The notes beneath the pieces are model-generated. The model was given only the letters and a program-made list of their open reading frames with translations, was not told where the DNA came from and ran no database searches. The position numbers and the translations under genes are program-made. Shown here piece after piece: positions 1-64,000 of a stretch of 64,000 bases of DNA. Source of the stretch: Microlunatus sp. Gsoil 973 (GTDB taxonomy: Bacteria; Actinomycetota; Actinomycetes; Propionibacteriales; Propionibacteriaceae). The stretch spans positions 1,426,001-1,490,000 of the forward strand of contig NZ_CP046122.1 in NCBI RefSeq assembly GCF_009707365.1, written 5' to 3'. The first letter of the stretch is position 1. Each line of letters opens with the position of its first letter.

Positions 1-121
1 CGGCCGACACTCAGACCTGGACGACCAACGGCCATGCCAACCGACCGGACCCGATCCGCGAGGGCGCAACCCGCTGCTGCTCCACGGTGACCGGCCGATT
101 GCGGATCCTCCGGCTGGGGGC

Positions 122-142
122 TTGACTCTCACGTAACGTCAG
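122..142 (+). promoter_or_regulatory. Promoter/operator of the MerR gene
   Basis: A TTGACT hexamer (122-127) abuts an imperfect dyad, CTCACGTAACGTCAG (128-142), 12 of 14 paired positions symmetric. This resembles the dyads that MerR-family regulators bind between stretched -35 and -10 boxes. The downstream gene is a MerR protein, so autoregulation is the natural inference. A Shine-Dalgarno GGAGG lies at 153-157, six bases before the ATG. Confidence 0.55.
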
Positions 143-163
143 GGCCGAGCGTGGAGGCGACAA

Positions 164-1006
164 ATGTTGAAGATCGGGGAATTCGCATCGATCGGACGGG
201 TGACAGTTCGGCTGCTCCGCTACTACGACGAGATCGGCCTACTTACCCCGACGCACGTGGATCCCGGATCGGGCTATCGCTCGTACGAACTGGATCAAGT
301 GGCCACGCTGAGCCGAATCCTCCAGCTCCGCGACTTCGGGATGAAGCTCGATGTGATCGCCAGGATCATCCACGGGGACGTCGGCGTGGAACAGGAACGG
401 GAACTGGTGCGGCGGTGCCGGGACGAGTTGACCCAGCAGATCGCCGACAACAGCCGCCGCGTCGACCGGCTCGATGCGTATCTCCGCGGAACCGAAGGAG
501 CCATCATGAAACCCGACATCGACGCCACGCTGAAGACGATCCCTCCCCGACGCGTCGCCTATCTCACCGATCACGCTGCCGGCTGGGGCGGAGCCAACAT
601 CGGCCCGGTGATCGGACCACTGTTCGGCAAACTCGCCGACCTCCTCGATTCCGCCGGCATCGGCGATTTCGGTCCGGCCATTGCAATCTACGAGGCAGAC
701 CAGGCAGGCGACGAGACGACTGTCACGGTGACCGGAGCGTTCGTCGTGGGCGACGGGGTCGACGCCGGCCCGAACTACCAGGTGACGACGCTGCCGGAGA
801 TCGAGACGGCCGCAGTCACCAACCACCACGGTGCTCCGGACACCATCGACCAGAGCTGGCACACGCTGATGGACTGGACCCGGGCCGAGGGCTATGAGCT
901 CTCCGGTGTCTGCCGCGAGGTCTATCTATCGCCGCCCGACGTGCCACCGCAGGACTGGGACACCGAGTTGCAGCAGCCGGTCCGCAGGCTCCGCTTGCCG
1001 CACTAG
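164..1006 (+). CDS. MerR-family regulator with GyrI-like effector domain
   Basis: A 280-residue transcription factor. Residues 1-70 form the MerR winged helix (starts MLKIGEFASIGRVTVR, with the conserved RYYDEIGLL), followed by a helical linker to about 110. From about 118 to the end is a GyrI/AraC-type effector domain that usually binds amphipathic or cationic small molecules. Family members activate efflux or detoxification promoters when ligand binds. The start is fixed by GGAGG six bases upstream. No co-directional target follows; the next genes run on the opposite strand. The ligand is unknown. Confidence 0.9.
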   Translation: MLKIGEFASIGRVTVRLLRYYDEIGLLTPTHVDPGSGYRSYELDQVATLSRILQLRDFGMKLDVIARIIHGDVGVEQERELVRRCRDELTQQIADNSRRVDRLDAYLRGTEGAIMKPDIDATLKTIPPRRVAYLTDHAAGWGGANIGPVIGPLFGKLADLLDSAGIGDFGPAIAIYEADQAGDETTVTVTGAFVVGDGVDAGPNYQVTTLPEIETAAVTNHHGAPDTIDQSWHTLMDWTRAEGYELSGVCREVYLSPPDVPPQDWDTELQQPVRRLRLPH

Positions 1007-1037
1007 GGATCTTCACCCCACAGAGCTTGTGATTACA

Positions 1038-1052
1038 GCTGCTGAAAGCAGC
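1038..1052 (+). terminator. Small hairpin after the MerR gene
   Basis: GCTGCT, loop GAA, AGCAGC lies about 30 bases downstream of the MerR stop codon. There is no T-tract, so this is at best a weak terminator. Confidence 0.25.
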
Positions 1053-1152
1053 AATCAGCCGCCCTCGATTCGCCCGCAAGCTGTGCGGCATCGGGGCCCC
1101 GATCATCCCCTATCGGATGCCCGACGGGCTCCCCGGACGACTCCACCGAGCA

Positions 1153-2028
1153 TCAGATCATCGCCTCCAGGCGATTGCCGGCGGTTGCTGGGTCGCCCCA
1201 GGATTCGCCGCCGGGCGCCAACTCGAGCAATGGCCAGAGGCTGTAGAACGTCTGAGCCGCGGCACTCATACCAGGGTCCGCGGTCTCCATCGCCCGACAG
1301 ATCTCAGCCACAACGGACGGGCCAAGCTCGCCGTGCAGGAAGGCCAGGTCAACCGCCGGATCATCAACCCCGATCTCTCCAAGATCAAGAAGTCCGACCA
1401 GCTCGCCGTCGTCGTCAACGATCAGGTGCTCGACGCGGAAGTCTCGATGACACAGAACGCGGACTGTTCGGCGACTCTCCAGTATCGCGACCGCGGCTTC
1501 GGCCCGTCGCCTCAGGCCGGCGTCCAGATCCGCCGCGGCCAATGCCTGCCGAAACTCCGCAGTCGGATCATCCTGCGGCACACCACGGGCGATGGCGTCG
1601 TCAACATCAAACGCGTGTAGGCGGTCGAGAACCGCCGCGATCTGTTTCACCAGTTGTGGATTGCGCTGGACCATTTGGGGGCTCAGCGGTTTCCCGAAGA
1701 CCCGGCGCTCGAGGATTGCCGCCGGCAGCCCGTTCGCCTCGTCAATCACCATTGCGCCGTGCGGAACCGGGACGCCACGACCTTGCAGTTCGGCCAGCAA
1801 CGCCACCTCATGCCGGCGACCGCCGCGCCATGTCCACGGTTCGGGATAGCGTCGCGACACCCGGAGCACCCACTCACCGTCGGGTGAGGTCAGCCCGTAT
1901 GTCAGGGTGCTGATGCCCTCACCGATCAGCATCGGTGGTGCCTCGTTCATCTCCGGTATCCGCTGGCGGACAATCGAGACCAGTCTGTCCACCGCCGCAG
2001 GCGTCACGGTGGTGGTCCACCTGGTCAC
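1153..2028 (-). CDS. Macrolide-phosphotransferase-like kinase (APH fold)
   Basis: Protein-kinase-like small-molecule kinase of about 291 residues. The catalytic loop is CHRDFRVEHLIV (near residue 195) and the metal-binding segment is LLDLGEIGVDDPAVDLA. The loop ends in His where aminoglycoside kinases have Asn (HxDxxxxN). That His is typical of macrolide 2'-phosphotransferases (HGDLxxxH), so the protein is closer to the Mph group than to APH(3'). Substrate and resistance role are inference. GTG at 2028 was chosen; an in-frame GTG at 2064 would add 12 Arg-rich residues. It lies 67 bases downstream of the next kinase gene on the same strand, so co-transcription is likely. Confidence 0.8.
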   Translation of the reverse strand: MTRWTTTVTPAAVDRLVSIVRQRIPEMNEAPPMLIGEGISTLTYGLTSPDGEWVLRVSRRYPEPWTWRGGRRHEVALLAELQGRGVPVPHGAMVIDEANGLPAAILERRVFGKPLSPQMVQRNPQLVKQIAAVLDRLHAFDVDDAIARGVPQDDPTAEFRQALAAADLDAGLRRRAEAAVAILESRRTVRVLCHRDFRVEHLIVDDDGELVGLLDLGEIGVDDPAVDLAFLHGELGPSVVAEICRAMETADPGMSAAAQTFYSLWPLLELAPGGESWGDPATAGNRLEAMI

Positions 2029-2095
2029 AGGATCATTCCCGCGCGCTCGTTCGCGCCCGCGCACAATGTCTCGGGCATGATCATCGGCATCGACC

Positions 2096-3022
2096 TCACA
2101 GCCGCGCTGCCGCTGCGGCGACGAATTCGTCCAGCGTCGGATCCGGTCTGTCGTCGTCGCCGTTCCAGGAGAGGACGTCGCTCAGATCCCAGTACGGGTG
2201 GTACTCGGATGTCCCAGAGACCGTCATCCACATGGTCAGGAACCGATCGGCCACCTGCTGGCCGAAATGGCCGACCAGGTTGGCCCGGCAATGGGCGACA
2301 TCGGCTGCGGCCCCACCGACGCACGAGCTCGTCCAGTCGACGATCCCGCTGATCCGTCCCTGCGACCACAACACGTTTCCGGGGTGAAAATCGCGATGGA
2401 TGAACACCTGCGGCACTTCCGGCTGGACCCCCTCGAACAGCTCGATCGCCCGCTCCCACGCCGCCGGGTACTTGCTCCATCCAGGCGGCAAGGGCCGCTC
2501 CGGTGGATACGGCGCGAACCGACGCAACCCAGCACCGGCTACCGGGACCGCGTGCACCTCCGGTAACGCCTCGGCAAGCCGGCGCAACCAGCCGTCCAGA
2601 TCGTTCGGTCGCCACTCGACCCGACCGGGCAGCTCTGACATAACGATCGTCGGCGTACCGGTGGCACTGCCCTCCGGGTCAGCGGCCAGCAGCCGTGGCG
2701 CTGCAATCGGAGTGCCGGTCAGCAACCGCAACACCTCGGCCTCGTTCCCGGGGGTCCACGGCTCGTCGGCAACCCAATCCATAACGTACCGGCGGAGGAT
2801 CACCGGCTGCGTCGAGCCGTCGCGACTGCGGAGCAGGACGCGATGGACGGCCGAGGAGGTACCGCCGGGCAACGCCCTCACGCCTGCGACGTGGGAGGCG
2901 CCGACCTGTTCACATACCCATGCCAACGCGTCAGCCGGTGGGTCTCCGCGCAGCATGCGATGCAGATCCGGTTCGAGTGCGTAGCCATGCGGGACCGGTG
3001 GGATCGATGAATCGGATGACAT
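2096..3022 (-). CDS. Aminoglycoside-phosphotransferase-family kinase
   Basis: A 308-residue APH-fold enzyme. The N-lobe spans about 40-130. The catalytic loop IHRDFHPGNVLW (about 208-219) carries the canonical HxDxxxxN, and IVDW (about 226-229) supplies the second metal ligand. The ATG at 3022 is preceded by AGGAG ten bases upstream, so the longer open frame reaching 3133 is not used. Substrates of this broad family range from antibiotics to amino alcohols and sugars; none can be assigned. Probably first gene of a two-kinase transcript with the gene ending at 1153. Confidence 0.85.
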   Translation of the reverse strand: MSSDSSIPPVPHGYALEPDLHRMLRGDPPADALAWVCEQVGASHVAGVRALPGGTSSAVHRVLLRSRDGSTQPVILRRYVMDWVADEPWTPGNEAEVLRLLTGTPIAAPRLLAADPEGSATGTPTIVMSELPGRVEWRPNDLDGWLRRLAEALPEVHAVPVAGAGLRRFAPYPPERPLPPGWSKYPAAWERAIELFEGVQPEVPQVFIHRDFHPGNVLWSQGRISGIVDWTSSCVGGAAADVAHCRANLVGHFGQQVADRFLTMWMTVSGTSEYHPYWDLSDVLSWNGDDDRPDPTLDEFVAAAAARL

Positions 3023-3133
3023 GCTTCTCTGACTCCTGGAAGATGCGCAGCACCTACGATCACTCCGTTTCGAAACGGGTGGATGCTGCATTTGACGACA
3101 ACGGACTGTGCACGTTGACTCCAGGAGGTCCAC

Positions 3134-3208
3134 GTGCCGGCAGCAGACTTACCGTCTGCGCCAAGCGCTGTCGTCGCCCGAGCCGTCGAACTCGGGCCGG
3201 TCAAATGA
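3134..3208 (+). other. 24-codon open frame behind a strong ribosome site
   Basis: AGGAGG lies five bases before GTG at 3134. The frame reads a Pro/Ala-rich N-terminus (begins MPAADLPSAPSAVVARAV) and stops at TGA 3206. It looks like the beginning of a longer protein cut short rather than a complete peptide. It could be a decayed gene start or a small translated leader. I do not recognise the family. Confidence 0.3.
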
Positions 3209-3295
3209 TCAGCATCATGCCCTGCATTGTTACAGATTCCCGCCACCCCAACGGACTGACCCCTCGGACCGTGTCGCGAGGGATACCTCGGTTGA

Positions 3296-3478
3296 CTCCT
3301 AGCCGAGCCGCATATCGCCGCACTCTCGGTGGATGGTGGCCGAGAACGGGCCACGTTGACCGCGCCGCTGAGGTACCGATACACGCCCGGAGGCCAGGCA
3401 TGGATCCTGACCGAGGCCGCGTCCAAGAAGGCCAGGCCGCACCAGAAGATGCGACCGCAGTCACGATCCGAAGACTGA
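3296..3478 (+). pseudogene. Remnant of a pyridoxamine-phosphate-oxidase-like FMN protein
   Basis: The frame from 3296 reads LLAEPHIAALSVDGG, then LTAPLRYRYTPGGQAWILTE and SKKARP. This is the start of the split-barrel fold of PNPOx/F420-type flavoproteins (family pattern: LAEPHIAVLxTxxxDGRP then PIWYxYxxGxxWxLT and SRKARL). An in-frame TGA sits immediately upstream (3293-3295), and after about 45 residues the similarity collapses and the frame stops. Both ends are missing, so this is a genuine remnant and not one indel. Confidence 0.6.
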
Positions 3479-3587
3479 TCCAATTTCGCGCACGCATGCC
3501 GAGCCAGGGACAACGGCTCCGATCTATTGGTGAAGACGAGCGGATGAGCCGCCCGGGCATGGGAACGGAGTCGGAGATGACCAAGTC

Positions 3588-4202
3588 GTGCTGAGCATGT
3601 CGGTGTCACTGGATGGCGTTGCGGGCCCGAACGAGGCAGACGCCGATGGCATGACCATGTTCAATGTGGTCCTCGGCTGGGTCTACCCGCTGCATAGCTG
3701 GCGCCACGAGCAGGGTTTGGAAGGTGGCGACGACTCGGTCGACTCAAAGGTGTGGGCGGAGAACTTCGCGCAGTTCGGCGCACAGATCATCGGCCGGAGA
3801 ATGTTCGACTGCGGCTATCCGAACTGGGGCGACAATCCGCCGTTCCACGCGCCGGTGTTCGTCCTCACCCACCGAGGCGGAGACCGGATCGAGAAGGACG
3901 GCGGGACGAGCTACACATTCGTCATCGACGGTATCGACCGTGCGGTCGCGCGGGCGCGCGCCGTGGCGAACGGCAAGGATGTCCTGCTCGCAGGAGGTGT
4001 CAGCCTCGCCCAGCAGGCACTCGCGGCCGGCCTCGTCGACGAAGTGGTCCTGCACGTCACGCCCGTCGAGCTCGGCCGCAGGATACGACTGTTCAGCACT
4101 GATCAATTCAATCTGAGGTGTGTCGAGACGACGCAGGGTGAAAATGCCGTCCATCTGCGCTACGAGGTCATACCGGATCCAGCCGAAACATCAGCTCTGT
4201 AG
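3588..4202 (+). CDS. Dihydrofolate-reductase-like (RibD C-terminal) protein
   Basis: 204 residues. SMSVSLDGVAGP at the N-terminus, IIGRRMFD near 65, DVLLAGGVSLAQQALAAGLVDE near 130-155 and a C-terminal HLRYEV are hallmarks of the YwjB/YyaP group, NADPH-binding DHFR-fold proteins of mostly unknown substrate. The GTG at 3588 is a weak start. An ATG at 3577 with GGAG upstream would give the canonical MTK-VVLSMSVSLDG if one base were restored beside G3585, so the annotated start may reflect a missing base. A paralogous family member lies at 3173 bases from the right edge of the window's last 4 kb (63173). Confidence 0.8.
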   Translation: MLSMSVSLDGVAGPNEADADGMTMFNVVLGWVYPLHSWRHEQGLEGGDDSVDSKVWAENFAQFGAQIIGRRMFDCGYPNWGDNPPFHAPVFVLTHRGGDRIEKDGGTSYTFVIDGIDRAVARARAVANGKDVLLAGGVSLAQQALAAGLVDEVVLHVTPVELGRRIRLFSTDQFNLRCVETTQGENAVHLRYEVIPDPAETSAL

Positions 4203-4377
4203 AGCAGATGTTGATCATCACAACCTGGTTCCGAACATCGCCCTCTCCCTCACCGAGGCTCCGGATGTCGTCCCATCTGCAGGTCCGCGTACGACACGAA
4301 TGCCGGCAGATGATCTTGAACCCGGCAGGAACGGCCCGCGCGACATGGGTCAGATGGAATGGTGAACCGAGCGCCGG

Positions 4378-5285
4378 TCATCGTGATCGCAGCGTGGTAA
4401 CGGCGTGGTCGATCGTATTGATCATGATTGTCGGCGGTTCTTCTGGGTCGCTGTCGATGAGGTGGGTCAGTCCGCGCAGGACGACCCGGACGGCGAATGT
4501 TGCGGGGCTTATGCGGTGCCGGTACAGGTAGCGCTCGACGAGTCCCGTCTGGCTGCCCAGCATCCATCCGCTGTCATCGGCCCAGAAGAGAAACTTGGGA
4601 AAGCCGATCAGGGGATCTTCGAAGCAGGCGTGCTCGAAGTCGACCCAACCGATCGCCCCCGGTCATCGGCCAACACATTCAGCGGGTTATAGTCACCGTT
4701 GGAGAAGACGAGCGGTAGCTGACGTCTGGGCAGCTGTTGTTCGAGGACCTGCACAGCGTCCTGGAACAGCCGCGTACCGGCCCAGGGGGTTGTCCGCGCG
4801 AGGACCTCTGCCAGTTCCTGGTCCAGCGTCTGCCGTGGGATTCGATCCGCAACCTCATCGCGGACGAGTTGTTCGGTGAGTGCGTGTAGACCATCGACCG
4901 CGTCGAACAGCAACCGACAGCTTCGATCACCGACTGCTACGTCGCTGACGCGGATCCACGGCAGAGGTTCACCCGACAACCGGGTCATGACCAGGACATC
5001 GAACCTGCCGGAATCAGTCGGTACTGTCTTCGGCCCGGCCAGGACCGTTGGGGCCCGACAGCCGACCCGACCCAGCGCATCAAGGACCGCCGCCTCCACG
5101 CCCAAGGGGCTGTCGGCCTCGGGCAGGGACTTGACGACGCAGGTCATCGGCCCTGCGGGAGTCGCCAGCAGCAGCTCGGCCGGAAAAGGACGCGGCAACG
5201 TGCGGAACGGACGTACCCGATCCACGTGGCTCCCCGGCGCAACCAGCCTCGCCGCGGCCGCATGGATCTGATCCACGACACCCAT
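4378..5285 (-). pseudogene. APH-family phosphotransferase, frameshifted
   Basis: The main frame (ATG 5285) runs through FSNGDYNPLNVLADDRG and then falls into nonsense, ending at 4608. The other frame continues exactly where the domain should: AIGWVDFEHACFEDPLIGFP, then FLFWADDSGWMLGS and a helical C-terminus to a stop at 4378. Adding one G to the five-base run (plus-strand C's 4656-4660) restores one open frame of about 300 codons, with the VDFE metal motif in place. The gene therefore has a single 1-base defect: sequencing error or recent mutation. It is divergent from the membrane gene at 5367. Confidence 0.8.
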
Positions 5286-5366
5286 CACGGACGACGCTAC
5301 CCGCGGTTCGGCATGATGCTGAACAGCGACACTGGGCCACCGACGGATCGGATCGAGGCGATAGCG

Positions 5367-6011
5367 ATGATCAACCGCGGGGCCGTCATGATGATCGCCA
5401 GTGTCTCACTCGCTGTCAGCGTCGGGCTGGCAATCGCTACGACGCTGGCACTCGTCCCGGCCTCGCGCACCCTGTCCGCCACCGCCTCTGTCGCGATGAG
5501 CGTCCTGTCCATCGGTGTGCCCTTCATCGCCGCTGTGCAAGCGGTTCGCCACGCTCAGCATGAGCCCAGCGGGTTCAGCCGAATGTACGCACGCACGTTC
5601 GCAACAGCCCTCGGTCTGGGATTGGTCGTCGCCGTCGCATGTTTGATCATCGGTTTCGCCTGCGGCGCCCGACTTCACAACGCTCCTGCGATAGTCGGTG
5701 GATCACTGATCGCCCAGGCGGTGGCACACCTCGTCGGAACCGGTTTGGGTCTGCTGCTTGCACGACCAGTCATCGCCAGCGCGCTCACTGTCATACTTCC
5801 GATCGGTCTGTGGCTATTGCTCGGAGTGCTTCTCCCACCCGCCCGCGACTGGCTGACACCACTGCCGTCGGCGAACCGCTGGTGGTCAGGAACCCTGACC
5901 GGCGAGTACCTGCCGCGGTTCGCGATCATGGTCCTGCTCTGGGCAGTGTTGCCCAATGCGGCCGGGGTGATCCTTACTGGTGCCCGCTGGAAACGGCAAC
6001 CGTCCCAGTGA
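5367..6011 (+). CDS. Multi-pass membrane protein, possibly ABC-2 permease-like
   Basis: 214 residues with about six hydrophobic segments (about 6-28, 34-54, 72-95, 105-125, 130-150, 185-205). GAGG precedes the ATG at 5367 by nine bases; longer in-frame starts exist but lack hydrophobic or conserved content. Segment order and the late RWWSGTLTGEYLPRF loop resemble small ABC-2 export permeases, but no ATPase gene is adjacent and no motif decides it. Function unknown. Confidence 0.65.
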   Translation: MINRGAVMMIASVSLAVSVGLAIATTLALVPASRTLSATASVAMSVLSIGVPFIAAVQAVRHAQHEPSGFSRMYARTFATALGLGLVVAVACLIIGFACGARLHNAPAIVGGSLIAQAVAHLVGTGLGLLLARPVIASALTVILPIGLWLLLGVLLPPARDWLTPLPSANRWWSGTLTGEYLPRFAIMVLLWAVLPNAAGVILTGARWKRQPSQ

Positions 6012-6140
6012 GCGCTGCCACCAAAGGCGGATCCCTTGCGGTTGCAGCTGCCTTCGGCGAAACGCATGGCTGGCCGGGGCACGTCTGTTCCCGGTAGAGC
6101 GTCGGAATTTGCGGTGATCCGGTAGCCAGTCCTTCCCGCG

Positions 6141-6737
6141 TCACACGGGCTGCGCGATGAGTTGCACAACCAGACCTGAGGACGGCTCGACCCGGTACAC
6201 CAGATGGTGCGGCTGTCGGGTGGTAAGGACATCAGCGGGTCGGCTGCCCAACAGGTTCCGCAGCAGCATTCGACCGATCATCTCGTGGGAGACGATCAGC
6301 GGTCGGCGTGCTCCTGTGAGCGCGATCCGATCGAGGGCAACGGCGGCTCGATCATCGGCGTCGGCGTAGCTTTCGCCACCTGGGAACCGCCAGAGGTAGT
6401 TGTCCATCGCCCGTTGATCCAGCGCGCCCGGGAATCGACGGTTCGCCTCCGCGGTGGTCAGCCCAGCCATCTCGCCGTGGTGAACCTCCGCCAACTCCTG
6501 GACAACCTCGACCTCCAAACCAAGAGACTCGGCCGATATCCGCGCCGTGGCCAATGCCCTTCCGATCGGGCTGGTCGCGACCAGATCGACGCCCAGGGCG
6601 TATGCAAGGCGCGCCAGGCCAACTGCATGCCGATGGCCATCCGCGGTCAGGGGCGAATCGAGTTGACCTTGCTTGCGACCCTCCTGATTCCACAGGGTCT
6701 GCCCGTGCCTGGCCAGATGCACGACATCAAACGTCAC
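6141..6737 (-). CDS. Histidine phosphatase (phosphoglycerate-mutase superfamily)
   Basis: 198 residues from GTG 6737. The phosphohistidine motif LARHGQTLWNQEGR lies near the N-terminus, the second catalytic Arg/Glu region is at SPIGRALATARISAE and AEVHHGEMAG, and the second catalytic His is in VSHEMIGR. This is the RHG phosphatase core, of the cobC/GpmB/SixA type. Substrate cannot be told. Next to it on the same strand is the broken DinB-family gene starting at 7584. Confidence 0.85.
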   Translation of the reverse strand: MTFDVVHLARHGQTLWNQEGRKQGQLDSPLTADGHRHAVGLARLAYALGVDLVATSPIGRALATARISAESLGLEVEVVQELAEVHHGEMAGLTTAEANRRFPGALDQRAMDNYLWRFPGGESYADADDRAAVALDRIALTGARRPLIVSHEMIGRMLLRNLLGSRPADVLTTRQPHHLVYRVEPSSGLVVQLIAQPV

Positions 6738-6805
6738 CGGCGCATCCAACCGCGTCCGTTGCGTGCCGAGCAATCGGGTATCGGCCGGCCGCAAAGCGAC
6801 GCGCT

Positions 6806-7584
6806 TCAGAAGAGCACTCGGGTAGCCAGCAGGCCAGTTCCTTCTTGCCGCCCGGAGAGGATTCGGGCGAACTCCACGGCGTCGAGAGTGAGGTGTTGGC
6901 CGCCGTCACCCTGCCGGTACCTGCCACCGGCCGGCCCCGTCAGATCGAGCTCGAAGGGGCTGGCGTGACGTCGGGCCCATTCGGCGGCGACGTCCTCGAG
7001 GAGACGCGCGTTGCACGGACGGCTGAGATCTGGCCGCCGCCGGGTCGCGCGGGCGATGTCGACGGTGTGCAGCCACACGTCGCGGGTGTAGACGACGTCG
7101 TAAAGGTGGCCACCGTTCTCCCGTGTCGGCATGCCGGGCGCGGTCGACCCGCTCTGGTCGACGGGTGCGTTGACCATACGGAGGAACGGCGACCAACGCA
7201 TCCGGCCCGCAACCGCCTTCGGCGCGATCGTTTGCAGCGCGGTGATCTGTTCAGCCGGGGTCGCGCCGCCATGCTCACGTACCTGCAGGGCGTTGTAGGC
7301 GTCCAACGCATTGCCGCCGGCTGCGCGCGGTGGCGGATTCCGTAGAGCTGCTGGCGCGCGAACTCCCGCAGGGAGGCATTGGAGCGGCCGGCGCCGATGA
7401 GGTGTCCGACGACGGCGGCGACGTCCCACCCGGGGCATTCGGTCGGCGCCGACCAGTCCGCGGGAGCGAGCGTGCGCAGCAGCACCAGTAGCTGGTCGTA
7501 CGCCGCGGTGGCAACCTCGGCGGCGTCGATGCGCCGCCGGATCGGGGTGATCGAGCTGACGTCCCGTGCGGTCCCCGAAATCAT
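6806..7584 (-). pseudogene. Maleylpyruvate-isomerase/DinB-family protein, frameshifted
   Basis: Starts ATG 7584 behind AGGAGA. The N-terminal frame gives VATAAYDQLLVLLRTLAP, WSAPTECPGWDVAAVVGHL and LYGIRHRAQP. Then another frame carries on with GGNALDAYNALQVREHGG, VDQSGSTAPGMPT, HLYDVVYTRDVWLHTVDIAR and a normal C-terminus to the stop at 6806. Restoring one C (plus-strand GG 7319-7320) yields one frame of about 260 codons. Intact relatives are mycothiol-dependent metal enzymes with a DinB four-helix bundle (the CPGWxVxxxxxHL signature is visible). Confidence 0.8.
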
Positions 7585-7786
7585 GGTCTCTCCTGACGTT
7601 GTTAAGAATTATGCCGACGGTTACCAGCAGATGTTGGCCAGAGGCGTGATTGGGCGGGCCAGGATCTCCGCGCGCACATCCTGGGGAGCCGGTCACCCAC
7701 GCAGAGCGGTAAGTAGGATGGGCGCGCTTCGGAGGTTGACTTTCGAGGCACTCCCATCTTCCACGAGAGAAGAAGGCCGCCGCAGA

Positions 7787-8941
7787 ATGAAGATCACGCA
7801 CGTCGAGCAGTTCGCTCCGAAACACCGCACCCGGCTGATCCGCATCGGCACCGACGCGGGAATCGACGGCTGGGCGGAGAGCACGCTGGAGGGCAAGCCC
7901 AAGTCGGCCCCGGCGGTCATCGACGAATATGCGCAGTACCTGATCGGCAAGGACCCACTTCGGATCGAGCATCATTGGCAGCAGATCTACAGATCGGCCT
8001 TCTTCAGGGGCGGCGCACACAACATGAGCGCATTGGCAGCAGTCGATGCAGCGTTGTGGGACATCGCAGGCAAGCACTACGGGGTGCCCAGCTACAACCT
8101 GATGGGCGGTGCCGTGCGGGACAGGATCAGGGTGTACGCACACTGGGGAATCCGCGACCTGTCCGAAGCGGGACTTGAAGCCTCGCGCCAGCGACTCGAC
8201 ATGCTGCAGAAGAAGGGCTACACGGCGTACAAGGCCGGTCCAGCCGGCCCCTGGCGCGCCCACGAGCCGCCGTCGAGGATCGACCAGTTCGTCGAGGCGG
8301 CCTACAAGATGCGGGAGTGGGTCGGCCCGGATGTGGAGCTGTGCTTCGACTTCCACGCCAAGATGACGCCGGCGCTGGCGATCGAAGTGTGCAACGAGAT
8401 CAAGGGCATGCGGCCGATGTTCGTCGAGGAGCCCGTGCCACAGGAAAACACCGACGCGTTGAAGCTGGTCGCCGATCACGTCCCGTTCCCGATCGCCACC
8501 GGCGAAAGGCTCCTGAGCCGGTGGGAGTTCCGGCAGGTCATCGAGAAGCAATGCGCGGCGCTGCTTCAACCCGATGTGGCGCACTGCGGCGGACCGAGCG
8601 AATTGAAGAAGATCGCCAACTACGCAGAGGTGTACTACCAGCACATCATGCCGCACTGCGCGATCGGCCCGCTCGCGCTGGCCGCGTGCATGCTCGTTGA
8701 CGCCGTCGTCCCCAACTTCCTGATCCAGGAGCAGGTCGACGCCGGGCTCGGCAACGGCCTGCTGAAGAAGGACTGGGAGGTGATCGACGGACACATCCAA
8801 TTGTGGGAGACCCCCGGCCTGGGCGTCGAGGTCGACGAGGCAGAGGCCACGAAGGAGTTCACCGGCGAGTCGTACGGGTACCACGCCGAGCTCGGCGGAG
8901 AGACCTACCACCAGAACGACGGCTCGGTGGCGGACTGGTAG
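7787..8941 (+). CDS. Mandelate-racemase/enolase-superfamily dehydratase (galactonate-dehydratase-like)
   Basis: 384 residues. The N-terminal capping domain (1-120) is followed by the TIM barrel. Metal ligands are visible in LCFDFHAKM (Asp), FVEEPVPQ (Glu) and ATGERLLSRWEF (Glu). His of FDFH and His of IMPHCAIGPLAL are the acid/base residues typical of D-galactonate and related sugar-acid dehydratases. It would convert an aldonate to a 2-keto-3-deoxy product in the cytoplasm. ATG 7787 with AGAAGG upstream is preferred over the longer frame from 7379. It stands alone, with no kinase or aldolase beside it. Confidence 0.9.
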   Translation: MKITHVEQFAPKHRTRLIRIGTDAGIDGWAESTLEGKPKSAPAVIDEYAQYLIGKDPLRIEHHWQQIYRSAFFRGGAHNMSALAAVDAALWDIAGKHYGVPSYNLMGGAVRDRIRVYAHWGIRDLSEAGLEASRQRLDMLQKKGYTAYKAGPAGPWRAHEPPSRIDQFVEAAYKMREWVGPDVELCFDFHAKMTPALAIEVCNEIKGMRPMFVEEPVPQENTDALKLVADHVPFPIATGERLLSRWEFRQVIEKQCAALLQPDVAHCGGPSELKKIANYAEVYYQHIMPHCAIGPLALAACMLVDAVVPNFLIQEQVDAGLGNGLLKKDWEVIDGHIQLWETPGLGVEVDEAEATKEFTGESYGYHAELGGETYHQNDGSVADW

Positions 8942-8961
8942 ACGCGATTGCCCGCGGTGCT

Positions 8962-8977
8962 CGGAGCGACCGCTCCG
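8962..8977 (+). terminator. Hairpin after the dehydratase gene
   Basis: CGGAGC, loop GACC, GCTCCG, about 20 bases past the stop. GC-rich stem without a T-tract; plausible actinobacterial terminator. Confidence 0.35.
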
Positions 8978-9131
8978 GGTGCGCGCTCCCGAACGTGATA
9001 GCCGGGAGCGGTGGTTGCCTGGTTCGCCCGCCTCGACGCCATGATCAGCTCACCGCACGACGATATCGCTGCGGACCTCGTTGATCATCAACGCTGTTCC
9101 ACGACCGAAGTTCAGACGGCGGGGCAGGTGG

Positions 9132-9776
9132 TCAGACGGTGATCTCCCGAAGCTGGGTGACGCCGGGCCCGCTGAGCAGAGGCAGCAGCGCAGTGCGACC
9201 GGTGAACAGGAGCAGCAGCGCGCTGACCGGTCCCTCGATTTCGACGCCGTTCCCGGCACTCCAGTCGGTGTCGGTAGCCACGAACCGAAACGAGCGGAGA
9301 CGTCGTCGCGCCCAGAACGGCCAACTCATGGTCCAGACCCGCTGCGCACCGGCCCGGGCGGCGTCGACCGGCATCGTGCGGTCCAGCCCCAGCGGCACGG
9401 CGATGTCCTGAGTGTGGACCAATACGTCGAACAGGATGTTGCGGTAATTCGTCACTGGCGGCAGCCGCCGGGATGCAGCGTGCTCACGCAACTCCGCAAC
9501 CAGGTTGCCGTCGAGGCGGTCGGCGTGTCGAACTGCCGTGTCGTGGTTCAGGATGTGGAACCGGCCCCGGGCGCGCGCGCCCTCGATGAGCATCCCGGCG
9601 ATCGATGGCGGCTGCGGAGCCAGAGCCACGTGCGCCGCAACGTCACGCACCCGCCAACCCGTGCACAACGAAGGGGTGTCCCATTGTTCGTCAATAAGGG
9701 CATCCAGCAGATCGGCAAGGCTGCGCCGCTGGTGCTCGATCACCTGCCAGCTCCGCTCTGCGTCCACTCCGCCCAT
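9132..9776 (-). CDS. Maleylpyruvate-isomerase/DinB-family protein
   Basis: 214 residues: LADLLDALIDEQWDTPSLC then TGWRVRDVAAHVALAPQPP (metal-site His), LFDVLVHTQDIAVPLG (second metal His) and a C-terminal lobe ending LSGPGVTQLREITV. This is the mycothiol-dependent DinB-like family, whose members isomerise, thiol-transfer or detoxify small electrophiles. ATG 9776 is used; GTG 9767 is possible. It diverges from a MarR gene with a shared operator, so it is probably that repressor's target. Confidence 0.85.
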   Translation of the reverse strand: MGGVDAERSWQVIEHQRRSLADLLDALIDEQWDTPSLCTGWRVRDVAAHVALAPQPPSIAGMLIEGARARGRFHILNHDTAVRHADRLDGNLVAELREHAASRRLPPVTNYRNILFDVLVHTQDIAVPLGLDRTMPVDAARAGAQRVWTMSWPFWARRRLRSFRFVATDTDWSAGNGVEIEGPVSALLLLFTGRTALLPLLSGPGVTQLREITV

Positions 9777-9784
9777 CCTTCTTG

Positions 9785-9820
9785 GTAAGATACTCTGACG
9801 ATTTAATCAGTGAGCCTTAC
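9785..9820. promoter_or_regulatory. Imperfect inverted repeat between DinB and MarR genes
   Basis: GTAAG (9785) and CTTAC (ending 9820) bound a dyad with CTCTGA and TCAGTG inner arms; about 10 of 15 positions per arm pair. AT-rich for this genome and placed between two divergent starts. Likely MarR operator and promoter region. Confidence 0.45.
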
Positions 9821-9839
9821 TACCGTCAAGGGAGATGTT

Positions 9840-10295
9840 GTGGCAGGACGCGCACTGGACCGGCTCAATACCGGATTGCTGCTGTTCGTCTCCTACCGAG
9901 CCCTGGAGAACCGCGTCTTCGCCGCGCTAGCCGAGGCCGGTTATCACGACTTCACCGTCGCGCAGGCCAGAGTGGCCCAACGCATCGGCCCAGAGGGAAC
10001 GCGGCTCACAGAACTGGCCGAGGCGGCCCAGGTGACCAAGCAGACCGCCGGATTCCTGGTCGACCAGCTGGAACGAGCCGGCTACGTGGAACGAGTCCCC
10101 GACCCTCGAGATGCGCGCGCCAAGCTCATCCGCCTCGCCGCGCGTGGCGCGCAGACTGTTGCCGTCGCCACCGAGGCCGTCGCCCGGGTCGAAGCGGAGT
10201 GGGCCGAACATCTGGGCGCACGACGCTACGCACAGCTGCGCGGCATCCTCACCCAGCTCCGCGAGATCACCGACCCGTACGCCGAGCATCAGTAA
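9840..10295 (+). CDS. MarR-family transcriptional regulator
   Basis: 151 residues with the winged helix at about 45-110: TVAQARVAQRIGPEGTR, LTELAEAAQVTKQTAGFLVD (recognition helix) and the wing RVPDPRDARAK. AAGGGAG sits about five bases before GTG 9840; GTG 9810 would add ten residues. MarR proteins repress a neighbouring gene until a phenolic or other hydrophobic ligand binds. The divergent DinB-family gene is the obvious candidate. Confidence 0.88.
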   Translation: MAGRALDRLNTGLLLFVSYRALENRVFAALAEAGYHDFTVAQARVAQRIGPEGTRLTELAEAAQVTKQTAGFLVDQLERAGYVERVPDPRDARAKLIRLAARGAQTVAVATEAVARVEAEWAEHLGARRYAQLRGILTQLREITDPYAEHQ

Positions 10296-10429
10296 TTGAT
10301 CACGGGCACGGTCGATGATTCGGCTATCCGTGTCACGCGGTGATCAAGATCGAACCTCGCCGTGATCACGTTGTCGACTGCAACGCGTTGTTGGGCACGA
10401 CTGTTGAGTCGGTCTGGCAACATGTCCTG

Positions 10430-11764
10430 GTGCCCCGACGCTTGCTGTTCTGGTTGGTGGCGGCGCTGACCGTCGTTGGCGCCGTACTGATCGTCTGGCG
10501 GCCCTGGGACGCCTGCGATGCCCCGGGCGAACTGTGTTCTGCCGTCGAGGAGATCAAGAAGTCGCCAGATGTCGTTGACGCCGGAGTCAGCTACGAGATC
10601 ACCCGAACCGATCCCAAGGACGGCGATGCAGCCCGGGCCGGCTGGACCGTCCGACTCTCATCCGACCTGACGCCTGACCGGGCGGGTGCAGCCGCGACAC
10701 GGGCCGAGGGCGTCATTCATGGACGGCAGGTTCATGGCGTCGACATCCATCACTTCATCGACATCGTCGCGGGAGAACCGCGAGGCAGGAAGATCCCGGT
10801 CTATCCGTTGGATGTCACCTTGAGTGACGATCCCGCTGTCCAAGTGTCCCGCGGATTCGAGCTGTTGCAGCATGGAGCATCCCGGGTGTCCGCCGGGGCA
10901 GCCGAGGCTACCGACACCGACGGGCTGCTGGCTCTTGCCGGCTTCGCCGCCTCGCGCGGATACCCGACGTCGCTGGCCACCGCCGACGGATCGGTGCGCT
11001 ATGAGACCACCGAGACCGTCGCGCCGGACAAGGTACGTCTTGTGGTTGATGTCGCCGAACTGAACAGCGTCGGCACGGTGGTGCTCTCCGTCGACGGCAG
11101 GCTCGAAGTTCACACGACGCGCGCCGACCGGTCGCCCGAGGCGGTCATTCGCTGGCTCGAGAAGCGTCACCCGCCGGGCGGCGATCCGATGGCGTACACG
11201 CTGACCGGACCGGGGTACGCGGCTGTCCGGGGTGGCTGGGTCGGCGCGGTGACTCCGCCGGCGCCGAAACCCCATCCGGCCGCCCTACCGCCCGGCGTTG
11301 AGCCGTGGCCGGCGGACACGGCTGCGCCGGACTGTGCCGGCAAGGATCTGAAGGTGACCCTGAGCAGTCCGGACGCCGCGGCGGGGCGCCGGTTCATGGC
11401 GGTCCTCGCCCGCAATGTCTCCCAGCGGCCGTGTGCGGTCAGCGGCGCGCCAGGCATTCAGTTTCTCCAAGCCGACGGGACACAGCAGGTCGGCGTGTCG
11501 ACTGCGCCGTCGAGTCCCGGCGTGATCGGCTCACGGGTGGTCGTGCCGGTCGGGGAACGGCTGATCGCGACGCTGGAGTGGGGCGCGTCGTCCAGCGGCG
11601 TGGACTCGACCACCTCGGTGCAGATCACCGCCGTACCCGGTGCGGTTCCGATACGGCTCATACCGCGGTTCGACGGTGCACCGACCACGCTGGACGTGCT
11701 CGATGACGCCGAGGTGAAGCTCGGCCCATGGGCCCAGGCGGTCGACGGCTGGTCAAAGCGCTGA
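10430..11764 (+). CDS. Membrane-anchored DUF4232 protein
   Basis: About 444 residues. A single N-terminal membrane segment (LLFWLVAALTVVGAVLIVW) is followed by an extracytoplasmic region with two or three mixed alpha/beta repeats. A Pro-rich linker leads to a C-terminal DUF4232 beta-sandwich (from about 305: CAGKDLKVTLSS, then VLARNVSQRPCAVSGAPG). DUF4232 occurs in secreted actinobacterial proteins of unknown role. The start is uncertain: GTG 10340 is also open, but the residues it would add look non-coding. Confidence 0.7.
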   Translation: MPRRLLFWLVAALTVVGAVLIVWRPWDACDAPGELCSAVEEIKKSPDVVDAGVSYEITRTDPKDGDAARAGWTVRLSSDLTPDRAGAAATRAEGVIHGRQVHGVDIHHFIDIVAGEPRGRKIPVYPLDVTLSDDPAVQVSRGFELLQHGASRVSAGAAEATDTDGLLALAGFAASRGYPTSLATADGSVRYETTETVAPDKVRLVVDVAELNSVGTVVLSVDGRLEVHTTRADRSPEAVIRWLEKRHPPGGDPMAYTLTGPGYAAVRGGWVGAVTPPAPKPHPAALPPGVEPWPADTAAPDCAGKDLKVTLSSPDAAAGRRFMAVLARNVSQRPCAVSGAPGIQFLQADGTQQVGVSTAPSSPGVIGSRVVVPVGERLIATLEWGASSSGVDSTTSVQITAVPGAVPIRLIPRFDGAPTTLDVLDDAEVKLGPWAQAVDGWSKR

Positions 11765-11908
11765 CGCGCTGCTCGCTCTGTGTGACAACGCTCGGCATGG
11801 CATAGGTCACACACCTGATCTGTCACACCGATGACGTCGGCGCCATCTGATGGTCATATGCCGCGCTCGTCAGACACGGCGCACGTTATCGAAGGGAATC
11901 CACAAATC

Positions 11909-12769
11909 ATGAGCAAGACCTGGTTCGTCACCGGTTCGTCCCGCGGCCTCGGACGCAAGTTTGTCGAGGCTGCGCTGGCGCGCGGTGACCGAGTCGCGGC
12001 GTCGGCCCGTCGCACCGCACATCTTGAGGATCTGGTTGAGTCCTACGGCGACGCCATACTGCCCGTCGAGCTGGACGTCACCGACAGACGCTCGGTCTTC
12101 CAGGGTGTGGAGCGGGCAGTGGAGCACTTCGGGCGACTCGACGTCATCGTGAACAACGCGGGCTACGCGTTGATCGGCGCAGTCGAGGAGTTGTCGGAGG
12201 AGCAGCTGCGCGACCAGCTCGAAACCAACCTGTTCGGTGCGGTGTGGGTGATCCAGGCGGTGCTGCCGCATCTGCGGAAGCAACGCAGCGGACACATCGT
12301 CCAAATCACTTCTGCGGCGGGGCTGTTCTCGATGCCGCTTGGCGCCGGATACCACGCATCCAAATGGGCGCTGGAAGGCTTGAACGATGCCCTTGCGCAG
12401 GAGGTTGCCGACTTCGGGGTCAAGGTGACGATCATCGAGCCTGGCGGTTTCGCCACCAGATCGGGCAAGAACCCGGACCCCCTCAACAACGGCCACCTGG
12501 CCGAGACGAACGCCGCCTACGACACTCTGCGCGAACGCCTCGCTACGACGTTGGGAACGCAACCGGCCGGTGACCCGGGCGCCGCCGCCCAGGCGCTGCT
12601 CAAGCTCGTGGATTCGGATAGCCCGCCGTTGAGGGTGCTCTTCGGCACCGGCTTCTATCCGATGCTGAAGAAGGTCTACGCGGACCGGCTGCAGACCTGG
12701 GCACAATGGCACGACCTGGCCGCCGAGGCCCAAGGCAATCTCGATCCGGAGGAACAATTGTCCTCCTGA
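11909..12769 (+). CDS. Short-chain dehydrogenase/reductase
   Basis: 286 residues, classical SDR. Cofactor motif TGSSRGLG (about 8-15), VNNAGYALIG (about 80-90), catalytic Ser in ITSAAG and YHASK (Tyr/Lys dyad about 151-155), then PGGFATRSG. The Arg in the cofactor motif suggests NADP. GAAGGGAA precedes ATG 11909. Substrate unknown; stands alone. Confidence 0.88.
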   Translation: MSKTWFVTGSSRGLGRKFVEAALARGDRVAASARRTAHLEDLVESYGDAILPVELDVTDRRSVFQGVERAVEHFGRLDVIVNNAGYALIGAVEELSEEQLRDQLETNLFGAVWVIQAVLPHLRKQRSGHIVQITSAAGLFSMPLGAGYHASKWALEGLNDALAQEVADFGVKVTIIEPGGFATRSGKNPDPLNNGHLAETNAAYDTLRERLATTLGTQPAGDPGAAAQALLKLVDSDSPPLRVLFGTGFYPMLKKVYADRLQTWAQWHDLAAEAQGNLDPEEQLSS

Positions 12770-12855
12770 CGCACCGGTCGGGCGAACATGATCAGGTTCG
12801 GGCGGTTTCCTGTGGGATCGGCGAACCGGCGCCCGGCGGTGCAGCGATCTGATAC

Positions 12856-13236
12856 CTACCTGTTCGGCGGGTTGTTGCTGTCGCCGCTACGCAGCGCCTG
12901 TGCTGTGCGGTGGACGATCCCGAGTATGTCGAGCAGTCGCCGCCCATCAGACGAGCCGAGTCCGGACGTGAGCGAGTCTTCAAGCATGGCGCGCTCGCGT
13001 TCGACCGGCTCCCTGAAGACTCCACTCTATTTCCGTCAGCCACAATCGGACGGGGCGACCGTCCCTTTCATCGCGAGCGCGGTTGACCAAGCCCGCTTCA
13101 GACATCCGAGTGGCCATCTTGGCCACTGCCGGTGTGCTGACCGACCGTCGCGTTCCCACAGCGCCGCCAGCAGGTGATCCTGTCCGAGGTACAGCCCGTG
13201 GCGCTGCGCAGCGGCATCGGCCAGGGCGCGGTACCG
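12856..13236 (-). pseudogene. Decayed MarR-family regulator
   Basis: Three reading-frame pieces line up as one MarR protein. RALADAAAQRHGLYLGQDHL and LAALWERDGRS form the helix region. AVAKMATRMSEAGLVNRARD, with DERDGRPVRLWLTE, forms recognition helix and wing. REPVERERAMLEDSLTSGL and RRLLDILGIVHRTAQALRSG form the dimerisation helix, with the stop at 12856-12858. About 15 residues of the recognition helix are missing between pieces one and two, and no start codon survives. This decay is real and larger than one base. It diverged from the NmrA-type gene at 13293. Confidence 0.65.
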
Positions 13237-13250
13237 ATTGCAACCCGATC

Positions 13251-13283
13251 GTTAACCGGTTATTATAATGTCGTTAACCAGTT
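13251..13283. promoter_or_regulatory. Two GTTAACC repeats upstream of the NmrA-type gene
   Basis: GTTAACCGGTTA (13251) and GTTAACCAGTT (13273) are direct repeats 22 bases apart, about two helical turns, with a TATTATAAT tract between that could hold a -10 box. This looks like the operator of the neighbouring, now broken, MarR gene. Confidence 0.5.
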
Positions 13284-13292
13284 CACGATTGG

Positions 13293-14165
13293 ATGATCAT
13301 GTTACTCATCACCGGCGCGACCGGGCACATCGGACGACCATTGGTCGACCAGCTTGCGCAACACGGAGTACCGGTCCGGGTGCTCGTCCGAAGCCTCGAC
13401 CGTGCAGCAGATCTGCCCGACACGGTAGAACGCGTCCAGGGTGACCTTGACGATCTGTCGACCCTGACCGCGGCCTTCCGCAACGTCAGGCGCCTGTTCC
13501 TACTGACACCCGGGATCGGCACCTCCATGGCCGACAACGCACTCCAGGTGGCGGCCCGCTCCGGGCTGGAGCAGGTCGTGTTGCTGTCCTCCACGAACGT
13601 GATCGGCGATCCGGTGCCGGCGATGGGCCGGTGGCACCATAGCCGCGAGATTCTGGTGCGCGCATCGGGAATCCGCTGGACGATTCTGAGGCCGAACGGC
13701 TTCATGTCGAACATCTTCGAATGGCTCCCCACCCTCGCCAAGCACGGGTATGTGCTGGACGCAACGGGACCCGGGCGTCACGCCGTCATCGACCCAAGCG
13801 ACGTCGCCGCGGCAGCCGCAGCAGCGCTCACACAACCGGGCCACGACGGAGCCGAATACACACTGACCGGCCCGGAATCACTGACCACCGCCGACCAAGC
13901 ACAAATCCTCGGCGAGGTGCTTTGTCGCGAAATACCTCTACGCGAGGTGACCACAGCAGAAGAAGCCGTCCGCTCCCGGTTCCCCAACGGCGCGCCGAAA
14001 TCGTTGGCCGATGCGGTGACACAGGCCTGGACGCTGATGCGTGCCGACACGCTCGGAGCCCGCACGGACACTGTCCAACGGCTGACCGGACGACCACCCA
14101 GGACATTCCGCAGATGGTGCGAGGAAAACGTCGAAGCCTTCCGGAACGCACTCGACGGTGTGTAG
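13293..14165 (+). CDS. NmrA-type NAD(P)-binding protein
   Basis: 290 residues, Rossmann fold. LLITGATGHIGRPLVDQL (GxxGxxG), VQGDLDD (second strand), LSSTNVIGDP, WTILRPNGFMSNIFEW and the C-terminal PRTFRRWCEENVEAF typical of the NmrA/SDR-a5 group. Members act as NADPH-quinone reductases or redox sensors. ATG 13293 or 13299 may be the start; neither has a clear ribosome site. The same family recurs at 53274. Its divergent MarR regulator is degraded, so it may now be constitutive. Confidence 0.85.
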   Translation: MIMLLITGATGHIGRPLVDQLAQHGVPVRVLVRSLDRAADLPDTVERVQGDLDDLSTLTAAFRNVRRLFLLTPGIGTSMADNALQVAARSGLEQVVLLSSTNVIGDPVPAMGRWHHSREILVRASGIRWTILRPNGFMSNIFEWLPTLAKHGYVLDATGPGRHAVIDPSDVAAAAAAALTQPGHDGAEYTLTGPESLTTADQAQILGEVLCREIPLREVTTAEEAVRSRFPNGAPKSLADAVTQAWTLMRADTLGARTDTVQRLTGRPPRTFRRWCEENVEAFRNALDGV

Positions 14166-14221
14166 GCGGGATGCAAGCCGGCGCGCCGGGGCTCGTACCG
14201 CGAGCCCTAGAGTCGGTTCTC

Positions 14222-15143
14222 GTGTCCCGCTTCCTTGAGGTCTGCCATGATCGAGCAGCCGAAATGATCCGCGAACAGTACCCTCAGTGGGCAGGGCTGC
14301 CTCTCACGCGAATGCGCGCCCTGGCGGTTCTGACCACATCATCTACCGTCTGGGTGATGAAATGACTGTGCGGTCCCGCGCCACGCGGGAGCGGTTGACC
14401 AGGCCAACCATGAGGCCCACTGGCTACCGAGGCTCGCACGGCATCTTCCGCTCGCGATCCCAAGCCCGATCTCTATCGGGAAACCTCGCCACGACTATCC
14501 ATGGCACTGGGCGATCCACAGCTGGCTGGAGGGGCGTGCGGTAACTGCAGAGGAGTTCGGAGAGTCCAACGAGGCCGTACGCACGCTGGCGGATTTCCTC
14601 ATCGCACTGCGCAGCTTTCCCGTCGACGGCGGGCCACCGCCGCGGGCTCTTCCACTCCAGGAGCGGGACACCCCCACCCGACGCAACATCGAGTCGGCCG
14701 CTTCGGATTTCGATCCGACCGAGCTGACCCGGATCTGGGAAGCCGGCTTGAATGCCCCACCGTGGGAAGGTCGGCCGATGTGGTGCCACGGTGACTTCCA
14801 CACCGGGAACCTGCTCGCCACAGACCGCAAGATCACTGCTGTCATCGACTTCGGCGGCCTGAGCATCGGCGACCCAGCCAACGACTTGATGATGGCGTTC
14901 ACGTTGTTCTCACCAGGACCGCGGCGGACGTTCAGGAACACTCTCCAGGTCGATGACCCGACCTGGCTTCGGGCCCGAGCTTGGGCACTGACGACTGGAC
15001 TGACGGCATACACCGCCTACGCAGCAACCGACCCAGCAATACGGAAGTCGACAACCCGGCAGATCTCGCCGCTATTGAAGAGTGACCAACCAACCCGGAC
15101 GAGTTCGCACACGTTTCACGTCCGCAAGAGGTTCAGCGGTTGA
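14222..15143 (+). pseudogene. APH-family phosphotransferase with two frameshifts
   Basis: Three frames give one protein: MIREQYPQWAGLPLTRMRA, then GGSDHIIYRLGDEMTVR, then AVDQANHEAHWLPRLARHLP, DYPWHWAIHSWLEG, CHGDFHTGNLLA and VIDFGGLSIGDPANDLMMAF. The first join needs one base at CCC 14319-14321; the second needs one C near 14373 (giving VRLP). All APH motifs, including HGDxxxxN and the DFG-like Asp, are otherwise intact. The N-terminal start is unclear (GTG 14222 used). Either two consensus errors or a young pseudogene. Confidence 0.75.
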
Positions 15144-15307
15144 CTCAAGCTTCCGCCGGCCAACCGCGGCCGAGGCGGGACCAACCATCGGGCACTTAGT
15201 TCGGAGTAGTGCCCTGGTGGTGGCCTGGCTAACGCAGACCTAGTAGGTGATCCGGCGCCCGGAATCACAGTTGGGCCGAAGTCTTGGCTTCAGAGTTGAT
15301 GAGGGTG

Positions 15308-15859
15308 CTACAGATCGTCACCATCGAGGCGTAGATCTCGGTCCAGACGTTCCGACATGGCATCTAGCGTGGCCTCGGCCGCGGACGAAACCTTGACGTC
15401 CACATCATTCACGGCCTGTCGGATCACGCGAGCATGCTCGGCTTCCCCGAGTCCAGCCAAGGCCCGGACCGCGGCCTGCCTGACTCGAGGGACCTCATCG
15501 GCGACGAGGCTGTCAAGATCGTCCCCTGCCTCCCCCAGTCCGCGCGATCGGCAGACCTTGGCGCACATCTCGCGCACCCGCCAGTGCTCATCGGCCAATC
15601 CGGCAACGACGGCTGCCACCGCCATGTCGTCCCAGACGTACAGCAAGCCGCGGGCGGCCCAGACTCGAATCCAGTAGTCCGGCGATCCACCATCAAGAAT
15701 CCGTTGAAGATGACCACCGCTGCCCAACGCATTGAAGGCTGGATTCTCGGGGTCCTCGATCGTGACCGCACCTGTCAGCAGGTCCGTGCACCACCCGACC
15801 GTTCGTGCCACGCCGTACTGATCCGCCACGTCGGCCCAATGCTCACGAGGGGTCGTCAC
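15308..15859 (-). CDS. HEAT-repeat protein
   Basis: 183 residues from GTG 15859, which has a perfect AGGAGG five bases upstream. From about residue 60 onward it is alpha-helical repeats of about 30 residues (YWIRVWAARGLLYVWDD, EHWRVREMCAKVCRSRGL, EVPRVRQAAVRALAGLG, VDVKVSSAAEATLDAM), the HEAT/PBS-lyase-like pattern. Such small proteins usually mediate protein contacts; no partner is suggested by the neighbours. Confidence 0.75.
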   Translation of the reverse strand: MTTPREHWADVADQYGVARTVGWCTDLLTGAVTIEDPENPAFNALGSGGHLQRILDGGSPDYWIRVWAARGLLYVWDDMAVAAVVAGLADEHWRVREMCAKVCRSRGLGEAGDDLDSLVADEVPRVRQAAVRALAGLGEAEHARVIRQAVNDVDVKVSSAAEATLDAMSERLDRDLRLDGDDL

Positions 15860-16103
15860 ATCAACCTCCTCGGCAGGTCCAGATCCCTGGAACAATTGCG
15901 GGCCACTACGAGTGTGCCAGACACTCGACTCCGCTGATCAGAGGCAACTTCTTGTCCGATCTGGGCCAGGCAGCAACGAGGCGGCTGCTCGATAATGGTT
16001 CGTGTGTCGACACCCAGATCACGATGGTGCGTTGTCAGTGTGAAGGATCGATGACCGACAGTATGTGGTTGCGGATCACCAACTGGGGGATGAGAGTTCT
16101 GCT

Positions 16104-16916
16104 GTGACGGACGCGCTCGAGGCGGCTGGCAGGGACGAAGCGACCAACCGCCGGATCAGACCGGTCGCCATCGACGGCGATCGTGTCTCGCGGCCATCAA
16201 CACCGGCCTCGGCGACGATTCAAACGTTCCTCCGGTTTCTTCGCAGCCAGGACATGGACTGTGTCCCTCAGCCGCTCGGCCTTGACCTGGGCAGCGAGAC
16301 ATTGCAGTACATCCCCGGGGCCAGTGGCGGTGACGGCTGGTACCACCAACACACCGTTGAAGGCCTGGCGTCGGCGGCACGTCTGCTGCGCAGAATCCAC
16401 GATGCCGGCCAAACCTGGGATCCTCCGGCGGACGCCGTGTGGGGCGCACCGGTGGTTCAGGCCGACGAGGTTGTCTACTGCCACGGCGATCCAGGGCCGT
16501 GGAACTTCGTTTGGAATGACAACAGGGCCGTCGGTCTCATCGACTGGGACTATCTCCACCCGGGGCCACGCCTCGACGACATCGCCTACGCCCTGCGATG
16601 GTTCGTCCCGATGCGCTCCGACCAGCTTGCCCTGGACTGGCATCACTTCCCCATGGTCCCCGACCGGAGGCATCGCATCGAAGTCTTTCTCCAGGCCTAC
16701 GGCGATCTGCCACGGTTCGATGTCGTGGAGGCCGTCGCCAGTCGAATGATGGCAACGCGCGACTTGGTTCACCAACGCGCCGAGGCAGGACAAGAACCGC
16801 AACAGACCTGGGTCCGGAACGGTGCGCTCGACCGCGAGGACGAAGAGATCGCCTGGGTCCTCCATCACCGCGAATCACTCACACTCAATCAAATAGGCGG
16901 CCACGCCGAGGCCTGA
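16104..16916 (+). CDS. APH-family phosphotransferase
   Basis: About 270 residues. The N-lobe starts near RRIRPVAIDGDRVSRP, the catalytic loop is YCHGDPGPWNFVW (HGDxxxxN) and the metal site is LIDWDYLHPGPRLDDIAYAL. This subgroup (GDPGPWN, DWDxxxPGPR) is common in Actinobacteria, with no characterised substrate that I know. GTG 16104 is used; an in-frame start at 16065 would add 13 residues. Confidence 0.85.
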   Translation: MTDALEAAGRDEATNRRIRPVAIDGDRVSRPSTPASATIQTFLRFLRSQDMDCVPQPLGLDLGSETLQYIPGASGGDGWYHQHTVEGLASAARLLRRIHDAGQTWDPPADAVWGAPVVQADEVVYCHGDPGPWNFVWNDNRAVGLIDWDYLHPGPRLDDIAYALRWFVPMRSDQLALDWHHFPMVPDRRHRIEVFLQAYGDLPRFDVVEAVASRMMATRDLVHQRAEAGQEPQQTWVRNGALDREDEEIAWVLHHRESLTLNQIGGHAEA

Positions 16917-17008
16917 TTCGATGATCAACCGGGCTCACGAGCGCGCCACCAACCTTGCCCAGGCCAAATAGAGGGCCCAGTCGCAACAAGAATCCGCTGG
17001 GTCGGCGC

Positions 17009-17980
17009 TCACGAGGTCGGGATACCGAGCGCGTCCATCATTCCCTTGACGTACCCGATCGACCAGCTCCAGGCGTTGTGCGCATCGCCGTTCATCTGTG
17101 GAACATGATCAACAATGAGGATGCCGTCGAACCCGACCTCCGCCAATGTCTGGAGATAGCACTTCATGTCGCCGTACCCGGAGTCGATGAACGTCTCGAC
17201 GAAGTTCGGCATCGGTGAGCTGACGTTGCGGAAGTGGATCTTCCACAACTTGTCCTGTGCCGCGAATCCTCGGATCGCCTCGGCAGGCGTACGGCCCATC
17301 GTGTCGCCGCCCTCCAACCAGCTGCCCAGGCACAGGCACGCGCCGAAGTTGGGACTGTCGGCGATCTCGAATGCGCGCTGGTAACCGTCCCAGGAGCTCG
17401 CGACGCACCGCGGGATGCCGCCCAGCGTGACGCCCGGCGGATCGTCGGGATGCAGGCCGATCCTGATGCCCAGCTCCTCGGCGACCGGGACCACACGGCG
17501 GGCGAAGTAGGCGAAGTTGTCCCAGATCTCGTCCTCGGTGTACTCGCGTCCGTGGGTGACACCGGTCGCGGAATATGAGGTACCGGCCCACAGTCCCGTT
17601 GCCGAGCCGTGGTCGTACGCCCTGGCCAGCGCACCACCTCGGGTCGGCTTGCGATCTCGTCCCCAGATGCCGTTGGCCATATGCGCGTACGTCGTGTAGG
17701 TCATGCCGATGTCTGCCATCGCGTGTAGGTGCTCGATGTAGGCGTCGATCTTCTGATCGCGATCTGCCAATCCGAGAGTCACCGACGGCATGTTGTGGAC
17801 ATCGGTGTTGCCGACGTTGGTCAAGTTCAAGCCGGCGGAATCCACCCGATCCTTCACCGCGCGGAAGAAATCCCGACCGCCGCCCGTCGAGCCGACCGTG
17901 ACATGCTGCACACCCATCTGAGCCGCATAGTCAAGGTCCTCCTCGGTGAAGTCCTGCGGCAACTGCAAAGTCAACTTCAT
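17009..17980 (-). CDS. Mannonate-dehydratase-like TIM-barrel enzyme
   Basis: 323 residues, xylose-isomerase-like barrel with UxuA features: DYAAQMGVQHVTVG, GLNLTNVGNTDVHN, LGIRIGLHPDDPPG (metal-binding His), KIHFRNVSSPMPNF (His) and ILIVDHVPQM (Asp-His near the C-terminus). UxuA removes water from D-mannonate to give 2-keto-3-deoxygluconate; this divergent member may use a related acid or be an isomerase. It is the distal gene of the solute-binding-protein cluster and has been separated from it by the IS481 element. Confidence 0.8.
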   Translation of the reverse strand: MKLTLQLPQDFTEEDLDYAAQMGVQHVTVGSTGGGRDFFRAVKDRVDSAGLNLTNVGNTDVHNMPSVTLGLADRDQKIDAYIEHLHAMADIGMTYTTYAHMANGIWGRDRKPTRGGALARAYDHGSATGLWAGTSYSATGVTHGREYTEDEIWDNFAYFARRVVPVAEELGIRIGLHPDDPPGVTLGGIPRCVASSWDGYQRAFEIADSPNFGACLCLGSWLEGGDTMGRTPAEAIRGFAAQDKLWKIHFRNVSSPMPNFVETFIDSGYGDMKCYLQTLAEVGFDGILIVDHVPQMNGDAHNAWSWSIGYVKGMMDALGIPTS

Positions 17981-18075
17981 CCAGACACTCCATTCACACG
18001 TAAAGGCTCGGCCGTCAGGTCGCCCAGCAAAGTCCCGGCTGACGCAGCGGGGCGTTCCGCAGCTGGAGGAGCTAG

Positions 18076-19168
18076 TTGTACCCGGCCACGAGATTGGTTA
18101 CAGCCGGCTGATCGGTGGGAGCCCGCCGAGTGCGGTGTGTCGGCGTCGAGTGTTGTAGAGGTTGAGCCAGGGCGCAAGGGCCGCTGCGCGTTCGGCGTTG
18201 CTGGTGAAGACTTGGTGGTAGGCCCACTCGATGGCCAGGGTGCGGTTGAAGCGTTCGACTTTGCCGTTCTGCCACGGGCAGTGCGGCTTGATGAACTTGT
18301 GTTTGGCGCCGATCGTCGTGATCACAGCAGCGAGGTCGGCTGATCGGCGATAGGACCAGTGATTGTCGGTGATCACGCGTTCGATCCGGTCGATGCCGTG
18401 ATCGGCGAAGTATTGCGCGGCGCGCGCCAGGAAGCTGGCGCAGGTAGGTCCTTTCTCGTCGTCCAGGATCTCGGAGTAGGCCAGCCGGGAGTGGTCATCG
18501 ACAAGCGAGTGGACGTAGTCGTAGCCGATCCGGGCCTTCTTCGCTGCGGCGGTTGAGCCCATCTGCCGGCCGTGGGCCTTCCAGCCGCCACCATCGGGGA
18601 TTTTGCCTATTTTCTTGACATCCATGTGCACCAGATCGCCCGGACGATCGCGCTCATAGCGGGTTGTGGTGGTCTTGGAGGCTCTGATCACCTCACCGGT
18701 CAACGGATCACAGTCGGCCAGGTAAGGAATCTGGCGACGGCGCAGGACCCGGCACACGGTGCGGGCCGGGACACCGAGCTCGGGACCAATCCAGTCCTGG
18801 CCCCGCCGTTGGCTCCGGCGCAGCTCGATGATCTTGTTCTCCACCGCTACCGGAGTCCGGTTCGGGCAGTGATGCGGACGTGAGGACCGGTCTTCCAGAC
18901 CGGCCTCGCCCTCAGCTCGATACCGTCCAACCCAGCGACTGGCACATTGACGGGACACCCCTTGAGCCTTCGCGGCATGGGCGACCTTCCAGCCCTGGTC
19001 ACAGACACGTTCGACCAACAGCTTGCGGCCACGAACATTCAAACGCGCGTTACGGTGGGACACGAGGACCTCCTGGAACGGTGAAGACGGCTATCTCCAC
19101 CGCACCCGGAGGTCCTCCTCAGGTCAACAACCGACGCGGAGTGTCATCAACGTCCCGGCCGAGTACAG
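18076..19168 (-). mobile_element. IS481-family insertion sequence, 1,093 bp
   Basis: The ends are inverted repeats of about 30 bp: TTGTACCCGGCC... on the left and, read inward, CTGTACTCGGCCGG... on the right, with later matches GA--TTG-T-ACA. Both ends are flanked by CTAG (18072-18075 and 19169-19172), a 4-bp target duplication. The single transposase gene is intact. The right-hand CTAG supplies the TAG stop codon of the dioxygenase-like gene, so insertion fell exactly at that gene's end without breaking it. Confidence 0.85.
18098..19063 (-). CDS. IS481-family transposase
   Basis: 321 residues. The N-terminal HTH pair (VERVCDQGWKVAHAAKAQG, SRQCASRWVGRYRAEG) is followed by the integrase core with DDE residues in LVHMDVKKIG (Asp), VITDNHWSYR (Asp) and QNGKVERFNRTLAIEW (Glu). 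The C-terminus YNTRRRHTALGGLPPISRL is the family signature. GTG 19063. Full length, so probably active. Confidence 0.93.
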   Translation of the reverse strand: MSHRNARLNVRGRKLLVERVCDQGWKVAHAAKAQGVSRQCASRWVGRYRAEGEAGLEDRSSRPHHCPNRTPVAVENKIIELRRSQRRGQDWIGPELGVPARTVCRVLRRRQIPYLADCDPLTGEVIRASKTTTTRYERDRPGDLVHMDVKKIGKIPDGGGWKAHGRQMGSTAAAKKARIGYDYVHSLVDDHSRLAYSEILDDEKGPTCASFLARAAQYFADHGIDRIERVITDNHWSYRRSADLAAVITTIGAKHKFIKPHCPWQNGKVERFNRTLAIEWAYHQVFTSNAERAAALAPWLNLYNTRRRHTALGGLPPISRL

Positions 19169-19927
19169 CTAGTCGCGGGCGAGAGCTCTTATGCCGTCCC
19201 ATTCCCGCCACAGGTCGGTCATGACGTCGAGCGATATATCGCTGTGGCCTTCGCGGGTCAGTCGGAAGTAGATGGCGTAGCGGATGTTCCCGGATACGTT
19301 CGATGCGATCCCGTGCCCGATCTGGTAATGCGATATGACTGCGTCGCCGGCGTTTGGGGTGAGCTGTTGCGGCTCGGGTAGCTGAACCGGCGGCATGCCT
19401 TGAAGGAGGGCCGTTGGGCCGGCCGCGGCGAAGTAGTCGGCGTACGTTCGGTGCGTGCCTGGCCATACGGTGAAATTGCCGGCGTCGGGGGTTGGCGTGT
19501 CAGAGAGGTATACCCCGACCAGCGCGGTGAAGTTCGCGATCGTCCCCTTCTTGACCCCGTTGTCCGGGGTGTACATGCCGTCGATGTGGGGATGGATTTC
19601 GGCGGCGGGTCCATTCGTGGGAAACCGCAATGCGATCTGCCCATGAGTCACCGGCAGCAGGGTGCCCTCGCCGATGACTGACTCGGCCATCGACCACAAC
19701 GGCGTGTCGACGAGCAGGCTCAAGATGGCGTCCGATCCGGTGATCTCCGGGCAGTAGGACTGCGCACGGAAGGTGGTCAGTTGCTGTGGGTCGATACCGC
19801 GCTCCCCGAGGGACGCGTTGATCGCGCGCAACGCCGCCTTGACCCTCTCCGGCGGCACTGCCCCTCGGATCAGTGTGAAGCCGTCGTCGTAGATCTGTTG
19901 TCGCTGCTGGTCATCCAGATACTCCAC
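19169..19927 (-). CDS. Phytanoyl-CoA-dioxygenase-like Fe(II)/2-oxoglutarate enzyme
   Basis: 252 residues. The facial triad is visible as HPHIDGMYTP (HxD, about 113-115) and the distal His in HYQIGHGIASNV, with the 2-oxoglutarate Arg likely in NIRYAIYFRL. Length and FTLIRGAVPPERV at the N-terminus fit the PhyH family. Such enzymes hydroxylate small molecules; beside a sugar ABC transporter it might process a modified sugar. GTG 19927 has GGGAG upstream. It follows the binding-protein gene by 87 bases; its stop codon overlaps the IS target duplication. Confidence 0.85.
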   Translation of the reverse strand: MEYLDDQQRQQIYDDGFTLIRGAVPPERVKAALRAINASLGERGIDPQQLTTFRAQSYCPEITGSDAILSLLVDTPLWSMAESVIGEGTLLPVTHGQIALRFPTNGPAAEIHPHIDGMYTPDNGVKKGTIANFTALVGVYLSDTPTPDAGNFTVWPGTHRTYADYFAAAGPTALLQGMPPVQLPEPQQLTPNAGDAVISHYQIGHGIASNVSGNIRYAIYFRLTREGHSDISLDVMTDLWREWDGIRALARD

Positions 19928-20014
19928 TGTGTACTCCCGATGCGTTTATGGTGTGGCCCCGACAGGGGCGAGCGGTTTCGATGCCGGCGTGCGCCACAAG
20001 TAGCCTTCGACAAC

Positions 20015-21697
20015 TTACTTCTTGCACTTCTCGATGGCCTGTGAGAACTCGGCACGCATCTTCTCGCCACCGCGAGACTTCCACTGCGAGCGCCACTCGT
20101 CCAGATCACTCATCTTCTTGCGACCAGTGACGATGCCGTTGTAGTAGTCGGTGCCGAGCTGGTCCAGAGCCGCACCCTTGGACACCTGGGTCGGCGAGTA
20201 GAGACCCATCGTCGGGTCTGCCTCAGCCACCTTCATGGCAGCTGCCTCGGTGTCCTGCGCGATCTTCGCCAGGCCCGGGTCGGTCGGATAGAAGAAGTTG
20301 ATCTCGCCGGTCTCGCACATGTAATTGAGGGTCATCTCATTGGCGACCTTCGGATCATCCAAGGAGGTCGGGATACCCTTGTCGTCGAACTTGAAATGTC
20401 GCCCTTCCATGCCATATTGCATGAAGGTGTATTCCTCGCTCCCGTACGGCGCGGCGTAGTAGTTCAGAATGCCGAGGAGTTCCTTGATCCTTGCCTCGTC
20501 CTTGATGCTGCTGGGGATTGCGCAGAAGCCGTAGATTCCGCTTCCCATCGGCAGTACTGGGTCGCCGCCGTCATGACCCGGAAGAGCGAAGGGGGCCAAT
20601 TTCGCCTGGGGGTCGGCCTTATGCAGGTCGCTCTGCTTGCCCATCATCCCCATCAGCGGGTTGAAGCCCTGAGCGAAGAATGCCACCCGGCCGGAGTTGA
20701 ACAGGTCGAGCGACTGCTGGAAGGTGACTGTCGCCGATTCCGGGTACATCGCACCGGCCTTCCACAACCTGGCGGCGAAGTCAACGGCGCTCGCGTACTC
20801 CTCGGTTTCGACCTGGTGAACGAGCTTTCCGCTGTCGTCGAGGCGCCAAGCGTTGGGCACGCCGTACATGGCCGCCCAAAGACCGCCGCCGAATCCGCTG
20901 ATTGCCCAGCTGTTCTTGCTGTTCTTCGCCCCCTTGGTGATGTTGGTAACCAGCTTGAACACCTCCTCGGCATTCGTCGGATTGTCGACGCCTGCCGCTT
21001 CTGCCCAGTCCTGCCGGTAGAGGTTGGTGCTGCCGTTCACCGGTTGAACGGGGCGTGGGACTCCGAACAGCTTGCCTTCGAAGGCTGTCCCCTTCCACGC
21101 CCAGTCGGGGAACAGATTCAGGTTCGGGAACTCCTCGATCCCCTTCCCCGTCAGGTACTTGGTGAGGTCGTGAAACGCGCCCTGCGAGACTGTCTTCTCG
21201 AAGGCGTTTGCCCCTGCCCCACCGGTGAAGTTGATGTAGACGATGTCCGGGAACTTCCCGCTCGCGGCGAGCGTGTTCAGCTTCGCCGGATACGAGTCCG
21301 ATGGAGCCAAGTTCGGCTGGATCGTCACGCCGAGGCGCTTGTTCAGCTCCTGCCACCACGGGTTCTTGTCGTACGCGGTCGGTGGCGGTGAGAACAGGAT
21401 CTGGAAGGTGGTGACCGTACCGCCGCGTCCCGGCGGCTCGGTGACCGTCTTGTACGGCTTCGGATACGCCGTCCATCCCAAGGGCACGCCCTCTTGGTCG
21501 GAGACGATCGCCCCAGGGATGTCCGGCGCGGCTTTGACATTGATATCCAGCGCATTGACGCAGGACGCCGCCGCCACCTTCTTGCTGTTCGACGTCCCTG
21601 CACATCCGAGCAGAGCGCCTCCGGCGGCGGCCGCCGTCCCGGCAAGCACCAAGCGCCGAGTGTAAGAGTGGTTGGCAATAGAATTGGGTAGCGACAT
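20015..21697 (-). CDS. Extracellular solute-binding lipoprotein (sugar ABC transporter)
   Basis: 560 residues. The N-terminus has TRRLVLAG followed by a hydrophobic stretch and lipobox LLGCAG (Cys about 32), so it is probably exported as a lipoprotein, perhaps by Tat given the RR. The mature part is a large family-1-type binding protein: TTFQILFSPPPTAYDKNPWW, FPDIVYINFTGG, GKLFGVPRPVQP, SGRVAFFAQGFNPL. This size fits the LplA/YtcQ group serving oligosaccharides or uronides. Its permease partner downstream of the promoter is damaged (21729-22763), so uptake may be lost. Confidence 0.88.
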   Translation of the reverse strand: MSLPNSIANHSYTRRLVLAGTAAAAGGALLGCAGTSNSKKVAAASCVNALDINVKAAPDIPGAIVSDQEGVPLGWTAYPKPYKTVTEPPGRGGTVTTFQILFSPPPTAYDKNPWWQELNKRLGVTIQPNLAPSDSYPAKLNTLAASGKFPDIVYINFTGGAGANAFEKTVSQGAFHDLTKYLTGKGIEEFPNLNLFPDWAWKGTAFEGKLFGVPRPVQPVNGSTNLYRQDWAEAAGVDNPTNAEEVFKLVTNITKGAKNSKNSWAISGFGGGLWAAMYGVPNAWRLDDSGKLVHQVETEEYASAVDFAARLWKAGAMYPESATVTFQQSLDLFNSGRVAFFAQGFNPLMGMMGKQSDLHKADPQAKLAPFALPGHDGGDPVLPMGSGIYGFCAIPSSIKDEARIKELLGILNYYAAPYGSEEYTFMQYGMEGRHFKFDDKGIPTSLDDPKVANEMTLNYMCETGEINFFYPTDPGLAKIAQDTEAAAMKVAEADPTMGLYSPTQVSKGAALDQLGTDYYNGIVTGRKKMSDLDEWRSQWKSRGGEKMRAEFSQAIEKCKK

Positions 21698-21728
21698 TGC
21701 TAATACCTTTCGCTGTTTCGCTTGAACG

Positions 21729-22763
21729 TCAGCCTTTGATGGCGCCGGTCAGTACGCCGCGAGTGAAGTAACGCTGCAAGAACGGGTACACCAGCAGGAT
21801 CGGGATCGTTGCCAACACAACGACGGCCATCTGGATCGCCTCGGATGGCGGCATCGGTCGGCTCGCTACTGCCTGAACGCCGTTCGTCACCGGCTCGCCC
21901 TGAATCACATAGAGTCGCAGCACTAATTGGATCGGCCATTTCGACGAGTCGTTGAGGTAGAGGAGGGCAGTGAAGTAGTCGCCCCAGTAGCCGACGCCGT
22001 AGAACAGGGCGATAACCGCCAGAACCGGCTTCGAGAGCGGTAACACGATGTGCCAGAAGACTTGGGCGGCATTAGCGCCGTCCAGGTACGCGCTGTCAGT
22101 CAGTTCTTCTGGGATGTTCATGAAGAATTGCCGAATGACAATCAGGTTGAATGCGTTGACCAGTGCTGGGAGTACAAGTGCCGCGTAGTTGTCGAGTAAC
22201 CCGAGGTACCGAATCAACAGATAGTTGGGGATGATGCCCGGGCTGAACAACACATACAGCGGAAGAAACCGCGAAGGACTCGCCGACACCTCGTGCCGCC
22301 AGTCCAATGGCACATACGGCACCGGGTCACCGTTCAGCGTCCAGTGCGACGTCTCACGCTGCCCGTTCTCGTAGCCGGCCCACACCACATCAGATGGCGC
22401 AAAGGCAATGACCCCGGCGACAGCGGGTGACAGTGCACCGCATAGCAACGCGGCTTCCGATCCGAACGACGACCCGATCACGTACACCCGATCGCAGGAC
22501 TGCCGCAGCACCTCGATACGTCGAAGGAATGTCTCCAATGGGATCTCCCACGGGCCGTCGTGCTGACCCGGGCCACCGAACCACCGGATCGATTCGGCGA
22601 CACACCCATACCCGGCAAATATCCGAACCCGATCCTCATCGATCCGGCCACTGGAGCCGGCCAGGACCAAGACCCCGTCCCCAGCAGGCCGGTCAGGAAG
22701 CCACCGCACACCTTCCGGATCGGCAAGATCGACACGAATCACTGAACCATCCTGCCGCAGCAC
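21729..22763 (-). pseudogene. Chimeric ORF: BAAT-type hydrolase N-terminus fused to sugar permease C-terminus
   Basis: Residues 1 to about 170 match the acyl-CoA-thioesterase/BAAT C-terminal hydrolase group: LRQDGSVIRVDL, VLVLAGSSGRIDEDR, ESIRWFGGPGQ, VYVIGSSFGSEAAL (nucleophile elbow GxSxG), FAPSDVVWAG, TSHWTLNGDPVPYVPLDW. From about 172 it becomes a carbohydrate ABC permease of the LplC/YtcP type: SPGIIPNYLLIRYLGLLDNY, RQFFMNIPEELTDSAYLDGA (EAA-like loop), VLTGAIKG end. The hydrolase lacks its catalytic Asp/His half; the permease lacks its first two or three membrane spans. The join near 22255 is in frame, so a fusion protein could be made, but neither half should work. A partner LplB-type permease gene is absent. 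Confidence 0.75.
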
Positions 22764-22896
22764 CCACTCCTCGACCGATCATGCCGGGCGACCAGGAAGC
22801 CCTTCATGATCCCTGGCCAAAAAAACACATTCCAACATCAGTTCCGCGAACGAGCGCTCACCGAACCCGCTGCTGGGACGCGGCGGGTCGAAATCG

Positions 22897-23127
22897 TCAG
22901 CGCGAGGCACTGGCCTGAATCCTGCTAAGCACCCGAGCTGAATTCAGATAGCCAGCACTGGCAACAGTGAGCAGCGCCGCCCCCAGGAACCTGAACCAAT
23001 CAGCATTCGACCAATCAAAGATGATCACAAGCCAGTTCGCGACTGCGAGCACGCCCCAGATCGTGCCTAGTGCGAGAGAGCCGCGCCAGGTCTGCGTGGC
23101 TGCCCACTTCGACCAACGAGCATCCAT
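22897..23127 (-). CDS. Small two-span membrane protein
   Basis: 76 residues. WRGSLALGTIWGVLAVANWL with the following IIFDW, and WFRFLGAALLTVASAGYLNS, form two hydrophobic helices, with a basic N-terminus and an Arg/Ser tail. No family recognised. Good codon pattern but no strong context, so moderate confidence. Confidence 0.5.
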   Translation of the reverse strand: MDARWSKWAATQTWRGSLALGTIWGVLAVANWLVIIFDWSNADWFRFLGAALLTVASAGYLNSARVLSRIQASASR

Positions 23128-23406
23128 GTCCTGAACCTAGCCGAGCGACGCGCCGTGAGCGCTTCGATCGCGGCGGGCGATCGTCGGCAAGGCGTTCCTC
23201 GACTCGTCCACCGCTCGTCTGTGTTTGAGGTCCGGTCTTCGGCCGACGCCACACGCGGCTGGTACTCACCTTGACAGGAATTCGCCGACGGGCGACTCGA
23301 CCAGTTGCGGCGTCGTTGATGATGTTGATGGTGTTCGCTACCACCAGAACCTCGACGGCCCCGTCCGAGCCTCTCGTGGCCTTGGGTACTGCTCGCGTGA
23401 AATGCT

Positions 23407-24111
23407 GTGAACGTGCGAGCAGAAGATCCGGGTGATCGCTTCGCGGGAATTGCCCGCGACTTGCAGAGCCAGCCGTCGGAAGAGGCGACGTTGGACAGGG
23501 TCGGTGTGTTGGCCCTGGAAACGATTGATGGCTGTGACCACGCCGGGATCACCATCCTGGACCGGCGTGAGCGGATCACCACAGTCGCCGCGACCGACGA
23601 CGTCGTTCCCACCGCCGATGAGCGCCAGCACGAGTTGGGTGAAGGGCCCTTGCTCCAGGTGCTGGCCGAACAGGACGCGGTGAGTTGTGCGGATCTGGCC
23701 CGTGACGACCGTTGGCCACGCTGGGGCAGCTGGGTAACGGACAATCTCGGCGTGAACAGCATGCTCTGCTTCCAGTTGTTCACCACCGAACGGTCCTACG
23801 GCGCGCTGAACATGTACAGCGACTCCCGGGCCGGCTTCGACGTCCACGACCGAACCATCGGGCTGGCCTTGGCCGCCCACGCGGCGGTGGCTGTTGCTGC
23901 CAGCCATGAATCCGAACACCTGAACATTGCCGTGGTGAATCGGACGATCGTCGGTCAGGCGGAGGGGATCTTGATGGAACGCTACGACCTGACAGCCGAG
24001 CAGGCCTTCGCCATGCTGGTCCGGGTGTCCCAGGCGGAGAACCGACGCGTCAATGTCCTCGCCCAGGAACTGATCGCCACTCGCCGCACACCTGGGATCC
24101 AACCTCAGTAA
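23407..24111 (+). CDS. GAF-ANTAR antiterminator protein
   Basis: 234 residues. The GAF sensor domain covers about 20-155 (CDHAGITILDRRERITTVAA, VNSMLCFQLFTTERSYGALN). The C-terminal ANTAR RNA-binding domain covers about 170-230 (IVGQAEGILMERYDLTAEQ, AFAMLVRVSQAENRRVNVLA). ANTAR proteins bind paired hexaloop hairpins in nascent RNA and prevent termination when the sensor is active. GTG 23407. A GC-rich hairpin follows the stop. Confidence 0.9.
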   Translation: MNVRAEDPGDRFAGIARDLQSQPSEEATLDRVGVLALETIDGCDHAGITILDRRERITTVAATDDVVPTADERQHELGEGPLLQVLAEQDAVSCADLARDDRWPRWGSWVTDNLGVNSMLCFQLFTTERSYGALNMYSDSRAGFDVHDRTIGLALAAHAAVAVAASHESEHLNIAVVNRTIVGQAEGILMERYDLTAEQAFAMLVRVSQAENRRVNVLAQELIATRRTPGIQPQ

Positions 24112-24112
24112 G

Positions 24113-24127
24113 GCCGCCGCCGGCGGC
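24113..24127 (+). terminator. Hairpin after the GAF-ANTAR gene
   Basis: GCCGCC, loop GCC, GGCGGC, starting two bases after the stop codon. No T-run. Candidate terminator. Confidence 0.35.
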
Positions 24128-24373
24128 TCGGGCGGTCTCGCCGGCCTGGTGCTCGACCGGCGGGTCTTCGGCGCCCCGGATCCTTGGTACTCCCCAGCGA
24201 CCCGCGGGCGAGCAGCCCACGGGACGCGGTGCCTCACCACGGCCGGGTACGGCATGACCGGGTCGCCGCGAAGCGTCAAGAGATGCCACACTGGGGAACT
24301 ACGGCGTTAGTGGCGGCCGGCCGCCCGTAACTCCGAGGGTCGGGCGTCGAGAAGCTGGCGCCCGACCTGCCCT

Positions 24374-25132
24374 TCAAGCCGCGCCGGCGGCGTTGGACCC
24401 CGGGGAGCGCAGCGACCTGGCCGGAGCATCTCCCATCGACTCCGACTGATCCGACAGGGTTTTGCCTGCGGCGGGCTGCTGGCCCGGACGGATCAGAAGC
24501 GTGAGCGCCGTGGCCAGCAACCAGAGCATGAACACAACCGCAGAGATTGGTCCGGTGACGCCCTCGACAGTTCCGGTCGCCAGCACCTGAGCCGGCACCC
24601 CGAGCAGATGGATGACCGCGCAGCCGACGCCCACCCAGGCGACCGGACGCGGCAGGGTGCGGGTGCGCGCAGCCAGACCGCTCACCGCGAGCAGCGCGAT
24701 TCCGAACCAGACCCCATCGGTGAAGGTCATCTCCTGAGCCAGCGCGAACAGCGACAGGACGCCGGCGTCTGGCGCACCCATCTGACCAGCCTTGGCCAGC
24801 GCATAGTAGACGCCGCTCCACACCATGTCGACGGCGAGATTGGCGGCGAGGAAGCCGTACACGATCGAGGTCACGACACCGGCCCGACGAGTCCGCCACA
24901 GCAGCGTCCCGATGAAGCCGGCGACCATGACCATCATCAGCCAGGTCCTCAATCCCTCGGCGTACAGCGCAGTCGGATGCTGATGCACCCAGGCGATGAT
25001 CTCGGTGTTCTTCGCGTTGCTGAAGAATGGGCCACTGTCCATTCCGAAGAACGCCAGCAGTACCAGCACCAGGCCGCCGACTCCGGCAATCCGGGACACC
25101 AGCCGGTACGACGTGTGATTCGGGACTTCCAT
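24374..25132 (-). CDS. Multi-pass membrane protein
   Basis: 252 residues with about seven hydrophobic segments, starting VSRIAGVGGLVLVLLAFFGM and ending before a hydrophilic Ser/Ala tail. GAGAGGAG just upstream supports ATG 25132 over the longer frame to 25495. No family motif I can name. It is divergent from the two-component system at 25279 with about 150 bases between, so it may be a target of that system. Confidence 0.7.
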   Translation of the reverse strand: MEVPNHTSYRLVSRIAGVGGLVLVLLAFFGMDSGPFFSNAKNTEIIAWVHQHPTALYAEGLRTWLMMVMVAGFIGTLLWRTRRAGVVTSIVYGFLAANLAVDMVWSGVYYALAKAGQMGAPDAGVLSLFALAQEMTFTDGVWFGIALLAVSGLAARTRTLPRPVAWVGVGCAVIHLLGVPAQVLATGTVEGVTGPISAVVFMLWLLATALTLLIRPGQQPAAGKTLSDQSESMGDAPARSLRSPGSNAAGAA

Positions 25133-25278
25133 CTTGGCTCCTCTCATCGGGTTGATGGAGCCAAACGCTAGGAAGCGGGGTCGCGGTTGTCGTCCTCCCG
25201 CACGCCCGATCTCGTCATCCCGACGGGTCCTCCTGCAGAAGGACTCCGGACGCCCGCGTGTGGTGCTAACTTCCGCCC

Positions 25279-27180
25279 ATGAGGGCCCTGAGGTCACGAC
25301 CGGCTCCGGCCGACCTGATGGTCGCGGCGGTGTTTGTGGTGGCCACGGCGACAGAATCGGTGTGGCGTGCCTGGGGCCGACCGGCCTGGCTGGTCCTGGG
25401 CCTGACCGGGCTGGTGCCCATGCTGGTGCTGGCCTATCGCCGTCGCTTTCCGCTGGCGGCGCTGACCGTGTACGTCGCCGCCGCCGCGGGTGCAACTGTC
25501 GTGCAGTCGCAGCTGCCTGACCCGACCGCGCGCACCACGTCAGCGTTCGTACCGATCATCGCGCTGCTCGTGCTCTGCTACTCCGTCGCAGCACACGGGG
25601 ACAGACGGGCGGTGTTGCTCGGCGCGCCGCAGCCGATACTCCTGGTTGTCCTTATCGACCTGCTCCAACCCGACGCCGGATCACTGGCGGTCGGCCTGCC
25701 CTTCATCGCGTTGATCATCGTCGGGCTCCCGATGCTGGCAGGCTGGCTGGTGCGGTCCCGGGCCGCTCTCCTGACCGAGCTCGATCAGACCGACCGAGCC
25801 CTCGCCGAGGAGCATCAGCAGCGTCTGCGCACCGTCCGGGCCCGCGAATCGCTGGCGCTCGCGCAGCGGCTCGCCACCGAACTGGAGAGCGGGCTGTCCA
25901 GTCTGCACGAACTCTCCAGACGGCATCAGGCCACACCCGGGGCCGGGATCGCTGAGCTCGAGGCGCAGGCCCGTTCGCTGCTTGCCCATACTCGCCACAC
26001 GGTCGTCACCCTCACCGAGGATGACGGCAACAATGATTCCGAGCCCGCAGGTCGCTCTCCCGAACGTATCGCGGGGATCGGTCGGGAGGACGGCGCGGCC
26101 GGCTGGACGGTCCTGGTCGCGGCGGCAACCGGCATTGCGATAGTGCTCGAGTCGCACGGCCAATGGAGCAACACACCTCTGGCGCTGGTCCTTTGCGGCA
26201 CGGTCGTTGCCGCGCTTGCGTGCCTGTCGTGGCGGCCACTGGAATGCATAATCCTGGCGTGGGCGGGCACCGCGCTCTTCGTCCACCTTGTCGCGCCGCT
26301 CGATCGCGGCGGAAGTCTGGTCGTCAGCGGTCTCGTAGTGACTGGCGCATTCCTGGTGGCATCGCTCGCCGAGCGTCTCCGGGCGCTTGCCGGGCTGCTG
26401 GTCAGTGTTCTCGGCAGCGCCCTGGTCCTATCGACAGCCGATCTGCCCGGAGCCGTTGTGCTGGGCTGTCTGGCCTGGCTCGGCGGCCGGGTGTTGCGTG
26501 GTCGGCTCCGCCTGCTCCGGCAGGTACGCGCAGCGCACGCAGCGCTCGACCAGCTACGGGCTGAGGAACTTCGTGCATCGAAGCTGGAAGAGCGGGCGGC
26601 ACTTTCCCGAGACGTGCACGACGCCATCGGACACGGCCTGACTGTCGTCGCCCTGCAGGCGGGCGCCGCGCTGCGCCTGGTCGACCAGGACCCGGCGGCC
26701 TGCGCAGCAGCATTGGCCACCATCGAACGGGTTACCGGCCAGGCGCTCGACGACCTGCACCGTGGCTTCGGCTCCACCGGTGACCTCGAGGCGCTGGTCA
26801 GTGACGCACGCGCCTCAGGCGTCTGCGTCACGGTGACAGGCACCGTCGAGCCACGCGGCGAACAACAACGGGTGCTGCACCGCGTCCTGCAGGAGGCCCT
26901 CACCAACGCGATCCGCCACGCACCGGGAGCCGCCGTGACCGTGTGCTGCGACGAGGACGACTCCGGGACCACGGTGACGGTGAGCAACGGCCCGGCCAGC
27001 CGGACGCCCGAGCCGCCGGGTGGCGGCCGCGGGCTCGCCGGAATGCGTGACCGACTGGCCACCGCGGGCGGCACGCTGGACTGGCGGCAGTCGCACGACG
27101 GCGGGTTCGTCCTGCACGCCTGGCTGCCGCGGCCCACGCGAAACCCGACGCCGAAACCGCAGCGGGAGGCGACCGCATGA
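25279..27180 (+). CDS. Sensor histidine kinase with duplicated membrane module
   Basis: 633 residues, about 1.5 times the usual NarX/DesK-type length. First membrane cluster about 10-160, then an amphipathic region (QQRLRTVRARESLALAQRLA) resembling a degenerate dimerisation helix. A second membrane cluster spans about 275-425. Then the HisKA_3 helix ERAALSRDVHDAIGHGLTVV (phosphoacceptor His) and the ATPase domain (LQEALTNAIRHAPG N-box, GGGRGLAGMRDR G-box). The stop overlaps the response-regulator start (ATGA), so the two are co-translated. Confidence 0.88.
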   Translation: MRALRSRPAPADLMVAAVFVVATATESVWRAWGRPAWLVLGLTGLVPMLVLAYRRRFPLAALTVYVAAAAGATVVQSQLPDPTARTTSAFVPIIALLVLCYSVAAHGDRRAVLLGAPQPILLVVLIDLLQPDAGSLAVGLPFIALIIVGLPMLAGWLVRSRAALLTELDQTDRALAEEHQQRLRTVRARESLALAQRLATELESGLSSLHELSRRHQATPGAGIAELEAQARSLLAHTRHTVVTLTEDDGNNDSEPAGRSPERIAGIGREDGAAGWTVLVAAATGIAIVLESHGQWSNTPLALVLCGTVVAALACLSWRPLECIILAWAGTALFVHLVAPLDRGGSLVVSGLVVTGAFLVASLAERLRALAGLLVSVLGSALVLSTADLPGAVVLGCLAWLGGRVLRGRLRLLRQVRAAHAALDQLRAEELRASKLEERAALSRDVHDAIGHGLTVVALQAGAALRLVDQDPAACAAALATIERVTGQALDDLHRGFGSTGDLEALVSDARASGVCVTVTGTVEPRGEQQRVLHRVLQEALTNAIRHAPGAAVTVCCDEDDSGTTVTVSNGPASRTPEPPGGGRGLAGMRDRLATAGGTLDWRQSHDGGFVLHAWLPRPTRNPTPKPQREATA

Positions 27181-27842
27181 CGAACACCCGCGTGGTGATC
27201 GTCGATGATCAAGACCTGGTCCGGAACGGCCTCCGACTGATCCTCGCCGCCGAGCCGGACCTGGACGTCGTCGGCGAAGCATCGGATGGACAAAGCGGGC
27301 GGAAACTGGTCGGCATGCTGGATCCCGACGTCGTCCTGATGGATGTCCGCATGCCCGGCGAAGACGGGATCACCGCGATCCGGCAGCTCGCGGCATCCGG
27401 GTGCCGCGCCCAGCTCCTGATGCTGACCACCTTCGACCTGGACGAGTACGTCTACGACGCACTCACCGCAGGCGCCGCAGGCTTCCTGCTCAAGGACATG
27501 TCCGCGACCGAGATCGTCGACGCCGTACGGCAAGCGGCCCGCGGTAGCGACGCACTGCTCGCGCCGGCGCTCACCCGCCGACTGGTCGAGCGGTTCGCAC
27601 GCAATCGTCCGCGCCTTGCCACCAGCGAGATTCGAGCCCTTGCGTCACTCACCGGGCGAGAACTGGATGTGCTCCGGCTGGTAGCCCGTGGGCTGGCCAA
27701 CCACGAAATCGCCGCGGAACTCTACATCGGCGAGACCACCGTCAAGACGCACGTGTCACGGGTGTTCGCCAAGCTCGGGCTCCGCGACCGCGTCCAGGCG
27801 GTGATCTTTGCATACGAGAGTGGGGTGCTCACCTCGCCCTGA
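27177..27842 (+). CDS. NarL-family response regulator
   Basis: 221 residues. The receiver domain 1-120 has the acidic pair VIVDDQD, the phospho-Asp in LMDVRMPG (about 56), Thr in MLTTFD and Lys in FLLKDM. The C-terminal LuxR-type HTH (about 155-215) has LTGRELDVLRLVARGLANHE and GETTVKTHVSRVFAKLGLRD. Partner of the overlapping sensor kinase. Confidence 0.93.
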   Translation: MTNTRVVIVDDQDLVRNGLRLILAAEPDLDVVGEASDGQSGRKLVGMLDPDVVLMDVRMPGEDGITAIRQLAASGCRAQLLMLTTFDLDEYVYDALTAGAAGFLLKDMSATEIVDAVRQAARGSDALLAPALTRRLVERFARNRPRLATSEIRALASLTGRELDVLRLVARGLANHEIAAELYIGETTVKTHVSRVFAKLGLRDRVQAVIFAYESGVLTSP

Positions 27843-28013
27843 GCTTGCCTCCGACGGACGCTCCGGCCGCTCCGGAGGTTGCGATCCCTGCTGCGGTGCC
27901 GGCGATCAGCTCCATGAACCACCGACTCTACGGGCTCCTCGACAGCGTCCGGAGAGGATCTGCACTGTGCACTGGCGGATTCGAACGCCGTCCGACGCGG
28001 CCATACTCAGAAG

Positions 28014-28904
28014 ATGAGCAACGTCATCGTCATCACGGGCGCGTCCAGTGGGTTCGGAGCGCTGTCGGCGAGGGCTCTGGCCGATGCCGGTCACACCGTC
28101 TACGCAGGGATGCGGGCCACCGCCGGGCACAACGCGCCCGAGGTCAAGGCCGCCGCCGACTACGCCGCCGAGCACGACGTTGATTTGCGATCGATCGAAC
28201 TCGACGTGAGTTCGCAGGAGTCGGTCGACACCGCGATCACACAGATCGAGGCTGATCACGAACGCATCGACGTCCTGATCCACAACGCCGGGCATATGGT
28301 GGTCGGTCCGGCCGAAGCGTTCACGCCCGAGCAACTCGCCGGGTTGTACGACGTGAACGTACTGTCCACGCAGCGGGTCAATCGCGCTGTGCTGCCGGGC
28401 ATGCGTCGCCGTGGCCACGGGCTGGTCATCTGGGTGTCCAGTTCCAGCGTGAAAGGTGGCACGCCGCGGTATCTGGCGCCGTACTTCGCCGCCAAGGCCG
28501 GAATGGACTCGCTGGCGGTGAGTTATGCCGCTGAGCTTTCGCGCTGGGGGGTGGAGACCACGATCGTGGTGCCGGGATCGTTCACCAGCGGCACCAACCA
28601 TTTCGCCCATGCCGGTCGTCCGGCCGACACCGAGGTCGAGGCCGAGTACGAGTCGAGGTACGCAGGTCTGATGGATCAGGTCTCGGGAAAGCTCGCTGCT
28701 CTGTTCCCGGCTGGTGCCGATGTTTCGATGGTCTCCGACGAGATCACCCGGATCGTCGCGCTCCCGGCTGGCCAGCGTCCGTACCGGGTCCACATCGACC
28801 CGGTGAACGACGGGTCCGAGGAGGTCTCAAACGTCGCGGACCGGGTCCGCCGCGAGTTCTACGCCAGGATCGGACTCCTTGATCTGCTGGCAGTTTCGAA
28901 CTAA
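28014..28904 (+). CDS. Short-chain dehydrogenase/reductase
   Basis: 296 residues. VITGASSGFGALSARAL (TGxxxGxG, about 7-14), ELDVSS, LIHNAGHMVVGP, WVSSSSVKGG (catalytic Ser) and YFAAKAGMDSL (Tyr/Lys). PGSFTSGTNHF follows. Atypical Phe in the glycine motif and His in the NAG motif place it in a divergent SDR branch seen beside redox enzymes. It precedes a zinc alcohol dehydrogenase by 34 bases on the same strand; likely one transcript. Confidence 0.88.
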   Translation: MSNVIVITGASSGFGALSARALADAGHTVYAGMRATAGHNAPEVKAAADYAAEHDVDLRSIELDVSSQESVDTAITQIEADHERIDVLIHNAGHMVVGPAEAFTPEQLAGLYDVNVLSTQRVNRAVLPGMRRRGHGLVIWVSSSSVKGGTPRYLAPYFAAKAGMDSLAVSYAAELSRWGVETTIVVPGSFTSGTNHFAHAGRPADTEVEAEYESRYAGLMDQVSGKLAALFPAGADVSMVSDEITRIVALPAGQRPYRVHIDPVNDGSEEVSNVADRVRREFYARIGLLDLLAVSN

Positions 28905-28938
28905 TCAACCACAGAGAACTCATGCGAAAGGAAGCATC

Positions 28939-29946
28939 ATGCGCACTGCTGTCGCAACCGGGGTGGGTCAGCCCCTGTCGATCGAGGAACGGAAGGTGCC
29001 GACGCCTGGCCCGGGCGAGGTTCTTGTCAGGCTGGTTGCGTGCGGCGTGTGCTATACCGATCTGGGCCTGCTCCAAGGTCACTACTCCTTCGCCCGATTT
29101 CCGGTGGTGCCGGGACATGAGGTGAGCGGTGTGGTCGAGCGGGTCGGCGACGGCGTGGCGTTTCCAGCCGTCGGCACCCGGGTCGGAGCACAGTTCCTGT
29201 ACGACTCTTGCGGGCACTGTGACTACTGCGTACGCGGGGAGCAAATCCTCTGCCCCGCAAAGGTTCTCACCGGCATCGTGACCGACGGCGGGTATTCCGA
29301 GTATGCGATCTTCAAGGCCGCGTTCGTCACCCCGCTGCCTGAGGGACTTGATCCGATAGCAGCCGCGCCGCTGATGTGCGCGGGAATCACTGCGTACAAC
29401 GGTCTGCGGCAGGCCGGCATAACGCCGGAGTCCAGAGTCGCGATCATTGGCGCGGGCGGTATCGGCGCATTGGCCATTCAGTACGCCGCCGCAATGGGCG
29501 CTCGGGTTGCGGTCATCGGACACTCGCGCCGGTCGGAAAAGGAGGCGCTGTCGCTGGGGGCCGAGCTGTACATCGCCAGCGGTGAAGAGGATCCGGCGGC
29601 AGCACTGAAGGCATGGGATGGCGGAGCGAATATCGTCCTGAACGCGGCCCCGACCACCGCGGCAGCCGCAGCGACTCTCGGCGGACTGGCCCCGGACGGC
29701 ACGCTGGTGCTGTGCGGATATGACGCCGAGAACCTATCGCTGCCATCCCAGCCCATGGTTCTCAACCGGCTGCATGCCATGGCGAATCCGTCCGGTTCAC
29801 CTCACAACCTGCGCGACACGCTTCGTTTCTCGACCAATCACAACATCCTGCCCGAGATCACTCCGATCTCGCTGGACCAGGTACAAGCCACACTTGATGG
29901 TATGGCTGCAGGAACCGTACATGGTCGTCGAGTGATTGTTTTCTGA
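28939..29946 (+). CDS. Zinc-dependent alcohol dehydrogenase
   Basis: 335 residues, medium-chain dehydrogenase. Catalytic zinc Cys in CGVCYTDLG and His-Glu in VVPGHEVSGVVERVG. Structural-zinc cysteines in CGHCDYCVRGEQILC. The NAD-binding fold has AIIGAGGIGALAIQYA. AAAGGAAG precedes ATG 28939. The zinc sites and length fit AdhA/AdhT-type primary alcohol or aldehyde oxidoreductases. Paired with the upstream SDR. Confidence 0.92.
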   Translation: MRTAVATGVGQPLSIEERKVPTPGPGEVLVRLVACGVCYTDLGLLQGHYSFARFPVVPGHEVSGVVERVGDGVAFPAVGTRVGAQFLYDSCGHCDYCVRGEQILCPAKVLTGIVTDGGYSEYAIFKAAFVTPLPEGLDPIAAAPLMCAGITAYNGLRQAGITPESRVAIIGAGGIGALAIQYAAAMGARVAVIGHSRRSEKEALSLGAELYIASGEEDPAAALKAWDGGANIVLNAAPTTAAAAATLGGLAPDGTLVLCGYDAENLSLPSQPMVLNRLHAMANPSGSPHNLRDTLRFSTNHNILPEITPISLDQVQATLDGMAAGTVHGRRVIVF

Positions 29947-30140
29947 TCATCCCTACCTGCCGCCTTCCAATTCGGACGCCACCGGCGAACCTGCGCCGGT
30001 GGGCGTTCTCAGCCAGGAACAGAGCAGTTGCGTCCCAGCGGGGATCGGCTGGCACAGACCCTTCCACAGCCGACCTGGACTTCACATCTGCGGCTGCCCC
30101 ATTCATGTCGCCTGCGTCGGGTCAGTCACCGCGCGGAGCG

Positions 30141-32924
30141 TCAGAGGGAAACCCGGTCCAGTTGGGTCCGCGAGTTGATCGCGAGCTTGGTGAACACCTT
30201 GTGGAGATGGTACTGAACCGTGCGGGCGCTGATGAACAACCGACTCGCGATATCGGGATTGCTCAACCCGTCCCGGGCCAGACGAGCGATCATGGTTTCT
30301 TGGGCGGTCAACGTGTTTCCGGTCGAAGCGGTTCGCTTGCGGGCGGTCTCGCCGGTCGCTTGGAGTTCGCGTCGGGCCCGCTCGGCGAATGCCTCCATAC
30401 CCATAGCATCGAACATCCGGTACGCCGTGCGCAGCTGGTTGCGGGCGTCGGCGCGGCGCCGTTCACGACGTAACCACTCGCCGTAGAGCAGCCGTGTCCG
30501 CGCCAGTTCGGCATCGACGGAGGTCTGTTGCAGGCTGGCCAGCGCGTCACGGAACTGTGTCTCTGCCTCCGCTCCTTCGGCCACTAACGCCTTCGACCGG
30601 GCGCCGACTCCGCGCGCCCAGTTCGTTCCGCTGGCAGCGGTCATCTCGGCGATCCAATCGGCAGCTTCGATCGCGACCCCGGTCTCGCCCCTCCGGGCTG
30701 CCGCTTCGACCAACTCCGCTGCTGCCCAATTCGCGATGCCGGGATAGTGACGATCCGGATACTCCTGCAGATCAAGGGCCCGCTGGGCGGCGGCCATGGC
30801 ATGGGCGTACTCACCGAGTCCGTTGTGCAGGATTGCCCGCGTCCACTCCGCGACAGCGGCGCTGATGCCCTCACCCCTCGACGTCCCGCGCTCGGCAGCG
30901 GAACCGATCAGCGAGTAGGACTCGTCCCGTCGGCCACGCATCGCGGCCAGGCACATGCCGCTGTACGGCGCCAACTGGCTGGCCGTCGCGTCGGTCACGG
31001 CGGCCTGCTCCTCAGCCAGCACCGCCAGGCCGACGAGATCCCCGGTGAACGACAGCATCATCGCGCGCGTACTCAGCGCCAGCGGCAGCTCACTCAGCGC
31101 TCCGGAGGTGCGGGCCAGCTCGACGTATCGCCTGGAAAGAGTCGACCATTGATCGTCATCCCAAAGGTGAAGGGCCGCCAAGGTCATCAGCCACATCCAA
31201 CGCAACTCCCGGTCCGCCGGCATGACGCCGGATCGGACCTCGTCGAACGCTACCAGCGCGTGCTGGAGGTTCCCGACGCCGGCTGCGTAGCCGTCGGTGA
31301 AGTTCGCAGCCAGGCCGGCCAGCAGGAAGTCCGTCGGCTCACGATCGGCCGGAACCGGCATTGAGAGTGCGGCCCGGGCTACGTCCAGCACTCCGCCTCC
31401 CGGGCTCGCGGCGCGACCGGCGAAGGCGGAGGCCGCGAGTGCGTCCAGGTACGTGTCCCGGGCCGTAGCGGGATCGATGGTCCGGAATCGCTCCGCGGCG
31501 CGGAATAGCAGCAACGGTGCCTCACCCCCACGGCTCAGGGCGAAGGCCAGGTGCGCCCTGGCCAGTGCCACAGTCGCCGCCTGGAGGTCGGTCAGCGGGC
31601 CGGACTCTGCCAGCTCCAGCAATTCCCCGGCCGCGTTGAACTCACCTGCCGTAAGTTTTGCCATGGCCGCTGTCAACGCCCGTTGGGCCCGTCGGACCGG
31701 ATCCAGCGTCAGGATCGCCGCCCGCTCGAGGAACGCGGCTGCCGCGACCAACCCGCCGCGCGCCCGCGCCCGGCCCGCCGAGCGTTCCAGCTCCACGGCA
31801 ACCGCCTCGTCCGGACCACCGGCCGCCTGAGCCAGGTGCCAGCTGTATCGATCCGGATCACGTTCCCGGTTGGTCTCCGCCGCCAGAGCGCCGTGTACCT
31901 GCTGTCGATCGCTGGGCCGAGCCGACCAGTAGCTGACGGATCGGGCCAGCGGATGCCGGAACCGAACCCGTGCCCCGAACTCCGCCAGCCCGGCGTCGAC
32001 GATCGGAGCTTCGGCATCGGCCTCGATACCGAGCCGGTGAGCGGCCCGCCGGACCAGGGCGGGGTCGCCGGTCGGGTCAGCTGCCGCGATCCTGATCAGC
32101 TGACGGCTCTGCGCGGGTAGCAACCCGATCCGGTAGCGGAAGCCCTCCTCGACGTCGCCCCACAGCGCTGTGCCACCAGGGATCGCGAATCCGCCGGCCA
32201 GCTCGGCGGGTGTGTTGCCACGCACCAGCTCCATCATTGCCAGTGGATTGCCCCGAGTCTCGGCAACGATCTGGTCCCGAACCCGCTGGTCCAGCGACGC
32301 CGTCAACACGGAGTCCAGCAGTGTCCTGGAGTCCGCCTGCGACAGTTCGGCGATTTTCAGGGTCGGCAACCCGGTGAGTTCGCGGCCGGGTACCCGGGTG
32401 CCGAAGACAAGCCCCACTGACTCGGCGCCAAGCCGTCGGGCGACGAATGCCAGGACCTGGATCGAGGCGTGATCCAGCCATTGTTGATCATCAACAAGAC
32501 ACAACAGCGGTTTGTCCCTGGCCACCTCCGACAACAGGCCAAGCACCGACAACCCGGTCATGAACATGTCGGGTGGCGCCCCGTCCGCGACGCCGAACAC
32601 CATGGCCAGAGCCTGCCGCTGTGGGGGCGGCAACCGGTCGATCCGGGAGACGTGCGGCGCACACAACTGGTGCAGCCCCGCGAACGGCAACTCCATCTCC
32701 GACTGCACGCCCCCGGCGCGGGCGATCTGGCATCCCTTCGAGTGGCCGTCGATGTAATCCAGTAGTGCGGTTTTGCCGACGCCCGGGACACCGTGGATCA
32801 CCAAGGGACCGCTACCGCCGGCGCGAACAACCTCGATTAATTGATCGATCCTGGCACATTCCTGCTGCCGGCCGATCAGGACGTTGCTGCGTCTCCCCGT
32901 TGGCGGACTGACTTGTCCAGACAC
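30141..32924 (-). CDS. Large LuxR-family ATPase regulator (LAL type)
   Basis: 927 residues. An N-terminal AAA-like ATPase with Walker A VIHGVPGVGKTALLDYI (about 43-59) and Walker B PLLCLVDDQQWLDHAS, then a long helical TPR-like middle (about 350-850). The C-terminal LuxR HTH (about 860-925) has LTAQETMIARLARDGLSNPD and SARTVQYHLHKVFTKLAINS. LAL/MalT-type activators couple ligand and ATP binding to transcription. GTG 32924. It converges on the SDR/alcohol-dehydrogenase pair, a possible but unproven target. Confidence 0.92.
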   Translation of the reverse strand: MSGQVSPPTGRRSNVLIGRQQECARIDQLIEVVRAGGSGPLVIHGVPGVGKTALLDYIDGHSKGCQIARAGGVQSEMELPFAGLHQLCAPHVSRIDRLPPPQRQALAMVFGVADGAPPDMFMTGLSVLGLLSEVARDKPLLCLVDDQQWLDHASIQVLAFVARRLGAESVGLVFGTRVPGRELTGLPTLKIAELSQADSRTLLDSVLTASLDQRVRDQIVAETRGNPLAMMELVRGNTPAELAGGFAIPGGTALWGDVEEGFRYRIGLLPAQSRQLIRIAAADPTGDPALVRRAAHRLGIEADAEAPIVDAGLAEFGARVRFRHPLARSVSYWSARPSDRQQVHGALAAETNRERDPDRYSWHLAQAAGGPDEAVAVELERSAGRARARGGLVAAAAFLERAAILTLDPVRRAQRALTAAMAKLTAGEFNAAGELLELAESGPLTDLQAATVALARAHLAFALSRGGEAPLLLFRAAERFRTIDPATARDTYLDALAASAFAGRAASPGGGVLDVARAALSMPVPADREPTDFLLAGLAANFTDGYAAGVGNLQHALVAFDEVRSGVMPADRELRWMWLMTLAALHLWDDDQWSTLSRRYVELARTSGALSELPLALSTRAMMLSFTGDLVGLAVLAEEQAAVTDATASQLAPYSGMCLAAMRGRRDESYSLIGSAAERGTSRGEGISAAVAEWTRAILHNGLGEYAHAMAAAQRALDLQEYPDRHYPGIANWAAAELVEAAARRGETGVAIEAADWIAEMTAASGTNWARGVGARSKALVAEGAEAETQFRDALASLQQTSVDAELARTRLLYGEWLRRERRRADARNQLRTAYRMFDAMGMEAFAERARRELQATGETARKRTASTGNTLTAQETMIARLARDGLSNPDIASRLFISARTVQYHLHKVFTKLAINSRTQLDRVSL

Positions 32925-33171
32925 TGTCTCACGCTATACCGCCAGGTCGCCCCGGCGCACCGGTCGCTTGCCTGGCCAGTGGCTGATGCGAAGCCACCTC
33001 ACGCTTGCCGACTTCCTGATCAAGCTGGACTTGTTGGCCGACGAGGACGCCACTGACGACGATGTCCGTGGCAGCACCACCGCGATGATCATCGATTCGG
33101 AGGTGGTCACATCCCGATCCTTCCGAACGTCGCGGCGCCTCGCGGCCGATCGCTCCCCCACCCTCGTGCGC

Positions 33172-33617
33172 GCCGCACCACTTGCGCGGCCGCGCACCAC
33201 TTGCGCGGCCGCGCACCACTTGCTCGGCGCCGCGCCACTTGCTCGGCGCCGCGCCACTTGCTCGGCGCCGCACCACTTGCTCGACCCCGCACCAGTTCCC
33301 CGGCCGCGCACCGGCTGCAGTTGGTGCGCCGCCGAGTACGTACAGCGGGAACGAGTACGTGGTGCGGGACCGGCCAACTGGTGCAGGCCGACCAACTGGT
33401 GCGCGAATGACCGGCACCGGCCGCCGCAGGTCGCACCACCTAATCGATGCCGCACCACTTGCTCGACGCAGCACCAGTTCCCCGGCCGCGCACCCGCTGC
33501 AGTTGGTGCGCCGCCGAGTACGTACAGCGGGAACGAGTACGTGGTGCGGGACCGACCAACTGGTGCAGGACCGACCAACTGATGCGCGAATGACCGGCAC
33601 TGACCGCCGCACGTCGC
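33172..33617. repeat. Array of 19-bp units in alternating orientation
   Basis: Noncoding. Forward units have the pattern CCA(C/G)TTG, about nine variable bases, then GCA or GCG. They recur every 19 bp at 33176, 33195, 33214, 33233, 33252, 33271, 33290 and 33309 (counted from the CA before CCA). After a 12-bp centre containing CTGCAG the same unit appears inverted (GGTGC..., at 33323, 33342, 33361, 33380, 33398). The pattern then repeats: about 165 bp from 33271 recurs at 33453 (offset 182, one 1-base indel) with its own CTGCAG centre and inverted arm. 19 is not a multiple of three, so the long open frames through it are artefacts. Confidence 0.85.
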
Positions 33618-33623
33618 TGACCG

Positions 33624-33642
33624 CCGCCGACGAGTACGGCGG
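33624..33642. other. Hairpin at the end of the repeat array
   Basis: CCGCCG, loop ACGAGTA, CGGCGG. The loop shares GAGTA with the inverted repeat units. It may close the array or act as a terminator. Confidence 0.3.
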
Positions 33643-33975
33643 TCCGGTCCGGGCGGAGACATCGAAAGAGCCGCGATCACAGTTAGCGCCCCTCTTACAC
33701 TGCTCTACCTCACCGGACGCACCGACCCTCAAGGCGAGCAGACGGCACTCGCGGCGATCGACACACTCCGGGCGTTCTACAACCACCCCGAACAGCTCGC
33801 CCGCCAACACGTTGAACTGCGATGCTGGGACGCCCGATAGCCGTTCCGTTCGTCGGTCGCCAAAGGATGTCGGTCTCCACATCGCGATGCTGATGACCGG
33901 TCCTCGGTCTTGACGGCCACCTGAGCACTGCGCGGCTCATTGGCCACTCCGGCCAGACTCTGGTTACGCCTCCTA
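33643..33975. other. Intergenic stretch with a coding-like plus-strand tail
   Basis: The frame from about 33664 to the TAG at 33838 reads DIERAAITVSAPLTLLYLTG, then TALAAIDTLRAFYNHPEQLA and ends ELRCWDAR. It looks protein-like but has no start codon, and I cannot assign a family. It is possibly the 3' end of a gene whose front was lost to the repeat array. The rest holds nothing I recognise. Confidence 0.3.
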
Positions 33976-34410
33976 CTAGTTCCGGGCGCAGGCCATGAGG
34001 AGGTTTCCGTCCGGGTCCCGGAACTGGAGGAACGAGACGCTGCCGATGTCTTGGACGTCGCCCACCGTATCGACCTGCAGGCCCTCAAGATGTGCTCGTA
34101 CCGATTCGAGGTCATCGACCCACCAGAAGAACCGCGGTGGTCCGTCGGCGGTGAAATCCGGCTGGTTGGCATCCAGCGCCAACCCGACTTCGCCGAGGGC
34201 AGGAAGATCATAGATTGTGCCCTCGTGGGTTGCTTTCCGCGCGGGCAGCCCGAGCAGTCGGGTGTACCACCCGATCGCCGTCGGCATGTCCCGGACTGGG
34301 ATGAAGACCTGGCCGATAAGGTTCGGGATCGGTACGGATTCGGGCGCCACACGCGGATGATACTCATTCCCGCAGATCTTGCCGAGCGGCAACTCGGTCA
34401 ATTGTGGCAT
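33976..34410 (-). CDS. VOC-superfamily (glyoxalase-like) protein
   Basis: About 144 residues. GQVFIPVRDMPTAIGWYTRL with LLGLPA opens the first beta-alpha-beta-beta-beta module; FFWWVDDLESVRAHLEG and FLQFRDPDGNLLMAC complete the second. Typical of bleomycin-resistance/glyoxalase relatives. ATG 34410 is used, though upstream sequence is open to 34464 and no ribosome site is clear. Confidence 0.75.
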   Translation of the reverse strand: MPQLTELPLGKICGNEYHPRVAPESVPIPNLIGQVFIPVRDMPTAIGWYTRLLGLPARKATHEGTIYDLPALGEVGLALDANQPDFTADGPPRFFWWVDDLESVRAHLEGLQVDTVGDVQDIGSVSFLQFRDPDGNLLMACARN

Positions 34411-34854
34411 TGTTGATCTTGGTCGGTGCTCGCTAGCCAGCACAGCCACCCCAGACAAGATCACCTCGACCTCGTCGTACGCATATCACCGAGCGCGGCC
34501 TCGCCACTGGAGTCGGTGTCTTGACGGGCGGTCCCGGCGGACGCGTGGCGGTTGGCAGTCCCAGGGAGGGGCAAGATCGAACAGTCCCTGATCACCACCG
34601 TCGATCTCTCCTTGTGGGTCCGATCGCGGGCGACGGCGGGATCACACAGCTTGTCAACGGTCCCACCCGCCAGCATGATCGGTGAGCCAGATCGCGGTGG
34701 CCCGCCAACTAACTGATCACTGATCAACATGATCTCGGTCGCAGGTACGGTTTCGGTCATTGATCGGTCGGAACTTGCGCTGCGTGCGAGCGGTGGTCCT
34801 GCAATCACAGACCACGAGCCAGACCATGGCGCCGGCCTGGTTGGGGCCCCCGGG
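34411..34854. other. Intergenic region, no gene seen
   Basis: No convincing reading frame. It contains a cluster of TGATCA palindromes (for example TGATCACTGATCA near 34708). Confidence 0.5.
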
Positions 34855-35535
34855 TCATTCTCGGCTCCGACCGGGCTGAAGGTATCCGGTCTCGTAGGCC
34901 AGCACGACGACCTGCACCCGGTCGTGCAGGTCCAACTTGGTCAGTATGCGAGCGACATGGGTCTTCACCGTCGCTTCGCCGAGAAACAGCGTCGCGGCGA
35001 TCTCCGCGTTCGACTTTCCCGCTGCGACGAGTGCAAACACCTCGAGCTCTCGGCCGGTGAGTGCAGCCAGCGCTGTCGGGATCCCGGTCCTGGGGGGTGG
35101 GGCAGCCACGAACCGCTCGACGAGCCGACGGGTCAACGTGGGAGACAGTACTGCGTCGCCGCGGGCGGCCATCCGGATGGCACCGACCAGTTGGTCGCGC
35201 GGTACGTCCTTGAGCAGGAATCCACTGGCTCCCGCGGCCATCGCGAAGTAGACCAGTTCATCCAAATCGAACGTGGTCAACATCAGCACGTGGCTGGCCG
35301 ATCCTGCGGCGACGAGTTTGCGGGTCGCCTCGACCCCGTCCATGACCGGCATGCGGATGTCCATCAGTACAACGTGTGGCGCGTGACTTGCCACTTGGCG
35401 GAGGCACTCACCGCCGTCAGCGGCTTCAGCGACCACCTCGATGTCATCTTCGAGGTCCAGGATGAGCCGGAACCCGGCGCGGACGAGTTCCTGGTCATCA
35501 CAGATGAGTACCCGGATCGCTGGCGAACTGCTCAT
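34855..35535 (-). CDS. NarL-family response regulator
   Basis: 226 residues from ATG 35535. Receiver domain with VLICDDQELVRAG, phospho-Asp in LMDIRMPVMDG, MLTTFD and FLLKDVP. C-terminal HTH with LTGRELEVFALVAAGKSNAE and GEATVKTHVARILTKLDLHD. The start overlaps the kinase stop by four bases. It closely parallels the pair at 25279-27842. Confidence 0.93.
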   Translation of the reverse strand: MSSSPAIRVLICDDQELVRAGFRLILDLEDDIEVVAEAADGGECLRQVASHAPHVVLMDIRMPVMDGVEATRKLVAAGSASHVLMLTTFDLDELVYFAMAAGASGFLLKDVPRDQLVGAIRMAARGDAVLSPTLTRRLVERFVAAPPPRTGIPTALAALTGRELEVFALVAAGKSNAEIAATLFLGEATVKTHVARILTKLDLHDRVQVVVLAYETGYLQPGRSRE

Positions 35536-36680
35536 CGGATCGGGTTGATCGGGAGCCGCGCCATCAACCTGAAGCCGCCTCGCGCCGTGGGGCCGGCTTC
35601 CAAAGTCCCGCCTGCCGCATGAGCCCGCTCCCGGGCGCCGATGAGCCCGTGGCGAGTCGACAGTCTGCTGCTGTGCCCAGGAGCTGATGTCGGTGGTTCG
35701 TTGTCGACCTGAATCACGAGTTCGCCTCCGCTCCGCGCAACGAGCAGCTGGGTAGGCACATTTCCGGCGTGCTTCTGGACATTGGTCAGGCCCTCCTGGG
35801 CAATCCGGAATGCGGCCAGGTCCAAACCTGACGGTAGGACACCGTCGACCCGCACGTCGGCGCACACCGGAAGCCCCGACTGCCGCAATCCGGCGACGAG
35901 CTGTGGCAGGTCACCCAGACCGCGGACTGGCGCCAGGTCCTCGGATCGGTTGTCGTCATCCTCGACGCGCAGCAGGTGCAGCAGTTGGCGCATGTCGGTC
36001 AGGGCATCCCGCGCACTGTCGCGGATCGCGCGCATCGGCGGGCGGGCGCGCTGCGGCTCCTTGTCCAGCGCCGCGTCGGCGGCGTCAGCCTGGACGGCGA
36101 TGACGCTGAGGCTATGGGCAACCATGTCGTGGAGGTCGCGGGCAATCCGGGTTCGTTCCTCGGCGACAGCTATCCGAGCGAGGTCGCGTTGGTGTTGCTC
36201 GGCATAGGTGGCCCGGTTCCGCCACGAACGAGTACCACGTCCGAACAACCACACGCCCCCGAAGATCAACGTGTCGAAGGCGTAATCGGATCCCTGGTCG
36301 AACCACTCGCAGCAGAACTGGCTGCCCAACACCATGCCGATACCAACCAATGCCCAGCCCTCATCACGCTCGGCAGCGACCGTATAAGAGACGACCAGAA
36401 ACGCCACCAGGGCCCACAGCGTGTTCGAACTGCTACCGGTCAAGATCGACTGCGCCACCGCCAGAACAGCGATGACACCCGTGACCGTCACTGGAAACCT
36501 CGTCCGGACCGCGATCACCAGGGTGCTGATCAAGGCGATCGGTACGGTGACGACCAAAGGCCGCTCCTGGACCTGCCCGGTCAGCAGTCCACCGACCGCC
36601 AGGACACAGAGCGCCGCTGCCAGCGCTGCATCAACGACCGGGACCCGACCCAGCACCTTGGGCAACAGAAGGCGTCCCAT
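35532..36680 (-). CDS. Sensor histidine kinase (NarX/DesK type)
   Basis: 382 residues. About five membrane spans in 1-150, then HisKA_3 with ERTRIARDLHDMVAHSLSVI (phosphoacceptor His near 196) and a C-terminal ATPase domain (FRIAQEGLTNVQKHAG N-box, RHGLIGARERAHAAGG G-box). Partner of the downstream regulator at 34855. The stimulus is unknown. Confidence 0.92.
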   Translation of the reverse strand: MGRLLLPKVLGRVPVVDAALAAALCVLAVGGLLTGQVQERPLVVTVPIALISTLVIAVRTRFPVTVTGVIAVLAVAQSILTGSSSNTLWALVAFLVVSYTVAAERDEGWALVGIGMVLGSQFCCEWFDQGSDYAFDTLIFGGVWLFGRGTRSWRNRATYAEQHQRDLARIAVAEERTRIARDLHDMVAHSLSVIAVQADAADAALDKEPQRARPPMRAIRDSARDALTDMRQLLHLLRVEDDDNRSEDLAPVRGLGDLPQLVAGLRQSGLPVCADVRVDGVLPSGLDLAAFRIAQEGLTNVQKHAGNVPTQLLVARSGGELVIQVDNEPPTSAPGHSSRLSTRHGLIGARERAHAAGGTLEAGPTARGGFRLMARLPINPIR

Positions 36681-36811
36681 GTCGCCGATGCTAGGACGTC
36701 AGCGCTCCGGCTGCGGTCAACATTCCGGATGAGCCACCTCCATCCCAAGGATGATCACGATCATCAGCCCATCCGATGCGCCGCGCGGCCCGCCTCATAG
36801 AGGTTCGAACC

Positions 36812-37492
36812 ATGACAACCACACATCATCGCCGTGTCGCCGCCGGCGGTCTGGTCCTTGGCCCACTGCTCTTCACCCTCGCCGACCTGCTCCGACGGCT
36901 CATCGAACCTACGGGCATCAACTCCGCGACGACAATCACCCGCGCCGTCGACCAACACCGCGGCGCGTGGCTCGCCGCCGGTCTTCTCAGTGTTGCCTCC
37001 GCCTACTGTTTCGTTGCGGGCGTAGCAGGCCTGATCACCACGGCCAGCGGACGCGGGGCCCGGTTCACCACGGTCGGCGCAGTCCTGACAGGCATCGGCG
37101 CGGTGGCCTCGGTCGGCCACGCGGTCGCGTTCTACTCCCCGTACGCGCTGTACGACACGGCCCGCATCACCGCGTCGGACATCGAGGCACTCGACCGCGC
37201 CTCCGAAACCTCTCCCCTGCTGATCGCCATCGTGGTCCTCTTCATGATCGGGATGATGGTCGGACCCGTCATCCTGCTGTTCGGCATGCTTCGAGGCCGC
37301 CGGACGCCCGTCTGGTCGTTCGTGGCAGCCATAGTCTTCGTCGCCTGCGGCTCCACCAGCGGCGCCGCCGCCGGAGTGCTCGCCATCGCCGCCGCCCTGG
37401 CCGCCTTCATCCCGGCCGCCCGCAGCCTGACCGCCCCGTCTCCGATCCGGCTGCAGCATCCCGCTGTCCAAGGCAGCATCCAACCCCGATGA
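36812..37492 (+). CDS. Six-span membrane protein
   Basis: 226 residues with segments near 10-25, 48-70, 78-100, 130-155, 160-180 and 183-205. Starts ATG 36812 with GAGG nine bases upstream. Layout and the LTTASGRGARFTTVGAVLTG type linker resemble DUF4386-like stress or unknown membrane proteins. It diverges from the kinase gene at 36680 with about 130 bases between, a possible target of that system. Confidence 0.7.
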   Translation: MTTTHHRRVAAGGLVLGPLLFTLADLLRRLIEPTGINSATTITRAVDQHRGAWLAAGLLSVASAYCFVAGVAGLITTASGRGARFTTVGAVLTGIGAVASVGHAVAFYSPYALYDTARITASDIEALDRASETSPLLIAIVVLFMIGMMVGPVILLFGMLRGRRTPVWSFVAAIVFVACGSTSGAAAGVLAIAAALAAFIPAARSLTAPSPIRLQHPAVQGSIQPR

Positions 37493-37712
37493 CCGACCCG
37501 AAGGCGACTCGCGCCGCCGCTCCGGCCGGACGGCTTAGGTGTTCGTCCATAAGGAGACGAATGCGGCTGCGGCCAACCCAAGCCGTGCGACGCCGGCCGT
37601 GGGTGACCCGAACAAGGTTGCGGCGCCCAGATGCCGCCTCCCTGCAGTCCGACGAGGCCCACTGGCCGGACGTCCCGTCGACGGGGACCGGACAGCTGAC
37701 CACAATGATTGT

Positions 37713-39260
37713 GTGAACAACGACGAGACAGCTCCGGCCGGCACCGTCTGGCCGGATGCCGTACCCCCGAAAGACGATCAAGCAGAGTTGGCGCGCGTCG
37801 AGGAGGTGATCGCTGCCGGGCCGTTCTCGGCGACCTGGGAATCGCTCGCCGGCTATCAGGTCCCGAATTGGTTCCGTGATGCCAAGTTCGGCGTCTTTCT
37901 GCACTGGGGTGCCTACACCGTGCCGGCCTTCGGCAACGAGTGGTACCCGCGGAACATGTATCTCGAGGGCTCGCCGGAGTTCGGCCATCACCGCGACACC
38001 TACGGCCCGCACACCGACTTCGGGTACAAGGATTTCCTGCCTCACTTCACCGCCGAGCATTGGGATCCACAGGCGTGGGCGAGCTTGTTCAAGCGGTCCG
38101 GCGCTCAGTTCGTCGTCCCGGTCGCCGAACACCATGACGGCTTCGCGATGTATGAGACGGAACGGTCCCGCTGGAACACCACCACGATCGGTCCGCACCG
38201 CGACATCGTCGGGGATCTCGGCAAGGCCGTACGTGATCAGTGGCTGGTCCTGGGCGTCTCGTCACACCGGGCTGAGCACTGGTTCTTCCTGAACGGCGGC
38301 ACCAGGTTCGACTCCGACGTCACCGATCCCGAGTTCGCCGACTTCTACGGTCCGGCCCAGCGTGAGGAACTGTCCCCCAACGACGCCTATCTGATCGACT
38401 GGTTCCTGCGGACCGTGGAGTTGATCGACCGGTACCAGCCGCAGGTCCTCTGGTTCGACTGGTGGATCGAACAGCCGGCCTTCGAGCCGTGGCTGCGCAA
38501 GCTGGCCGCCTACTACTACAACGTCGCCGCCGGCTGGGGCCGGGGCGTGGTGATCCAGTACAAGTGGAACGCGTTCGCGCCAGGGACCGCCGTGCTCGAT
38601 CTTGAGCGCGGGGCCATGGGCTCGGTCCACCCCGACGTCTGGCAGAACGACACGTCGGTCGGCCGGACGTCGTGGAGCTGGATCCCCGACCACCAGTACA
38701 AGACCTTGGCTGAGTTGATCGCCGAGCTGGTCGACGTGGTCGCAAAGAACGGCGTACTGCTGCTCAACATCGGCCCCAAATCCGACGGCACGATCGCCAA
38801 GGAGGAACAGGAGCTGCTGACCGGTATCGGCGACTGGCTACGCGTCAACGGCCAGGCCATCTACGGCTCTCGCCCGTGGGTGATCGCGGCCGAGGGCCCG
38901 ACCGGCCAGGCGGAAGGTTCCTTCATCGACAGCGCCGAACGGCGTTTCACCAGCGCCGACATTCGCTTCACCGTCCAGGAAAGGTACGGCAATCGGCGAC
39001 TGTACGCGACCCTGCTCGACTGGCCCGCCGACGGTATCGCTCGGATCGAGGCGCTCGGCACAGCGGCCGGGCGGTTGGAAGAAGCAATCGGATCAGTGCA
39101 GCTGCTCGGTGTCGACGGTGATCTTGAATGGACCAGGACCGACGACGCCTTGATCGTGAGGCTGCCTGATCATCGTCCGAGCACGGTCGGAGCCGTGCTT
39201 CGGGTGACCCCTGAGCCGGCCGACCCACAAGCGCGGATACCGTTCGGCCACCAGCTCTGA
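37713..39260 (+). CDS. Alpha-L-fucosidase (GH29)
   Basis: 515 residues. WFRDAKFGVFLHWGAYTVPA at the N-terminus, VPVAEHHDGFAMYET, the nucleophile Asp in VLWFDWWIEQP, and GVLLLNIGPKSDGTI are all GH29 signatures, followed by a small C-terminal beta domain. It hydrolyses alpha-L-fucosides by retention. No signal peptide, so it acts in the cytoplasm on imported sugars. GTG 37713. No transporter is adjacent. Confidence 0.92.
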   Translation: MNNDETAPAGTVWPDAVPPKDDQAELARVEEVIAAGPFSATWESLAGYQVPNWFRDAKFGVFLHWGAYTVPAFGNEWYPRNMYLEGSPEFGHHRDTYGPHTDFGYKDFLPHFTAEHWDPQAWASLFKRSGAQFVVPVAEHHDGFAMYETERSRWNTTTIGPHRDIVGDLGKAVRDQWLVLGVSSHRAEHWFFLNGGTRFDSDVTDPEFADFYGPAQREELSPNDAYLIDWFLRTVELIDRYQPQVLWFDWWIEQPAFEPWLRKLAAYYYNVAAGWGRGVVIQYKWNAFAPGTAVLDLERGAMGSVHPDVWQNDTSVGRTSWSWIPDHQYKTLAELIAELVDVVAKNGVLLLNIGPKSDGTIAKEEQELLTGIGDWLRVNGQAIYGSRPWVIAAEGPTGQAEGSFIDSAERRFTSADIRFTVQERYGNRRLYATLLDWPADGIARIEALGTAAGRLEEAIGSVQLLGVDGDLEWTRTDDALIVRLPDHRPSTVGAVLRVTPEPADPQARIPFGHQL

Positions 39261-39416
39261 GATTGACCGAGCCGTGTATGACGACCGAGGTCACGCCAGG
39301 CCGGCAGGTCACATGATCGCAATCCCGATGCCGGCTACAAGGACAGCGACGAAGACTGCCCAGACGCGAGTCGCCCGGTGAATCCAGTTGCGGCGCAGGC
39401 ATGGTCGGCCGGTCGT

Positions 39417-39833
39417 TCAGGCCTCGGCAGTGGTCTGCGACCAGCGCCGACCGATGACGGCGACCGGGATGAGCAGCAGCGCGCCAATACCCTGCATCGC
39501 CCCGTACCAGATCGGGGCGACGCCCGGGATGAAGTCGATGACGATCACCGCTATGGGCAGGACTACCGCGATCAGAGTGAGCCGACGGGTGATCGACGCG
39601 TCACCCCGCCCGGCCCGGCGTGCCATCCACAGCAGGACTGGGGACACTGCGACCAGGATGGCCGCTCGGACCCACATGAATGTGCTCGGTCTCCCGCCCG
39701 CCAGCGCCGTCGTGATCACCGTGGCTAGCGCGATCGCGTTGCACACGGCGAAGATCCAGATGCATTTGTACGCCGTCCCGAACGCCTCGGATCGCCCTGA
39801 TCGTTGCCCTTCCGTCTGCCCTCGTCCCATCAC
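39417..39833 (-). CDS. Four-span membrane protein
   Basis: 138 residues with spans near 22-44, 52-70, 84-104 and 108-128 (CIWIFAVCNAIALATVITTA, LIAVVLPIAVIVIDFIPG). Hydrophilic N-terminus. No family recognised. Immediately downstream (39316-39400) is a further short hydrophobic frame with no start codon. Confidence 0.65.
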   Translation of the reverse strand: MMGRGQTEGQRSGRSEAFGTAYKCIWIFAVCNAIALATVITTALAGGRPSTFMWVRAAILVAVSPVLLWMARRAGRGDASITRRLTLIAVVLPIAVIVIDFIPGVAPIWYGAMQGIGALLLIPVAVIGRRWSQTTAEA

Positions 39834-40342
39834 GTCATCTCCCTCGGTCGCGCCGATGGCTCACGCTTACCGCGCCGGATCCGCCGCAGGCACGGGTCCG
39901 AAGGCGCTGTTCAGGTAGGCCTCGCGACGGTGGCCGCTTAGACTCCGACACCCAGGCGTGGCGCTCGGCAGTGTTCGGCAGGATGTTGGCTGGATGTTGG
40001 CTGGTGATGGTGCGGTGAGATTCTCTCTGTCCTCGATTGCTGTCCGGCGCGATGCTTGCGACAGCTGCGGAGGAAATACTCCATACTGCGTGACTCTTAG
40101 TAGAATCCTGCCTCTTGCCGGAAAGATATCCCTGTTATGGATTGGCCACCACCGACCTCAACAGTGATCCTGCTCACATAAGCCACTGGGGCGCCGCCCG
40201 TCAGCCCGGCAACCGCTGCAGCTCTCGGCTCGGCGGAGATGCGCCGACGAGGAACGAGACCGCGCTGTGCCGATCGTGAACCGGCGTTGTTCTCAATGGC
40301 TACGCTGTGTTACTCGTCCGTGCCAACGAGGAGGAGCCCATC
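39834..40342. other. Intergenic region of about 500 bp
   Basis: No gene seen. A tandem 11-bp repeat, GGATGTTGGCT, occurs at 39981 and 39992. The downstream end supplies the ribosome site of the small gene at 40343. Confidence 0.5.
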
Positions 40343-40495
40343 ATGGCCTTGACTGACATGATCCGCCGTTTCCTGAGCTCACCCCAAGGCAAGCAAGCGG
40401 TTGAACGTGGCCGACAGGAATTGAACAAGCCGGAGAACCGGCGCCGGCTCAACCAACTCCTACGCCGCGCGTCGCGCCGCAACAACCACCAATAA
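40343..40495 (+). CDS. Small conserved basic protein, 50 residues
   Basis: Starts ATG 40343 behind GAGGAG. The sequence runs MALTDMIRRFLSSPQGKQAV, then a helix with ELNKPENRRRLNQLLRR and a basic tail. Short proteins with SSPQG and KPENR motifs occur widely in Actinobacteria without known function. Likely a soluble helical protein. Confidence 0.6.
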   Translation: MALTDMIRRFLSSPQGKQAVERGRQELNKPENRRRLNQLLRRASRRNNHQ

Positions 40496-40749
40496 CGCTT
40501 CGGCGCCCTCATCAGATTTGGTGACCGTCTCCTCGCCGGGGTTGCCGCGGACCGACTTGCGGCGATGACGTATGGGTTGAGCTTCCCGAGCGGGGACCCC
40601 AGGTGCGCCGCGGTGCAGCGGGCCCACGACGCCGCCGGCTGAGACTGAACCGGCCACGGATTGTGCCAGCGTCGAAGAGGTACTCCACTGGAAGAGCCCG
40701 TTGGATTCCCGATGTTCTGGCTGCCAGACCGGCTCGAGGAGGTTTCTAC

Positions 40750-42017
40750 GTGAGTGACTCAGCATTCTTCGCCCCGGCGGTAACCGTACTGGCCGGGTTG
40801 GAAGGCCTGCGGTCAAAGCAGGAAGAGTTCTACCGGCAGCTGCACCAACAACCCGAGCTATCGCATCGAGAACACGACACCGCGGCAGCCGTCGCCGACC
40901 GTCTGGACAAGCTTGGTTTCGAAGTACATAAGCGCATCGGTGGCACCGGGGTCGTCGGAATCCTGCGCAACGGCGATGGTCCGACAGTTCTGTTGCGGGC
41001 CGACATGGACGCCTTGCCGGTCGGTGAGCAGACCGGGCTGCCCTACGCCAGCACCAAGACAGCCAAGGACGCCCACGGCGAGACGGTCCCGGTGATGCAT
41101 GCCTGCGGCCACGACGTACACGTCGCCTGTCTGCTGGGCGCCGCGACGCTGCTTGCCCAGCAACAAGATCCTTGGAACGGAACCCTGATCACACTCTTCC
41201 AGCCCGCCGAAGAGACCGGCGACGGAGCCCGCGGGATGGTGAACGACCGACTCGAACAAATTGTCGGACCGATCGACGTCGCGCTGGCCCAACATGTCCT
41301 GCCATTGCCCGCCGGAACCGTAGGGACACGGCCCGGGTCGACGCTATCGGCCTCGGACAGTATGCGCGTAACCCTGTACGGCCGCGGTGCCCACGGATCG
41401 ATGCCACAAGCGGCGATCGATCCGATCGTGCTGGCGGCCATGATCGTAATCCGGCTGCAAACCGTCGTGGCGCGTGAGATCAGCCCGACCGATCCTGCAG
41501 TGCTGACCGTGGGAAGCCTCCATGCTGGGACCAAGAGCAACGTGATCGGCGATCAGGCCGTCATCGAACTCAATGTACGCAGCTACAACGACGCCACACG
41601 ATCGGACATCTTGGCGGCAATCCGCCGCATCGTGACAGCTGAATGCCAAGCCTCCCGCACGCCGAAGGAACCAGAGTTCGAACTCTTCGACCGGTTTCCC
41701 CCACAATGAACGACCCCGATGTGACCGCGCGCGTACGGTCTGCCTTCGACCAGTTCTTCGGCGATCGATCACAGGATCTTCCGTTGCAAACCGCAAGCGA
41801 AGACTTCAGCGACATCCCTCATGCGCTCTCGGCTCCCTACTGCTATTGGGGGATCGGCGGGATCGACCAAGAGACCTTCCAGCAGGCCGAGCACGCCGGA
41901 CGCGTCTTTGAGGACATCCCCGTCAACCACTCCCCGTTCTTCGCCCCCGTGATGCAGCCAACCCTGGACACCGGCACCCAGGCCTTGGTCGTAGCGGCCC
42001 TGTCCTGGCTCACCTGA
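40750..42017 (+). pseudogene. M20 amidohydrolase/peptidase, frameshifted
   Basis: GTG 40750 has GAGGAGG upstream. The first 319 codons give the AbgB/HipO-type metal domain: LLRADMDALPV, VMHACGHDVHVACLLGAA (metal Cys/His), LFQPAEETGDGARGM (Glu-Glu) and the lid domain. The frame then ends after FDRFPPQ at 41709. The other frame continues with NDPDVTARVRSAFDQFFGD, TASEDFSDIPHALSAPYCYW and a normal C-terminus to 42017. One extra C in CCCCC (41699-41703) restores about 422 codons. Intact relatives hydrolyse N-acyl amino acids or indole-acetyl conjugates. Confidence 0.8.
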
Positions 42018-42147
42018 GCGCCCGTCCGGCAAGCTTGCCTGATATTCCGCGCTGCCGGGCTGCATTCTGTCATCCAAATGGGAGTGATCGTGTACAACCC
42101 GCGACGATCCCGGTTGACACCCCCACCCCTACGACGGGCAATCGGCA

Positions 42148-42500
42148 GTCACGGACCGAGGCCAGGCGATCAGCGACGTAGCCGCGGGCCTGCGGCCAGG
42201 GCGCGCGGCAGATCGCGCACCGTCCAAGCCAGCGCAAGCATCGACGGTCAGCCGGGAACTACGTCGCACCGGCGACCGCAATGGTGGCTGGAGCGGGCAC
42301 CAAGCCGGGCGACCCGCGGTCCCGTTCCCACCAAGGGCCAGCCGGCCCCAACCCGCCAACCTATCCAGGCTGACCGGCACCCGCGGCGGCGTGGCAGCCT
42401 GGAACAGGACCTGGAGAAGGAGCGGATCGCCGGTCCGCTCCGAGCCTACTTTCCCGCGATCTGGAATTCCGCCGTCTCGCCGCCCAGCGGAAGAACCGGA
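42148..42500 (+). pseudogene. IS30-family transposase remnant
   Basis: Short pieces in different frames resemble the IS30 N-terminal region: AISDVAAGLRPGRAAD, then ASTVSRELRRTGDRNGGW (the HTH that reads STVSRELRRN in the family), and LEQDLEKERIAGPLRAYFP (the segment that reads WSPEQIAGRLR). The DDE core is gone. No flanking inverted repeats found. Confidence 0.5.
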
Positions 42501-42570
42501 TCCCGAACATGACTTGATCTTGTCGGCCAGCGCGGCTTGGGCCTGATCCCTGAGGCTGCTGTGACGATCG

Positions 42571-43098
42571 TCATGTGCGTTGGGCACGCCGCTTTGCCCA
42601 TGTCATTTTGAACAGGTAGATGGGCGTGGGTGGGAGCCAGCCGAGTTGCTTTGCCGTGCCGTTGTCATCACGGTTGGCCCAGTGTTCGATGATCTTGCCA
42701 TCTTCGATTCGGAACCAGTGCGATTGCGTCATCGCAAACGTCTTGTTGGTCGGTGGGAAGACGGTGTCCACCGCACCGTGCTCGGTGTAGATGGCCCATG
42801 CGGCGGAGTGGCGCCCGTTCATCGTGGAGTTCACTGCGACGACGTCGCCATCGGTGACGGTGTGGTGGATGTCGTAATGCAAGCCGGCGAACGCGGCGCG
42901 CAGCCACAGGGCGGTCGCGTAGAAGCCGGCGGGCCCCACGACTCGTGAGGCCGGTGGCTGGATCCGGTTCTCGCGGTCGACGGCGCGCGGGTGGTACAAG
43001 GGGTCGAAGTCGGCCCGGTCCCCTTCGGCCATGGCGTGGATACTGCGCACGGCAATGGAGATGGGGTCGGCGGACACGAAGGATGAGCTGGCAGTCAT
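42571..43098 (-). CDS. SnoaL-like ester-cyclase-family protein
   Basis: 175 residues. An alpha+beta barrel pattern: IAVRSIHAMAEGDRADF, YDIHHTVTDGDVVAVNST and HWFRIEDGKIIEHWANRDD. SnoaL relatives are cyclases, hydrolases or small-ligand binding proteins. It diverges from a TetR gene over a clear palindrome, so it is very likely the TetR target. Confidence 0.85.
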   Translation of the reverse strand: MTASSSFVSADPISIAVRSIHAMAEGDRADFDPLYHPRAVDRENRIQPPASRVVGPAGFYATALWLRAAFAGLHYDIHHTVTDGDVVAVNSTMNGRHSAAWAIYTEHGAVDTVFPPTNKTFAMTQSHWFRIEDGKIIEHWANRDDNGTAKQLGWLPPTPIYLFKMTWAKRRAQRT

Positions 43099-43110
43099 GA
43101 TTCCCCCATT

Positions 43111-43133
43111 TAGGTACAGTTCGACTGTATCTA
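43111..43133. promoter_or_regulatory. TetR operator
   Basis: TAGGTACAGTTCGACTGTATCTA is a near-perfect 23-bp dyad with arms TACAGT and ACTGTA around TCG. It lies between the divergent SnoaL and TetR genes, 12 bases from the SnoaL start and about 17 from the TetR start. It would repress both. Confidence 0.75.
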
Positions 43134-43149
43134 AAGTTTGGAGCTACCG

Positions 43150-43788
43150 GTGACGGAAGTCAAGAGGTCCTACGACGCGTCCGGGCGGCGCGAACAGGCA
43201 CGCGCCCGGCGGCTGGCGGTGGTGTCGGCGGCGCGGTACCTGTTCGAGCGGGACGGATTCCGGCAGACAACCATTGCCGCGATCGCCGCAGAGGCCGGCG
43301 TCTCGGCGGAGAGTATCTACAAGGGCTTCGGCAGCAAAGCAGCACTTGCCAAGGCGGTGTTTGATCTTGTGATCGCCGGGGACGACGAGCCGATCTCGGT
43401 CGCTCAACGACCAGCCATGCTGGCCATCCGCGACGAGCCCGATGTACGACGCAAGATTGCCATGTTCACCGACGGCCTGGCGCAACGGCAGGCACGCTCC
43501 GCCAAGGTTCAAATCCTCATCCGCGACGGCCGGCACGTCGACGACTCACTGGCCCCGATATGGTCCAAGCTGTCCGACGAAGGCCTGACGGGGATGACGA
43601 TGCTGGGAAGCCACCTGCTCGAAACCGGCGAACTCCGGGCAGGGATCAGCCTCGACGAGGTCCGCGACGTGCTGTGGAACTACCTTGCCATCGACAACTA
43701 CGAACGGCTCGTCCTCACTCAACGCTGGCCGCTCGACCGGTATGCGCGCTGGCTCGCCAACGCCATGATCAGCGCGATCTGTCCGTAA
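43150..43788 (+). CDS. TetR-family repressor
   Basis: 212 residues. The HTH spans about 15-60: VVSAARYLFERDGFRQTTIA, then AIAAEAGVSAESIYKGFGSK. The C-terminal ligand domain is helical. GTG 43150 with GGAG seven bases upstream is preferred over TTG 43138. It regulates the divergent SnoaL gene through the 43111 palindrome. Confidence 0.9.
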   Translation: MTEVKRSYDASGRREQARARRLAVVSAARYLFERDGFRQTTIAAIAAEAGVSAESIYKGFGSKAALAKAVFDLVIAGDDEPISVAQRPAMLAIRDEPDVRRKIAMFTDGLAQRQARSAKVQILIRDGRHVDDSLAPIWSKLSDEGLTGMTMLGSHLLETGELRAGISLDEVRDVLWNYLAIDNYERLVLTQRWPLDRYARWLANAMISAICP

Positions 43789-44131
43789 ACGGTCATAGTT
43801 CCTCACCGGACACCAAGATCACGGTCCCGCATCCTGTCCGAAGAGGGTCAGTGATCGGGGACTCACCACACACTGATCAGAATGGATGCAACCCGACCGA
43901 CCGAGGCTGCTCTGAAGCTCGACAGTCTTGGTATCTGATGACCAGCCTCCTCTTGTCACTGGACTGAGAATGCAAGAGACACGGCGGACATCTCTCCCCC
44001 GCGACCCGCCAGCGGCATCGTCGTCGGCGGGTCCGCTTCGGTACGCGTTTCGTCGTCCGGCAAGCAAGATCACCGATCTGCGGTCGTCGGGAAGGGATCC
44101 TTGATTGACACGCTGTTAGAGGTAGTCGATC
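43789..44131. other. Intergenic region
   Basis: No gene seen. A long-stem hairpin, GACCCGCC (44003) with GGCGGGTC (44026), has a 15-base loop. Confidence 0.4.
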
Positions 44132-44255
44132 GTGTGGTCGGTGGGCGCCACCAGCTGGGATGAGATTCGGGCGTTTGCGCTTCAATACCCCAGGGCAATC
44201 GAAGACCGGCCCTGGGACATACCGGTGATCAAGGTTGACCACCCTCCGGGCCGGA
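44132..44255 (+). pseudogene. 5' part of a YjbR/MmcQ-family gene split by the IS3 element
   Basis: From GTG 44132: SWDEIRAFALQYPRAIEDRP then WDIPVIKVDHPPGR, the start of the YjbR/CyaY-like DNA-binding fold. The reading frame enters the IS at 44256. Joined to 45588 after removal of the IS and one GGA copy it reads on in frame. Confidence 0.7.
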
Positions 44256-44294
44256 TGACCCGCCCCGGAGTTTCCGGAGACCGGATTTTGTGGT

Positions 44295-45155
44295 TCAGCC
44301 GGTTTGGCTGAGCCGGGCTTGGTGGGTGTAGTGGAACTGTTCGGCTTGGACCGGGGTGAAGTCATCGATCGACTCGTGGGTGCGTTCGGTGTTGAACCAG
44401 TGCACCCAGTCCAGGGTCTGGATCTCGACATGATCACGGCCCCGCCAAGGCCCGCCCGGCCAGATCAGTTCGCTCTTGTAGAGGCCGATCTGGGACTCGG
44501 CCAGGGCGTTATCGTAGGCGTCCCCGACGGTGCCGACGGAGGCATCGACGCCGGCATCGACCAGCCGCTGGGTGAAGGCGATCGAGGTGTACTGACTGCC
44601 GGCATCGGTGTGGTGCACCAGCCCGGACAGGTCGGTGATCCCGTCCTTGCGGCGGATCCAGATCGCCATCTCCAGGGTGTCCAGCACCAGGTCGGTGGTC
44701 ATCGAGGTGGCCGCCCGCCAGCCGAGGATCCGGCGGGAGAACACATCGAAGACGAACGCCACATAGACCATTCCTTCCCAGGTCGGGACGTAGGTGAAGT
44801 CGGCACACCACAGCTGGTTGGGCCGACTGGCCACGAAGGCCCGGTCGACCAGGTCGGTCGGCCGCTCGGCCTTCTGGTCTGGGACCGTGGTCCGCGGCGC
44901 CTTGGCCCGGGTGATGCCGCTGATGCCGAGCTGGCGGAACAGCCGCTCCACCGTGCAGCGGGCGACATCGTGACCCTTGCCGCGTAGCCGCAGCCACATC
45001 TTGCGGGCACCGAGCAGCCGGGCGAACTTGCCGTTCCGCTCGGCCTGGATCAAGTTGATCAACTCCTGATCTCGTAGGTTTCTCTTACTGGGTTGACGAT
45101 TGCGAGCGTCGTAATAGGTGGACGGGGCGATCGGGCAGCCGTGCTCGGTCAGCAC
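44295..45155 (-). CDS. IS3-family transposase OrfB
   Basis: 286 residues from the first ATG-like start, but the frame is open further upstream into the end of orfA, so the active product is probably an OrfAB fusion made by -1 frameshifting. DDE residues: NQLWCADFTYVPTWEG (Asp), VHHTDAGSQYTS (Asp) and DNALAESQIGLYKSELI (Glu). Intact. Confidence 0.92.
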   Translation of the reverse strand: MLTEHGCPIAPSTYYDARNRQPSKRNLRDQELINLIQAERNGKFARLLGARKMWLRLRGKGHDVARCTVERLFRQLGISGITRAKAPRTTVPDQKAERPTDLVDRAFVASRPNQLWCADFTYVPTWEGMVYVAFVFDVFSRRILGWRAATSMTTDLVLDTLEMAIWIRRKDGITDLSGLVHHTDAGSQYTSIAFTQRLVDAGVDASVGTVGDAYDNALAESQIGLYKSELIWPGGPWRGRDHVEIQTLDWVHWFNTERTHESIDDFTPVQAEQFHYTHQARLSQTG

Positions 45156-45208
45156 GGCACAGATCGGCTCGACCCCGAACCGGTCCCTGTACTCGGCGAT
45201 GAAATCGA

Positions 45209-45532
45209 CTAGGACCGGTGTGGGCGGTCGAGCTCCGCCGCGAAGAAAGCCGACGCGGCCTTCAAGATCTCATTCGCCCGGCGCAGCTCGGCGTTCTCCT
45301 TCTTCAACGCCTTGAGCTGGGCCGACTCCTCGCTAGTCACCCCGGGCCGCTGACCGGCATCGATCTCGGCCCGACGGACCCACTTGCGCAGGGTCTCGGC
45401 CGAACCAATACCAAGCTTGGCCGCGATCGACTTGATCGCCTCAAACTCTGACGGGTAGTCGCCCTTGGTATCAGCGACCATCCGGACCGCGCGCTCCCGC
45501 AGCTCCTTGGGGTATGACGAGGGACGTGACAT
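45209..45532 (-). CDS. IS3-family OrfA (DNA-binding subunit)
   Basis: 107 residues. HTH in YPKELRERAVRMVADTKGDY then IAAKLGIGSAETLRKWVRR, followed by a leucine-zipper helix QLKALKKENAELRRANEIL. This is the standard IS3 OrfA plan. Confidence 0.92.
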   Translation of the reverse strand: MSRPSSYPKELRERAVRMVADTKGDYPSEFEAIKSIAAKLGIGSAETLRKWVRRAEIDAGQRPGVTSEESAQLKALKKENAELRRANEILKAASAFFAAELDRPHRS

Positions 45533-45587
45533 AAGGCTTCATCCTTCCAACGAATGAAGTCTCCAGACATCCCGGGGCGGGTCAGGA

Positions 45588-45859
45588 TGATCCACGGCTT
45601 TGTCTACGGGCCAATGTTTCTATGGCTGGGTCACGCGGATGTGCCAGATCCGGCCGTCGCGGTCAAACTCACCTCCGCCTACGACGAGGCAGTCGCGACA
45701 GCTCAGGCCTCACCAATGAAGTACAGCGGACTCGGTCACTGGGGTTGGTTGACGATCGCTCTCGCATCGGTTGACGGTGATCTTCTCCACGACTGGATTG
45801 ACGAGAGCTACCGGAACGTCGCGCCGAGGGCTCTGATCGAGCAAATCGGCTTGCCCTGA
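45588..45859 (+). pseudogene. 3' part of the YjbR/MmcQ-family gene split by the IS3 element
   Basis: Reads HGFVYGPMFLWLGHADVPDP, SPMKYSGLGHWGWLTIALAS and LLHDWIDESYRNVAPRALIE to TGA 45859, the C-terminal half of the YjbR fold (WIDESYRxVAPK is the family ending). It joins the 44132 piece in frame, R-M-I at the junction, once the IS is removed. Confidence 0.75.
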
Positions 45860-45918
45860 CAGGATCCCTCACTGGACACACCCGGAGGGTGTGAACGCGC
45901 GTTACGCCCGTGCAGTCA

Positions 45919-46500
45919 TCATCCGCGAGATGGTCTGAATTCAGCGGCAGCTTCGTGGATCTGCGACGTGAAGTGATCCCAAAATTCCGGATCGTTGCCC
46001 AGCTGATCTTCTGTATTGCCAACCCGTCCATCAATCAGCTCGCGGACTATGTCTGCATGGCCAGCGTGCTGCGCAGTTTCAGCGAGCATCCTCACCAGCA
46101 GCACACCCAAGGTCGTCGCTGGTTCAGACCACCACGGAACCTCAGCCGGAGTGTCGAGTTCCAGCTCATCGACCGTTGCGTCCGCATGAGCGCAAGCCCG
46201 CCGATAGAGATCAACGATGTAGGCCTTGGACTCTGTGGGCTTAGCCCACATGTCAGCGCCCTCGCCGACCGAACCGTCGTCCATCCACGCCAACCTCTCC
46301 TGAGGCGAACGCCCGACGCAATCGCCCAGATAGCCGTACTCCAGGCCGGCGAGGTGCTTGACCAGTCCGAGCAGATTCGTCCCGGTCGGCGTGGCCGGAC
46401 GACGCAAGTCGTACTCACCGAGGTCGTCGAGATTGGCCAGCAAGTTTGCCCTGCCTACCTTCAACTTCCGGTGCAACTCGTCCTTAATATCCACCGTCAT
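45919..46500 (-). CDS. DinB-family protein (DUF664 type)
   Basis: 193 residues from ATG 46500. TPTGTNLLGLVKHLAGLEYG (first metal His), MDDGSVGEGADMWAKPTESK and LLVRMLAETAQHAGHADIVR (paired metal His) are DUF664 hallmarks. Four-helix-bundle metalloproteins; many are thiol-dependent detoxification enzymes. The upstream frame to 46614 is not coding in character. Confidence 0.85.
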   Translation of the reverse strand: MTVDIKDELHRKLKVGRANLLANLDDLGEYDLRRPATPTGTNLLGLVKHLAGLEYGYLGDCVGRSPQERLAWMDDGSVGEGADMWAKPTESKAYIVDLYRRACAHADATVDELELDTPAEVPWWSEPATTLGVLLVRMLAETAQHAGHADIVRELIDGRVGNTEDQLGNDPEFWDHFTSQIHEAAAEFRPSRG

Positions 46501-46845
46501 GGCTCGACGGTAGCGGGTCAGACCTGCCGGGCAAGCTTCACCGCCGCCAGCACCTGCCCCGGACAGTGCCCCGGAAGGCTCCCTGCCCGGCGAGCGTTCT
46601 CCCGCGGATACCAAGATCAGAATCAGCCATCGTCACCTAGACGATCCCTGACCGGACAGACTTGGCCGGGCACCCGACTGAGCGGGGATTCAGTCTGTCA
46701 GACGGGATTCGGTGGAACCTCGCACGCGGCGATTTCGGCGCACACCGAATCCATGCGAAGCGACTTTCGAAGCCGGTTAGATCGCGTAAGCACACAAAGT
46801 GTGTCGAACCCGTAGCCGCCTTCCCCCGAACGACAGGAACAACGC
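46501..46845. other. Intergenic region
   Basis: No gene seen. It ends with AGGA about eight bases before the secreted-protein start. Confidence 0.4.
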
Positions 46846-47208
46846 ATGTCAAGCTCATCGACGATCACCAAGGTTGTACAGGCCCTCGCGGTTGCCATCA
46901 TGGCACTCGGCATCTCACTGGTCGGCGGCATCTCAGCCGCCAGCGCCGAACCCACATCGACCGCCGGCACCCGCGTTGTGGCAAAGGCGGGCATCGCAGA
47001 CCGGTCCGCTGAAACGCAGACGGCTGTGGCGAGCTCCGGCTCCTATTGCCACGGGGGTCCCCGACCGGTCTACTCATGTGGCCCCTACGCCAATTACTAC
47101 GTCTGCGAGGCCATGGCCGACATCTTCAGAATGTTCGGCGACTACCCGGCGACGTGCTGGTACTTCCCCCATGGAAACCTGGGAGGCGGCCCGGGCTTCT
47201 ACTTCTGA
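46846..47208 (+). CDS. Small secreted protein with four cysteines
   Basis: 120 residues. A Sec signal peptide: ITKVVQALAVAIMALGISLV and cleavage after SAASA (about residue 34). The mature part is low-complexity to about 62 and then has YCHGGPRPVYSCGPY, YYVCEAMADIFR and ATCWYFPHGNLGGGPGFYF. The four Cys could form two disulfides. No family known to me. Confidence 0.7.
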   Translation: MSSSSTITKVVQALAVAIMALGISLVGGISAASAEPTSTAGTRVVAKAGIADRSAETQTAVASSGSYCHGGPRPVYSCGPYANYYVCEAMADIFRMFGDYPATCWYFPHGNLGGGPGFYF

Positions 47209-47282
47209 TGCCCCCGCGATCACGCAGAACACCGCGACACTGCCGCCATCGGCCGGACCGGCACCGGGACCACGGCGTGTAC

Positions 47283-48092
47283 CTAACGCAGCAACGCCAG
47301 GTAGGCGAGGCTGCGCGGCACCTGGTCGGCGGTCGAGGGGCTCTCGTCCTCGATGTAGTAGTGCTCGATCGACGACTCACGGGCCGCGCGGAGGATGTCG
47401 GGCAGATTGAGCTGCCCGTCCCCGAGAGCAACGTCGTTCTCCCGTGCAGTCGATCCGCTCAAGTCGCCCACGACGCCGCGTCGGAGGTCTTTGAGGTGCA
47501 TCAGGTGGAATCGGTCCGGATAGCGACGCAGCAGCTGCGCAGGATCCTGGCCAGGGAAGAAGGTCCACAGGATATCCAGTTCGAAGCCCACCTCGGCGGG
47601 ATCGGTGTTCTGGATGATCAGATCGAACAGCGTGCCGCCGCCGTGAGGCACGAACTCGTACCCGTGATTGTGATAGCACAACGTCAGGTTGTGCTCGGAA
47701 CGCAGCCGGCTTCCGACGCGGTTGAAGGCAGCCGCCGCGTCAAGGGCCTGCCGGTGGTCGAAGGGTGGCTCGTGAGGGACCCAGGCGACTCGCACGAACC
47801 GGGCCCCTAGGGTCTTCGCCGCCGCCGCGACCGCATCGGTGGAGTCCTGGAGATCGGCGTACCCGACGCCGTAGGAAGAGCAGTGCATGCCTCGTTCGTC
47901 AAGCAGGGTACGGATGTCGGCCGCGGTGCGACCGAACAGGTTGGAGAGTTCGATGTCGGTCATACCGAGCGATCGGATGTGGTCGAGGGTGCCGGCGACG
48001 TCTCGTTCGAACTCTCGGCGGTAGGTGAAGGACACCACCCCCGGCGTCTGGGGAAACAGCTGGTCGTCGGTCGCCTGAGCAGCAGTGGCCAT
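47283..48092 (-). CDS. Sugar phosphate isomerase/epimerase-like TIM barrel
   Basis: 269 residues, AP-endonuclease-2/IolE-like fold: LGMTDIELSNLFGRTAADIR, TLCYHNHGYEF (metal His), EVGFELDILWTFFPGQDP (metal Glu/Asp), FHLMHLKDLRRG and a C-terminal YYIEDES (metal Glu). Pairs of such isomerases with Gfo/Idh/MocA dehydrogenases degrade inositol-like or keto-sugars. It starts 25 bases after the dehydrogenase stop on the same strand. Confidence 0.88.
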   Translation of the reverse strand: MATAAQATDDQLFPQTPGVVSFTYRREFERDVAGTLDHIRSLGMTDIELSNLFGRTAADIRTLLDERGMHCSSYGVGYADLQDSTDAVAAAAKTLGARFVRVAWVPHEPPFDHRQALDAAAAFNRVGSRLRSEHNLTLCYHNHGYEFVPHGGGTLFDLIIQNTDPAEVGFELDILWTFFPGQDPAQLLRRYPDRFHLMHLKDLRRGVVGDLSGSTARENDVALGDGQLNLPDILRAARESSIEHYYIEDESPSTADQVPRSLAYLALLR

Positions 48093-48117
48093 TGGGTGCC
48101 TCGTCCGGGTCGGTCGG

Positions 48118-49272
48118 TCAGGACGAGAACGACGCGTTCATGTCGGCCACGCCACCGGACGTCGCGGCGCCCGCGTCGAAGGTCGAGGACTCCCGCTTCG
48201 CCGCCAACCATTGCTCGAAGGTAGCCGGGTCGAGTGGCAGTTCCACCGTGCGATCCAGTTCAGAGGACAAGATGATCGCGTTGGCCAACGAGACCGACGC
48301 ACGACCCTCGGCAGCCTCAGCGATCAGCGAACCGTTGCCGAGGATGGTCCCAACGAAGGCATTGATCACCTCAGTGTGCCGCCCGCCCTTGCCGTCGACC
48401 TCGATCGTCTCCCAGGAGGTCTCCGGGCCGCCGAAGGACTTCTCAGTCGTGGCGTTCCACTCCGAGGTCGGCACGGCGGTCCGGGTGAACTCGAGCCGGT
48501 CGGGATAGACCACGACGCGGCCGTTGTCGCCGATGATCTCGCGGCGGTCGGTCCCGGGTGCCTCGCCGGTGGTCGCCACCAGGACCGCGGTGCTGCCGTC
48601 GGCGAACTCCAACAGGGCGTTGACCTCGTCCTCGACTTCGATCGGGTGGTACTTGCCGATCGGGCAGAACGCACGGACCCGCTGCGGCAACCCGAACAGC
48701 CACTGGAAGAGGTCCAGGTCGTGCGGGAGCTGGTTGACCAGCATGCCGCCGCCCTCGCCGCCCCAGGTCGCGCGCCAGTTACTGGACGCGTAGTAGGCGT
48801 TGGACCGGAACCAGGAGGTGAGGATCCAGTTGATCCGGCGGATCCGGCCGAGCTGCCCGGACTGGATCAGCTCCCGCAGCTGCCGGTAACGGGGTTCGGT
48901 ACGAGTGTCGAACATGACAGCGAACACCTGGTCGGGATCGGTGTGGGCGGCGATCATCCGGTCGCAGTCGGCCTGGTGCACTGCCAGCGGCTTCTCCACC
49001 AGCACATGCAGACCGTGGCTGAGGGCGTCGATGCTGATCGGGGTGTGCGCGTAGTGCGGTGTCGCGACGATGACGGCATCGACTTCGCCCGAGGCGATCA
49101 TCGCGGCGCTGTCGCTCCAACCTTTCAGGTGCGGGTGACGGGCCAGCGCTGCAGGATCCGAATCGCAGATCCCGACCAACCGTGCGTGCGCGATGTCTCC
49201 GCGCTCGAATCGGGCCACGTGAGTCGTGCCGATGTTCCCGATGCCGATGATGCCGAAGCGGACGTCTGTCAT
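48118..49272 (-). CDS. Gfo/Idh/MocA-family oxidoreductase
   Basis: 384 residues. Rossmann motif FGIIGIGNIGTTHVARFE, VDAVIVATPHYAHTP, LVEKPLAVHQAD (catalytic-region EKP) and MLVNQLPHDLDLFQWLFG (catalytic Asp/His region). Acts on a sugar or cyclitol with NAD(P). First gene of a two-gene operon with the isomerase at 47283. Confidence 0.92.
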   Translation of the reverse strand: MTDVRFGIIGIGNIGTTHVARFERGDIAHARLVGICDSDPAALARHPHLKGWSDSAAMIASGEVDAVIVATPHYAHTPISIDALSHGLHVLVEKPLAVHQADCDRMIAAHTDPDQVFAVMFDTRTEPRYRQLRELIQSGQLGRIRRINWILTSWFRSNAYYASSNWRATWGGEGGGMLVNQLPHDLDLFQWLFGLPQRVRAFCPIGKYHPIEVEDEVNALLEFADGSTAVLVATTGEAPGTDRREIIGDNGRVVVYPDRLEFTRTAVPTSEWNATTEKSFGGPETSWETIEVDGKGGRHTEVINAFVGTILGNGSLIAEAAEGRASVSLANAIILSSELDRTVELPLDPATFEQWLAAKRESSTFDAGAATSGGVADMNASFSS

Positions 49273-49409
49273 GGGTGTCGATCATTCCAGACCACCGAGA
49301 GCGGCAATCCAATGGCACGCCATGGAGTACGTGACCACGACAGCGACGCCGCGGCCGGTCGGCTTGCGACACACAGGGCTTGGGGCGATCACGCTGACAC
49401 AATGACCGC

Positions 49410-49931
49410 ATGTTGTCCCTGCCCGTTCCGGACACTTTGACGACGGATCGCCTTGTCCTTCGGCGTCGGAGAGTTGACGAGGCCGCCACCTATCGTCGGC
49501 TTTGGACCGAGCGAGATCCGCGGGTGCCGGCGCATCGGAGGCTTGATCATGCCGGCCGACCGACTGTGGAGGATATCGCCGCGCATCTCACCGCGGAGCG
49601 CGAACTGGGGATTCTGGCGGTAACGCGGAAGGACACGACCGAGGTCATCGGGTATTGCGGGCTGATCTTCGACGGGAATGGTGCGCCGGACGAACCTGAG
49701 TTGGTCTACGAGTTGCTGCGGGCCCACCACGGTCACGGTTATGCAACAGAGGCCGGACAGGCCTTGGTCTCTTGGGTTCGCGGAGCCGGCTACCGACGGT
49801 TGTGGGCAGGCGTCCGAGACTGGAACGTCGCGTCACGGCGGGTACTGGAGAAGCTTGGATTTCGCGAAACAGACCAGGTGGAGCACGACGCGGTCCATGG
49901 CGACAGCCTGCTTGCGGTACGCGAGTTCTGA
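49410..49931 (+). CDS. RimJ/RimL-type GNAT acetyltransferase
   Basis: 173 residues. TDRLVLRRRRVDEAATYRRL, EVIGYCGLIFDG, the acetyl-CoA loop ELLRAHHGHGYATEAGQALV and NVASRRVLEKLGFRET. Standard GNAT order. Substrate unknown (alarmone, amino-acid or protein N-terminus). Confidence 0.88.
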   Translation: MLSLPVPDTLTTDRLVLRRRRVDEAATYRRLWTERDPRVPAHRRLDHAGRPTVEDIAAHLTAERELGILAVTRKDTTEVIGYCGLIFDGNGAPDEPELVYELLRAHHGHGYATEAGQALVSWVRGAGYRRLWAGVRDWNVASRRVLEKLGFRETDQVEHDAVHGDSLLAVREF

Positions 49932-50024
49932 ACACTTCCCTGTGATCAATCCTCCAGCGCGCAGCGACCGAAATGCTGTTGCCGCCAGGTTTGGCACCTC
50001 CGACGATGTTCTGCGCACCGTATT

Positions 50025-50040
50025 ATCTTGATATCAAGAT
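50025..50040. promoter_or_regulatory. Perfect 16-bp palindrome upstream of the VOC gene
   Basis: ATCTTGATATCAAGAT, 18 bases before GTG 50059, with a TAGGAT box just downstream. The form is typical of MarR/PadR-type operators, yet no regulator gene is adjacent. Confidence 0.6.
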
Positions 50041-50058
50041 TTCTAGGATAGGGGTCCG

Positions 50059-50418
50059 GTGATCACGGGGATTGACCACGTGCAGATCGCGATTCCGCGC
50101 GGCCAGGAGCAACTTGCCAGGGAGTTCTACGGCGATCTGCTGGGGATGACTGAGATTCCCAAGCCAGTCCAGCTACGCCAACGTGGTGGCTGCTGGTTCA
50201 AATCAGGCACAGCCGTTCTCCACCTTGGGGTCGAGGAGCCGTACGTCGCCGCGCGAAAGGCCCATCCGGCATTCCTGGTCGAGGATCTGGGTGAGCTGCA
50301 GGAGCGCCTGACGATCGCCGGCTACGACTGCCTCCGCTCCGATGGCGAGATCAGTGGCGTGCGCCGATTCCACACGCGTGACGCGTTCGGCAATCGGATC
50401 GAATTCCAGCAGCTCTGA
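50059..50418 (+). CDS. VOC-superfamily (glyoxalase-like) protein
   Basis: 119 residues. ITGIDHVQIAIPRGQEQLAR then FYGDLLGMTEIPKP, CWFKSGTAVLHLGVEEP and TRDAFGNRIEFQQL, with candidate metal residues His (DHVQ) and Glu (IEF). Compact two-module VOC fold as in fosfomycin- or bleomycin-type and lyase relatives. Preceded by a palindromic operator. Confidence 0.85.
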   Translation: MITGIDHVQIAIPRGQEQLAREFYGDLLGMTEIPKPVQLRQRGGCWFKSGTAVLHLGVEEPYVAARKAHPAFLVEDLGELQERLTIAGYDCLRSDGEISGVRRFHTRDAFGNRIEFQQL

Positions 50419-50518
50419 CTCGGCGCCGTCCGGGTAACGATCGGTGACCGGGCTTTTGGCGATCGCCGGCAACTACGCTGAGGCGACGTCCTGGCAGCCC
50501 GCGTGAAGTGGAGATCCC

Positions 50519-51016
50519 GTGCGACCCCTGATTCTCAGCGGCGGTCCCGCCGTTGGAAAGACATCCAGCGGCCGAGCTCTCGCACTCGAATGCGACCGCG
50601 GTGCCTACATCGATGCCGACGACGTACGCCAGTTCGTGGTCTCCGGTGCAAGGACCTTGTGGAGCGGGCCCGAAGGGCAAGCCCAACTCCTGCTCGGAGC
50701 GCGCAACGTCTCAGCAGTGGCTCGCAACTTCATCGAAGCCGCGTTTGACGTCACCATCGCCGACTTCGTCACCGACTCCTCGCTCAGTGTCTATCGTCAA
50801 GCCCTACCCGATTGCTTCGTCGCCCACCTGCAGATCTCGCTGTCTGGCGCGCAGGAGCGCGCCAGGACTCGCCGGGTCTACCTGACTGACGATGAGTTCG
50901 CTCTTCTCCACCACATGATCGCGACCCCTCCCGACGCTGATGTCGTGATCGACGTCGAGGGAATGACACCAGCGCAGCAAATCCAGCAGATCCGGAACGC
51001 CTGGGCCCCGGCCTGA
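50519..51016 (+). CDS. P-loop kinase-like ATPase
   Basis: 165 residues. Walker A LILSGGPAVGKTSSGRALAL at the very N-terminus, DADDVRQFVVSGA, then a lid-like Arg-rich QERARTRRVYLTDDEF. Resembles AAA_33/small nucleotide or antibiotic kinases (chloramphenicol-phosphotransferase-like). GTG 50519 with GGAG upstream. Confidence 0.8.
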   Translation: MRPLILSGGPAVGKTSSGRALALECDRGAYIDADDVRQFVVSGARTLWSGPEGQAQLLLGARNVSAVARNFIEAAFDVTIADFVTDSSLSVYRQALPDCFVAHLQISLSGAQERARTRRVYLTDDEFALLHHMIATPPDADVVIDVEGMTPAQQIQQIRNAWAPA

Positions 51017-51330
51017 GGATGCCCGCAAGCTGCTCCTCCACCGAGACAATCTGATCATGGTCGTCGTGATCAAGGTACTCGTACCAAGGCATTTCGGGCG
51101 GGCACCCGATCAACCAAACAGCAACCAGTTGTGATCCCCAGGTGTCTGAACCCGCCGCGAGTACGTCGGGCGGCCGCTGGCCAAAAGACAGCTGTCCAAT
51201 GCCGCCCGCATGCGTAACGTCGTACCCGTCCCACGACCCTGCGACGCAACCCAGTCGCCGGTTTGACGACAAAAACCGCACAACCGGCGGAAACCGATAT
51301 CGCTGCACCCGCGTTCCGCCACGGTATTGA
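51017..51330. other. Stretch with a coding-like minus-strand frame
   Basis: The minus strand at about 51020-51250 reads GGIGQLSFGQRPPDVLAAGS, DTWGSQLVAVWLIGCPPEMP and WYEYLDHDDHDQIVSVEEQL. Composition looks protein-like, but it has neither a clear start nor a stop before it runs antisense into the kinase. I do not recognise it; possibly a gene fragment. Confidence 0.3.
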
Positions 51331-51728
51331 TCACCGGTTTGCCGTGGCCGACGACCGTCCGCGCACCATTCGGAGCTCGACCATGTTCGCGGGCCGGTGT
51401 ACTCGACACCGTCGGAGACGAATCCACTCCGCCTGTAGAACGAGGTAGCCCGGGCGTTGTCCGAAGCACCCACAGCTGAGCAGGTTTCATCACCGACAAC
51501 GAAGTCCAGCAGTGCTTGGCCTGCGCCCGTGACGTGGGCTGACGCAAGCAGATAGAAGGAGAACAGGTGCAGCGCGCGTGCGGGAGCGAATCCGTGCTCG
51601 GCATCGGGGCCGACGGCATTGCCGGCGTTGGCGATCGCCGAGCACCCCGAAGTAGGTCTCGCACCGGCTGTTTATTGGGTACGAGCGACACCCTCGGCAT
51701 CTGACGCCGACGCTTCCCGAACAATCAC
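51331..51728 (-). pseudogene. GNAT acetyltransferase remnant
   Basis: Pieces in three frames: VIVREASASDAEGVARTQ, then NSRCETYFGVLGDRQ after a TAA, then ASDNARATSFYRRSGFVSDG with VEYTG, and a C-terminal MVELRMVR ending at 51331. They line up with a GNAT (N-terminal strand, acetyl-CoA loop region lost, FYRRxGF motif). At least three breaks, so genuinely decayed. Confidence 0.6.
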
Positions 51729-51842
51729 CCTTGCTGGTGTGGCTCATGGGACGACGCCCCAGCTGGATCACCTAGGACAACGTCTGCCCGTGATCTTTGC
51801 GGCCGCCCACCCATCAACTACACCCGAACGTCAGGGCAGGCG

Positions 51843-52262
51843 TCAGCCGAGACGGACGAACGCTCGGAGCTGATTCGGGCGGTGGTCGTGTGCCTCGACG
51901 AGCTGGCGTGACTCATAGAAGGCTCGCTGCGCGGGGTCGGCATCTGTCAGGAGGACCAGCTGCCGAATGTCACGCGACCGGTCCAGAACCTCGTCGAGCA
52001 ACGCGCCACCGATGCCTTCGCACTGATGTTCGGCAGAAACGAGGAGATCTTGGAGATAGACGATCGTATTGCCGTCCGACACCGTTCGTGCGAGGCCGAG
52101 CAACGTGCCGTCACTGTCTCTCGCGCAGAGCACCAGGTGGGAGCCGTCGATGGCTGCTTTGAGCCGTGCCGGGTCGACGGTGTAAGCCGACCAGCCAACC
52201 GACTGGTACAGCGTCGTCAGCTCCGGAAGTGTCGGACGTTGGGCGCGAATCGTGAATCCCAT
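51843..52262 (-). CDS. GNAT acetyltransferase
   Basis: 139 residues from ATG 52262. LKAAIDGSHLVLCARDSDGT then LLGLARTVSDG, VYLQDLLVSAEHQCEGIGGA (acetyl-CoA loop with Q-x-x-G-I/G) and DADPAQRAFYESRQLVEAHD. The short arylamine/aminoglycoside-type GNAT core. Substrate unknown. Confidence 0.85.
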   Translation of the reverse strand: MGFTIRAQRPTLPELTTLYQSVGWSAYTVDPARLKAAIDGSHLVLCARDSDGTLLGLARTVSDGNTIVYLQDLLVSAEHQCEGIGGALLDEVLDRSRDIRQLVLLTDADPAQRAFYESRQLVEAHDHRPNQLRAFVRLG

Positions 52263-52290
52263 GGTCGCATCTTCGCAGGGGGCCACCTTT

Positions 52291-52400
52291 GAAGGTTGAT
52301 CCGGCAGAGGCCGGTCCAGGCGTCGCAGCGGCTCGTGAACTCGCCGAGGAATCCGGCTGCAGCTCCGACCGCGCCGACCTCGAAGGGACCGCCAATCGGT
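52291..52400 (+). pseudogene. Possible Nudix-box remnant
   Basis: The plus frame reads AGPGVAAARELAEESGCSSD, which fits RELxEExG of the Nudix motif, but nothing else of the domain is present on either side. It may be a fragment or coincidence. Confidence 0.3.
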
Positions 52401-52498
52401 TCACCGACCGGCATACCCGGCGACCGGCCGGCTGCGGTCCATCACGGCATGATCATCGGACACCCTTCGTCCGCCGCCCAAGACCGCTGGGCGTCAGA

Positions 52499-52993
52499 TC
52501 ACAGGTCGGCGCCGAAGATCACGACCGGTCGCCGGTGCATGGTGATCCGACGTTCCTCGACAAGTCCGATCTTGCGCGCAACGCCCTGAGAACGGAGGTT
52601 GTCAGGGTGGATGATCGCGATCAAGTGCCGGACGCCTGAGGCCCGAGCGAACTCCCGACAGGCGGTCGCCGCCTCGGTTGCAAGCCCCTGAAGCTGGAAC
52701 TTGCTCCGTACGTGGTAGACGACCTCGATCTCGGGTTCGCCGTCGGGACGTTGGACGGTGAGGCCGCAGTCGCCAACGAATTCGCGATCATGAGTCTCGA
52801 TGATCCACAATCCGTGGCCATACGTCGCGTAGTTGTTGATGTTCCAATCGATCCAGCTCAGCGACTCTTCCCTGGTCTTGGGTGCTGGGTAGTAGGTCAT
52901 GATCTTTGGGTCGCCCAACAAAGCGGCCATGTCATCGAGGTCGTGATGAGTCATTTCGCGGAAACGCAGCCGCGGCGTCGCGTCAGGGAGCAC
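52499..52993 (-). CDS. RimJ/RimL-type GNAT acetyltransferase
   Basis: 164 residues. TPRLRFREMTHHDLDDMAAL, EFVGDCGLTVQRPDG, IEVVYHVRSKFQLQGLATEA (acetyl-CoA loop), and HPDNLRSQGVARKIGLVEER. Typical ribosomal-protein/amino-acid N-acetyltransferase family. Stands alone. Confidence 0.88.
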   Translation of the reverse strand: MLPDATPRLRFREMTHHDLDDMAALLGDPKIMTYYPAPKTREESLSWIDWNINNYATYGHGLWIIETHDREFVGDCGLTVQRPDGEPEIEVVYHVRSKFQLQGLATEAATACREFARASGVRHLIAIIHPDNLRSQGVARKIGLVEERRITMHRRPVVIFGADL

Positions 52994-53273
52994 CGCGCGA
53001 AGTTAGTGCGGCGAGCCTCCAGCCGTCAACAGGATTCGGCAACGCTCTCCTGTCCGCCCGCTGATCACGTGGTGAGGCGCCCAACTGCGCAACCCGCGGC
53101 AATCCGGATCCCGGCGGGTCCGTAGTTGCCCCCATGCCCGGTACCGTGGTGCCCGCTGTCATGCGGGTCGAGACAACCATGCGGGCGTCGAAGCATGCCC
53201 GCCGTCTCGTGACCGTCTGTCGCATGGCGAGTCCGCGGGTAACGCAACAGCTGTCTTCCAGTGAGGGGCCATC

Positions 53274-54110
53274 GTGTATCTGGTCAGCGGAGCGACCGGA
53301 AATGTCGGACGTGAGGTGACTCGCGAGCTACTGGCCGCCGGCCACCGAGTGCGAGGGTTGGTCCGTAACACCGCCGCGCAGCTACCCGGTGGTGCCGAGG
53401 CGGTAACGGGTGATCTCGACAATCCCGATTCGCTGACCGCGGGTCTCGAGGGCGTCACGGGGCTGTTTCTGCTTCCGGGATACGCGGACATGGCTGGCGT
53501 GCTCGACCGGGCGGCGCGGTCGGGCGTGCAACGGGTCGTTCAGCTGTCGGGCATGTCTGCCGGCAGCGGCGACCGCACGAACGCGATCACTGCGTACATG
53601 ATCGCCAGCGAGGACGCCGTCCGGAACTCCGGTCTGACCTGGACCATCGTGCGCCCCAGCGCATTCGCGTCAAACGCGATGCGATGGCGTGATCAACTAC
53701 GCCGAGGCGACGTGGTGACCGAACCATTCGCCAATGTCCGTACCGCGGTGATCCACCCCGGCGACATCGGCGCCGTCGCAACGGCGGCCCTGACCACGCA
53801 GGGACATGGCGGTGCGGTCTATGAGATCTCGGGTCCTCAGGCGATGACGCCGGCGGACCGGCTGTCGGTGCTTGCCGACGTACTTGATCGACCACTGCGA
53901 CTGCAGCCGCAGTCCGACGACGAGGCGCGCGCAGCCATGGCTGCGACGATGCCGCCGGCCTATGTCTCCGCGTTCTTTGATTTCTACGCCGACGGCAACC
54001 TGGACGAGTCACGGGTGTTGCCCACCGTCGAGACCATCACCGGCCGACCACCACGTACCTTCAGGGAATGGGCCGAAGCGCACGCGGAGGAGTTCGCGGC
54101 AGCCCAGTAG
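53274..54110 (+). CDS. NmrA-type NAD(P)-binding protein
   Basis: 278 residues. VSGATGNVGREVTRELLAAG (GxxGxxG), VTGDLDNPDSLTAGL, LSGMSAGSG, WTIVRPSAFASNAMRW and the C-terminal RPPRTFREWAEAHAEEFAA. Second copy of the family found at 13293, with similar length and ending. GAGGGG precedes GTG 53274. Confidence 0.88.
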   Translation: MYLVSGATGNVGREVTRELLAAGHRVRGLVRNTAAQLPGGAEAVTGDLDNPDSLTAGLEGVTGLFLLPGYADMAGVLDRAARSGVQRVVQLSGMSAGSGDRTNAITAYMIASEDAVRNSGLTWTIVRPSAFASNAMRWRDQLRRGDVVTEPFANVRTAVIHPGDIGAVATAALTTQGHGGAVYEISGPQAMTPADRLSVLADVLDRPLRLQPQSDDEARAAMAATMPPAYVSAFFDFYADGNLDESRVLPTVETITGRPPRTFREWAEAHAEEFAAAQ

Positions 54111-54388
54111 CACGGCGTCATCGACGCTGATCATGTATGCGATGAGCAGCGGGAAGGCACCGGCGTACTGGTCACTCTCGCGCGCCGCCCCGATCGCAGA
54201 GTCCAGCCCGAGCTCTGAATCCGGGCTAAGCTCTGATCGGTAGTGCAGGTTCGGCACAGCGGAGGCCCAGGCCATGGCCCCGACCCGGCAGTGGCGTCGA
54301 AAGCGGAGGAACGCCGAGCGAGAAGCTGGCCGAACATCTGGACGAGCGTGCTCGTCGTATCCACCGGGTCGCACTGCATTGGGATCAG

Positions 54389-55018
54389 TTGAACGCCATG
54401 ACTGCCGTCGCCGTCGCGGCCTGGACAAACACGATCGCCACCCGCGGGCTGGAGGCGCTCTTCAACGAACTCCACCCGTCTCTGACCTGGCAGCAGCCGA
54501 CATTGTCAGTGGACGTGACCGGCCCCGAAGTCTGCCATCCGCGGTGTTTCGCGCCTCACATGACCGACCACGAGGACGCATTGATCGAGCGGGTGCCGGT
54601 CAGCGGGCGGGGCCTGACCATTCTGCCGACGGTGTTCAAGCCGGGTTGCGGCATCTGGGGTGACTTCGGCAGCGTTTGGGGCTATTCCATTTACTGCCTG
54701 ACGGTTCCGGTGCCGGTGGCCTGGAACTGGTTCGAGACCAGCGCATCGACCGATGGAAGTGATGCGCTCGGAGAGCTGCTCGGTCCTACCCGGTCCTGGG
54801 TGCTTCAGGCCTGCGTCGACGCTGCTCCGAGCACGAGCAAGCTGGCCCAGACCGTCGGCATCTCGGTTTCCTCGGCCAGCGAACATGCCGCGGTGCTCCG
54901 TGCCGCCGGCCTGCTGCAGTCAGAGCGACGAGGTAACAGCGTGCTGCATAGAACCACTCAGGTAGGCCAAGCTCTGATCCAGAGCACACGTACCCGAACC
55001 GAAGCAACCGCCGGCTGA
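54389..55018 (+). CDS. ArsR-type winged-helix regulator, probably N-terminally truncated
   Basis: The last 70 residues are a clear ArsR helix-turn-helix: LGPTRSWVLQACVDAAPSTS, KLAQTVGISVSSASEHAAVL and LLQSERRGNSVLHRTT. Upstream, IATRGLEALFNELHPSLTWQ fits the middle domain of about 330-residue actinobacterial ArsR proteins, and the frame stays coding-like back to about 54300 (LAEHLDERARRIHRVALHWD) without a start codon. The first 100 or so residues of the family are missing. TTG 54389 is only a nominal start. Confidence 0.55.
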   Translation: MNAMTAVAVAAWTNTIATRGLEALFNELHPSLTWQQPTLSVDVTGPEVCHPRCFAPHMTDHEDALIERVPVSGRGLTILPTVFKPGCGIWGDFGSVWGYSIYCLTVPVPVAWNWFETSASTDGSDALGELLGPTRSWVLQACVDAAPSTSKLAQTVGISVSSASEHAAVLRAAGLLQSERRGNSVLHRTTQVGQALIQSTRTRTEATAG

Positions 55019-55330
55019 CCTTTGAACGAGTTTCAGCATGGTGTCCCGCCCAAGCGTCAGTGGTTCGGCAGGCCGTGCTGGAGCCTCGGAATCCAATAGG
55101 CGTGCATTGAGGACCCAGGGCATTGGAACACGCGCACATAGCTCGCAGCAAGGCGAACATTTCCTTCCGGGAGGGGCGGCTCAGCGGTGGTCTCCAGTAG
55201 CGGCGACTGACAAGCCGACTCCGATGGTCGAAACGCCGCCGATGCCGATTGCCCTCCCAGGCTCTCTTTGACCTTGCCGCGGAGCAAACCTCGCGACTCG
55301 TCGAAGCTCGCGAACGGTCGAAAACCGCAA
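55019..55330. other. Intergenic region
   Basis: No gene or clear structure seen. Confidence 0.4.
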
Positions 55331-55558
55331 TTACTTAGCCGGCTTTTTCGGCCGGTTTCCGGAGCTCGACGGCTTGTCCCGGCGGCCTGTCCCGGCCGGC
55401 ATCGACCCACCAGCGGTCAAGCGGTACGCCTCCGCAAGGTCGCGAAGGAGCGCCGCCTTGTCGGCCGCGGTCATCGCGGCCTTCATGTTGGACTCCGCTT
55501 GGCTTTGGATCGCGGCGTACAGGGCTTCCTGAGCTTGACGCTTCACCTCGTCGGCCAT
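55331..55558 (-). CDS. Small conserved helical protein, 75 residues
   Basis: ATG 55558 behind GGGAGG. MADEVKRQAQEALYAAIQSQ, then AAMTAADKAALLRDLAEAYR and a basic Pro/Lys tail. Looks like a soluble helical protein of unknown function. The longer frame to 55663 has a non-coding N-terminus. Confidence 0.6.
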   Translation of the reverse strand: MADEVKRQAQEALYAAIQSQAESNMKAAMTAADKAALLRDLAEAYRLTAGGSMPAGTGRRDKPSSSGNRPKKPAK

Positions 55559-55858
55559 CCGGGCCTCCCTTCCTGCCTCGGCGTCGTGCCGACGCGACCG
55601 GTGGGTACCCCTGGGCCCCGCGATCCAATCGTTTCCCGGCAAGGGTCGGGTGATCAACTCCACGGAATCGTGCCTTGCGGGCGGTTGCTTCGATCAGCCT
55701 GTCGTCGCTTGTGTGCCTACACGCAGGGTCAGCCGGCATTTGGCCGGATCTTCACAAGTCCGGGGTGTTGGGACGTGGCTCCCCACCCACCCGCCCGCGA
55801 CCCTGCAGAATGACTACTCGTGAGGGGCACGCTCTCCACTTTCCGAAAGGGGTAGCTC

Positions 55859-56137
55859 ATGAACAAGACCGATCTCCGGGACGCAGTGGCAAAGGCGTCC
55901 GGTCTTAGCGGTGCCGAAGCCGACAAGGCTCTCAACGCCGTACTCGACTCCATCACCGCCGCATTGGCCTCCGGTGAAAGCGTGACTATCCCGGGGTTCG
56001 GTACCTTCGAGACTCGAGAGCGCGCCGCTCGCTCGGGCCGCAACCCACAGACCGGCGAGGAAATCGAAATTGCCGCCTCCACGACACCAGCCTTCAAGCC
56101 CGGGGCGCACCTGAAGCAGGCGGTCAAGAACGGCTAA
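55859..56137 (+). CDS. hup: HU-family DNA-binding protein
   Basis: 92 residues, the usual length without the long Lys/Ala tail of mycobacterial HupB. MNKTDLRDAVAKASGLSGAE, SVTIPGFGTFETRERAARSG, RNPQTGEEI (beta-arm with the intercalating Pro of RNPQTG) and FKPGAHLKQAV. Binds and bends DNA non-specifically. GAAAGGGG precedes ATG 55859. Confidence 0.95.
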   Translation: MNKTDLRDAVAKASGLSGAEADKALNAVLDSITAALASGESVTIPGFGTFETRERAARSGRNPQTGEEIEIAASTTPAFKPGAHLKQAVKNG

Positions 56138-56393
56138 AACCCTGGAAGTCTCGAAGACTGCACGGTTACTGGCCCCACTTGATCCGCCTGAGAATCTGAC
56201 CTGTGACGGCTACGGCGACTGGACACGTCGTTCCCGGCAATATCCGCTCATCGCTAAGAGTGTCTGCAGGACACCCGGAGAGCCGATACATTCAAGCGGG
56301 GCTGATACGGCCGCAACGGGATTGAACACGTGGTTCGACGTTGTCGCCGACATCTGCTTTGGCACGGGCTCGGACCGAGAAAGGCTCTCCACG

Positions 56394-56759
56394 ATGGCTC
56401 GTTCTCCGCAAGAAGTGTTCTCCGATCATCTTGATGCCCTGGCTCGGCGGGATGTGGCCGAGATCGTCAAGGACTACGCCGCCGACGCCGTGTTGATCAC
56501 GTCGCAGGGAGTGCTCGAAGGGCAGGCAGGCATCGAGTACTTCTACACCGAGTCGCTGAAAGGACTTCCGGATATCCAGTTCCACGTGAAGGCGACGGTG
56601 TATGCCGAAAATGCACTGTTGGTGTGGTGGACGGCGTCTGCATCGGCCGGCCACATCGACGACGGGGTCGATACTCTGACGTTCGCCGACGGCTTGATCA
56701 CCCTCCACGCCTCGTCATATGTCATCGAGCCAAACACGCCAACGAACGCCGCGTCGTGA
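56394..56759 (+). CDS. SnoaL-like protein
   Basis: 121 residues from ATG 56394 with GAAAGG upstream. FSDHLDALARRDVAEIVKDY then AADAVLITSQGVLEG, FYTESLKGLPDIQFHVKATV and TLTFADGLITLHASSYVI form the NTF2-like cone. Ligand or activity unknown. Confidence 0.8.
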   Translation: MARSPQEVFSDHLDALARRDVAEIVKDYAADAVLITSQGVLEGQAGIEYFYTESLKGLPDIQFHVKATVYAENALLVWWTASASAGHIDDGVDTLTFADGLITLHASSYVIEPNTPTNAAS

Positions 56760-56895
56760 TCTTGTGTAGGCGGCAGCATCCGGTACTCGGCCGTGATCAC
56801 GATCGGTTGCAGAGGCCGACCCCTGGAGGCAAGGGGCAATAAGCCACGGAACTGTGCACCGCGCCCGGAAACCAAAGGGATCCTCCACCGGGGTT

Positions 56896-57480
56896 CTACA
56901 AGTTTTGGACCCATTGTTGGAGTGTGCTTCTCGTCTCCGTCAGATCGAGGAATTCCTGTGCGCTGTAGCTGTCCATCGGATTCCCAACCTCGCGGCCGGC
57001 CGAGAGCCAGTTGCCAAGGACATGAAAGCCTTGGGCGGCCGCATGGGCCGCAAGCAGGTCTGGCAACAGCGCGCGTTCACTTCGAGTCAGGTCAAGCACC
57101 GAGGCATACGCGCCGACCAGCGCGACGATCCGGTCGATGTCGACTCTTCGGTGTTGATCTTTACCGAAGGTGCTGACAATCGACCCGAGGTCATAAGCCA
57201 GGAACGTCTGGGCGCTGTCGTCGAAGTCCAGGAGCGCGACGATCTCACCATCAGTACCCACGAGCAGGTTGGCAGGCGTGATGTCGTTGTGGATCAGCCC
57301 CATCGGCAGGCCGGTGGCGGGCCGCGATAGATCTCAGCCAGCCGGCTATGAAGGTCCCGCAGCGGCGAGATCAGCGGGGCGAACAGATCGCTGCCCACCA
57401 ATGGGCCGGACAGGAAGGCACCGATCTGCCGCCATGGATCCCGTGCTCCGAAACCAGCATGGCCAAACTCAGCCCACCTA
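56896..57480 (-). pseudogene. Phosphotransferase (APH/homoserine-kinase-like), frameshifted and truncated
   Basis: The C-terminal frame has GLIHNDITPANLLVGTDGE and LLDFDDSAQTFLAYDLGSI (HxDxxxxN and the Asp metal site) to a stop at 56896. Upstream the coding frame is shifted: ARDPWRQIGAFLSGPLVG, LFAPLISPLRDLHSRLAEIY, RG. One C added to CCC (plus-strand GGG 57319-57321) joins them as RGPATGLPMGLIHND. Before about 57480 no N-lobe is found, so it may also be truncated. Confidence 0.65.
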
Positions 57481-57603
57481 GCGATACTGGACCCGTCGCC
57501 GCAATCGAAAGCGGACTAGGCATCGAGAATCAACCCTCGAAAGCCCACCACTCAGCGGGACTCAATCGGTGAAGGGGATTCGCTCCGTGCTCGTTGCCGG
57601 CGA

Positions 57604-58002
57604 CTAGCCAAGTGCTGCCCTCCGCAGAGTTACGGTGCGGTGGCTGATCTTCCAGCCGTCGTGGCCGAGTGTGGTGATGTCGTCGTAGGCGACACTTCGA
57701 GTCGTCCCGTCGGCCCTGACTCCGAGACCCTTCGACCGCACCCGAGCCGTACGTTCATCGATGTGGGTGATCACGATGTTGGTGACGTGATGACCGATCG
57801 GGTTTCCTTGGCCCAGCCCGAGCAGATAGTCATGTACTGCTGCGGTCCCGTGCATCGTCCCGAACCCGAAGTCGCGCACGTCGTAGACGACGTCTGGAGT
57901 GAATAGCTTGTCGGCGCCGTCCAGATCCCCGGAATCGAGCAGGTGCCCATGGAGGTTGATCAGATCGGCGATGAGATCTCGCTGTTCGTGCGTCAGTGGC
58001 AT
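57604..58002 (-). CDS. SnoaL-like protein
   Basis: 132 residues from ATG 58002, with GAGGAAG upstream. LTHEQRDLIADLINLHGHLL, DLDGADKLFTPDVVYDVRDF, HHVTNIVITHIDERTARVRS and DGWKISHRTVTLRRAALG: the SnoaL_4 type seen in ring-hydroxylating dioxygenase small-subunit-like proteins. Divergent from a MarR gene and probably controlled by it. Confidence 0.88.
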   Translation of the reverse strand: MPLTHEQRDLIADLINLHGHLLDSGDLDGADKLFTPDVVYDVRDFGFGTMHGTAAVHDYLLGLGQGNPIGHHVTNIVITHIDERTARVRSKGLGVRADGTTRSVAYDDITTLGHDGWKISHRTVTLRRAALG

Positions 58003-58026
58003 CGGGCTTCCTCGCATCTCTTCTGG

Positions 58027-58048
58027 CTATATATGTGTTAATATATAC
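58027..58048. promoter_or_regulatory. AT-rich operator between SnoaL and MarR genes
   Basis: CTATATATGTGTTAATATATAC: TATATAT and TAATATATA form an inverted repeat around GTGT, the most AT-rich spot nearby. Likely overlapping promoters and MarR site. Confidence 0.6.
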
Positions 58049-58051
58049 CAT

Positions 58052-58495
58052 GTGGTAGATGATGTGGTGTTCAGCGGCGTTGATCTCGCGATGCTGTTAC
58101 GTCGTGCGCAGCTGCGTAAGCAGACAATCTGTGAAACCGCGCTCGCGCCGCTGGGAGTGACCTTGCCGCAGTGGGGCATCCTGTACGCCGTCGCGGCTCA
58201 GCCCGACTGCTCGACCCACGCACTCGCGACGTTCACCGGACAGTCCGACCAGGCCGCGGGAGCGGTCGTCGCCCGACTCGAACGGCGGGGTCTGCTCGAA
58301 CGCAGGCCCGGGGTCGGTAAAGTGATCTTGCACCGGCTCACGCCCGATGGTCACGACCTTGGCCAACGGTGCGAGACCATCATCGAGGACGTGATGACTG
58401 GACTCCTGTCCGGTCTCGACGCGCAGGCCGTTCGAACACTCCGGTCCTCGTTGCAGGTCATTGGCGATGCCGCTCTCTCGGCAAGAGCCACGTAG
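58052..58495 (+). CDS. MarR-family regulator
   Basis: 147 residues from GTG 58052. TLPQWGILYAVAAQPDCSTH, ALATFTGQSDQAAGAVVARL (recognition helix), wing LLERRPGVGKVILHRLTPDG. Leaderless or nearly so: the start is four bases from the operator dyad, with no ribosome site. Probably represses the divergent SnoaL gene and itself. Confidence 0.88.
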   Translation: MVDDVVFSGVDLAMLLRRAQLRKQTICETALAPLGVTLPQWGILYAVAAQPDCSTHALATFTGQSDQAAGAVVARLERRGLLERRPGVGKVILHRLTPDGHDLGQRCETIIEDVMTGLLSGLDAQAVRTLRSSLQVIGDAALSARAT

Positions 58496-59000
58496 GAGTA
58501 AGTGAGCCGATCGTCCTCATCTGCTTTCGGCACCGATGACAGCAGAACAACGTTTCCATCGTTGACCATGACTGCGACCGGACGTCATCGTCGGCGGCAT
58601 CCGCCCGAGAAATCCGGAGCTGCTCAACTCGCGCCACCTCCACTCGACTACCGACAGGACTGGATCCCGAAGCCCGGTGGCACGAACTGACGACGCTGGC
58701 CGACCGACAGGCCATGAGCATCCTGCTCATCACCCACTACCTGGAGTGGGCCGACCCGCCCGGCCCGCTGGACGCCACCACACCGTGGCCGTTGATCGAC
58801 GTGGTTGCGGTGATGGCGGTGCCGACCGTAGCTTGCCGCGCTGACCTGGTGTTCCGGGTACTCGCCAGCGCGATTGTCTTTTGGGAGAGCGCTCAAGTTG
58901 GCGACTCACCGGCTTATCTCAGACTTCCGTCCAGATAGCCGGCAGCCGACACTGAGGTGCCGCTCGGGGATCCGTGACCGGGCGGGCTGTCGAGCGGTAC
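58496..59000 (+). pseudogene. ABC-transporter ATPase fragment in an otherwise empty stretch
   Basis: At about 58642-58749 the plus frame reads LPTGLDPEARWHELTTLADR, then QAMSILLITHYLEWAD, matching the PTxGLDPxxR (D-loop) and TTHYLEEAD (H-loop) of DrrA-type ATPases. The Walker motifs are absent. The remainder of this 500-bp stretch has no recognisable gene. Confidence 0.5.
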
Positions 59001-59305
59001 CTAGCCGAGCTGCGCGGTGAGCTTCTTCGGCGCGAGCGCTCGATAACTCTCGGTCAGGAGCTCACGAACCTCCACCCAGTCAGTTTCGTCGGTAAGCACG
59101 ACCCCGAGGCGATCCGGGCCACCCAGCGGCGCGAAGAACGGGTACCCAATGGACAGTAATGCCTCGCGCTCAATTGGCTCGGCGCGCAGCACGATCACGC
59201 TGGCGGACGTGCCGGTCGAGTCCTCGGTGTGCACCAGCATGCAGAATCCCCTTCGGCGGATGTCGAACGTCCAAACCGACGACCGGGTCGGGTCGCGACA
59301 CTCAT
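59001..59305 (-). pseudogene. YjbR/MmcQ-family gene truncated by IS3 copy 2
   Basis: C-terminal part: WTFDIRRRGFCMLVHTEDST, REALLSIGYPFFAPLGGPDR, LGVVLTDETDWVEVRELLTE, SYRALAPKKLTAQLG. The N-terminal third is missing where the IS starts at 59306, and it is not found on the far side of the element. Confidence 0.75.
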
Positions 59306-59357
59306 TGACCCGCCCCGGGATGTCTGGAGACTTCATTCGTTGGAAGGATGAAGCCTT

Positions 59358-59681
59358 ATGTCACGTCCCTCGTCATACCCCAAGGAGCTGCGGGAGCGCG
59401 CGGTCCGGATGGTCGCTGATACCAAGGGCGACTACCCGTCAGAGTTTGAGGCGATCAAGTCGATCGCGGCCAAGCTTGGTATTGGTTCGGCCGAGACCCT
59501 GCGCAAGTGGGTCCGTCGGGCCGAGATCGATGCCGGTCAGCGGCCCGGGGTGACTAGCGAGGAGTCGGCCCAGCTCAAGGCGTTGAAGAAGGAGAACGCC
59601 GAGCTGCGCCGGGCGAATGAGATCTTGAAGGCCGCGTCGGCTTTCTTCGCGGCGGAGCTCGACCGCCCACACCGGTCCTAG
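59358..59681 (+). CDS. IS3-family OrfA (DNA-binding subunit)
   Basis: 107 residues, same sequence as in copy 1: HTH with IAAKLGIGSAETLRKWVRR and leucine-zipper helix. The stop codon lies inside the upstream extension of orfB in the -1 frame. Confidence 0.92.
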   Translation: MSRPSSYPKELRERAVRMVADTKGDYPSEFEAIKSIAAKLGIGSAETLRKWVRRAEIDAGQRPGVTSEESAQLKALKKENAELRRANEILKAASAFFAAELDRPHRS

Positions 59682-59734
59682 TCGATTTCATCGCCGAGTA
59701 CAGGGACCGGTTCGGGGTCGAGCCGATCTGTGCC

Positions 59735-60595
59735 GTGCTGACCGAGCACGGCTGCCCGATCGCCCCGTCCACCTATTACGACGCTCGCAATCGTCAACCC
59801 AGTAAGAGAAACCTACGAGATCAGGAGTTGATCAACTTGATCCAGGCCGAGCGGAACGGCAAGTTCGCCCGGCTGCTCGGTGCCCGCAAGATGTGGCTGC
59901 GGCTACGCGGCAAGGGTCACGATGTCGCCCGCTGCACGGTGGAGCGGCTGTTCCGCCAGCTCGGCATCAGCGGCATCACCCGGGCCAAGGCGCCGCGGAC
60001 CACGGTCCCAGACCAGAAGGCCGAGCGGCCGACCGACCTGGTCGACCGGGCCTTCGTGGCCAGTCGGCCCAACCAGCTGTGGTGTGCCGACTTCACCTAC
60101 GTCCCGACCTGGGAAGGAATGGTCTATGTGGCGTTCGTCTTCGATGTGTTCTCCCGCCGGATCCTCGGCTGGCGGGCGGCCACCTCGATGACCACCGACC
60201 TGGTGCTGGACACCCTGGAGATGGCGATCTGGATCCGCCGCAAGGACGGGATCACCGACCTGTCCGGGCTGGTGCACCACACCGATGCCGGCAGTCAGTA
60301 CACCTCGATCGCCTTCACCCAGCGGCTGGTCGATGCCGGCGTCGATGCCTCCGTCGGCACCGTCGGGGACGCCTACGATAACGCCCTGGCCGAGTCCCAG
60401 ATCGGCCTCTACAAGAGCGAACTGATCTGGCCGGGCGGGCCTTGGCGGGGCCGTGATCATGTCGAGATCCAGACCCTGGACTGGGTGCACTGGTTCAACA
60501 CCGAACGCACCCACGAGTCGATCGATGACTTCACCCCGGTCCAAGCCGAACAGTTCCACTACACCCACCAAGCCCGGCTCAGCCAAACCGGCTGA
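59735..60595 (+). CDS. IS3-family transposase OrfB
   Basis: 286 residues, same sequence as copy 1, with intact DDE motifs (CADFTY, HHTDAGSQY, NALAESQIG). The frame is open upstream through PVLVDFIAEYRDRFGVEPIC into orfA, so an OrfAB fusion by -1 frameshift is expected. Confidence 0.92.
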   Translation: MLTEHGCPIAPSTYYDARNRQPSKRNLRDQELINLIQAERNGKFARLLGARKMWLRLRGKGHDVARCTVERLFRQLGISGITRAKAPRTTVPDQKAERPTDLVDRAFVASRPNQLWCADFTYVPTWEGMVYVAFVFDVFSRRILGWRAATSMTTDLVLDTLEMAIWIRRKDGITDLSGLVHHTDAGSQYTSIAFTQRLVDAGVDASVGTVGDAYDNALAESQIGLYKSELIWPGGPWRGRDHVEIQTLDWVHWFNTERTHESIDDFTPVQAEQFHYTHQARLSQTG

Positions 60596-60634
60596 ACCAC
60601 AAAATCCGGTCTCCGGAAACTCCGGGGCGGGTCA

Positions 60635-61049
60635 ACCTCCCTGGACATCACAGTTAGTCCGCGACCTCCCCACGGTACGCGAAGGGCACTCCCCAACCGC
60701 CTGCAGCGACGCGACCGCCATCGAGGACGCGGATGTCGTGCGCGGCGACGTACTGGTGGATACGGTGCATGTACTGCGACGTGATCGATCATGGAAGATA
60801 AATTCCGGCCAGGCTCCCTGGAGATCGCGGCCGCCTCCAATTCCAGATCAAGACGTTCCTGGGCCATCACGTACTCGAAGTCCATCGACCGAGCGTGGCA
60901 GCTGAGGCGGCGCATCACCACTGGTTACCTCTGGGCGGTTCCATCGTCGCCCCCTTGATCAACTTTGAGCGTTCGTCCGGTGACACCAGCAGGTGGTTGC
61001 ACGGGTTCGCTGCCCGGCTCCGGTCTGACCAAACCCCTATCCTGAGTTG
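60635..61049 (-). other. Fragment of an unrecognised gene beside IS3 copy 2
   Basis: Two minus-strand frames look coded. ATG 60885 gives MDFEYVMAQERLDLELEAAA and ISREPGRNLSSMIDHVAVHA; the neighbouring frame then gives YMHRIHQYVAAHDIRVLDGG and WGVPFAYRGEVAD with a stop just before the IS. One indel would join them. I cannot name the family. The rest of the stretch up to 61049 shows nothing. Confidence 0.35.
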
Positions 61050-61606
61050 ATGGCCGGTTTCGGAAGACTCGCCTCCTGGGCGTACGCGACATTCAACCGC
61101 AATCCGTCGACCGCACGCGCCGTGGTTGAGCTGTGTGGGCTGAGGGCTGATGATCATGTACTGGAGGTCGGCTGCGGCGCCGGGGGCGGAGTCGACTTGG
61201 TCGCGCGGCGGATCGGTGCGAATCGGATCGCCGCGGTTGACCCCTCGCCGACGTTCGTGACGATGGTCCGCAGCCGTACTCCCGGTGCCGACGTTCGCGT
61301 CTCCGGTGCGGAGGACCTGCCGTTCGACGACGGTTCGTTCACGGTGATCTACTCAATCGCCTCGATGCATCACTGGGACGACCGCAGCAAGGGGCTTGCA
61401 ACCATCGCCGCCAAGCTTGCCCCGGAGGTCGACTGCTGATCGCGGAGCGTGCACTCAGGTCGCCCGGCCACGGCATTACGCCGGACCAGGCCCAGCTTGT
61501 CCTGGCCGAACTCCGACGGCTTGGCCTTGCCGGCGTCGGCGCCGAGGACCACACCGCCGGGCGTCGTCGCATGACGGTGATCACCGCAGGCCGTCCTGTC
61601 GGATGA
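61050..61606 (+). pseudogene. SAM-dependent class I methyltransferase, frameshifted
   Basis: ATG 61050. GLRADDHVLEVGCGAGGGVD is motif I, IAAVDPSPTFVTMVRSR motif II, DVRVSGAEDLPFDDGSF motif III and ASMHHWDD motif IV. After KLAPE the frame stops at 61439. The alternative frame supplies GRLLIAERALRSPGHGITPD and a C-terminal RRRMTVITAGRPVG to TGA 61606. One C added to CCCC (61420-61423) gives KLAPGGRLLIAER, exactly the family pattern, and one 185-codon gene. Confidence 0.8.
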
Positions 61607-61709
61607 GCCGATCGCCGGTTCTGCTGATCAGTGGCGCCCGGGCTGTGGCCAGAGTGGGTGCTGCAGGACCAGAATGAATCATCGCGTCCCATCGAGTTTG
61701 GAGGCAGCC

Positions 61710-61922
61710 ATGGCAGACCATGTGTACCGCGTGACAGAGATCGTCGGAACCTCACCGGACAGCATCGACGCGGCCATCAAGACCGGACTCTCCCGGGCGG
61801 CGCAAACCGTCCGGAATCTCGACTGGTTCGAGGTGACCGAGATCCGTGGCTACCTGGAGGAAGGCGCAGTCAGCTACTTCCAGGTCGGGCTCAAGGTCGG
61901 CTTCCGGCTGGAGGATGGGTAG
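61710..61922 (+). CDS. Dodecin
   Basis: 70 residues, GGAGG upstream of ATG 61710. DHVYRVTEIVGTSPDSIDAA, IKTGLSRAAQTVRNLDWFEV (Trp stacks on flavin) and TEIRGYLEEGAVSYFQVGLK. A dodecameric flavin- or CoA-storing cytoplasmic protein. Confidence 0.95.
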   Translation: MADHVYRVTEIVGTSPDSIDAAIKTGLSRAAQTVRNLDWFEVTEIRGYLEEGAVSYFQVGLKVGFRLEDG

Positions 61923-61995
61923 AAGGGCCGGTACGCCCGATCTTGCCCGCAGATCCGGACGGCAACCGTCCGGAACCCGGTCTAGATTCCGTGCC

Positions 61996-62352
61996 ATGGC
62001 AATCGCACGCTTTCCTCAGGTCGTCATCGACTGCCCCGATCCGACCGCACTCGCGACGTTCTACGGAGCGATCTTGGACTGGCCCGTCAAGACTGACGGC
62101 GATTGGGCTGAGATCCGGGCCGACTACGGGGATTCGATCGGATTCCAGAAGGTCGACGGATTCGTTCCACCCGACTGGCCTTCACAGACCGCGCCCCAAC
62201 AGATGCATATCGACGTCTCCGTCGACGATCTGGACGACGCCGAACGGGCCGTGATCAATCTCGGTGCGGTCAAACATCCGCACCAGCCAGGGACGACATT
62301 CCGCGTCTTCCTGGATCCGGCCGGTCATCCCTTCTGCCTGTGCGTGGACTGA
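61996..62352 (+). CDS. VOC-superfamily protein
   Basis: 118 residues. FPQVVIDCPDPTALATFYGA then ILDWPV, DWAEIRADYGDSIGFQKVDG, QMHIDVSVDDLDDAERAVIN and FRVFLDPAGHPFCLCVD. A common actinobacterial glyoxalase-like group (DUF with D-P-A-G-H-P-F-C-L). Confidence 0.88.
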   Translation: MAIARFPQVVIDCPDPTALATFYGAILDWPVKTDGDWAEIRADYGDSIGFQKVDGFVPPDWPSQTAPQQMHIDVSVDDLDDAERAVINLGAVKHPHQPGTTFRVFLDPAGHPFCLCVD

Positions 62353-62368
62353 CCAGGCGCTCCGCGGG

Positions 62369-62998
62369 CTAATCCACAACGCGCATGGTGTTGCCGTTGA
62401 TCACGATTGCCTGGCCGTCGCGCAAGGCGATGAACGGGATGTGATGCTCGATGTAGTAATCGGTGACCCTCGTCGCGCCGGCTGAACCGGCCCGGGTGCC
62501 GTAGTGCGGGGAGATCGTGAACGGCACGATGCCCAGACCCGAGGTGAGCAACTCATCGGGATAGCCCGGCAACTGGACGAAGAGCTCATCCAGGAGCGGG
62601 TATTCGGGTCCGAGCAGGCATCCTCCGGCGCTGTAACCGGCGTAGACGAGTGAGTCCTCGGAGAGCCGGTCGCGAATGATCTCATCCGCGCCGCTTTCAC
62701 GGAACGCGGTGCGCAACACCAGAACGTTGCCGCCCAACACCCAGAGGCCGTCGAAACCTTCCAGGTCGGATCGGAGCCGGGACTGCTGACCGAAGTAGTC
62801 CTGCAGATCGAGCTCGGCCGGTTCCAACCCGATCTCCCGCAACTCTGCCAGTTCACTCTCCACCCGTTCGCGATGCTTGGCGGGGTCATCCAGATATGCG
62901 CCGTTGGCGATCACAGCGATGCGATTGCCAGCGGTGAAGAGCTTGATCAACTCCTCTGGCGCATTGCCCACGCGTTGTGATGACAGGTAGAGGCGCAT
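62369..62998 (-). CDS. Peptidase-E-like (S51) protein
   Basis: 209 residues from ATG 62998. RIAVIANGAYLDDPAKHRER, GLWVLGGNVLVLRTAFRESG and the nucleophile elbow LVYAGYSAGGCLLG (GxSAG), then FTISPHYGT (catalytic His region). S51 enzymes cleave Asp-dipeptides or act as cyanophycinase-like hydrolases. Converges with the VOC gene at 62352, 16 bases between stops. Confidence 0.85.
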   Translation of the reverse strand: MRLYLSSQRVGNAPEELIKLFTAGNRIAVIANGAYLDDPAKHRERVESELAELREIGLEPAELDLQDYFGQQSRLRSDLEGFDGLWVLGGNVLVLRTAFRESGADEIIRDRLSEDSLVYAGYSAGGCLLGPEYPLLDELFVQLPGYPDELLTSGLGIVPFTISPHYGTRAGSAGATRVTDYYIEHHIPFIALRDGQAIVINGNTMRVVD

Positions 62999-63172
62999 CG
63001 TCGACCCTTCGATTCCCGGCGTGGTCCCCACGCAATCTGCGTGTTTGGAGCTGTCGAAATCCTCATGCGCTGTTCGACGTGGTGACAATAGCGGGACGAT
63101 CCCGCGTCGCGGCGACCGGGAGGTGGCCTCCCTGCCGCGATCAAGAAAGCGACCTTCCAGAAGGGTTTCATC

Positions 63173-63736
63173 ATGACGGTGGTCTTCAGTCACCTGTCCG
63201 CATCTGTCGACGGGTACGTCTCCGGCCGCGGTGCCCGGGCCGGCCTCGGTCTCGGCGACGGGTTCCGCATATTCGACTGGCTCTCCGACAGTGACGCACC
63301 GAACCGGGCGGTGGCCGAGTACGACGCCATCCGGACCGGTGCCGTGGTGTCGGGCCGCAACACCTACGAACATGCCGACCGCTGGGGCGGTGGCAGCATG
63401 AAACCCGGGGCGTCGCTGTTCGTCGTCAGCCGCGACCCGATCCCCGACGCCGCCCCCGGTCAGACCATCGTGACCGACGGACTGGGATCGGCGATCGAGC
63501 AAGCTACCGTCGTTGCCTCCCGATCCGGCAAGGACGTCAAGCTCGCCGCGGGCTCGACGACAACCGAGGCACTGAAGCTTGGTCTGGTGGACGAGATCCT
63601 GATCAGTCAGGTACCGGTGCTGCTTGGCGGCGGAATCCCGTTCTTCCGGGAGCTGCCCGCAGCGGTGGAACTCCAGTGCACTTCGGTTGCCGTGAACCAG
63701 GGCGTGACCCACCTGACCTATCGGGTCATCAAGTGA
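63173..63736 (+). CDS. Dihydrofolate-reductase-like (RibD C-terminal) protein
   Basis: 187 residues. VFSHLSASVDGYVSGRGARA, VVSGRNTYEHADRWGGG, KDVKLAAGSTTTEALKLGLV with DEILISQVPVLLGGGIPFF. Same family as the gene at 3588, with the GGGIPFF signature of the YyaP group. GAAGGG precedes ATG 63173. Confidence 0.9.
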   Translation: MTVVFSHLSASVDGYVSGRGARAGLGLGDGFRIFDWLSDSDAPNRAVAEYDAIRTGAVVSGRNTYEHADRWGGGSMKPGASLFVVSRDPIPDAAPGQTIVTDGLGSAIEQATVVASRSGKDVKLAAGSTTTEALKLGLVDEILISQVPVLLGGGIPFFRELPAAVELQCTSVAVNQGVTHLTYRVIK

Positions 63737-63760
63737 CCGGACGGGCTCGGGGTACCGGCG

Positions 63761-63784
63761 CCGGATGGTGACTTTCCCATCCGG
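63761..63784. terminator. Terminator between convergent genes
   Basis: CCGGATGG and CCATCCGG form a perfect 8-bp stem around TGACTTTC, 25 bases after the DHFR-like stop and 32 bases from the stop of the minus-strand gene, so it can serve both. Confidence 0.65.
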
Positions 63785-63815
63785 GCCAGGTGAGGTCACT
63801 GGTCGAGTCTGCTGG

Positions 63816-64000
63816 TCAGAACAGCGGGAGCGCGTTTTGCAGCCGACTGCCCGCGATGTTGGTCAGACGGAACGACACCATGATCAGCAAGACCGGCCGG
63901 CCAGCCGTCCGAACACCACTGGCCATGATCAACTCTCGGCAGCGGCGCCGCAGCTCGTCCGGATCACGGGTTGCCGCCGGCAGGCCGAGATCGATGCTCC
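63816..64000 (-). CDS. 3' end of an unidentified gene running off the window
   Basis: Minus-strand frame open to the edge, reading SIDLGLPAATRDPDELRRRC, RELIMASGVRTAGRPVLLIM and VSFRLTNIAGSRLQNALPLF before the stop at 63816. Good coding character. Family not recognised from this 60-residue C-terminus. Confidence 0.5.
   Translation of the reverse strand, partial: SIDLGLPAATRDPDELRRRCRELIMASGVRTAGRPVLLIMVSFRLTNIAGSRLQNALPLF

Follow-up and report, generated by a model that had tools for sequence, protein, structure and literature searches.

A phased palindromic array in Microlunatus sp. Gsoil 973 as a probable member of a repeat family associated with a bracketed AbiEi/Vsr-like gene

A noncoding array of 19-bp units in a 64,000-nucleotide stretch of the Microlunatus sp. 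Gsoil 973 chromosome (the window) is probably an amplified member of a dispersed palindromic family that belongs to the gene its repeats bracket, which encodes a protein with an AbiEi-type winged helix and a Vsr-like nuclease-type region. In our best reading, the element can be likened to a REPIN and the gene to a RAYT in their arrangement, although the enzyme is unrelated. The source genome (G000) is a single contig of 4,913,910 bases, in which the window occupies C1:1426001-1490000.

The window array and its dispersed copies

The array (33174-33586) consists of two blocks, each with forward units, a palindromic centre and reverse units, and lies between two genes. Its features, in window coordinates, are as follows.

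30141 to 32924, minus strand: neighbouring gene for an AAA_16 plus LuxR-type regulator, outside the element, its start facing the array
33174 to 33306, plus strand: block 1 forward units (n = 7, 19 bp, family consensus CGCACCAGTTGCTCGGCCC)
33280 to 33355, no strand: 76-bp core element (unit, centre, unit), matched by covariance model R1 at E = 4e-12 and itself among the 42 sequences from which R1 was built
33307 to 33328, no strand: block 1 palindromic centre CGCACCGGCTGCAGTTGGTGCG
33329 to 33405, minus strand: block 1 reverse units, with scored starts at 33348, 33367 and 33385 (steps of 19 and 18 bp)
33432 to 33488, plus strand: block 2 forward units (n = 3)
33462 to 33537, no strand: second 76-bp core element, matched by R1 at E = 2e-8
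33489 to 33510, no strand: block 2 palindromic centre CGCACCCGCTGCAGTTGGTGCG
33511 to 33586, minus strand: block 2 reverse units, with scored starts at 33530, 33549 and 33568
33976 to 34464, minus strand: neighbouring gene for a glyoxalase-fold protein, outside the element, its 3' end facing the array

The seven forward units of block 1 start at exact 19-bp steps (33174, 33193 and so on to 33288), and the block is repeated 182 bp further on with 93% identity over 138 nt. Tandem Repeats Finder returned a period of 19 with 7.4 copies and a score of 182, the top score of the window. Self-match at lag 19 was 0.58 across 33160-33645 and 0.90 in the forward arm, and 1000 first-order Markov sequences, which served as a control for the value of 0.58, never exceeded 0.39 at lags of 5 to 59. 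The unit starts, Tandem Repeats Finder and the Markov control thus confirm the noncoding, fixed-phase array of the preliminary description, and the second copy of the forward-centre-reverse block is confirmed by the alignment. The 19-bp spacing that it gave for the reverse arm holds in general, although one reverse step is 18 bp, and the inversion is real but is better seen as turning on a 22-bp palindrome than on a 12-bp spacer. A protein-coding array was rejected because the 19-bp period rotates the reading frame and the gene caller predicts no gene there. An Rfam scan of the array region yielded only two sub-threshold matches (sucC, 21.8 bits, and Atu_C7, 15.5 bits).

About 48 array loci, a number obtained by merging blastn, centre-pattern and covariance-model results by hand, are dispersed through the 4.9-Mb genome and follow a common plan of forward 19-bp units, a 22-bp palindrome and reverse units; blastn of the array against its own genome gave 151 matches at E<=10. 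A unit matrix trained on the window units was used to rescan the window array and 38 further stretches of this genome, yielding 41 clusters of at least three units at 39 loci. The forward-to-reverse turn was 41 bp or 41+19 bp in 69 of 71 instances, the 60-bp turns being cases where one unit scored low, and the two exceptional turns measured 79 and 90 bp. Reverse-to-forward steps (n = 33) ranged from 43 to 147 bp, indicating a constant turn and a variable spacer. The exact centre pattern, CGCACCNNNTGCANNNGGTGCG, matched 75 times and its reversed control 0 times; with up to two mismatches the counts were 111 and 6. These loci also supplied the pattern, which makes the exact count in part a product of construction; the independent evidence comes from the control and from the relatives described below. 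Units are similar within a locus and differ between loci, and block duplications occur inside loci. Because the conserved unit ends, the phase and the inversion are real and recur at dozens of loci, a selected motif is favored over slippage alone, in agreement with the preliminary description.

The arms of the arrays are less complementary than expected: across 72 centres, with several to a locus, 882 of 1368 pairs were complementary, against an average of 928 after shuffling (z = -3.7). Judged from the sequences, this shortfall would fit avoidance of long perfect palindromes. The two arms also tend toward two linked unit types, and the base pair adjoining CGCACC/GGTGCG in the centres (e.g., 33313 with 33322 in the window) is complementary in 11% of copies compared to 38% expected. 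The 48 array loci show a slightly more regular spacing along the chromosome than random placement would give (CV 0.78, with 4.1% of random sets equally even), a trend absent from the solitary hairpins of the same genome.

Short hairpin elements in related genomes

The exact centre was found in 5 of 197 genomes of the family sample (75 matches in G000, 19 in G006, 8 in G012, 7 in G011 and 4 in G109). The elements of G006, G012 and G011 are short, being 76 bp long with a single unit on either side of the centre. At best, these short elements folded with 34-36 pairs at about -83 kcal/mol, and others were weaker (e.g., -47.5 for one of G012). To align the elements, 42 of 75 candidates were chosen (15 from G006, 8 from G012, 7 from G011 and 12 of the 45 from G000), and the consensus structure was drawn from the symmetry of the element. 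Among these 42 chosen sequences, changes on both sides of pairs occupied 195 cells compared to 90 after shuffling, and the covariation score was 0.341 compared to 0.123 after shuffling and at most 0.109 in slid controls. CGCACC, TGCA and GGTGCG are invariant in all 42 aligned copies, which were themselves retrieved with that pattern. Thus, of the cruciform or structured RNA proposed initially, a hairpin with compensatory changes is seen in the solitary 76-bp elements, whereas complementarity in the arrays falls below expectation; likewise, covariation of the paired arms is present in the 42 chosen sequences and absent inside the G000 arrays. In the four elements of G109, a member of another genus, the centre is shared and the arms are unpaired (z = -1.6).

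At E<=0.01, the 76-bp covariance model found matches in 16 of the 20 genomes of the genus and, with stricter filters, in 10 of 117 genomes of the order sample at E<=0.001, G000 being counted in both; the core element is therefore carried by other genomes of the clade and is not peculiar to one genome. Since the model tracks structure plus sequence, weaker matches elsewhere may include other hairpins (e.g., L260 and L262). In a blastn comparison of 40 genomes, G000 included, the long multi-unit form was strong in G000 alone, and 16 of the 39 others gave only short, weak matches (best E = 3.7e-6). Whole-array blastn missed the family in relatives because they carry the short form, whereas searches with the covariance model and with the pattern of the 22-bp centre recovered it there. 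A centre-pattern scan of named genomes gave, among the matches listed, many stretches in unrelated genomes.

The solitary near-perfect hairpins of G000 are a different subtype (TTGCCGCACC...TGCTGCA...) with 29 pattern matches, of which 25 are exact and 1 of the 4 inexact ones looks unrelated, and none in the control; 14 of these hairpins were seen in full, at L263-L272 and L274-L276. In G019, the elements (L243-L253) are 78 bp long, and several have extra single GCACCATTT-like units upstream. Few sites are shared between species in the partial sample compared for positional conservation.

A gene family bracketed by matching repeats

Comparison of flanking genes revealed that the same protein family recurs between two elements, at L272 and L052 in G000, L210 in G006, and L255 and L256 in G003. 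The protein is about 300 aa long, and its N-terminal half is AbiEi-like (PADLOC AbiEi in 59 and Pfam AbiEi_4 in 42 of the 60 sequences that, from 77 gene references, entered the alignment). In the C-terminal half, E188, D220, E231 and D233 are invariant in these 60 sequences and K237 is present in at least 90%; these five are the predicted catalytic residues of a PD-(D/E)XK (Vsr-like) type. Pfam matches in this half are weak and few (MTES_1575 in 6 of 60 and DUF559 in 5 of 60). The DUF559 domain resembles Vsr. The MTES_1575 REase is described as having a Vsr fold (PMC3710099), and the weak matches in few members together with the conserved residues mark the C-terminal half as a candidate Vsr-like PD-(D/E)XK nuclease-type region. 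A search of PDB sequences with the family found no solved relative. A homologue occurs in all 20 genus genomes at E<=1e-20.

To assess whether matching repeats bracket these genes, we compared the 350-bp flanks of the 68 genes with at least 250 bp on either side (L337, L342 and L356 were left out). A repeat shared by the left and right flanks scored >14 at 57 genes and >=20 at 52, compared to 1 and 0 of 275 control genes, respectively. Six of the 68 genes were seeds, found via their position beside elements; their removal left 51 and 46 of 62. In the class sample taken by itself, the corresponding counts were 21 and 18 of 25. Eleven of the 68 genes lacked a shared repeat, and four of six distant homologues, kept apart from the 68, shared one. 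Upstream of the gene, the median distance from the shared repeat to the start codon is 117 bp; downstream, the repeat follows the stop codon by a median of 20 bp. With 450-bp flanks, 37 of 43 genus genes exceeded the 95th percentile of mismatched flanks, and 33 neighbour genes reached at most 15. Of 26 genes from other genera belonging to the class, 22 shared a flank repeat (two of 28 loci were excluded). Some of the genes surveyed are not independent, L333/L334 and L348/L351 being near relatives with nearly identical repeats. The maxima for mismatched flank pairs were 143 and 155 in the genus and class tests, respectively. Both flanks were strongly palindromic at 23 of 43 genes compared to 0 of 33 neighbour genes and 0 of 37 window genes, the neighbour control not being element-free, as 18 of the 33 had one flank palindrome of at least 12. 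In addition, three of the four records found in a plasmid collection shared a flank repeat, including that of Collinsella, which belongs to another class.

The repeat differs from gene to gene and agrees between the left and right flanks of each gene. Repeat similarity climbs with protein similarity (Mantel rho 0.23, matched in 0 of 999 permutations), and clearly similar repeats are confined to near relatives, occurring in 28% of 18 gene pairs above 60% identity.

Genes of this family can also have repeat populations of their own within a genome. In G000, solitary hairpins flank the gene in L272, arrays flank that in L052, and a third, more distant gene (L327, C1:2262791-2263666) lies between copies of a separate repeat of about 90 bp; two G000 genes of the family lie at C1:3464708-3465595 and C1:4662291-4663178. 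The L327 repeat is not strongly palindromic (flank palindrome scores of 6.5 and 6.0) and recurred with scores >=20 in 7 of 60 fetched G000 stretches, which cover 379 kb and were picked for other reasons; the highest score was 15 for the repeat read backwards and 13 across 55 stretches from other species. Its loci are given in the following line.

L327, L048, L046, L044, L043, L041, L273 and L271 (G000): L327-type repeat (CGCCGAGGGGTCACATA...CGGCGTGTCG)

Since the L327 repeat recurs elsewhere in the genome, all three G000 genes found have a dispersed repeat of their own. For G003, G010 and G011, dispersed elements match, by eye, the bracketed gene of their own genome. Outside the order, the palindrome beside the G289 gene, which belongs to another family of the class, yields 48 matches in G289 when both strands are counted, 26 in the congeneric G307 and none in seven other genomes. 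In G012 and G019, dispersed elements are present and no cognate bracketed gene was found, indicating that the gene is not needed for their persistence.

Orthologous sites provide examples of both states. The stretch behind rpoC was fetched from 18 species including G000 and read in 17, the gene end in G015 not being located. A repeat-gene-repeat arrangement is present in G000, G006, G011 and G010, a single repeat without the gene in G012 and G019, and neither in the other 11; the covariance model, run on all 18 stretches, matched in those six species only. In G000 (L361) and G012 (L362), the element is the first hairpin behind rpoC, whereas in 14 of the 15 other Microlunatus species read the first hairpin is GC-rich and terminator-like, G005 having another kind. 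The element may therefore have replaced the rpoC terminator in G000 and G012, while a separate terminator-like hairpin is kept at the other four element-bearing sites (G006, G011, G010 and G019). At a second site, G003 (L256) has the order aldo-keto reductase, repeat, gene, repeat, metallo-beta-lactamase-fold gene, and G000 (L057) has an array only. Presence and absence at both sites are compatible with gene gain and gene loss alike. Behind rpoC in G004 (L373), different matching palindromes of the GACTTGTCAGAACT type lie at +98 and +1174, and the gene between them looks by eye like a phosphotransferase, not the AbiEi-Vsr type.

Alternative explanations, known systems and a proposed mechanism

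The positions of the elements bear on two alternatives. Based on a purpose-written gene caller, the 78 solitary elements from all species fall into 28 convergent, 39 tandem and 10 divergent gaps, with one inside a called gene, and the 46 arrays into 13, 25 and 8, respectively, compared to 19, 91 and 65 of the 175 background gaps of at least 80 bp. Within tandem gaps, the upstream stop codon is the nearer gene end for 34 of the 39 solitary elements and for 21 of the 25 arrays. This distribution argues against the reading that the repeats are operator sites of an AbiEi-type repressor or chromosome organiser, for which the flanking repeats would be autoregulatory, the dispersed arrays a regulon or structural set, and the nuclease region inactive or used elsewhere: divergent gaps are under-represented and the elements mostly sit near upstream stops. 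Known AbiEi proteins are described as regulating their own promoter, where they bind a pair of 23-bp inverted repeats (PMC3985639, PMC7319586), 19-bp phased half-sites would suit side-by-side protein binding, and the upstream repeat before the start codon and the slightly even chromosomal spacing of the arrays are also in keeping with operators. Nevertheless, the repeat is also found just 3' of the stop codon, a regulator that binds duplex DNA needs no compensatory hairpin arms, and the acidic residues E188, D220 and E231 are invariant, so that we consider operators unlikely. The same distribution, with its excess of solitary elements in convergent gaps, favors lineage-specific bidirectional terminators or mRNA 3'-end hairpins that spread by gene conversion and whose link to the nuclease-type gene is incidental, as do the hairpin energies as low as -83 kcal/mol and the elements that take the place of a terminator-like hairpin behind rpoC in G000 and G012. 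We judge this explanation distinctly improbable, because it leaves unexplained the matching repeats that flank 52 of 68 genes, the invariant CGCACC, TGCA and GGTGCG of the pattern-selected copies and the multi-unit arrays with imperfect arms, because a separate terminator-like hairpin persists at four of the six element-bearing rpoC sites, and because inspected elements show, by eye only, no evident T run after them.

A selectively neutral origin, in which a GC-rich palindrome expands by slippage and block duplication and no factor acts in trans, would account for the likeness of units inside a locus, for their differences among loci and for the duplicated blocks, but has very little to recommend it given 69 of 71 identical turns, some 48 distinct loci, the presence of related elements in further species and the bracketing of one gene family. 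Finally, the elements are extragenic, palindromic, dispersed and found in higher-order arrays, as would be expected of classical REP/BIME elements mobilised by RAYT, a Y1 HUH transposase, and REPs are described as forming tandem arrays too (PMC3116915). This origin is scarcely credible here, since Y1_Tnp (PF01797) was found in none of the 20 genus genomes at E<=0.001, compared to 5 of 14 control genomes.

The absence of the defining enzyme from those 20 genomes places the family outside the RAYT class. Its resemblance to REPIN-RAYT systems, as these are described, extends to short extragenic hairpin palindromes that are dispersed and genome-specific, a chromosomal gene beside matching repeats, and higher-order arrays (PMC3116915, PMC2817692, PMC8266576), but the bracketed gene here encodes an AbiEi-type winged helix with a Vsr-like nuclease-type region, not a Y1 HUH enzyme, and the element is a nested inverted repeat of a 19-20-bp unit that can be expanded to many units. 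The REP head tetranucleotide in REPIN-RAYT systems is described as being of the GTAG or CGTC type (PMC3733652). The family shares with the AbiE type IV toxin-antitoxin systems an AbiEi-like N-terminal region and, as described for known AbiEi, inverted repeats near its own gene (PMC3985639, PMC7319586), but has an extra C-terminal nuclease-type region and repeats that lie on both sides and are dispersed. None of the nine neighbour genes scanned at five loci matched an AbiEii-type toxin, which at those loci places the family outside AbiE; these neighbours matched RpoC, GATase/Pribosyltran, DAGK, prephenate dehydratase, MFS, KARI, aldo-keto reductase and the metallo-beta-lactamase fold, and one matched nothing. 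Few members match the Vsr-fold REase domains DUF559 and REase_MTES_1575 (the latter in PMC3710099) in Pfam, and the conserved pattern of E, D, E-x-D-G..K and E-K-x-R is common to them, although here the nuclease-type region is fused to an AbiEi region and bracketed by repeats. Like MITEs and insertion sequences with inverted ends, the family has a gene between matching ends and solitary ends elsewhere; unlike them, its genes are few and divergent per genome, no homologue was found in viral contigs and phages, and four records of the plasmid collection contain one. Among the matches listed from the open-licence PMC literature, a collection without subscription papers and preprints, no text connects palindromes, whether bracketing or dispersed, with AbiEi, DUF559 or MTES_1575 proteins. 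Because it matches no family found, though arranged like REPIN-RAYT, we regard this pairing of enzyme and repeat as new.

Under the reading that we favor, of repeats belonging to the bracketed gene, the winged helix would bind the repeated CGCACC half-sites, with the unit of about 19 bp as the footprint of one protomer, and the nuclease region would nick or cut the palindrome, either as such or in hairpin form. The element would then be copied, through break repair or by way of a hairpin intermediate, to further intergenic sites, most of them 3' of genes, and the same copying process could keep the copies within one genome alike. The arrays would be by-products, arising from duplication of 19-bp units and of entire blocks. 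Of the functions suggested initially for the array, a binding array and a recombination substrate are both compatible with a bracketed gene for a DNA-binding plus nuclease-type protein. More broadly, we see an even chance that Actinomycetes, with one hint from Coriobacteriia, harbor an undescribed class of selfish or domesticated repeat systems. In these, a chromosomal AbiEi-Vsr-type nuclease would recognise and cut the repeats that bracket it and in this way spread them and keep them uniform, with no part played by known transposases; a genome would have several such pairs (three in G000), one of which would have grown into phased arrays in the species of the window. REP-type repeats are described as widespread, and the described spreader is the HUH-type RAYT (PMC3116915). 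If the broader proposal is correct, the association of another, unrelated enzyme with bracketing repeats of its own would represent an independent origin of a REPIN-RAYT-like arrangement and could account for actinobacterial repeat families without RAYT. It would also provide a cis partner for proteins now annotated as a lone "AbiEi family antitoxin" or as hypothetical proteins, the annotations carried by one and three of the four plasmid-collection records, respectively. Each gene adjoins its own predicted DNA target, which makes the pairing directly testable.

The few, divergent copies per genome and the lack of a homologue in viral contigs and phages argue for a mainly vertical, RAYT-like life. 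Three of the plasmid-collection records, from Tsukamurella (L379-L381; NZ_LR134463.1, NZ_LR134451.1 and NZ_LR134465.1), carry pdxS, tatB, Mrp and polyprenyl synthetase, and these housekeeping-type genes suggest that the records are chromosome pieces deposited as plasmids. In G010, a split, apparently decayed bracketed gene (C1:1530477-1531191) adjoins an element at 1531278.
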